Virus record (IMG/VR): IMGVR_UViG_3300037040_000027
Coordinates: 1-21,382 of that record
Length of the DNA: 21,382 nucleotides
Reading direction: 5' to 3' (one strand)
Source of the DNA: a virus
Position numbers and translations under genes: made by a program
Shown: positions 1 through 21,382 of the stretch, piece after piece
Layout of the letters: each line of letters opens with the position of its first letter
Numbering within the stretch: position 1 is the stretch's first letter
The notes under the pieces: model-generated
Database searches by the model: none
Seen by the model: only the letters and a program-made list of their open reading frames with translations
Told to the model about the DNA's origin: nothing

Positions 1-85
1 ACACTATTCCTGAAAAGAGACTATACACATCTCACCATTTCCATGTATGCTCTAATAGCAGGGGAGAAGCGAGATAAAAATTAAT

Positions 86-113
86 TTGACTTTCCCAAAA
101 CGCGTCGTATAGT
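86..113 (+). promoter_or_regulatory. sigma70-like early promoter 1
   Basis: The -35 is TTGACT at 86-91, followed by a 16-bp spacer and the -10 TATAGT at 108-113. It faces the gene starting at 150. Spacer length and -10 match five other promoters in the first 3.5 kb, which is the main support for this call. Confidence 0.75.
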
Positions 114-149
114 CTTGGCATGCAAACGAAACGATAGCAGGGTTCCGCG

Positions 150-467
150 ATGTGGCGTCCGATGTATCTCTACGAGATGAACGCGTCACAAAACCAGTAT
201 CCTGTTCACTGGTATCCCATTCTGGCGATAACTGCACGTTCGATTCGTGCCATGGGATTTATGAAAAACATTTCGATACAGGCATGGGTGCGGTGTGTGA
301 ACGCGATAGGGATCTTTTACCCTAGTACGTTCAAGTTTGCCGTTCTACCCGATGCCGACCGGGATGCAATTCGGGATGGCTGGTTTAGCCATTTTGGCAA
401 TCAGCTTGAATTGCATCACTTCATGTGGGATACTCTAAGGGAGGTGCAACATGAGCAAGGCAACTGA
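150..467 (+). CDS. small early protein of unknown function
   Basis: A 105-residue protein that I do not recognise. It is rich in aromatic residues (several Trp, Tyr and Phe) and has no clear membrane segment or metal motif. The ATG at 150 has an AGCAGGG ribosome site at 136-142, seven bases upstream, and a promoter ends at 113, so a start here is reasonable. The frame ends in TGA and overlaps the next gene by 17 bases, which suggests translational coupling. The position directly behind an early promoter suggests a host-takeover or regulatory role, but that is inference from position only. Confidence 0.6.
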   Translation: MWRPMYLYEMNASQNQYPVHWYPILAITARSIRAMGFMKNISIQAWVRCVNAIGIFYPSTFKFAVLPDADRDAIRDGWFSHFGNQLELHHFMWDTLREVQHEQGN

Positions 468-1026
468 TAACATCCTCGGCGTGTATGCTCAATGCACGCC
501 TACGGAGCATAGGGCCGGCTTGCGATGGTATCGCACCGCACATAATGCGGCGGTATTCCTCGCAAGGCACCATGATCTAAGCGTACATCAAACATCGGCC
601 ATCATCGCCGTGTTATCTCCCGGCTTGCGTTGGGAGCATAACATTGAAGCGGCGGAGCGGGTTATCTGTGGATTCTCGCTAGATGGGCTTGGCGTTAGAT
701 GGTACGATGGCGTACGCAAAGCCGAGCGTATCGTCAATGGGGAGAATCCCCATATCGTCGCCAAGGGTAACAAGGTGCGGGCGTTTTGGTCCTGCATTGA
801 ATCCCCCAACGATACGCTTAGCGTCTGCATTGATGGGCACGCATTCGCAATTTGTGCTGGCCAGCGTATCACGTTGGAAGATACGCCGACCATGAATGAC
901 CGCCATTACAACCGCTTAGCGAAGCATTACAACGATGCCGCACGCGAGGTAGGGATTAGACCATGCCAGCTTCAGGCTATCACTTGGGTAACTTGGAGAA
1001 GGTTACACGGTGTGGTCAAAGAATAA
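451..1026 (+). CDS. phage protein, possibly HhH glycosylase-like (DUF7178-type)
   Basis: A 191-residue protein with a strong ribosome site (AAGGGAGG, 437-444) six bases before the ATG. The order of short motifs recalls an uncharacterised family common in actinobacterial phages, possibly the one databases call DUF7178. The motifs are LSPGLRWEHN near residues 55-64, a KAERIVNGENP segment near 90-100, KVRAFW near 108-113, and a VCIDGHA segment near 124-130. This layout of helices, a Lys-containing turn and a late Asp loosely resembles helix-hairpin-helix DNA glycosylases, so a DNA-binding or base-processing role is possible but unproven. Family membership is from memory, not a search. The next gene has its own promoter (1041-1068). 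Confidence 0.6.
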   Translation: MSKATDNILGVYAQCTPTEHRAGLRWYRTAHNAAVFLARHHDLSVHQTSAIIAVLSPGLRWEHNIEAAERVICGFSLDGLGVRWYDGVRKAERIVNGENPHIVAKGNKVRAFWSCIESPNDTLSVCIDGHAFAICAGQRITLEDTPTMNDRHYNRLAKHYNDAAREVGIRPCQLQAITWVTWRRLHGVVKE

Positions 1027-1040
1027 TTTTCACATCGCAC

Positions 1041-1068
1041 TTGACGAAAGTTATTTGTGGTGTATAGT
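1041..1068 (+). promoter_or_regulatory. sigma70-like early promoter 2
   Basis: The -35 TTGACG is at 1041-1046, the spacer is 16 bp ending in TTGTGGTG, and the -10 TATAGT is at 1063-1068. The same eight bases TTGTGGTG precede the -10 of the promoter at 3398-3425. It drives the GTG-start gene at 1104. Confidence 0.8.
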
Positions 1069-1103
1069 AAGAGTGTAAGAAACGTTTAACAGGAGAAGAG
1101 AAC

Positions 1104-1424
1104 GTGAAGCGTATTACAGTTCAGTGTGGCATTGGCGAAGATCGGGATGGCCGTCCCCTTGATTCTCAACGTGTGCGGGATTGCCTTCAGGCAATTCATC
1201 GGTACGCGAGTGAGAGATACGGCGGAGTAACCGCCTATCGGCATGTTGGATCGTGGGTTGATGGCCACGGTAAGACTGTTACTGAGCATGGTGTAACATT
1301 CCAAGCTGTGATAAACAACGCCCCTGACGACGATGGCAGTGACTTCGCCCGCCACGTTCGCGATATTTTACGTCAGAACAGTGTCGTTTTGACGCTGGAA
1401 ACCGTAGACGGACGTTTCGTTTAA
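1104..1424 (+). CDS. early protein of unknown function
   Basis: A 106-residue protein. The start is GTG, set by AGGAG at 1091-1095 eight bases upstream and by the promoter at 1041-1068. The middle carries the pattern GGVT, GSW and then a Glu (residues about 40-62), seen in several small uncharacterised bacterial and phage proteins; I cannot name the family with certainty. No signal peptide or membrane segment is visible. The stop is TAA. It is followed by a 94-base gap containing a hairpin and then the small gene at 1519. Confidence 0.65.
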   Translation: MKRITVQCGIGEDRDGRPLDSQRVRDCLQAIHRYASERYGGVTAYRHVGSWVDGHGKTVTEHGVTFQAVINNAPDDDGSDFARHVRDILRQNSVVLTLETVDGRFV

Positions 1425-1456
1425 ACAGTACAAGCAGAATGGTATCCTGCCTTCTC

Positions 1457-1481
1457 CCCACCGCCGTGATTGTGTGGTGGG
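1457..1481 (+). other. 8-bp stem-loop between early genes
   Basis: The arms CCCACCGC (1457-1464) and GTGGTGGG (1474-1481) pair over eight positions with one G-T, leaving a 9-base loop. No T-run follows, so a standard intrinsic terminator is unlikely. It could be an mRNA-processing or stabilising hairpin upstream of the gene at 1519. Confidence 0.45.
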
Positions 1482-1518
1482 TAGATGGAAGAATATCTAA
1501 ACCCCAACAGGAGAGACA

Positions 1519-1668
1519 ATGTACGAAGTATTGATCCAGCATAGGACGGGCGAGAACGTCTACACTCTCGCCTACAGTATCAGTGAGGCAATGGACATCG
1601 TGCGGAGCCTCCGGCACGCTGGGTACGAAGCGCGGTATCGGGCAAGGTGCATTGGCTGTGGCGAGTAG
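1519..1668 (+). CDS. 49-residue early protein with CIGC motif
   Basis: A 49-residue reading frame with AGGAG (1509-1513) five bases before the ATG, part of the same CAACAGGAGA leader type used by its neighbours. The protein is basic in its second half and ends with a CIGCGE tail holding two Cys spaced CxxC, a possible half of a zinc site. A helix-forming segment lies around residues 21-33. It ends in two consecutive TAG codons (1666-1671). The function is unknown. No separate promoter was found, so it is probably transcribed from the one at 1041. Confidence 0.6.
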   Translation: MYEVLIQHRTGENVYTLAYSISEAMDIVRSLRHAGYEARYRARCIGCGE

Positions 1669-1678
1669 TAGCACAATT

Positions 1679-1713
1679 CACCAGTTTGCTTTCCCCGCGA
1701 ACTGGTGTATACT
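1679..1713 (+). promoter_or_regulatory. early promoter 3 with operator-like inverted repeat
   Basis: The -35 TTGCTT is at 1686-1691, the spacer is 16 bp, and the -10 TATACT is at 1708-1713. An inverted repeat, CACCAGTT (1679-1686) and AACTGGTG (1700-1707), frames the spacer and ends against the -10. Because it lies upstream of transcription it must act as DNA, most simply as a repressor site. The promoter at 2111 carries a covarying version. Confidence 0.75.
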
Positions 1714-1734
1714 CTTACTAACAGGAGAATGACC

Positions 1735-2091
1735 ATGGGTGCCGGAATTGATCCGAAACGTCTGTACCGCTTGCAATACCGCCGATTGAAGACGTTGGAG
1801 CGTAGACTGTTGGGCCTCGGTGTGAGTGCCAAGTATCAGAACCGAGAAGTAGTCGGTAGCAGGTTTCGGGCGTATTTCTCGTGCCTCGGCCCGGCCAGCA
1901 ACGGCGAATCGTTTCACTACCTTGTGATACGCTTCAACCCGCAACACCAACCGCAAAGCGTGCAGAAGCATGCCGGCGATGAAGACTATGTGGAGCCCCA
2001 GTTCACGCCGGGCCGGGCAGGCGGAGTGGAGCAAGGGATAGCCCGCATCCTGACCCATCAATTGACACATGGGGATACGTACGGGCAGTGA
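1735..2091 (+). CDS. early protein of unknown function
   Basis: A 118-residue protein starting at the ATG at 1735. AGGAG at 1723-1727 lies seven bases upstream. The in-frame ATG at 1729 is too close to that site, and the GTG at 1705 lies inside the promoter, so both are rejected as starts. The N-terminus is very basic (many Arg and Lys in residues 8-32, LYRLQYRRLKTLERRLLGLG), suggesting nucleic-acid contact. The rest shows no motif I know. It has its own promoter with an operator-like repeat (1679-1713). It ends in TGA just before the next promoter cassette. Confidence 0.65.
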   Translation: MGAGIDPKRLYRLQYRRLKTLERRLLGLGVSAKYQNREVVGSRFRAYFSCLGPASNGESFHYLVIRFNPQHQPQSVQKHAGDEDYVEPQFTPGRAGGVEQGIARILTHQLTHGDTYGQ

Positions 2092-2102
2092 AGAAAACAA
2101 TT

Positions 2103-2138
2103 CACCAGATTTGCATTCTGGCCGATCCGGTGTATAGT
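2103..2138 (+). promoter_or_regulatory. early promoter 4 with covarying inverted repeat
   Basis: The -35 TTGCAT is at 2111-2116, the spacer is 16 bp, and the -10 TATAGT is at 2133-2138. The inverted repeat CACCAGAT (2103-2110) and ATCCGGTG (2125-2132) matches at 7 of 8 positions. The ACAATTCACCAG upstream sequence and the AACAGGAGAATGAC leader are shared with the cassette at 1679-1735. Confidence 0.75.
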
Positions 2139-2160
2139 TTCCTTCAACAGGAGAATGACT

Positions 2161-2310
2161 ATGGCAAACAACGGAGCCCCCAACGGTGTCGTTAACAGCA
2201 AAAAGGCCAAGCATAAGAGCAAGGGCCGTGCGTCTTATGAGAAGGCGGAGCAGAACCACAACGGCAAATACAAGCTGGGCCGTGGTTGTGGCCCCTTTAT
2301 CAGTCTCTAG
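2161..2310 (+). CDS. 49-residue basic early protein
   Basis: A 49-residue protein starting at an ATG seven bases after AGGAG (2149-2153), with its own promoter at 2111-2138. It is strongly basic: a KKAKHKSKGR stretch near residues 14-23 and further Lys and Arg to the end, with few hydrophobic residues until the final GPFISL. Such peptides in phage early regions often bind nucleic acid or host enzymes; here that is inference from charge only. It ends in TAG. Confidence 0.65.
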   Translation: MANNGAPNGVVNSKKAKHKSKGRASYEKAEQNHNGKYKLGRGCGPFISL

Positions 2311-2313
2311 CAA

Positions 2314-2352
2314 GCAACATAAGCGTAAGGCAGGTTCGCATCTGCCTGTTGC
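2314..2352 (+). other. nested stem-loop abutting a start codon
   Basis: The outer stem GCAAC (2314-2318) pairs with GTTGC (2348-2352). The inner stem AGGCAG (2328-2333) pairs with CTGCCT (2342-2347), with an 8-base loop. Nine unpaired bases lie only on the 5' side, so the 3' strand is continuous. The structure ends three bases before the ATG at 2356, which has no visible Shine-Dalgarno. No T-run follows, so it is not an obvious terminator. Confidence 0.5.
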
Positions 2353-2355
2353 ATT

Positions 2356-2970
2356 ATGAAAAACATCAAAGAGACAAGAGAGGCATGGTTGCATCAGGCT
2401 ATCGGCCTGCTGGACCGAGACCTGTTCAAGCCCCAGAAGATCATCCTACCGGAAAAGCTACGCATCAGCGTGGGCATTCCGCTGGGGCGGAAGGGTAAGG
2501 GCAGTCATGCCATCGGACAGTGCTGGCGTGATAAGGCCAGTGCTGACGGCCATATTGAGATTTTTATCTGCCCGGAGTTGGCGGACCCCGTTGAGGTGCT
2601 GGCCACTGTCACGCATGAACTGGTGCATGCTGCTGGTCACTGGGACCATAAGGCAGGCTTTAAGGCGGCGGCAACCGCCCTGGGACTCACTGGCAAAATG
2701 ACAGCCACCGTGGCCAGTGAAGACCTGACGAAGACACTGAAGGCCATGATCAATGCCCTCCCGGCGTATCCCCATGGAGCACTGAACGTGCATGAGGGAA
2801 GCGGGGATGGTCCTCGCAAGCAATCGACTCGGATGCTAAAGGTGCTTTGTGACGCGTGCGGATATACGTTCCGCGTGACGCGTAAATGGGCCGATGCTGG
2901 AATGCCTCAGTGCGTTTGCGGAAAAGAATTCCATCTTGACGGAGAAGAGTTACAAGCAGAAGGTATTTAA
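2356..2970 (+). CDS. SprT-like zinc metalloprotease
   Basis: A 204-residue protein. Residues 87-91 form the zinc-protease motif HELVH, followed by H95 and H98, matching the SprT-like layout HExxH plus a downstream His. A C-terminal zinc-ribbon is suggested by C165-x2-C168 and C186-x-C188. Bacterial and eukaryotic relatives (SprT, Spartan) bind DNA, and Spartan cleaves proteins cross-linked to it. Phage copies are common but mostly untested. It could clear proteins from phage DNA or degrade a host factor. The start at 2356 has no clear ribosome site and follows a stem-loop, so initiation may be structured or coupled. The C-terminal Cys spacing is tighter than usual. Confidence 0.85.
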   Translation: MKNIKETREAWLHQAIGLLDRDLFKPQKIILPEKLRISVGIPLGRKGKGSHAIGQCWRDKASADGHIEIFICPELADPVEVLATVTHELVHAAGHWDHKAGFKAAATALGLTGKMTATVASEDLTKTLKAMINALPAYPHGALNVHEGSGDGPRKQSTRMLKVLCDACGYTFRVTRKWADAGMPQCVCGKEFHLDGEELQAEGI

Positions 2971-2990
2971 ACGTCTCAAAAACTTTGCCC

Positions 2991-3018
2991 TTGCTTAATC
3001 GCGATGGTGAGGTATGTT
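2991..3018 (+). promoter_or_regulatory. sigma70-like early promoter 5
   Basis: The -35 TTGCTT is at 2991-2996, the spacer is 16 bp, and the -10 TATGTT is at 3013-3018. The -10 is weaker than in the other copies. It sits 21 bases after the stop of the SprT-like gene and serves the gene at 3104 through an 86-base leader. Confidence 0.6.
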
Positions 3019-3074
3019 CAGAGAACAGCAAGCCTCTGGATGTCCATTGGCTGTGTCGTAAGCATCACAACGAA

Positions 3075-3103
3075 GCAGATAAGCTGCTTCAGGAGACGAA
3101 ACC
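3075..3103 (+). promoter_or_regulatory. leader hairpin directly before a ribosome site
   Basis: GAAGCAG, a 5-base loop ATAAG, and CTGCTTC form a 7-bp stem just before AGGAG and the ATG at 3104. A stem placed directly before the ribosome site fits a leader that stabilises or processes the mRNA rather than blocking translation. Confidence 0.5.
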
Positions 3104-3394
3104 ATGACCCACGGTGTTATTGTTGGCGGTTCATATGTGTTTTCTGCCGAACAAAGGCTTGACAACAGGATTGCGGCGGCAATCGAGGGGGTTGTCCATC
3201 GCCCGGCAGAAGGATCGCAGTTCATCGACCGTGTTGAGGTCCGCCCCGATGCGGATGGAAACATCCTGGTGGCCGCAGGGGCCTCTCGTCGGGTGTTCCA
3301 GAACACCACCACGGGCCGGCTTGCCGCTGCCCAGCACATCAAGGCAGCAGTGCTGGCGGGTCGCGAACCCGAAATCCCGGAAGAATTGGGATAG
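3104..3394 (+). CDS. early protein of unknown function
   Basis: A 96-residue protein with an AGGAG ribosome site eight bases before the ATG and a stem-loop just upstream. It has alternating hydrophobic and polar stretches consistent with a small alpha/beta fold, and no catalytic or metal motif that I recognise. It ends in TAG, directly before the next promoter at 3398. Each of these early units (promoter, leader, one short gene) looks independently transcribed. Confidence 0.6.
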   Translation: MTHGVIVGGSYVFSAEQRLDNRIAAAIEGVVHRPAEGSQFIDRVEVRPDADGNILVAAGASRRVFQNTTTGRLAAAQHIKAAVLAGREPEIPEELG

Positions 3395-3397
3395 GAC

Positions 3398-3425
3398 TTG
3401 CTTTCCCGGATTTGTGGTGTACACT
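3398..3425 (+). promoter_or_regulatory. sigma70-like early promoter 6
   Basis: The -35 TTGCTT is at 3398-3403, the spacer is 16 bp ending in TTGTGGTG, and the -10 TACACT is at 3420-3425. It overlaps the end of the previous gene by a few bases and drives the gene at 3468. Confidence 0.7.
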
Positions 3426-3467
3426 GTACCCGTTGACAACATTCATTCTTCACGAGAGGAGAGTAAC

Positions 3468-3704
3468 ATGACAGTTGCTCAAGCGAAGGTAGCGGTTGAG
3501 GCGTTGCGGGAGAAATACCCGCTTCTGGGGAACTACAAGCTGGCCCGGAAGATTTATATAGGCTACGATGTCAACGATTTCCCCGAAAACACCTATGACA
3601 TCTTTACCGTCCTGGGTTCGGAATACTGCTTCTACCGCATCCTGAACTTCGTTCGCCGGTACGATGCCCGGCAGAAGAAACAAGCCGCTGTGGTTGCGGT
3701 CTGA
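3468..3704 (+). CDS. 78-residue early protein of unknown function
   Basis: A 78-residue protein starting at the ATG at 3468, with AGAGGAGAG immediately upstream. The upstream part of the same open frame reads through the previous gene and the promoter, so the longer version is rejected. The protein begins with a likely helix (residues 2-18), has an aromatic core (Tyr and Phe in residues 29-61) and ends in a basic then hydrophobic tail. I do not recognise it. It is the last gene of the promoter-per-gene region; the next element downstream is a tRNA-like hairpin. Confidence 0.6.
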   Translation: MTVAQAKVAVEALREKYPLLGNYKLARKIYIGYDVNDFPENTYDIFTVLGSEYCFYRILNFVRRYDARQKKQAAVVAV

Positions 3705-3715
3705 CCAAAGCAGGG

Positions 3716-3739
3716 TGACAGTCCGCTTATAAACTGTCA
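3716..3739 (+). promoter_or_regulatory. inverted-repeat leader shared with the tRNA
   Basis: TGACAGT (3716-3722) and ACTGTCA (3733-3739) form an inverted repeat. The stretch ATAAACTGTCAAGC (3729-3742) is identical at 13 of 14 positions to 13229-13242, directly before the tRNA near 13.2 kb, where TGACA and TGTCA are also paired. It is a shared leader, processing or control element. Confidence 0.55.
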
Positions 3740-3740
3740 A

Positions 3741-3786
3741 GCGAGTGGGAACCGGCCTATTGAGGGATCGTACCCCTCACACTCGC
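3741..3786 (+). ncRNA. truncated tRNA-like element (acceptor plus T arm)
   Basis: GCGAGTG (3741-3747) pairs with CACTCGC (3780-3786). Inside, GAGGG (3762-3766) and CCCTC (3774-3778) close a 7-base loop, ATCGTAC. Between the 5' acceptor strand and the T-like stem there are only 13 bases, and these contain GAACCGG, the same D-loop heptamer found in the tRNA at 13242. The upstream leader is also shared with that tRNA. It reads as a tRNA that lost most of its D and anticodon arms, or a deliberate minihelix. The ATG at 3789 follows two bases later. Confidence 0.5.
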
Positions 3787-3788
3787 CT

Positions 3789-4244
3789 ATGAGCTACAAA
3801 TTACGATGTACCGAGGATACTTATGGATACCTGCTGTGGTACGGCAAGGGGGGCCGGAAGCTAGCTACTCTAGCCCGGCGTGACGGCAATGCCTTCACCA
3901 CAGAGCAGCCCCGGTTCACCGGCATGCTGCGTGAGGTGAAGGAAAAATGGGGTGCCTGGGCAGCAGCGGAATACGCGGGAGGTAGAGTAACGCAAAGCTC
4001 GCCGGTGGACGCACCGGAGATTGCTGGCTCAAATCCAGCCCTCCCGATTATCCAGGAACGTCCTGATTCCGTGTTCGTCGTACGCCAGGGTGAGATCGAT
4101 CACGCCGCCACCCAGGCCGAATCCGATGACTGGTACCGTCATGTGACGGTGCTGGAGCAGAAGCACGCCGAACGCGATCCGTCGTATGTCATGCACATCT
4201 ACCGTCGTCGAGGTGGACCCCCAGTGAGACAGGTGAAACAATGA
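3789..4244 (+). CDS. unknown protein spanning a tRNA-shaped element
   Basis: A 151-residue open frame. The first 60 residues look like ordinary protein (aromatic, then Lys/Arg/Glu-rich), as do residues about 90-151. Residues about 63-87 are encoded by bases that fold as a complete cloverleaf (3976-4047). The ATG lies two bases after a tRNA-like hairpin and has no Shine-Dalgarno, so its translation is uncertain. It might be a genuine gene that carries an RNA element, a gene interrupted by a tRNA, or two shorter genes. The stop overlaps the next start as ATGA, which argues that at least the 3' part is translated. The function is unknown. Confidence 0.45.
   Translation: MSYKLRCTEDTYGYLLWYGKGGRKLATLARRDGNAFTTEQPRFTGMLREVKEKWGAWAAAEYAGGRVTQSSPVDAPEIAGSNPALPIIQERPDSVFVVRQGEIDHAATQAESDDWYRHVTVLEQKHAERDPSYVMHIYRRRGGPPVRQVKQ
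3976..4047 (+). ncRNA. tRNA-like cloverleaf with abnormal D and anticodon loops
   Basis: All four stems pair. The acceptor is CGGGAGG/CCTCCCG (3976-3982, 4040-4046). The D stem is GAGT/GCTC (3985-3988, 3997-4000). The anticodon stem is CCGGT/ACCGG (4002-4006, 4013-4017). The T stem is GCTGG/CCAGC around the loop CTCAAAT (4028-4034). The variable region is 5 bases. Oddities are a D loop without GG and an anticodon loop of six bases (or four if one more pair forms), so no normal anticodon can be read. No 3' CCA is encoded. It is likely a degenerate tRNA or a tRNA mimic rather than a decoding tRNA. Confidence 0.55.
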
Positions 4245-4453
4245 GCAAGGAGAAAGAAAAAATGTGGTTGGATAATCTCAGAGCCGCTGATCGTGAAGAG
4301 GCCCGGCATCAAGAGCGGCGTGAACGCCACCGTGGGAAGCTTGACACAGCAGGCCGAGGTGGTGTCGCTCGTCGGCTGGACCTGGATGAGGCGATGGGCT
4401 TTGCAGCGGGCGAGATCGACCTTGATGGACGTTCGATTGAGGAGGATGACTAA
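4241..4453 (+). CDS. small highly charged protein
   Basis: A 70-residue protein overlapping the previous stop (ATGA). It is extremely charged: Lys, Arg and Glu dominate residues 1-35, likely one long helix, and the last 25 residues are acidic. No motif is recognised. The tight overlap with both neighbours (ATGA upstream, TAATG downstream) supports its being translated as part of an operon running towards the polymerase. The function is unknown. Confidence 0.6.
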   Translation: MSKEKEKMWLDNLRAADREEARHQERRERHRGKLDTAGRGGVARRLDLDEAMGFAAGEIDLDGRSIEEDD

Positions 4454-4737
4454 TGGGTAGCACCGATTACACTTTCATTGCATCGTTCCCCACTCGTGCC
4501 CAGCGTGAGGCGTTGCCACCTGGCGTCAAACGACTCAAGTCGGGCCGGTTGAAGCGGGCCAAGCCCCCGCAACCGACGCTGTTGAGTAAGACGACAGCCC
4601 GCCGACTCCTGTACCTGGAACAGCACGGCCTGGCCGACTGGTTCGGCTCCCGGTTCCGCGTGGCCGCGACCCACTACATCAACAAACTGGGGGAGCGTAC
4701 TAAGCTGCCCAAGGGCATCCAACACCACGGGGTATAG
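4453..4737 (+). CDS. basic protein of unknown function
   Basis: A 94-residue basic protein whose ATG overlaps the previous TAA (TAATG). It has many Arg and Lys in residues 15-50 and a probable helix at residues 45-62. It ends in TAG, which overlaps the GTG start of the endonuclease VII gene (TAGTG), and TGA follows the TAG directly in frame. Its charge and location before a DNA-processing gene fit a nucleic-acid-binding role, but no known domain is visible. Confidence 0.6.
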   Translation: MGSTDYTFIASFPTRAQREALPPGVKRLKSGRLKRAKPPQPTLLSKTTARRLLYLEQHGLADWFGSRFRVAATHYINKLGERTKLPKGIQHHGV

Positions 4738-5393
4738 TGACAAAGACGTGTTCTAGTTGTAAACTGATAAAGCCTCTCGACGAGTTTCACATGCATCCCA
4801 ATGGGCTGCTTGGCCGAAACTCCCGATGTAGGGTGTGCTGCAATGCCCGGGCGAAGGCGTTTCGTGAAGCCAATCCCGACCACATTAAGCAGCAGAAGAA
4901 AACGTGGGCTGCCGACCACCGAGTGGCAATTCGGGCCTATTCGTTCCAAACACGGGACCGAGCGTGGGAATGCTACATTCTCCGGTTTTACGGCCTCACG
5001 CCGAGTGATTTTGACCGTCTGCTTGTTAGCCAAAACGGGGTTTGTGCAGTGTGCCGACAGGCCGAACATGCAGTAGACCCACGCACGGGTATGACAAAAC
5101 GGTTAGCGGTTGACCATGATCACTCCATGGAGTACGCTGCGGGGAAATGCCGCAAGGAAGCGGTTCGCGGTTTACTCTGCACGAAATGCAACACAGCAGC
5201 GGGAATGCTAGGAGACTCCGTGGAGCGTGCGTTTGAACTGGCCGCATATTTCGAGAAATTTTATGGAGGCAAGAATGTTTCTAGTACAGTGGACTCAGGT
5301 GTTTCCCAACAAAACCAGCATCGTGCATACGATGTGGGTTCCAAGCCGGAGGATCGCCACAAAAGCAGTAAAGGAAATAAAGCGGGAGAGTAA
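4737..5393 (+). CDS. recombination endonuclease VII with N-terminal zinc ribbon
   Basis: A 218-residue frame of the T4 endonuclease VII (HNH/His-Me finger) family, which cleaves Holliday junctions, branches and mismatches. Key residues are C103 and C106, the catalytic DHDH (126-129), RGLLC with C148 and C151, and N152. T4 gp49 has the same order of zinc Cys, DH and Asn. Residues 1-35 add a possible second zinc site (C5, C8, C31, C34/C35), absent from T4 gp49. Start is GTG overlapping the upstream TAG. Residues after about 178 look low in complexity and overlap the gene at 5275, so the functional protein may end earlier. A second endonuclease VII lies at 9406. Confidence 0.85.
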   Translation: MTKTCSSCKLIKPLDEFHMHPNGLLGRNSRCRVCCNARAKAFREANPDHIKQQKKTWAADHRVAIRAYSFQTRDRAWECYILRFYGLTPSDFDRLLVSQNGVCAVCRQAEHAVDPRTGMTKRLAVDHDHSMEYAAGKCRKEAVRGLLCTKCNTAAGMLGDSVERAFELAAYFEKFYGGKNVSSTVDSGVSQQNQHRAYDVGSKPEDRHKSSKGNKAGE

Positions 5394-5469
5394 AGACATC
5401 CGCCGGGCGGGTATCGGTCACTACCGGAGTGTGAACATCTGGATGAACCGCCTAGTGAGGATCGCATAA
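5275..5469 (+). CDS. small basic protein overlapping the endonuclease VII tail
   Basis: A 64-residue frame with a good GGAGG ribosome site five bases before the ATG. It overlaps the 3' end of the endonuclease VII frame by 119 bases. Its sequence (MFLVQW start, basic RIATKAVKEIKRESK middle, aromatic end) looks more protein-like than the endonuclease tail read in the other frame. The stop overlaps the next ATG as TAATG. The function is unknown. A small frameshift between the two frames cannot be excluded. Confidence 0.5.
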   Translation: MFLVQWTQVFPNKTSIVHTMWVPSRRIATKAVKEIKRESKDIRRAGIGHYRSVNIWMNRLVRIA

Positions 5470-5756
5470 TGCCCGGCCCACCCAAACGCATCCCATACAG
5501 CCCGGCAACGGCTGCCTGGGATTTTCTTGATGTCGAACAGTGCGACGAAAGCATGAACCCGACACCCCTGGGCCTCTGTGTGGAGGCTTGGTATCAGTTG
5601 ACATACATGGAGACAACATGCCCCCTACCCGACCCCCTGTTAAGTCTGAAGCAGCAGTTGACCCTGTTGCTGACCCGCAAGCTGCCGCATCTTATCCCGG
5701 AGTTACGCCGTTACCGCCTGAACACCAACGCATCCGAGACGCCATCTGCCGGGTAG
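5469..5756 (+). CDS. small unknown protein, overlaps next gene
   Basis: A 95-residue frame whose ATG overlaps the previous TAA. The first 50 residues look ordinary (Pro-rich start, then WDFLDVEQCDE and an aromatic stretch). The last 46 overlap the start of the gene at 5618 in another frame, and their Leu-rich composition could be just a shadow of that gene. It ends in TAG. No family is recognised. Either this is a true overlapping gene or only its first half is meaningful. Confidence 0.4.
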   Translation: MPGPPKRIPYSPATAAWDFLDVEQCDESMNPTPLGLCVEAWYQLTYMETTCPLPDPLLSLKQQLTLLLTRKLPHLIPELRRYRLNTNASETPSAG

Positions 5757-6145
5757 CGGAACATACCAACACGCCGACATCGGCCAAAGGCATGCTCCTG
5801 GAGTACCTGCGGTTCATCGGGCCTCGTCTGATGTTCCCCGATTTTCCGGTCACTCTCAAAGAGCATCCCACCAACCTGGACAACGCCGCCGGCCCATTCG
5901 CTTCCCTCACTGCCGGCTTCATTCATCACGCCGCGAGCACGATCAAGGCGTATGAGTTTGTCCATGTCATCCAGAAGGGAAAGACCAAACTCGACGAGGC
6001 GTTTAAACAGCGTCTGCATGAAGCTGAAATGCTTTTGAGCAAGCGTATCCGGCACCTGGAGGCCCTGGCCCAAGTGTGGCCCGAAGTGAAGCACGGCCCT
6101 GACGATAGCCCAGCTAAGGGGTACAGTCTCGTGGTGAGGAACTAA
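5618..6145 (+). CDS. unknown helical protein upstream of the polymerase
   Basis: A 175-residue protein. I chose the ATG at 5618 because GGAG lies five bases upstream; an in-frame ATG at 5540 would lengthen an already deep overlap with the preceding frame. After a Pro/Ala-rich disordered N-terminus (about 35 residues) the rest is predicted helical, with an amphipathic, possibly coiled segment near the C-terminus (KTKLDEAFKQRLHEAEMLL). I do not recognise the family. It ends in TAA, one base before the GTG of the next gene, in the run towards the polymerase. Confidence 0.55.
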   Translation: MPPTRPPVKSEAAVDPVADPQAAASYPGVTPLPPEHQRIRDAICRVAEHTNTPTSAKGMLLEYLRFIGPRLMFPDFPVTLKEHPTNLDNAAGPFASLTAGFIHHAASTIKAYEFVHVIQKGKTKLDEAFKQRLHEAEMLLSKRIRHLEALAQVWPEVKHGPDDSPAKGYSLVVRN

Positions 6146-6146
6146 C

Positions 6147-6542
6147 GTGGCCTACGTCGTAAACCCCCTCATCCCCTCCTGGACGCAACGCATGGTCACT
6201 CTCGCCCTGCGGGAGTATGACTTTGCGTCCGCCCCGCAGCATGTTACCCTGGTGAGTGACCTGTACCGGGAGTACATCGACTCCTACAACCGAGGGGAGA
6301 GGCCGACCGTCAGTCATTGGGACGTGAAAGAATTTCCCGATGGCGTGGTGGACTCAATCACTATCAGGCAGTTCGGTGAAGTGCTGAACCTGGCGTTCCC
6401 GCTGGCCAGGACACATCGGTGCCACGTTAATCGCGGCAAATGCCAGCTTGCGGTGTGGGGATGCCTGGGTCCCAAGTCGTTCAAGAAGGGGATCAGGACG
6501 AAGCGAGCACCGGTGTGGATCGAAGGGAGTGTGAAAGAATGA
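6147..6542 (+). CDS. possible winged-helix DNA-binding protein
   Basis: A 131-residue protein starting with GTG one base after the previous stop. The arrangement of an LYREYIDSY-type helix, then FGEVLNLAFP, then an RCHV/GKCQL beta hairpin and GCLGPKSF, resembles the winged-helix domain found at the C-terminus of D5-like primases. There it helps load the helicase on DNA. This is a resemblance seen by eye, not a search result. Its stop overlaps the polymerase start (ATGA), so the two are probably co-translated. It might act as a replication accessory or origin-binding factor. Confidence 0.5.
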   Translation: MAYVVNPLIPSWTQRMVTLALREYDFASAPQHVTLVSDLYREYIDSYNRGERPTVSHWDVKEFPDGVVDSITIRQFGEVLNLAFPLARTHRCHVNRGKCQLAVWGCLGPKSFKKGIRTKRAPVWIEGSVKE

Positions 6543-8608
6543 ATCTGCGACCGCCTCCACCATCACGCAAGCAGGCCATACGCTCTCTGTCCAGAGTCCA
6601 ACGGACGTGGCAAGAGGTTCTCCAGGCCGCTGGGTATCCCACGACGGTCATCACGCTGGACTTCGAAACATACTTCGACACCGCGTCCAAGTATGACTTG
6701 AAGCAACTAAGCACTGTTGAGTATCTGACTGACAAACGGGTAGAGGTGCTCGGTTTGGCAAGCAAGCATGTTGGCCACACGGAGGATGTGGCCCAATGGC
6801 ACAACGGAAGTGAGGTGGCTGCGGATTTTCTGACGCGGTTGCAATCAGTGTATGGTGACAACTTAGACCGCTGCACTCTCGTTTGCCACAATGCCCCGTT
6901 CGATTGTTCTGTGCTCGCCCTGATTTATGGGGTCTATCCGAAATACATCGTGGATACATTGGCCCTCTCCCGTGCATGGGACACCCGCCGTAAGCACGGC
7001 CTGGAACACCTCGCCGAAGCCTATAATCTAGGAGCTAAAGGGGACACAGCGAATTTTGATGGTCTGAGCAATCGGGTTCGGGTAACGCCCGCCAAGCTAG
7101 TGCGGGGCAAGGTTAAGCCCCCAGCCCGTCGCTCGCCCATGCCCCCGGAGCAGCAGCAGGCCCTCGCCGGCTACGCAACGAACGACGTAGAACTAGAGTG
7201 GAAGTTGTTTACCCTACTGCTCCCTCGTCTTAGCAGGCCCGAAGCGGAACTATTGCTGGCCCAGCATTGCGTTGAAATGACCACGAAGCCCGTCCTGATG
7301 GTGGACTATGCGAAAGCTGAAAGCATTATCACCCGGATGGAGGCGAAGGTGGAAGAGGCCGTGGCAGCGACGGGAGAATCAGCGAAGGACCTGACGGGGG
7401 ACACCGCGTTTGATAGCCTGCTAACAACTGCCTTGGAGGCTGCTGGCGATGTGCCAATGAAATACACAAAGGTTATGGCATCGGGGGTAAAGTTTGCGTT
7501 GGCCAAAACAGATGCAGAGCGTGAACTGCTGGTCAAGCACGCAAGCGAGCGTGTGCGGCAACTGATGGCTGGACGGATTGCCGCTGACTCGTGGCCGATT
7601 CACGTCAAGCGGGTGACCGCCATCGTGGATATGGCTAAGGCCGGTGGAGGCAAGATGCCCGCCTGTTTGAACTACCATGCAGCCCATACTGGCCGGTACA
7701 GTGGGGGCGGTGGTGTGAATTTGCAGAATCTTGGGGCACGCGGCGATGCCCTGGTGAGTGAGATTCGCGAGATCATCACTGCTCCGCCTGGCCACAAACT
7801 GGTGGTGGTCGATCTCGCAGGCATAGAGGCTCGGGTTTTAGCGTTTCTCGCCGGTCAAGACGATCTGGTGCAGGCGTTCCGTGATGGAGCCGACATCTAC
7901 AGCCAGTTCGCCAGTGCTTTCTACAACTGCCCTGTGCGGAAACCTAAAACTGGTGGCATTCCCAGTATCGAAAAGAAAATGAAAGATCGGCGGGGGTTCG
8001 GCAAGACGGTTATTCTAGGTGCAGGATACCAGATGGGACCCACCCGCTTCGCAGAGTATGCCAACTGCGATGAAACTGTGGCGGCTTCTGCTATCAAGAC
8101 ATATCGTAGCACCTACGCCATGATCCCGGCTCTCTGGGATCGGTACAACAAAGCATTCATCTTCACCGCCAAGTACGGGGAACCCCAGGACGTGAACAAG
8201 GTTCGGTTTGAATCCCGACCTGAGTGTGATGTTGTGATTACGCTGCCCTCGGGTCGCGAGTTGCACTATCAGAAGGTGAGACTGGTTGACGATCGATATG
8301 GGGATAAAGTCGAGGTCTGGAACGACCTGACGAAGTCCTGGGATGGGCTGTTCGGGGGGTTGATCACGGAGAACGTGGATCAGGCGGTGAGTAGGGACCT
8401 CCTCACTGACGCCGTGCTGCGGGTTGAAGCCCGTGGATTCAAGGTGGCGTTGCTAGTTCATGATGAAATTGTGGCCGTAGTTCCTGATGGTCAGGCCGAT
8501 CAAGCCCTCGCTACGGTGATTGAAGAACTGGTGAGGGAGCCGGACTGGGCACCGGGACTGCCCCTGGACGCAAGCGGCCACATCTCTTCACGCTACGGGA
8601 AGGACTAA
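6539..8608 (+). CDS. polA: family A DNA polymerase with 3'-5' exonuclease
   Basis: A 689-residue replicative polymerase. The start at 6539 overlaps the upstream stop and has GGGAG nearby; the longer frame from 6440 is rejected. The DEDDy proofreading domain shows D41/E43 (LDFETY), D122 (HNAPFD) and Y212/D216. The polymerase domain shows TGRYS with NLQN (384-397), motif A with D425 and E430, motif B with R485, K489 and Y497, and motif C HDE (641-643). There is no 5'-3' nuclease domain, as in many phage polymerases. The site equal to E. coli Pol I Phe762 is Leu493, a variant known in phage polymerases. It heads the main replication operon. Confidence 0.97.
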   Translation: MNLRPPPPSRKQAIRSLSRVQRTWQEVLQAAGYPTTVITLDFETYFDTASKYDLKQLSTVEYLTDKRVEVLGLASKHVGHTEDVAQWHNGSEVAADFLTRLQSVYGDNLDRCTLVCHNAPFDCSVLALIYGVYPKYIVDTLALSRAWDTRRKHGLEHLAEAYNLGAKGDTANFDGLSNRVRVTPAKLVRGKVKPPARRSPMPPEQQQALAGYATNDVELEWKLFTLLLPRLSRPEAELLLAQHCVEMTTKPVLMVDYAKAESIITRMEAKVEEAVAATGESAKDLTGDTAFDSLLTTALEAAGDVPMKYTKVMASGVKFALAKTDAERELLVKHASERVRQLMAGRIAADSWPIHVKRVTAIVDMAKAGGGKMPACLNYHAAHTGRYSGGGGVNLQNLGARGDALVSEIREIITAPPGHKLVVVDLAGIEARVLAFLAGQDDLVQAFRDGADIYSQFASAFYNCPVRKPKTGGIPSIEKKMKDRRGFGKTVILGAGYQMGPTRFAEYANCDETVAASAIKTYRSTYAMIPALWDRYNKAFIFTAKYGEPQDVNKVRFESRPECDVVITLPSGRELHYQKVRLVDDRYGDKVEVWNDLTKSWDGLFGGLITENVDQAVSRDLLTDAVLRVEARGFKVALLVHDEIVAVVPDGQADQALATVIEELVREPDWAPGLPLDASGHISSRYGKD

Positions 8609-8610
8609 GG

Positions 8611-8850
8611 ATGACGGAGCACAAGCTGGAGTTTCAAGATGAAAGAACAAAGCAAGAATGGCTCTACTGGTGGGAGCACTGGGGGCAGGCCCAGTTCCAG
8701 GAGTTCTTCCGGTTCATCCGGCGTGCCAAACGAGTCAAGTCCACAGAGGTTGGACCGCGTCGATCTGACGTGGTGCGTCATTCTGGCAGTGGCAGTGTTC
8801 CTGTGGTGCTGGGTGGCGACAATGAAGTGAAGCGCCCCGAAAGTCAATAG
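8611..8850 (+). CDS. small unknown protein, second half doubtful
   Basis: A 79-residue frame two bases after the polymerase stop. Residues 1-46 look real: charged and aromatic, with a WLYWWEHWGQAQFQEFFRFIRR helix. After residue 46 the composition changes to Gly/Ser/Val-rich and looks unlike a folded protein. In the same stretch another frame encodes a clear membrane helix (see 8723). The two halves may be separate genes or may be joined by frameshifting. It ends in TAG. The function is unknown. Confidence 0.45.
   Translation: MTEHKLEFQDERTKQEWLYWWEHWGQAQFQEFFRFIRRAKRVKSTEVGPRRSDVVRHSGSGSVPVVLGGDNEVKRPESQ
8723..8830 (+). CDS. possible nested single-TM small protein
   Basis: A frame offset by one base from the gene at 8611 encodes a strongly hydrophobic helix (WCVILAVAVFLWCWV) and ends at TGA 8828-8830. 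The best local start is GTG at 8723, giving 35 residues with a polar N-terminus and a membrane helix near the C-terminus; no strong ribosome site is seen. An in-frame ATG at 8639 would add a Gly/Ser run that looks like a shadow of the other frame. Small single-TM proteins in phages often act in lysis or membrane regulation, but there is no direct evidence here. Confidence 0.3.
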   Translation: MPNESSPQRLDRVDLTWCVILAVAVFLWCWVATMK

Positions 8851-8858
8851 GAGGCTCT

Positions 8859-9425
8859 GTGGCGATCTGGAATGCAATCCTAGGCTGTGACCCTGGCAGA
8901 ACTGGCGGCTTCGCGGAAATCCGTATCAGGACGCGACTGGTGAGGTCCTGGGCGATGCCCGAGGCCGACGATCGGGGATTGAATGTCGAAGGCGTCCTAG
9001 GAATCCTCGATCAGCTTGCCCCAACCTCCACGCTTGCCTATATTGAATGGCCATCGGGCCGGCCCGGTGAGTCGGCGGAGTTTGCCTTTCGGTTCGGGCT
9101 TCAGTGTGGTGCCCTGGATGCCGCCATGAAGGCCCGAGGGTTCAGTGTACGCCACCTGTCGCCCAATGCCTGGACGGGGGCACTACGACTGGTAGGGAAG
9201 CAGCACCCGGACGCGATCAAGATCAGGCAAAAACTGTGGGCTGAACTTTATCCTGCATTTTCTCATTTGACCCGAGGCCCAAAAGGGGGTACACTGGACG
9301 GTATCCTTGATGCGGCTTTAATCGCCCACTACGGACTGCTCGCGAACTCAGGCATGGGCCTGAAGACGGGCCGAAGACAGCCTAACTTGACGTTGGAGGG
9401 ACCCGATGGCATTCGCGAAACCTGA
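8859..9425 (+). CDS. RuvC-like Holliday-junction resolvase
   Basis: A 188-residue protein with an AGGAGG ribosome site before GTG. It has the RuvC/RNase H-fold acidic set: D11 in GCDPGRTGG, E63 in YIEWPSG, and D147/D151 in the LDGILDAA helix. RuvC-family enzymes cut Holliday junctions symmetrically as dimers; phage members resolve branched replication intermediates before packaging. About 20 bases of its end overlap the next gene, an endonuclease VII, so two unrelated resolvase families are made from adjoining genes. The C-terminal 25 residues extend past the usual core and are probably disordered. Confidence 0.85.
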   Translation: MAIWNAILGCDPGRTGGFAEIRIRTRLVRSWAMPEADDRGLNVEGVLGILDQLAPTSTLAYIEWPSGRPGESAEFAFRFGLQCGALDAAMKARGFSVRHLSPNAWTGALRLVGKQHPDAIKIRQKLWAELYPAFSHLTRGPKGGTLDGILDAALIAHYGLLANSGMGLKTGRRQPNLTLEGPDGIRET

Positions 9426-9795
9426 AGACTACGTCGCGTACCATGCTGCGTACCGTGCCAAGAACCGCGATCGGATAAACGCGAGGAGTAAACAGTACAA
9501 TTGGGAGAATCGGTGGATGGTGTTATACGGGGTAACGCCGGCCTACCTGGACCTGTTGTTCGTGAAGCAAGATGGGAAGTGTGCGGTGTGCGGTGACCCA
9601 ATGAGCATGGAGCCCAGGACTCCGAACTACCGCAATGTGGACCACGACCACGCGAAGCAGAAAGGCGATCCCGGATTTGTGCGGGGTTTGCTGTGTCGGA
9701 ATTGTAACCAGGCCGAAGGGTTCTTGAAGAGTGACCCTGGCAGAGTCCGAGCCCTGGCCGATTATCTAGAACGCCCCATAAGGAGAACGCTGTGA
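9406..9795 (+). CDS. recombination endonuclease VII (second copy)
   Basis: A 129-residue protein of the endonuclease VII family without an added N-terminal zinc ribbon. C59/C62, the catalytic DHDH (79-82), C97/C100 and N101 match the T4 gp49 order. It begins with a basic helix (residues 8-30). It would cut four-way junctions and branches. Compared with the 4737 gene it is shorter and shares the YGVTP/YGLTP segment before the metal site, so the two are probably diverged paralogues. It ends in TGA overlapping the GTG start of the next gene. Confidence 0.9.
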   Translation: MAFAKPEDYVAYHAAYRAKNRDRINARSKQYNWENRWMVLYGVTPAYLDLLFVKQDGKCAVCGDPMSMEPRTPNYRNVDHDHAKQKGDPGFVRGLLCRNCNQAEGFLKSDPGRVRALADYLERPIRRTL

Positions 9796-10934
9796 ACAAG
9801 ATCAGTGCATCTTCAATCTCTGCCTTCCGTAAGTGCAGCACCGCCTATCGTTTGGCCTACATCGAGGGCATCCGTCCTGCCATCGAGGCAGACACCCTGC
9901 GAGTCGGGTCATCGTGGCACGGGGCCTTGGAAGCATACGAGAAGGCCACCGGGGATAAAATGATCGCCGCCGTCGAGTATCTGAACGAGCGGTACGCGGA
10001 ATGCCCCACTCACAAGGACCTGAAGGACTGGCGGCTGGAGCATACGACCCTGATCACATGCCTCGCCGGCTATGTCTGGTATTGGACCAACGACCCCATC
10101 GAAGTCCTGGCCGTGGAACTACCCTTCGACCTCCCACTCCACATGCCCAAGAGTGGCCTCCCGCTTCCCACCGCCGAGGTGGTTCGCACCGGGAAGATTG
10201 ACGCCCTGGTGCAGCGGGGTGGGAAGATTGGTGTGCTGGAGCGGAAAACCACGAGCCGCAGCCTCGACCCCGACTCTGATTACTGGGATCGGTGGCGGAA
10301 AGACACCCAGATCAGCAACTACTGTCTTGCGTTGCGGGACATGAAAGCCGCCGGCTTACTCCCCAAGAATATTCCCCTTGACATGCCGTGGGCCGGTGTT
10401 ATAGTTGACATCTTCAGGAAGCCAACGATTGGACCGAAGATGCTGACCCAAGCCGCGACTGCCGAGTTTCTGGAATCGAAGAATTACTGCGGGGAAGCGT
10501 TTAAGGCAGTGGCGGCTATGGACCCGGTTAAGGTGTTTGTAGACGGCGAGGAAGCAGAAGTCGAACCGGGCAAGAAAGGTTTTGCCATCCGCGAAACCCT
10601 GAAGATGTTCTCTGCTCGCCTCTTGATGGACATTCAGCAGACCCCGGAGAAGTATTTTGCCAGGCGTGAGATCGCCAGGACTGACCAGGAGTTGAGCAAG
10701 TTCCGCAAGGACCTGTTCGTTACCTATCAGTCGATGAAGATGCACGATACGCACAACCTCTGGGTGGAGAACGAAAGTGCTTGTGACTCACCCTATCGTT
10801 GTGCCTACAAGAGTATCTGTTACGGTGCAGGGAGCGAGGCAGCGTGTGACAGGTCGCAACCAGTACCAGCGGGGTTTAAACGCCTCGCGTATGTGGACCT
10901 GACTGTGAACGGCCAAGCCGTAGAGGAGGAATAG
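9792..10934 (+). CDS. Cas4/RecB-like nuclease with probable Fe-S cluster
   Basis: A 380-residue PD-(D/E)XK nuclease. Visible landmarks are SASSISAFRKC at the N-terminus with C15, H43 in SWHG, D137 in GKIDALV, E150-x-K152 in LERKT, and Q173 with Y177 (DTQISNY). C331, C337 and C343, with C15, fit the four Cys that hold a 4Fe-4S cluster in Cas4 and AddB. The family degrades or processes DNA ends, often 5'-3'. Next to a RecA-like ATPase and an SSB-like protein it probably makes recombinogenic single strands. Start GTG follows AAGGAG and overlaps the upstream TGA. It ends in TAG overlapping the next GTG. Confidence 0.88.
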   Translation: MNKISASSISAFRKCSTAYRLAYIEGIRPAIEADTLRVGSSWHGALEAYEKATGDKMIAAVEYLNERYAECPTHKDLKDWRLEHTTLITCLAGYVWYWTNDPIEVLAVELPFDLPLHMPKSGLPLPTAEVVRTGKIDALVQRGGKIGVLERKTTSRSLDPDSDYWDRWRKDTQISNYCLALRDMKAAGLLPKNIPLDMPWAGVIVDIFRKPTIGPKMLTQAATAEFLESKNYCGEAFKAVAAMDPVKVFVDGEEAEVEPGKKGFAIRETLKMFSARLLMDIQQTPEKYFARREIARTDQELSKFRKDLFVTYQSMKMHDTHNLWVENESACDSPYRCAYKSICYGAGSEAACDRSQPVPAGFKRLAYVDLTVNGQAVEEE

Positions 10935-11173
10935 TGAACGGCAAGGGATCACGTTATCGCCCCGTAAACAAACAACTTTTTGATGAGAGCTACGAGAGAA
11001 TTTTTAGAAAGGAACCACATGCCTCCGCCCCCGACACGACCTGCCCCGTCTGCGGTGACCCCGACTGCCCCTGGGAAACCCTCCTTGCCCCCGCAGCCGA
11101 AGCCCCCGTCCGCAGCCCCAGCCCGGCAGCCGGCGAAGACGTTCTCGGTTGTGACTCAATCGGCCTCGACTGA
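10934..11173 (+). CDS. small protein with CPVCGDPDCPW motif
   Basis: A 79-residue frame starting at GTG inside the previous TAG (TAGTG), with AGGAGGA upstream. The N-terminus (GSRYRPVNKQLFDESYERIF) is typical of a small conserved phage protein seen in many genomes, usually around 40 residues and of unknown role. Here the frame continues with CPVCGDPDCPW, a possible metal site, and then a Pro/Ala-rich tail. It overlaps the first 155 bases of the ATPase gene in another frame. The N-terminal half is trustworthy; whether the ATPase N-terminus or this tail is the selected reading is unclear. Confidence 0.6.
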   Translation: MNGKGSRYRPVNKQLFDESYERIFRKEPHASAPDTTCPVCGDPDCPWETLLAPAAEAPVRSPSPAAGEDVLGCDSIGLD

Positions 11174-11930
11174 TGGTGAACGACTCCTGATCTATGCCAA
11201 GGCCGGCCTGGGTAAGACCACTCTGGCCAACATGGCCCCCGGTGCTGTCTTCATCCCCCTGGACGACGGTAGCAAGAAACTCAGTGCCCCCGCCCTCCTC
11301 GGCGTGGAGTCGTTCACTGATCTCCGTGACGCCATCGCCCAGGCCGGGAAGCTGATCCCCGCCAAGGGTAGCCTGGTGATCGACACCATCACGAAGGCCG
11401 AGGCGATGATCGAGGCCCATGTGCTGGACACGGTGAAGACCGAGGGCGGCAAGACCGCCACCAGCATGGAGACATACGGCTACGGCAAGGGGTACAGGCA
11501 CCTGCTGGAGCACTACCGGTTGATCCTGGCCGACCTGGACAACTTGATCCGTGCTGGCCGGAACGTCATCCTGCTGGCCCAGGAAGCCCCGGCCCGTATC
11601 GCCAATCAGGACGGCGTGGATTACATGGAGGCTGGTCCCCAGCTTTACCATTCCAACAACGCCAGCCTGCGAACCGAAACCTGTGCCTGGGTTGACTTCG
11701 TGCTCCGCATCGGGTACAGTGACCTCAGCGTGTTCAAGGAAAATGAAAAGGCCCGTGCGGGCAAGGTCACCGGTGACCGCACGAGAGTAATTTACAGCGA
11801 CGGCCCTCTCAGCTTCGTGGCTAAGAGCCGACCCGTCTCCGGAAAGAAACTGCCCGCCGCCATCAGCTTTGCCAATGAGCAGGATGATTCGCTGTGGGCC
11901 ATGATCTTCCGGGGTGCTATCCCGGAGTAG
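11019..11930 (+). CDS. Sak4-like / AAA_24 RecA-type ATPase
   Basis: A 303-residue protein. I chose the ATG at 11019 because AAAGGA lies five bases upstream; the earlier frame from 10980 lacks one. After a 40-residue Pro-rich disordered tail comes Walker A (AGLGKTT, residues 62-68) and Walker B ending in D122 (SLVID). A likely sensor region (VILLAQE) follows near residues 183-189. This matches phage RecA-like core ATPases of the AAA_24 or Sak4 type, which promote single-strand annealing or exchange with a partner SSB. The neighbouring nuclease and SSB-like gene fit. It ends in TAG, and the next nine bases lead in frame to the GroES-like start. Confidence 0.85.
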   Translation: MPPPPTRPAPSAVTPTAPGKPSLPPQPKPPSAAPARQPAKTFSVVTQSASTDGERLLIYAKAGLGKTTLANMAPGAVFIPLDDGSKKLSAPALLGVESFTDLRDAIAQAGKLIPAKGSLVIDTITKAEAMIEAHVLDTVKTEGGKTATSMETYGYGKGYRHLLEHYRLILADLDNLIRAGRNVILLAQEAPARIANQDGVDYMEAGPQLYHSNNASLRTETCAWVDFVLRIGYSDLSVFKENEKARAGKVTGDRTRVIYSDGPLSFVAKSRPVSGKKLPAAISFANEQDDSLWAMIFRGAIPE

Positions 11931-11939
11931 AGGAGAACC

Positions 11940-12269
11940 ATGTTCAAACCGCGTAATACGTTAGTAGCAGTCAAACTCGATCCTATCTCTGCGGAGAAGA
12001 AAGTCGGCAACATTGTTGTCGGCACTGGGTCCGATGAGTTCGGGACCGGAATCGTTGTGGCCGTGGGGCCGGGGACCGTGCACGCCGAAGGTGGCGTCTC
12101 TGAAACCGCCGACCTTCACCCCGGTGTCGCTGTCCTGGTCAAGGCGTTTAACCTGCGACCGTCTCGTCTCGGGGGCACTGAGAAGGCCCCTGCGTATATC
12201 TCGTACGAGTATGAAGGGGGCACCGTCGCCCTCTTCGAGCAGAGCAGCATCGCTCTGATCCTGGACTGA
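11940..12269 (+). CDS. GroES-like co-chaperonin
   Basis: A 109-residue protein with the GroES fold signature: an N-terminal RNTLVAVKL strand, the segment GNIVVGTG in the place of GroES GGIVLTGS, GIVVAVGPG matching GEVLAVGNG, and a final IALILD strand. The hydrophobic triplet that docks to GroEL is IVV at residues 25-27, the same position as IVL in E. coli GroES. T4 gp31 and similar phage proteins replace GroES to fold capsid protein in the host GroEL. No GroEL is in the window, so it would use the host ring. It has a good AGAGGAG ribosome site. Placement inside the replication operon is unusual. Confidence 0.8.
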   Translation: MFKPRNTLVAVKLDPISAEKKVGNIVVGTGSDEFGTGIVVAVGPGTVHAEGGVSETADLHPGVAVLVKAFNLRPSRLGGTEKAPAYISYEYEGGTVALFEQSSIALILD

Positions 12270-12312
12270 ATCTCATACCCAAACCCTTTTCAAGAAAGAA
12301 AGAGAGAATCAT

Positions 12313-13206
12313 ATGTCAAATATAGACCGTACTGGGGCGTTTCTCGCCACCATCACCGAAGCGGCCTACGGGGAAACGAAGAAGGGCTTCCCCCAGTTCG
12401 TCGCGAAGTTCGTGGCGACGAAGCGGTACGTGGTGGAGAAGTCCGAAATGGCTGTCCTTACGCCGCCAATCACAGAGGCCGGCTGGGTAGACTGGAACTA
12501 CGGCGATGAGATCATCGGCTACCTGGTCCTCTTCAACGACACCGGCCCGTTGAAGAACTTCGAGCAGATTCAACTGGCAACCGGCTGGAGCGGTGCCGAC
12601 TTCCAGGAACTCGCGACCCTCTCCGGCAAGTCAGTCCTGATCCGCGTGGAGGAAAACACATGGGACAACAAGACCAGTCTCCAGGTGAACTGGATCGACG
12701 CCCCGGACGCCTCGCCGGAACGGAGCATCAAGCAGGCCGATGCCCCCACGATCGCAGCGGCCAACAGCAAGTGGCTGGCAGGTCGGAAGGCTCCGCCGAA
12801 GCCCACGGTGGCAGTGGCGTTGCCAAAGCCCGCAGTAGCGAAGCCCGCCGCACCTGCCGCTTCTGCGGTGGCACCTCCTGCTACTGCTGTCCCTGCTGCG
12901 GCAGCCCCTGCACCGACCACAACATCGGCTGCCCCTTCTACTCCTAAGAACCCGCCCGGTCGCAAGCCCAAGGCGAAGGTTGAAGTCCCTGTTGCCGCCA
13001 CCGGCTGCACCCTGGCTGAAGCCTGGGAGGCCGTGAGCAGTGAATCCGCCCGTGGCAAGGTGGAGTTGACGGAGGTGGAGGACCTGTGGCTCACCCACCT
13101 CAACGTGATTGCCAAGGATGTCCCCGATGACAAGGTTACGCCGGAGCAGTACGCTGCCACCCGTGATGCCGTGCTCGCGGAGATCGCGGCGAAGAACAAA
13201 TCCTGA
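12313..13206 (+). CDS. probable ssDNA-binding protein with long Ala/Pro linker
   Basis: A 297-residue protein. Residues 1-150 form a beta-rich domain that reads like phage SSB-type or DUF669-like proteins (TEAAYGETKKGFPQFVAKF near the start, and VLIRVEENTWDNKTSLQVNW near 105-125). Residues about 158-222 are an Ala/Pro/Val/Thr linker, followed by a basic patch (PGRKPKAKVE) and a small helical C-terminal domain. Long disordered linkers are typical of SSBs. Placement after the Sak4-like ATPase and the nuclease supports the role, since Sak4 ATPases are often encoded next to an SSB. No OB-fold fingerprint is certain by eye. Confidence 0.6.
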   Translation: MSNIDRTGAFLATITEAAYGETKKGFPQFVAKFVATKRYVVEKSEMAVLTPPITEAGWVDWNYGDEIIGYLVLFNDTGPLKNFEQIQLATGWSGADFQELATLSGKSVLIRVEENTWDNKTSLQVNWIDAPDASPERSIKQADAPTIAAANSKWLAGRKAPPKPTVAVALPKPAVAKPAAPAASAVAPPATAVPAAAAPAPTTTSAAPSTPKNPPGRKPKAKVEVPVAATGCTLAEAWEAVSSESARGKVELTEVEDLWLTHLNVIAKDVPDDKVTPEQYAATRDAVLAEIAAKNKS

Positions 13207-13215
13207 CAATCGTGC

Positions 13216-13240
13216 GTGACACTGCCGAATAAAATGTCAA
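13216..13240 (+). promoter_or_regulatory. tRNA leader with TGACA...TGTCA repeat
   Basis: TGACA (13217-13221) and TGTCA (13235-13239) are an inverted repeat just before the tRNA. The region matches the leader at 3715-3742 (GTGACA start, ATAAANTGTCAAGC end). It could be an operator, a processing signal or a remnant of duplication. Confidence 0.5.
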
Positions 13241-13241
13241 G

Positions 13242-13314
13242 CACACCGTAGCTGAACCGGTAAAGCACCGGGCACTAGGTCCGGGAGATATGGGTTCGAG
13301 TCCCATCGGTGTGC
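13242..13314 (+). tRNA. tRNA with predicted anticodon CUA (amber)
   Basis: A full cloverleaf of 73 bases. The acceptor is CACACCG/CGGTGTG, and G13241 could pair with C73 to give an eighth pair. The D arm has A14, GG and A21 in the standard places. The anticodon stem is CCGGG/TCCGG (13268-13272, 13280-13284) around CACTAGG. The variable region is five bases, and the T arm is ATGGG-TTCGAGT-CCCAT. Loop positions 34-36 read CTA, so it would decode UAG. Position 33 is A instead of the near-universal T, which weakens confidence that it decodes normally. No CCA is encoded. The short variable region excludes Leu, Ser and bacterial Tyr types. G-1:C73 is a tRNA-His feature. Confidence 0.85.
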
Positions 13315-13334
13315 CTTAACTAGGAGTACAGAAC

Positions 13335-14678
13335 ATGGCAACGATCCTTGTAGCATCAGGCGACGACCTCGCCGCAAAAGTTCAAGCGGCACACGCCGGC
13401 GACGTAGTTCAACTGGCGTCTGCCACATGGACTCTGGTCGCCAGTTTCTTCATTCCCTCGGGTGTGACGCTCCAGGGCGACCCGGACGGAGAATCCGAAA
13501 TCATCTTCAAACTCTCGGGCCAGGACCTTCACGGTATCGTGCTTCCTGCCAACGCCAGCAACATCACCATTCGCAACGTGGATATTGTGTCTAGCAATGG
13601 CCTGATCAAGATGTGCGACGGGCAGGGGTATAATGTTGTCACCATTACGGGCTGCTCATTCGAGTACGGCGGCGGGCAGTACGCCAGCGGCACTGATGTC
13701 TTCGGCATCTTCGCCACGATCCCCGGGTTTGGTCTGACCATCAGCAACAACCTCTTCCACGACTCCCCGAACTCCAACCGCAACTGGGAGTTGTACAATC
13801 AAACGAATCTCACGCTCAAGGACAACACCTTCCACAACATCGTGGATGGTGGCCACGTCGTCGAGCCCGGCAACAACTTCATTTTTGACCACAACATCGG
13901 CTCTGGCATCCAGCGGATGGGGCAGGAGATTCAGGGCAACGGCGTCGTGACTGGCATGCAGGTCACCAACAACACCTTCTACGACTGGCGTAACCCCTAC
14001 GAAGACAGCTTCGGTATGTCCATCGTCATGCTGAACGCGGTCAGCCCCCTGATCCAGAGTAACTACGTCGAGTTCAGTATGGCCCCTGGGGCAGTCTGGG
14101 GGCCGAAGGACTCCACCGGGGCTAACCGGTTCGGGTACGGCTACGAACTGGGAGGCAGCAATGTTCAGCTACTCAGTAATACCTTCGTGGCTCTCTTTCG
14201 CTGTGGTGCGGGATACTGCACTGCCAGCAAGACGACCTACGCCAAGGGGAACACCTCCTACGACGCCAACAAGTTTGCCCAGTGGGGAGACTTTACAGCG
14301 GAGACTGGTGGAGCGTACACCAACGCGGCTACCCTTCTTTCTGACAATGCGGTAGAAACCGGCCCGGCACCACTCCCAAACGTCGCACCGGTGCCCGCCC
14401 CCGTGGTGGTCGTGGCACCGACTCCCGCACCAGTTGTTACGCCTGTGGTGCCCGTCTCCACTACTCCGCCAGTCGTGACTCCTACTGCCCCTGTTGTGGC
14501 ACCCACCGCCCCCGCAGTTACTGTTAAGACCATCGTCATCAGCCTCGTCGAATCTGATGGCTCGAAGGTGGACTATAACCTGTCAGTGAGTCTCGTACCA
14601 CCCAAGCACGTCGCCTCCGGCGTCCTGGCACTGGAGTTGTCAGACGGCACGACGCAGATGTATACGATCAAGGTCTGA
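13335..14678 (+). CDS. parallel beta-helix protein (pectate-lyase-like fold)
   Basis: A 447-residue protein. Residues about 1-335 show repeated short turns with Asn ladders and patterns such as NITIRNVDI, LTISNNLFHD, LTLKDNTFHN and MQVTNNTFYD, typical of right-handed beta-helices that bind or cut polysaccharides. Residues about 345-395 form a Pro/Val/Ala/Thr linker, followed by a small beta-rich C-terminal domain. There is no signal peptide. In phages such proteins are usually tail spikes or depolymerases on the virion, so its position between an SSB-like gene and the primase, just after a tRNA, is unexpected. An AGGAG ribosome site precedes the ATG. The substrate is unknown. Confidence 0.75.
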   Translation: MATILVASGDDLAAKVQAAHAGDVVQLASATWTLVASFFIPSGVTLQGDPDGESEIIFKLSGQDLHGIVLPANASNITIRNVDIVSSNGLIKMCDGQGYNVVTITGCSFEYGGGQYASGTDVFGIFATIPGFGLTISNNLFHDSPNSNRNWELYNQTNLTLKDNTFHNIVDGGHVVEPGNNFIFDHNIGSGIQRMGQEIQGNGVVTGMQVTNNTFYDWRNPYEDSFGMSIVMLNAVSPLIQSNYVEFSMAPGAVWGPKDSTGANRFGYGYELGGSNVQLLSNTFVALFRCGAGYCTASKTTYAKGNTSYDANKFAQWGDFTAETGGAYTNAATLLSDNAVETGPAPLPNVAPVPAPVVVVAPTPAPVVTPVVPVSTTPPVVTPTAPVVAPTAPAVTVKTIVISLVESDGSKVDYNLSVSLVPPKHVASGVLALELSDGTTQMYTIKV

Positions 14679-14690
14679 TGCGGAGGTCCT

Positions 14691-17021
14691 GTGGCAAACG
14701 ACTGGAATGCCCTGCACTGCACGTTTCTGAACAACTGCACGCCGGGGATGTGCCAATGGCTAGGAACGAACCTGGGGGTGACCTCCGAGGCTCTGATCCA
14801 GCTTCAGATCGGGTACTCCCCGCGTGTAGTGTTCGGTGGTAAGGGCCTGAAGAAAGAGTACATTTCGTACGATGGTTGGTTCACCATACCAATGAGGGAT
14901 GAGAATGCGAAGCTGACAGGCTTCAGTCTGAGGAACTGCGGGGGGAAGAAACTGATGTACCCAGGCTCCAAGCCCGGTACGTTCTATGTCGTCAATCCTA
15001 ACCACAGAGAGGGTGAACATGGGTATTCTTCAGGCTCTCATAATTGGGTGCGTGTTGCTGACGCTGGTCAGAATTGCCCAATATGTAACCATAGCGATGG
15101 CTGTTTACTCTCGGCGGAAAACCCGTCTGACCCCAAAGCGGTAGTCTGCATCAGAATGGAAAGCCCCACGCCACTGAAGCTGGGCTGGCTCCATATCAGG
15201 AAAGATACGGGCATCCTGGCCAGTGCTTCCCCCCTCGCCGACAGTGAGAAGCCGGTGCTGGTGGTCGAGGGTATGTCTGACGTGGCAGCGGCTTACGATC
15301 TGGGCTTCCCTGCGATCGGTAAGCCCAACAACATCGGCGGTCAGAACATTGTGGCCGAACTGGTACGCGGTCGCACCGTCATCGTGATGGGCGAGAACGA
15401 CAAGAAAGCCAACGGAGAATGGCCCGGCCAGATCGGTGCCTCGATGTCTCTGAAGTCGTGCTTGACAACGACTGGGAAAGCCCGTATCCTGTTCCCGCCC
15501 GAGCATGTGAAAGACCTTCGGGCCTGGAAGAACAATTATGGCCTGACAGCAGCCACCCTCCTGGCTGATGCCGAGGAGAAGGGCCAGGAGCAGATCACCG
15601 ATGACCTGATCCCCGACGATCGGCCCTTGACTATCTTCCGCCGATTCCTGAAGGAACAGTACACCGCCGGCAAGGTCACGCTGCTGAAGAACTGGGAAGA
15701 CCGCTGGTACGTGTACCACGGTGCAGACGGCTGCTACAACAGCGTAGAGGAGAACGCCCTCATCGGTGAGTTCGCCCGCTGGACCGACAACAAGCAAGTG
15801 ATCATGGACCGTGCCCAGGGTCCCAAGCCGGAGAAGCTGAAGTACACAGCGGGCCTCTGGTCTAGCATGCGTCAGGTGGCTCTGGCTGATGGGTACCTGA
15901 TGGGCACGCTCCCCCAGTGGATCAATGGGAAGAATGGGCTTGACATGCATAGCCTGATCTGTTTTAATAACGGAGTGCTTGATGTTGATGCCTATCTTGA
16001 AAACTCGGCGGTCGCTCTCTTGCCATCCACCCCAGACCTTTTTACCGTTAATGCACTTCCGTTTGCGTTTGACCCAACGGCGACTTGCCCTCTCTGGCTC
16101 AATTTTTTGGAATCGTCGCTGGGTGATGATGCGGCGAAGATACAGTTACTTCAAGAGTGGCTGGGGTACTGCATGACCTCAGACATCAGTATGGAGAAGA
16201 TGCTGTACATGCGTGGCCCGACCGGTCACGGCAAGGGCACCATCCTGAACATCATCTCCCACCTGGTTGGGAAAAAGAACGTGGCCAGCCCCCAGTTCAA
16301 GAAGCTGGCTGACAACTTCGGCCTCCAATCCCTGATCGGGAAACTGGTGTGTCTGATCGGTGACGCTCGCGACGACCGGGCCGGGGCCTCCCTGGTGGGG
16401 GCACTGGAAGTCCTGCTCTCGATCGTGGGTGGTGATGAACTTCAGATCGATCGTAAGTTCCTTCCACGGGTAGAAGGGATCAAGCTGACGACCAGGATCA
16501 CGATCGCCTCGAATATCTTCCTGAATATCCCGGACCCATCAGGTGCGATGGAGCGGCGATTGATGCTCCTGGACTTCCAGAAGAAGGTCACGGAGGATCA
16601 ACGGGATCACACTTTGAAACAGCGGCTCCCCGAGGAGATCGCGGGCATCGCGGCCTGGGCCTTGGAGGGTCTGAGGAGACTGCGTTTAAACGGTGCGTTC
16701 ACTGTACCGGCGTCGAGCCTCACGGCGATGCAGGAGTGGAAGCTGTTCAACAACCCGCTGGCTAGCTTCCTGGACGAATGTACGACGGCGGACCCCAAAG
16801 GTGTGGTGCCTCGTCGCATGCTGTTCGATGGATGGAATAGCTGGGCTGGGGCGAAGCGGCTGCCCGTGGGCACGAAGTCCCAGTTCTTTAACGACATCGT
16901 CACCCTGGCCACCTATGTATCACAAGACAGTATGGAGATCGGTGGCCGGCAGGAGATCATATACCGTGGACTGGCATTCACTTCGGATGCCGCACGGCGG
17001 TACCTCGGCAAACCTTCCTAG
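14691..17021 (+). CDS. TOPRIM primase - SF3 (D5-like) helicase
   Basis: A 776-residue protein starting with GTG after GGAGG. The N-terminus (residues 30-100) resembles the primase core upstream of TOPRIM. A Cys group (C129, C132, C138, C153) looks like a zinc finger placed after it. TOPRIM has E193 (VVEGMSD) and acidic residues in GENDKK (234-239). The helicase shows Walker A GPTGHGKGT (509-517), Walker B ending at D558, sensor N608 and the arginine pair in GAMERR (618-623). The enzyme would unwind DNA at the fork as a hexamer and make primers. The metal-binding module is in an unusual position. It ends in TAG, nine bases in frame before the next ATG. Confidence 0.92.
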   Translation: MANDWNALHCTFLNNCTPGMCQWLGTNLGVTSEALIQLQIGYSPRVVFGGKGLKKEYISYDGWFTIPMRDENAKLTGFSLRNCGGKKLMYPGSKPGTFYVVNPNHREGEHGYSSGSHNWVRVADAGQNCPICNHSDGCLLSAENPSDPKAVVCIRMESPTPLKLGWLHIRKDTGILASASPLADSEKPVLVVEGMSDVAAAYDLGFPAIGKPNNIGGQNIVAELVRGRTVIVMGENDKKANGEWPGQIGASMSLKSCLTTTGKARILFPPEHVKDLRAWKNNYGLTAATLLADAEEKGQEQITDDLIPDDRPLTIFRRFLKEQYTAGKVTLLKNWEDRWYVYHGADGCYNSVEENALIGEFARWTDNKQVIMDRAQGPKPEKLKYTAGLWSSMRQVALADGYLMGTLPQWINGKNGLDMHSLICFNNGVLDVDAYLENSAVALLPSTPDLFTVNALPFAFDPTATCPLWLNFLESSLGDDAAKIQLLQEWLGYCMTSDISMEKMLYMRGPTGHGKGTILNIISHLVGKKNVASPQFKKLADNFGLQSLIGKLVCLIGDARDDRAGASLVGALEVLLSIVGGDELQIDRKFLPRVEGIKLTTRITIASNIFLNIPDPSGAMERRLMLLDFQKKVTEDQRDHTLKQRLPEEIAGIAAWALEGLRRLRLNGAFTVPASSLTAMQEWKLFNNPLASFLDECTTADPKGVVPRRMLFDGWNSWAGAKRLPVGTKSQFFNDIVTLATYVSQDSMEIGGRQEIIYRGLAFTSDAARRYLGKPS

Positions 17022-17030
17022 GAGAGAACT

Positions 17031-17864
17031 ATGTTACCATCAGGAAAGCAGGACAGAAAGGACCGGCCCGTGTTCAGTGGAGTATTCAAATACTTCCCTG
17101 ACGCCTTGGCCGAGGTCGCCCACGTATCCTTTGTTGGCAACGTCCAGCATAATCCAGGCCAGCCCATGGCGTGGAGCAGGCATAAGAGCACTGATCATGG
17201 TGATTGCATCGCCCGGCACCTGCTGGAAGCCGGTACCACCGACAGTGACGGCCTGCGTCATTCGGCTAAGGTAGCCTGGCGTGCCCTGGCCCTGCTCCAG
17301 ATCGAACTGGAAAACGAAGCGAAGCCCACGCCCTTCGAAGAGGTCGTCGGAATGAAGATGGAGGGGGCGTTCGGCCCTCTCATGTACGCCAACACCCACA
17401 CGGACGCACGGGAGCCGGCTGCTTACGAAGCGGAACGTAAAGCCGCTGCCGTGGCAGACCATGTCGGCGGAAGCGAGCAGGTGCCGTTCATGACGGCTGC
17501 TTCGTTCGTCCCGCCGCCGCCCACTTTCTATATCGCCGGACCCATGAGGAATTACCCGGACTTCAACTTCCCCGCCTTCGATGCCGCCAAAGCACACCTG
17601 GAGGCCATGGGCTGTAATGTGATCAGCCCTGCGGACATGGACCGGGCGGACCCGCAACCCCGTGCGGCAGACACCCTTCCGCAGTACGTGTATGCGAAGC
17701 GGGATGCTGAGGCTCTGATCACGCTGGCGGAGGATAACAGCAACTTCAACCTGGAGAATGGCATCTACATGCTGCAGGGGTGGCAGAGGAGTAAGGGGGC
17801 ACGTGCTGAACACGCCCTGGCCGAGTGGCTGGGACTGAAGATCGTTTATCAGGAGAACGAATAA
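17031..17864 (+). CDS. dATP/dGTP diphosphohydrolase-like domain fused to DUF4406
   Basis: A 277-residue two-domain protein. Residues 13-95 match the phage dATP/dGTP diphosphohydrolase N-terminal family by its AL.EVA, GN, AW, ARHLLEA and D.DGLRHSAK pattern; the related enzymes cut dATP or dGTP to the monophosphate. Residues 165-275 match DUF4406, a nucleoside 2-deoxyribosyltransferase-like fold: FYIAGPMRNYPDFNFPAF, then LQGWQRSKGARAEHALAEWLG. A disordered segment joins them. Together they suggest adjustment of purine deoxynucleotide pools, possibly for a modified base. The start has AGGAG six bases upstream. The substrate is not shown by sequence alone. Confidence 0.75.
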   Translation: MLPSGKQDRKDRPVFSGVFKYFPDALAEVAHVSFVGNVQHNPGQPMAWSRHKSTDHGDCIARHLLEAGTTDSDGLRHSAKVAWRALALLQIELENEAKPTPFEEVVGMKMEGAFGPLMYANTHTDAREPAAYEAERKAAAVADHVGGSEQVPFMTAASFVPPPPTFYIAGPMRNYPDFNFPAFDAAKAHLEAMGCNVISPADMDRADPQPRAADTLPQYVYAKRDAEALITLAEDNSNFNLENGIYMLQGWQRSKGARAEHALAEWLGLKIVYQENE

Positions 17865-18703
17865 TGGCAAAGCGTAAGATCGACATCCGTAACGTGATCG
17901 CAATCTCGGACACCCATGTTGGGTGTCAGGTTGCTCTCTGTCACCCTGATGGGGCTGCTCTTGACGGAGGTGGGCTTTACATGCCTTCCCTCGTGCAGAA
18001 GAAGGTGTGGCAAATCTGGGAACAATTCTGGGGTGAGTGGGTGCCGAAGGTGACCCACGGCGAACCCTTCGCGGTCGTCCATAATGGGGACGCCATCGAC
18101 GGCAGCCACCATAATTCCACGACCCAGTGGAGCCACAACATGAAGGATCAGGTTGAGCACGCCTACAAAATCCTTCAGCCGGTCGTGGAAGCGTGCGAAG
18201 GCCGGTACTATCACATTCGCGGCACCGAGGCTCATGTTGGCCAGAGTGGTGTCGAGGAGGAGAACCTGGCGAAGAAACTGGGGGCCATCCCCGACGATAC
18301 TGGCAACGCCGCCCGATGGGAACTGTGGAAGCGAATCGGGTCGCACCTGATCCACTTCTCCCACCACATTGGGACCACCAGCAGTGCCGCCCACGAGACT
18401 TCGGCGGTCAACGCAGAACTGGCCTCCTGCTTTAACGAGGCTGGACGCTGGGGACACGAACCCCCGGCAGTGGTTGTACGGTCGCATCGCCATCGCAACA
18501 GCGAGATCCGGTTGCCGGCGAAGTGGGGCTATGCTATCGGGTTCGTCACCCCGGCCTGGCAGTTGAAGACCCCGTTCGTATTCAAGATTCCTGGTGGGCG
18601 TACTAGCACGCCGCAGATCGGCGGCAGTATCATTCGTCTGGGTGACGAGGAACTGCACACCCGTCATTTTGTACACGACATCGGTCGAGGGAGGACAGAA
18701 TGA
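17864..18703 (+). CDS. calcineurin-like metallophosphoesterase
   Basis: A 279-residue protein whose ATG overlaps the previous TAA (TAATG). Metal ligands in the usual order are D16 and H18 (SDTH), N74-G75-D76 (HNGDAID), GTEAH at 120-124 in place of the common GNHE, and SHRH at 206-209. The fold hydrolyses phosphoesters in nucleotides, proteins or nucleic acids; phage members often act on DNA or nucleotides. The altered GNHE block has Thr for Asn, so activity or metal choice may differ. It follows the nucleotide-metabolism fusion in the same operon. The exact substrate is unknown. Confidence 0.85.
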   Translation: MAKRKIDIRNVIAISDTHVGCQVALCHPDGAALDGGGLYMPSLVQKKVWQIWEQFWGEWVPKVTHGEPFAVVHNGDAIDGSHHNSTTQWSHNMKDQVEHAYKILQPVVEACEGRYYHIRGTEAHVGQSGVEEENLAKKLGAIPDDTGNAARWELWKRIGSHLIHFSHHIGTTSSAAHETSAVNAELASCFNEAGRWGHEPPAVVVRSHRHRNSEIRLPAKWGYAIGFVTPAWQLKTPFVFKIPGGRTSTPQIGGSIIRLGDEELHTRHFVHDIGRGRTE

Positions 18704-19179
18704 AAACAGCCCCTGTGATCACGCTGGACGAATGGCTGGGGGCTACCGAGGCTGCACGCACATTTCGGCCTCCCGGATCGTACACAGCGACGGAGTACGC
18801 CGCGACCTCTGCGAAAGCCCCCGGTGCCGCCAGGCAGATGGTGTACCTGGCGGTAAGGCAAGGCATCCTAAAACGAGTTGGGACGGTCCCCCATCCAGGA
18901 GGTGGCCGACCAGTGCATCTCTTTGCCCATAGAGATGGCATTCCCGTGGAGGAATGGGGAGAGATCACTGAGTTTCCCACCCCGGAACCGAATACGTTCT
19001 GTGTGTCAGATGTGATGGCACGGGGTAAACCGGGGGGCACCGCTCGGCGATTTGTCAAGGCAGCATTACGATCAGGCGAGATTGCCCTGGTCGGGAAACG
19101 GACGACCCCCGAGGGAGGAGTTGCCCTCTATTACCGCGTCACCAAAAAACCCTCTTCAGGAAAAGGAAAGAAAAAATGA
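18700..19179 (+). CDS. possible double winged-helix DNA-binding protein
   Basis: A 159-residue protein starting inside the previous stop (ATGA) with GGGAGGA upstream. Two similar modules are visible: residues about 27-75 (helices, then GILKRVGTV, GGRP, HLF) and residues about 103-151 (helices, then GEIALVGKR, GG, YYRV). Each reads as helix, recognition helix and beta wing. The last residues are very basic (SSGKGKKK). It could be a late-gene regulator or DNA-packaging accessory at the border to the virion genes. This is inference from pattern; no named family was identified. Confidence 0.55.
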   Translation: MKTAPVITLDEWLGATEAARTFRPPGSYTATEYAATSAKAPGAARQMVYLAVRQGILKRVGTVPHPGGGRPVHLFAHRDGIPVEEWGEITEFPTPEPNTFCVSDVMARGKPGGTARRFVKAALRSGEIALVGKRTTPEGGVALYYRVTKKPSSGKGKKK

Positions 19180-19688
19180 GCACACGTCAAGCATGGATTT
19201 TCTTCGTCGCAGCTTTGGCCCTGTTTGTCGCCGGCCTCGCTCTCACTGGCTGTGCCGCCCATCCCCTGGTTCCGGCACCGACGCATGAGTTTGTCGGCCC
19301 TGGGCACACGCCCACAAGTCTGACCGCCGTGGCCAAGGGTCTGGATACCTTTATCCTCCTCAGCGTGATCGCCGTAGGAGTCGGCATCGGGTTGTTCCTC
19401 TGGCTGCCCACTGCCCACAACGCCTCGCTCGCGTTAGTGTTTATAGGAGGTGGGGTGGAGGCGAGCAGTCTCGCGACCCGTGTCTCACTGTGGCTGGTGC
19501 CCTACGCGGTGGTGTCATTCGCAGTAGCAGCCCTGGCTGCATTGATCTACGAGATCATCCACAACCGGGCAACCCTAGAAGCGGACGCCTCGGCAGCGAA
19601 GTCTGACTTCGAGACAGAAGTGGACAAGGCTCTGGCTGCGGTGAAGTCTGGTGCCGCGACTGTGACGACCGAAGTGAAGAAAGCCTAA
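19176..19688 (+). CDS. membrane protein with lipobox, possible holin-type
   Basis: A 170-residue protein overlapping the previous stop. Residues 1-26 look like a lipoprotein signal ending in LTGC (lipobox, C26), although the first segment could also be a membrane helix. Three further hydrophobic segments lie near residues 56-77, 84-102 and 108-127. The C-terminal 45 residues are Ala-, Lys- and Asp/Glu-rich and probably helical. Multi-TM small proteins near the end of the early strand can be holins, but nothing diagnostic is present. A short ribosome site (AAGGAAAG) precedes the ATG. Confidence 0.5.
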   Translation: MSTRQAWIFFVAALALFVAGLALTGCAAHPLVPAPTHEFVGPGHTPTSLTAVAKGLDTFILLSVIAVGVGIGLFLWLPTAHNASLALVFIGGGVEASSLATRVSLWLVPYAVVSFAVAALAALIYEIIHNRATLEADASAAKSDFETEVDKALAAVKSGAATVTTEVKKA

Positions 19689-19921
19689 TGCGACCCCTGC
19701 GTACAGATTCCGATTTCCTGGCCCTGGCGAAGGTAGGCGGGTCAGCCGCCTTCGCCAGGGCCTGTGATACCGGCACCTATACCCCGCCGACTGAGAGAGC
19801 ATTCCCCTGGGGTCATGGCTGGTCATTCACCGTGACCAGCGACCGGGGGAATCAGTGGTCCGTGAGAATCGCGGTGGACGAAGTGAAGCGACGGTATCGA
19901 GTCAACGTGAGGAAAATCTGA
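19688..19921 (+). CDS. 77-residue protein of unknown function
   Basis: The ATG overlaps the previous TAA and the frame ends in TGA overlapping the next ATG. The protein has a basic C-terminus (RRYRVNVRKI) with beta-like strands (WSFTVTSDRG, WSVRIAV). I do not recognise a family. The tight overlaps on both sides argue that it is translated. Confidence 0.5.
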   Translation: MRPLRTDSDFLALAKVGGSAAFARACDTGTYTPPTERAFPWGHGWSFTVTSDRGNQWSVRIAVDEVKRRYRVNVRKI

Positions 19922-20199
19922 TGGGACCCCCAAAAATCGTCACGGTCTACACCGCCACTGATGTCGCCACAGTGGACATCCGGAGCATCGACCTTACCGC
20001 TGATTTCGTGGTCTGGAATCGTGGGGGTGAACTGCGGAAGATCAGCAAGGCCATCCTTCAGGAGGCTGCCCGTCTCTTCCTGGATGGACAGAGAATGGTA
20101 TCAGCCGGCAGGCTCCCAGAATTACCGCCCGAGTGGACGTTAATCTACTGGGAAGCCTGCTTGCCGATAACCACACACCGCCCCGTCACGGTCAACTAA
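19921..20199 (+). CDS. 92-residue protein, last gene of the plus-strand module
   Basis: Starts at ATG 19921, with GAGGA seven bases upstream, overlapping the previous TGA; a longer frame from 19855 is rejected as it lies wholly inside the neighbour. It has a beta-rich N-terminus (IVTVYTATDVATVDIRSID) and a central helix (LRKISKAILQEAARLFLDGQ). The function is unknown. It ends in TAA, and its last eight bases overlap the end of a minus-strand gene, so transcription from both sides converges here with no visible terminator. Confidence 0.55.
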   Translation: MGPPKIVTVYTATDVATVDIRSIDLTADFVVWNRGGELRKISKAILQEAARLFLDGQRMVSAGRLPELPPEWTLIYWEACLPITTHRPVTVN

Positions 20200-20473
20200 T
20201 CTTCAGGTGGGACTTAACCCAGCCCCAGGCTGCGGCTAACCCCGCCGCAAGCCCAGCACTGAACACCCCGTACCCGATCAGAGCATGCTTCTGATCCTTC
20301 TCCAGTTTGTCGAGCCTGCCATCTGACGTAGCGGCGCACGCCTTCAGGTCTTTCACATCCTGGATAAGCGGGGTCATGGAGTTTTGTAACTCGGTACGGA
20401 CGGCCTGCACCATCGGTTCAACGAAGTGTTTGGTGAACTGATCGACATCATCAAGGTTAATCTGGATTCCCAC
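20192..20473 (-). CDS. coiled-coil protein with C-terminal TM helix
   Basis: A 93-residue protein on the minus strand, starting with GTG at 20473. Residues about 20-63 form a heptad-like helix (TELQNSMTPLIQDVKDLK, then RLDKLEKDQ), followed by a membrane helix (ALIGYGVFSAGLAAGLAAAWGWV) and a short basic tail. This architecture recalls XhlA-type and similar phage membrane-associated lysis or tail-assembly proteins. Its first 17 bases overlap the end of the large gene upstream on the same strand, suggesting coupling to late expression. The function is uncertain. Confidence 0.55.
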   Translation of the reverse strand: MGIQINLDDVDQFTKHFVEPMVQAVRTELQNSMTPLIQDVKDLKACAATSDGRLDKLEKDQKHALIGYGVFSAGLAAGLAAAWGWVKSHLKIS

Positions 20474-21382
20474 TGGGCACCGCCTTTACTACTTTGTCAC
20501 GGAGAGTCTCCCACGCCTGATACTCATCCGGCGAAGTTTTCTCCTCCTGGATATTTCCCATACGGTCGTAAAGTCCCTGACGCATTGCGTTCTGTTCCTC
20601 GGGGGTCGCTTTATCCCACGCCTTACTGAGCATCCACGGAGTCAACTGGGTATCATATACCAGGGAGCCGATACCATTGGGGGCTTGGGATCGTTTATCC
20701 ACTGACGACGCGATCGACTCCGTCATCCAGGGCTTATCTCGCATCTCGGCTCCCACCTCGTCCCGACTCCTACCCTCTTTGAGTTCCGCCGCCCACCGGG
20801 CCTCTGAGGTGTGCATATCCTGTGACCGAAGATTCCGGCCACCTGTCTCAGATAGACTGTGGAGATCATCGAAGATCGACTGCTGGGCAGCAGAGTCTGT
20901 GGGGTGCGAAACGTGAACACCCCCCGCTTGGGCTGCTGTGTCCCTAGCCTTCTGAAGGAAGGTGCGGGGCGGCTCCTCTGCCGGCTCGCTCTTGAAGGGT
21001 TCAGTGAATACCCCGGACAGCAGACTGCCGCCGACATGAGCCGCACCACGAGCCACATTACCGAGTAGCGAACCCTCATCAGGTCGGACCTGGTTACCTT
21101 CGCGGTCCTTGTTCTCGTAGGTTTCCTTCAGAGCGTTGAAGGTGGGGTTCAGTTTGTTCAGCGTAGAATGAACTGGGTTGTCATACATCGCCAGGGCGTC
21201 CGCAACAGTGCTACCCCAGTTGAGACGGCCTTCGTTGCCATTCTCGTCGGGGATGCCAGTGCGGGGGTGAACCAGGTCTGTGAGGTCCTTGGGCTTCTCC
21301 GCAGTCCCGGTGTTCAGCTTCGTCATTAGCATCTGGAGAGCGGTGCTGATCACTGCTGTGGTCCCGACCATACCGGCAAATG
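20457..21382 (-). CDS. C-terminal part of a large virion-type protein (LPD38-like)
   Basis: Minus strand, open to the window edge, so its start is missing; the Met at 21371 has in-frame coding sequence (FAG) ahead of it and is probably internal. A hydrophobic stretch is followed by LVHPRTGIPDENGNEGR, then LNWGS, DNPVHSTLNKLNPTFNALKETYENKDREG. This order resembles the end of the LPD38 domain found at the C-terminus of giant polyvalent phage proteins that are packaged or injected with DNA. The remaining 200 residues are charged and helical and not recognised. It marks the late, oppositely transcribed module. Confidence 0.7.
   Translation of the reverse strand, partial: FAGMVGTTAVISTALQMLMTKLNTGTAEKPKDLTDLVHPRTGIPDENGNEGRLNWGSTVADALAMYDNPVHSTLNKLNPTFNALKETYENKDREGNQVRPDEGSLLGNVARGAAHVGGSLLSGVFTEPFKSEPAEEPPRTFLQKARDTAAQAGGVHVSHPTDSAAQQSIFDDLHSLSETGGRNLRSQDMHTSEARWAAELKEGRSRDEVGAEMRDKPWMTESIASSVDKRSQAPNGIGSLVYDTQLTPWMLSKAWDKATPEEQNAMRQGLYDRMGNIQEEKTSPDEYQAWETLRDKVVKAVPSGNPD

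Follow-up and report, generated by a model that had tools for sequence, protein, structure and literature searches.

Among the closest described counterparts of the structures reported here are the tRNA-like RNAs mascRNA and menRNA (Rfam RF01684), which are cut from the MALAT1 and MEN-beta transcripts. According to the accessible part of PMC11693755, RNase P and RNase Z use the acceptor/T-arm stack of these RNAs together with the elbow, and the GG of the D loop is crucial for the elbow. RNase P is described as measuring the T-stem-loop/acceptor stack in the available portion of PMC4919913, and its substrates, in the available text of PMC11143913, include phage RNAs and an mRNA, that of T4 gene 32. 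Since phage substrates of RNase P, an mRNA among them, are already on record, the general kind of thing is known. Our literature search, which covered few subscription papers, returned neither a phage tRNA-punctuation system nor a phage coding sequence with a conserved cloverleaf in it; in the accessible part of PMC6157547, the wording 'within an ORF' concerns attachment sites, not tRNAs. Nor did the search return tRNA mimics located before start codons that lack a Shine-Dalgarno (SD) sequence and inside a phage coding gene.

The DNA analysed, hereafter the window, is the whole 21,382-nucleotide stretch of the viral record IMGVR_UViG_3300037040_000027, whose gene content is that of phage replication, with a DNA polymerase, a primase, an exonuclease and an AAA_24 protein. 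A cloverleaf lies within one of its open reading frames:

3789–4244, + strand: host open reading frame of 151 aa, codons 63–87 of which form the embedded element.
3976–4047, + strand: embedded tRNA-like cloverleaf, recognized by its Rfam tRNA score, its fold z and its L012 homologue.
3976–3982 / 4040–4046, + strand: acceptor stem, 7 Watson-Crick pairs.
3985–4000, + strand: D arm, stem 3985–3988 / 3997–4000 with one T-G wobble, loop AACGCAAA, no GG.
4002–4017, + strand: arm in the anticodon position, stem 4002–4006 / 4013–4017, 6-base loop GGACGC.
4018–4022, + strand: variable region.
4023–4039, + strand: T arm, stem 4023–4027 / 4035–4039, loop CTCAAAT.
A4047, + strand: discriminator base.
L012:8152–8223: homologue of the embedded cloverleaf, 67/72 bases identical, 49.4 bits with the Rfam tRNA model.

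The initial annotation had described four tRNA stems within 72 bases, including a 7-bp acceptor and a CTCAAAT T loop, a D loop without GG and an anticodon loop one base short, and all these elements are present. With the Rfam tRNA model (RF00005, gathering score 29), a scan of a 701-base stretch gave 44.4 bits (E 3.9e-8) for 3976–4047, so that the covariance-model check proposed in the annotation came out in favour of a tRNA-like fold, and both this copy and its L012 homologue exceed the gathering score. The element was missed by a whole-window Rfam scan run with fast filters and by ARAGORN on the window, and the L012 copy is returned by ARAGORN as 'tRNA-???' with a two-base anticodon. The fold energy of 3976–4047 is -34.2 kcal/mol, against -23.9 +/- 3.1 kcal/mol in shuffled sequences (n=200), none of which folded as well (z -3.3); the embedded cloverleaf is thus more than chance pairing. 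In the minimum-energy fold, the arm in the anticodon position has 6 bp and a 4-base loop.

A working tRNA has a 7-base anticodon loop with U33, and the tRNA elbow relies on G18-G19 in the D loop. Both embedded copies carry instead the 6-base loop GGACGC, and their D loops, AACGCAAA in the window and AATGCAAA in L012, lack the GG; the window copy also has C54, and CCA is not encoded. Because the 6-base loop is unchanged in both phages, the element is probably no working tRNA, and given its loop size, the missing U33 and the missing D-loop GG, we have not filed it as a tRNA gene. Against known phages and plasmids, its best matches were short or weak. An attP-type fragment was also considered, and no integrase was found among the window ORFs scanned (nine against PHROG and nine against Pfam, three of the latter being repeats). 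A pattern search with the core of the anticodon-position arm matched the L012 contig and six unrelated hairpins. In these six other viral contigs, the arm sequence CCGGTGGACGCACCGG (4002–4017) forms a perfect hairpin with a T-rich stretch behind it, within unrelated flanks, and these hairpins look like terminators.

Relatives were taken from IMG/VR and comprise the near-identical L001 and L002, which stop short of the host ORF region, and the more distant L003/L004, L006, L007 and L012. The phage collection contained no near relative of the window, and a search of genome contigs gave no relative. The host ORF alone as query gave no relatives, and its alignment and the neighbouring 94-aa protein, each used as query, gave the L012 contig only. 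This 46,448-base phage contig (also handled as G001) is the only relative found that covers the host ORF. Elsewhere in the comparison of the window with L012, a long frame (3114–3704) overlaps the gene at 3104–3394 and shows 2-base length differences, which point to shifts in where the genes end or to mistakes in assembly.

As the initial annotation had noted, the frame 3789–4244 stays open through the cloverleaf, and so does the homologous L012 frame, whose product is 68% identical. The protein had no PHROG match, no Pfam match above the cut-off and no phage record by tblastn, and its low-confidence structure model (pLDDT 39.1) shows residues 63–94 as coil between structured parts. Nei-Gojobori-style counting by script on the two sequences, window and L012, gave pN/pS values of 0.26/0.67 for codons 1–62, 0.05/0.10 for codons 63–87 and 0.21/0.59 for codons 88–151. 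By these values per segment, the flanks behave as a coding gene, and both appear protein-coding, while silent sites are held even inside the element. Synonymous differences amount to 2.0 over 20.3 sites within the element, compared with 27.8/41.8 and 25.5/43.5 outside (Fisher p 3e-5, rounded counts). The synonymous-site comparison suggested in the annotation, made with L012 only, thus shows divergence dropping from about 0.6 outside to 0.10 across the element.

Between the two copies there are five base changes, yet all 21 of 21 pairs are kept, one D-stem pair having changed on both sides from A-U to G-C; the loss of stems in relatives, which the annotation had named as grounds for rejecting a real element, was not observed in L012. 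The changed codons are AGA/GGG, ACG/ATG, TCG/CCG and GGC/GGT, and the first three alter the protein, which argues that the protein was not what was conserved in the element. With two rows only, pair counts for the embedded element cannot reach significance, and 242 of 500 shuffles equalled the observed value.

The initial annotation had proposed a dead tRNA absorbed into the gene. On this account, a former phage tRNA gene inserted itself there and survives as protein-coding sequence only, and its high identity in the two phages comes from recent exchange between mosaic genomes. Recent exchange could indeed explain the high identity of the embedded element, given that in these mosaic genomes many stretches are equally alike: L012 matches the window at 67 or more of 72 bases in 23.7% of 13,155 72-base windows, and in 11.8% of those from the local segment. 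The frame is open in both phages and may encode a tolerated linker, and the anticodon loop is unusable. A short recent exchange could mimic constraint on identity, but it explains less well why all stems are intact despite five base changes, with one pair preserved by a two-sided change. Of the four changed codons all but one are non-synonymous, which also speaks against a dead tRNA, as do the synonymous divergence that falls at the element and rises on either side, and the retention of the same stack in other tRNA shapes of the family (described below). We regard a dead tRNA as unlikely, though it keeps some weight, and the comparisons make it less likely than a tRNA mimic under selection. 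The mimic, which the annotation had also put forward, is the best-supported reading, and it gains strength from other degenerate tRNA shapes in the same phage family.

The annotation had further suggested that 3789–4244 might not be one gene. Under this explanation, two genes have a tRNA element between them and the frame is open by descent or through a recent fusion. The triplet just 3' of the element is ATC in the window and GTT in L012, where other elements of the phage have ATG; an AGGA (4054) and a GTG (4071) are conserved downstream, and the low-confidence model predicts coil across residues 63–94. However, both halves are conserved as protein in a single frame without a stop in both phages, a start codon occurs at that spot in neither, the 13 bases between AGGA and GTG make a long spacing, and tblastn of the halves against the family contigs turned up no relative in which the two are separate. 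The suggestion thus goes mostly unsupported and two present-day genes are improbable; since ATC/GTT sits where other elements have ATG, the ORF may instead be the product of an in-frame fusion that took place long ago at the element.

A second set of tRNA shapes was found before the gene starting at 13335, one base before the motif TTAACYAGGAG, where five different versions of the element were recovered from the window, L003/L004, L006, L007 and L012 (hereafter site 1):

13241–13315, + strand: window version, a cloverleaf 5' of TTAACTAGGAG-N8-ATG (gene 13335), called tRNA-Pyl(cta) by ARAGORN, 51.9 bits with the Rfam tRNA model.
L003/L004: 58-base form, no anticodon arm.
L006: 62-base form, with a GAGCA-GTAA-TGCTC hairpin in the middle.
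L007: GAT form.
L012: 32-base interrupted hairpin only, with one outer-stem mismatch.

The window version has the anticodon CTA and carries A33 where U33 is expected, and it aligns at 74–76% to phage tRNA-Trp genes (E-values 0.001–0.6). Suppression of amber codons or TAG recoding by this CTA tRNA was considered and dropped, as TAG ends 6 of the 26 listed genes and the loop has A33. In an alignment of the acceptor and T arm from four of the five versions, 98.1% of 52 cells are paired and 6 of 13 pairs have changed on both sides, and 0 of 500 shuffles came up to the observed percentage of paired cells or to the score for covariation. We had trimmed the rows to these two arms, so the alignment leans toward structure, with the 3' end fixed by the neighbouring motif as a control; L012 was left out, as the aligner misplaced the gap into another stem on account of its 6-base loop. 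For a helix with its end at precisely this place, shuffle p values were 0.009, 0.012, 0.014, 0.058 and 0.281 across the five versions. The different forms may have arisen independently, with one tRNA taking the place of another; whatever their origin, the upper half is always present. As to the surroundings, in the window a 447-aa right-handed beta-helix protein (13335–14678) separates the element from the primase, and in L006 and L007 the site-1 element directly precedes the primase with no beta-helix gene between. The sequence TTAACCAGGAG, seen at site 1 of the window, likewise stands before the homologue of gene 3104 in L012 (L012 7231; G001rc 20483), with no evident tRNA shape ahead of it.

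A third group consists of elements reduced to an acceptor stem and a T arm, located immediately upstream of start codons:

3741–3787, + strand: acceptor + T-arm element without D or anticodon arm, ending 1–2 bases before ATG 3789.
2314–2353, + strand: weaker candidate with a 6-bp acceptor and a T arm, ending 2–3 bases before the SD-less ATG 2356.
214–259, + strand: weaker candidate with a 7-bp acceptor and a T arm with loop TTCGATT, ending 1–3 bases before the SD-less ATG 261.

In the first of these, 3741–3786 forms a 7-bp stem and a 6-bp T-type arm (shuffle p 0.014). Its L012/G001 counterpart is longer, combining an 8-bp stem, one further hairpin and a T arm whose loop reads TTCGATTT, and ends 2 bases before the homologous ATG (p 0.017). 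Neither of the two reaches a Rfam tRNA score, and no SD was found at ATG 3789 or at the homologous ATG of L012. The minimum-energy fold of the element at 2314 prefers another pairing, and the start at 261 is uncertain, as it was chosen after the element had been seen; the relatives yielded no counterpart of either candidate, and the 214 element in particular was not found in L012. A tRNA shape directly before an SD-less start is therefore seen at 3789 and at its L012/G001 homologue, with 261 and 2356 as candidates, and this arrangement is absent at 13335, where an SD follows, and at 3976–4047. On the + strand, our acceptor + T-arm scanner lists, at a score of at least 25, six distinct elements in the window (three abutting an ATG and one an SD) and eleven in G001 (one next to the ATG that opens a long ORF, another being the embedded element); the window copy of the embedded element scores 24, below this list, and the scanner is not specific. 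A further match, in L013 at 3001, was rejected, as the ORF around it has its start further upstream, behind an SD.

At these two other places, then, the acceptor/T-arm stack is kept before genes, while the sequence, the D arm and the anticodon arm vary or vanish. The selected part would accordingly be the stack as measured by RNase P on the 5' side and RNase Z on the 3' side, and since the part that is kept is the one that these enzymes measure, we read the elements as processing marks. It is close to an even call, leaning slightly against, that 3976–4047 is a functional tRNA-mimicking RNA within a genuine protein-coding gene of the phage and belongs to a small tRNA-derived set whose members serve as cutting marks in polycistronic mRNA. 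Host RNase P and RNase Z would cut the mimics out of phage mRNA in the manner of mitochondrial tRNAs. Cutting after the discriminator would produce leaderless mRNAs beginning 5'-U-AUG at 3789, at its L012 homologue and perhaps at 261, and perhaps UU-AUG at 2356, and cutting at site 1 would give an mRNA with a short SD-containing leader at 13335. Inside 3789–4244, cutting would compete with translation: ribosomes reading through would unfold the embedded element and make the full 151-aa protein, and without read-through, the message would be cut at the element, a small tRNA-like RNA released and full-length expression ended. As the ATC/GTT that follows the embedded element provides no start, ending the message or releasing a small RNA would be the likely effect. 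The more specific proposal, that stripped-down tRNA mimics with a dispensable lower half are punctuation marks cut by host enzymes and that the one inside the coding sequence sets the amount of full-length protein, is put forward tentatively.

Assigning a processing role to the elements is a good guess, against which stand the embedded element's lack of the D-loop GG, C54 in the window copy and the missing CCA; a cut within a coding sequence would also destroy the message, which is an odd design. If the proposal holds, the same bases would be under selection both as a structured tRNA-like RNA and as protein. Annotators usually discard genes containing 'AGSNPA'-like stretches as translated tRNAs, and the locus serves as a warning to them, as at 3789–4244 the gene seems real and so does the tRNA shape. 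Separately, the ORF 4737–5393, a few genes downstream of the tRNA-like ORF, matches endonuclease VII and HNH PHROGs, and 9406–9795 reads by eye as a similar HNH-type protein.

Instead of marking a cut, the embedded element could be released as a tRNA-like RNA acting in trans, to lure away or inhibit a host enzyme that binds tRNA, for instance a synthetase, a modification enzyme or a defence nuclease that cleaves tRNAs. Such a role would suit a cloverleaf that is complete and stable, has no decoding loop and is retained in both phages, and its C1-G72 with A73 resembles bacterial tRNA-Pro, which has this combination. The other elements of the family, however, often lack the lower half, so that a shared target in trans is hard to see, and those before genes are placed as cis elements; we hold action in trans to have little probability.

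Nor does it seem probable that the elements are RNase III hairpins or translational operators that resemble tRNAs by chance. The L012 version of site 1 is barely more than an interrupted hairpin, as that explanation would have it, but the full versions score 44–52 bits with the Rfam tRNA model, the T loops read TTCGAGT, TTCGATT and TTCAAGT, and the window version of site 1 aligns to phage tRNA-Trp genes as given above. A working but unusual phage tRNA gene that overlaps a protein gene, for which the scores above the Rfam gathering cut-off in both phages speak, is very improbable in view of a 6-base anticodon loop without U33, a D loop without GG, and ARAGORN results limited to a two-base anticodon in L012 and nothing at the window copy.

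The reading of the elements as tRNA-mimicking processing marks can be compared with four known systems. Like phage tRNA genes, the fullest elements form a complete cloverleaf, and the window version of site 1 is similar in sequence to tRNA-Trp genes; they differ in their abnormal anticodon loops (A33 or 6 bases) and in the arms lost in relatives. With mascRNA and menRNA, they share a retained acceptor and T arm, an arm in the anticodon position with a longer stem and compact loop, and a location inside a longer transcript, whereas those RNAs come from eukaryotic long non-coding RNAs and the putative phage marks lie in a coding sequence or before starts, the embedded copy without the D-loop GG. 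RF01684 is the best Rfam match of the L006 element, at a sub-threshold 20.9 bits (cut-off 42.5), and gives no match to the embedded copy at E up to 10; as the phage elements are below the threshold of this model or absent from its matches, we speak of a likeness to mascRNA and not of membership.

Like the RNase P substrates T4 gene 32 mRNA, C4 RNA and M3 RNA, as presented in the available text of PMC11143913, the elements would be tRNA-like substrates within phage transcripts, and they differ from these in that one of them is a cloverleaf conserved within a coding sequence, for which the literature found gave no phage precedent. With mitochondrial tRNA punctuation, the window and L012 share tRNA shapes, some of them degenerate, that abut start codons without an SD (at 3789 and its homologue); mitochondrial tRNAs also translate, whereas most of the phage elements probably cannot, and their processing is presumed. 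If the reading is correct, a bacterial virus would shape its messages through the tRNA-processing machinery as mitochondria do, using mimics that need no decoding.

Follow-up and report, generated by a model that had tools for sequence, protein, structure and literature searches.

Does a phage tRNA whose formal anticodon reads CUA decode UAG, or does it keep the shape of a tRNA for another purpose? The question is raised by element C, at positions 13241-13314 of the stretch of DNA analysed here (the window), which comprises an entire IMG/VR record (21,382 nucleotides, 21.4 kb). In cmscan, element C matched RF00005 at 13242-13314 with 51.9 bits against a gathering score of 29 (E 9.8e-09), and ARAGORN labelled it 'tRNA-Pyl (cta)'. 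The tRNA-like fold is genuine and not a product of chance. A preliminary description had proposed this fold, together with an A at position 33 and a possible additional acceptor pair, and the analysis agreed on all three: A33 lies at 13274, and G-1 (13241), preceding C1 (13242), is able to pair with C73 (13314), giving an acceptor stem of 8 bp.

The same description regarded the cloverleaf as canonical apart from A33, which did not hold. We found a Watson-Crick pair between C32 (13273) and G38 (13279) (P 0.995), which turns the usual anticodon arm of 5 bp and 7 nt into a 6-bp stem with the 5-nt loop ACUAG. When the cloverleaf was forced, its energy was -30.4 kcal/mol with this pair and -26.3 kcal/mol without it, a gain of about 4 kcal/mol. 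The CUA (13275-13277) is therefore at the formal anticodon position, as described, but sits in a 5-nt loop closed by C32:G38. In addition, G13 and A22 are unpaired, G31-U39 is a wobble pair, and no CCA is encoded, C73 being followed by CTTAAC. The unconstrained minimum predicted for element C alone, without tertiary contacts, is a rod (-35.8) in which the acceptor stem and the inner, anticodon-type stem are retained and the D- and T-arms are broken.

These features bear directly on the proposal that element C is an amber suppressor or another decoding tRNA, which has the CUA and the ARAGORN call in its favor and which we consider highly improbable. An elongator tRNA has a 7-nt loop with U33 and an anticodon conserved among orthologues; element C has A33, the C32:G38 pair with its 5-nt loop, no CCA, and sister orthologues without any anticodon. 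TAG is also a normal stop codon in 5 of the 24 window genes, in two of them with TGA immediately after. A formal CUA and a 6-bp anticodon stem are shared with tRNA-Pyl, whose core has one base between acceptor and D-stem, a 3-nt variable loop and the CUA in a 7-nt loop; element C, in contrast, has two bases (UA), a 5-nt variable loop (GAGAU) and a 5-nt anticodon-type loop. With tRNA-His it shares the extra pair G-1:C73 and a 13-bp acceptor/T stack, whereas the anticodon of tRNA-His is GUG and the formal one here is CUA.

To place element C among its relatives, the D5-type primase was used as the query, and seven related phages, then three distant ones, were found. A near-DNA search of the window region against cultured phages gave no match, and alignment of the primase with genome-collection contigs, in search of a host, found nothing. 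The same upstream gene lies 5' of the slot in the sister phages. L003 and L004 carry the same cloverleaf-like element with a 5-nt loop as the window. In L005 and L006, whose primases are 96% identical in protein to that of the window and whose DNA is about 81% identical to it over 7.5 kb, the slot holds a 58-nt tRNA-like RNA lacking the anticodon arm altogether, again with G-1:C73 (TATCCTG TA GCTT AATGGTA GAGC GACGTAGGT GCGGG TTCGATT CCCGC TAGGATA C). In L008 the acceptor/T stack is split 7+6 bp and a 5-bp mini-arm carries a GUAA tetraloop. L009 combines an 8-bp acceptor, whose last pair is G-U, with a 5-nt loop, and the slot of G005 contains just a hairpin of about 13 bp. Thus, five architectures occupy one slot (window, L003-L006, L008, L009, G005), each followed by the YTTAACYAGGAG Shine-Dalgarno motif, which reads (C/T)TTAAC(C/T)AGGAG across the sisters, and then by the next gene. 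This gene encodes the beta-helix protein in the window, L005 and G005, and the primase in L008 and L009. Between the window and L005, acceptor pairs 1-72, 3-70, 4-69 and 6-67 have changed on both sides and are compensated.

Since the sister slots are armless or mini-armed while the acceptor/T helix and the slot itself are retained, the anticodon is dispensable here, the helix and the slot being what is kept. G-1:C73 had been put forward as a tRNA-His identity mark. Here it is no such mark: the sister phages keep a 13-bp acceptor/T stack with changing bases, split as 8+5 or 7+6 bp, and a His-type extra pair is not found in all of them, L009 having G-U and L008 the 7+6 split.

In two distant relatives, L143 and L144, terminator-like hairpins upstream of the primase occupy the tRNA-like slot. 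Together with the plain hairpin of G005, and with a terminator-like stem directly 5' of the element in the cultured Polaribacter phage Danklef_1, such hairpins are what would be expected if the element were a cis-acting transcription or mRNA-end structure (an attenuator, a put-type antiterminator, or a 5' or 3' stabiliser) with only secondary likeness to tRNA. We consider this unlikely, as the conserved tRNA features of the D- and T-loops and the covariation in a D-stem described below would be superfluous for a plain hairpin, and no T-run follows the window elements.

The neighborhood of element C and of two further elements in the window, A and B, is summarized in Table 1. Element C is intergenic, and the two genes flanking it are on the same strand; transcription through it was assumed. 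The upstream gene had no Pfam or PHROG match. Closing stems like that of the stem-loop ahead of element C also precede most of the sister elements, and the TTAACTAGGAG motif behind it is kept in all sister phages as TTAACYAGGAG. Neither a promoter nor a terminator belonging to elements A, B or C themselves was detected nearby.

Table 1. Positions of the elements, motifs and genes of the window considered in this study
Feature	Positions	Strand	Basis or remark
Stem-loop TGACAG...CTGTCA, ending 1 nt 5' of element A	3716..3739	+	sequence
Element A, acceptor/T-arm helix of 7+6 bp	3741..3786	+	fold; homologue comparison
Element B, tRNA-like, 44.4 bits	3976..4047	+	inside ORF 3789-4244
Upstream gene, 297 aa, stop 34 nt before element C	12313..13206	+	
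Stem-loop TGACA...TGTCA, ending 1 nt 5' of element C	13217..13239	+	sequence
Element C, tRNA-like RNA	13241..13314	+	RF00005, ARAGORN, fold and pair probabilities
TTAACTAGGAG motif with Shine-Dalgarno, directly 3' of element C	13316..13326	+	sequence, sister comparison
Downstream gene, right-handed beta-helix protein (PF13229)	13335..14678	+	
D5-type primase/helicase, query for finding relatives	14691..17021	+	

Element A has only 13 nt in place of the D- and anticodon arms, and the ATG of the next ORF (3789) lies 2 nt 3' of it. Its homologues are found in L017 (5232-5287, minus strand) and in G005, where the helix is split 8+5 bp. A stem-loop ending in TGTC lies 1-2 nt 5' of element A and of its G005 homologue; the L017 counterpart of the window stem-loop is GACAGG...CCTGTC.

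In element B, a 6-bp stem with a 4-nt loop replaces the anticodon arm. The matching stretch of L017 (4975-5045, minus strand) is likewise tRNA-like and in frame within the conserved ORF (151/162 aa); no homologues of the 151-aa ORF that carries element B were found in viral contigs. Element B is 93.2% identical between the window and G005, as compared with 62% and 68% for the flanks within the same ORF (p 3e-7). Two of the five differences together make a compensated pair in the D-stem, and another brings the T-loop back to consensus; with the exception of this last one, they all change the encoded protein. The D-stem pair A11-U24 of the window is replaced by the compensated G11-C24 in L017. 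The higher conservation of the RNA relative to its flanks, the compensated D-stem and the fact that most changes alter the protein argue for selection on the RNA of element B.

We then scanned viral contigs for similar RNAs with a pattern representing a tRNA from which the anticodon arm is deleted. A first, looser pattern gave matches that were mostly due to chance, as judged from acceptor pairing, and was superseded by a specific one. The armless pattern found at least 119 stretches, with 103 distinct sequences among the matches listed; after retention of those with at least 6 of 7 acceptor pairs and at least 4 T-stem pairs, there were at least 74 distinct anticodon-armless tRNA-likes from unrelated phages. 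A second pattern, with linkers of intermediate length, yielded at least 65 good mini-arm tRNA-likes, 9 with CCA among the matches listed. Mini-arms are thus common too, and the idea that the armless RNAs form a separate, discrete class was rejected. These counts are lower bounds, obtained with patterns that require consensus D- and T-loops. Armless matches from the genome collection were excluded from them, being partly assembly artefacts: in L247, L255, L256, L257, L263, L267, L305, L313, L321, L338 and L349, NN stands in place of the anticodon arm, and such draft or metagenome mimics are otherwise normal tRNAs, mostly with an intact CCA. Some matches in bacterial genomes also match viral loci and are, for this reason, prophages.

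The 74 armless matches listed carry 66 different 5' acceptor strands and all seven pairs covary widely; at pairs 2-7, only 2 of 444 were non-standard in this set, which had been selected for at least 6 of 7 pairs. The linker from D- to T-arm was 8-9 nt long in 52 of the 74, a sharp peak. CCA was encoded in 5 of the 74, as compared with 11 of 16 ordinary tRNAs from the same loci (p 3e-7). Among the matches listed, 35% of the armless and 17% of the mini-arm elements lay inside ORFs of at least 100 aa, as compared with 75% and 70% of random positions, respectively; both kinds avoid coding DNA and are mostly intergenic. They were moderately enriched ahead of a Shine-Dalgarno sequence with a start codon within 70 nt 3' (armless, 26% versus 15% at random; mini-arm, 25% versus 14%; matches listed). 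A 5' stem-loop in the top 5% of shuffles was present for 10 of 73 and 11 of 64 of the matches listed, versus 11 of 130 random positions (p ~0.06). As this class-wide enrichment is weak, the notion that a stem-loop always precedes the elements was dropped, and the stem-loop is not a defining part of them.

The elements are found in varied genomic settings. In L163 and L225 a strong GC-rich stem-loop precedes the element, and the two lie together between the genes for the major capsid and tail tubular proteins; in L194 one follows a head-assembly gene, and in L152 one precedes DNA polymerase A. That of Danklef_1 is annotated tRNA-OTHER, Undet_(NNN). Many Lactococcus P335-group phages, which are likewise cultured, carry an element with a CCGTTCGG mini-hairpin in place of the anticodon arm; this element hardly varies among them, in contrast to the variable sequence on either side. 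In ten records of this group (L242-L244, L475-L481) the CCGTTCGG tRNA-like has no feature annotation; in several of them its place is 3' of the lysin or 5' of the integrase, and the flanking sequence switches at its borders, as it would at a recombination or att site. Within 13 kb of the 180-kb record L048 (IMGVR_UViG_2529292852) there are three armless tRNA-likes that differ from one another; a TTTGAAGGA/TTGGAGG-like sequence and similar DNA follow each of them. In L107, L157, L159, L187, L191, L196, L205, L221 and L233, the armless element begins 4-11 nt past the stop codon of a small ORF of about 60-90 aa, a recurrent pair of small gene and tRNA-like; the small ORFs of L191, L196 and L205 matched no Pfam or PHROG family. 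The integrase-bearing record L185 has a second tRNA-like at about 4983-5056, similar to phage tRNA-Thr and some 250 nt 3' of its armless element; this second match is possibly an attachment site.

The proximity to an integrase in some temperate phages (ul36, D7138), and the frequent occurrence of tRNA fragments at integration sites (PMC9897764), would accord with functionless remnants, either decaying tRNA pseudogenes or former attachment sites. This explanation appears decidedly unlikely, since the sequences diverge and yet their stems stay paired, element B has changed less than its flanks, and the linker length is sharply peaked. Moreover, no Phage_integrase (PF00589) or Resolvase (PF00239) domain, which an attachment site would call for, was found in five window-family records, some of which are fragments, and PF00589 was matched in only 17 of 44 armless-bearing records.

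Another possibility is that the excised tRNA-like acts freely in trans as a decoy, binding anticodon nucleases or other tRNA-handling enzymes and escaping cleavage through its altered or missing loop. The altered part is exactly what anticodon nucleases attack, the acceptor sequence changes fast between sisters, and phages are known to carry tRNAs with nuclease-resistant anticodon loops (PMC10264068), including the tRNA-Lys of T5 acting against PARIS (PMC11455837). Like the present elements, these tRNAs are phage-encoded and altered in the anticodon region; they retain, however, a 7-nt anticodon loop and still decode, which these elements cannot do. A decoy would have no need of a place ahead of gene starts, neither a promoter nor a terminator specific to the window elements was detected near them, and in G005 the slot is reduced to a hairpin. 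We therefore rate it as rather unlikely. The preliminary description, which had offered such a decoy as one example of another purpose for the tRNA shape, is supported as to such a purpose in general; a cis-acting role accounts better for the constant position of the element ahead of gene starts.

We prefer the hypothesis that element C is a cis-acting, RNase-P-type punctuation mark in mRNA, to which we give about an even chance. It is favored because the acceptor/T-arm body at gene boundaries is the common denominator of the elements and because RNase P recognises such a body: the bacterial enzyme measures the acceptor/T stack and the elbow (PMC4919913) and has been reported to cleave the phage RNAs M3 and C4 as well as mRNAs (PMC11143913). 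Element C offers a stack of 8+5 bp, with the 5-bp T-arm closed by the loop TTCGAGT, between same-strand genes whose transcription is assumed. In the proposed mechanism, a non-decoding tRNA-like RNA is embedded in the phage mRNA, and its acceptor/T-arm stack and tRNA elbow would serve as a recognition site for the host's tRNA-maturation enzymes, RNase P above all. A cut 5' of G-1 would part the mRNA of the upstream gene from that of the next gene. Where a stem-loop adjoins the element on its 5' side, as in the window family and a subset of the other phages, the upstream mRNA would keep it as a protection of its 3' end, and the next-gene mRNA would have its 5' end locked in a helix with the Shine-Dalgarno sequence right behind. 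A second cut, by RNase Z or RNase E, may occur between C73 and the Shine-Dalgarno sequence. Expression of the flanking genes would presumably be affected.

Several observations weigh against this punctuation hypothesis. The rod predicted for element C alone would break the D- and T-arms, and the hairpins of G005 and of L143/L144 point to a possible role as a plain stem-loop at mRNA ends. The enrichment of 5' stem-loops is only modest across the class, and only about 26% of the matches listed (15% at random) are followed within 70 nt by a Shine-Dalgarno sequence and start codon. Cleavage at element B would destroy the message, as this element is situated within an ORF.

M3 RNA, C4 antisense RNA and polycistronic mRNAs (PMC11143913) likewise have a tRNA-like part within a longer transcript and no decoding role, and M3 and C4 are phage-encoded like the present elements. 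Unlike these, the elements described here are near-perfect tRNA bodies with an absent or shrunken anticodon arm, repeated in unrelated phages, and their cleavage is only inferred. In the mascRNA and menRNA of MALAT1 and NEAT1, and in mitochondrial tRNA punctuation, a tRNA or tRNA-like marks a processing point in a longer RNA, and mascRNA has a degenerate anticodon arm. These systems are eukaryotic or organellar, unlike the phage elements.

No description of such a class was found in the open-licence papers searched, so that this large phage set of non-decoding tRNA-likes is apparently undescribed. It is perhaps an even bet that they represent an unnamed class spread over many phage lineages, with the anticodon arm missing or reduced to a mini-arm, serving as portable intergenic recruiters of the host tRNA-processing machinery or as neutralisers of tRNA-targeting defences. 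Annotation tools give the elements odd tRNA labels ('Pyl', 'Undet (NNN)') or miss them, and a widespread class of phage RNA may hide behind such annotation. Apparent phage suppressor tRNAs accordingly need to be re-checked before stop-codon recoding is claimed. If the elements are decoys, they would represent an RNA-based counter-defence against anticodon nucleases. If they are processing sites, phages would use tRNA punctuation, as mitochondria do, to express the genes of an operon at different levels, the capsid/tail boundary being one example.
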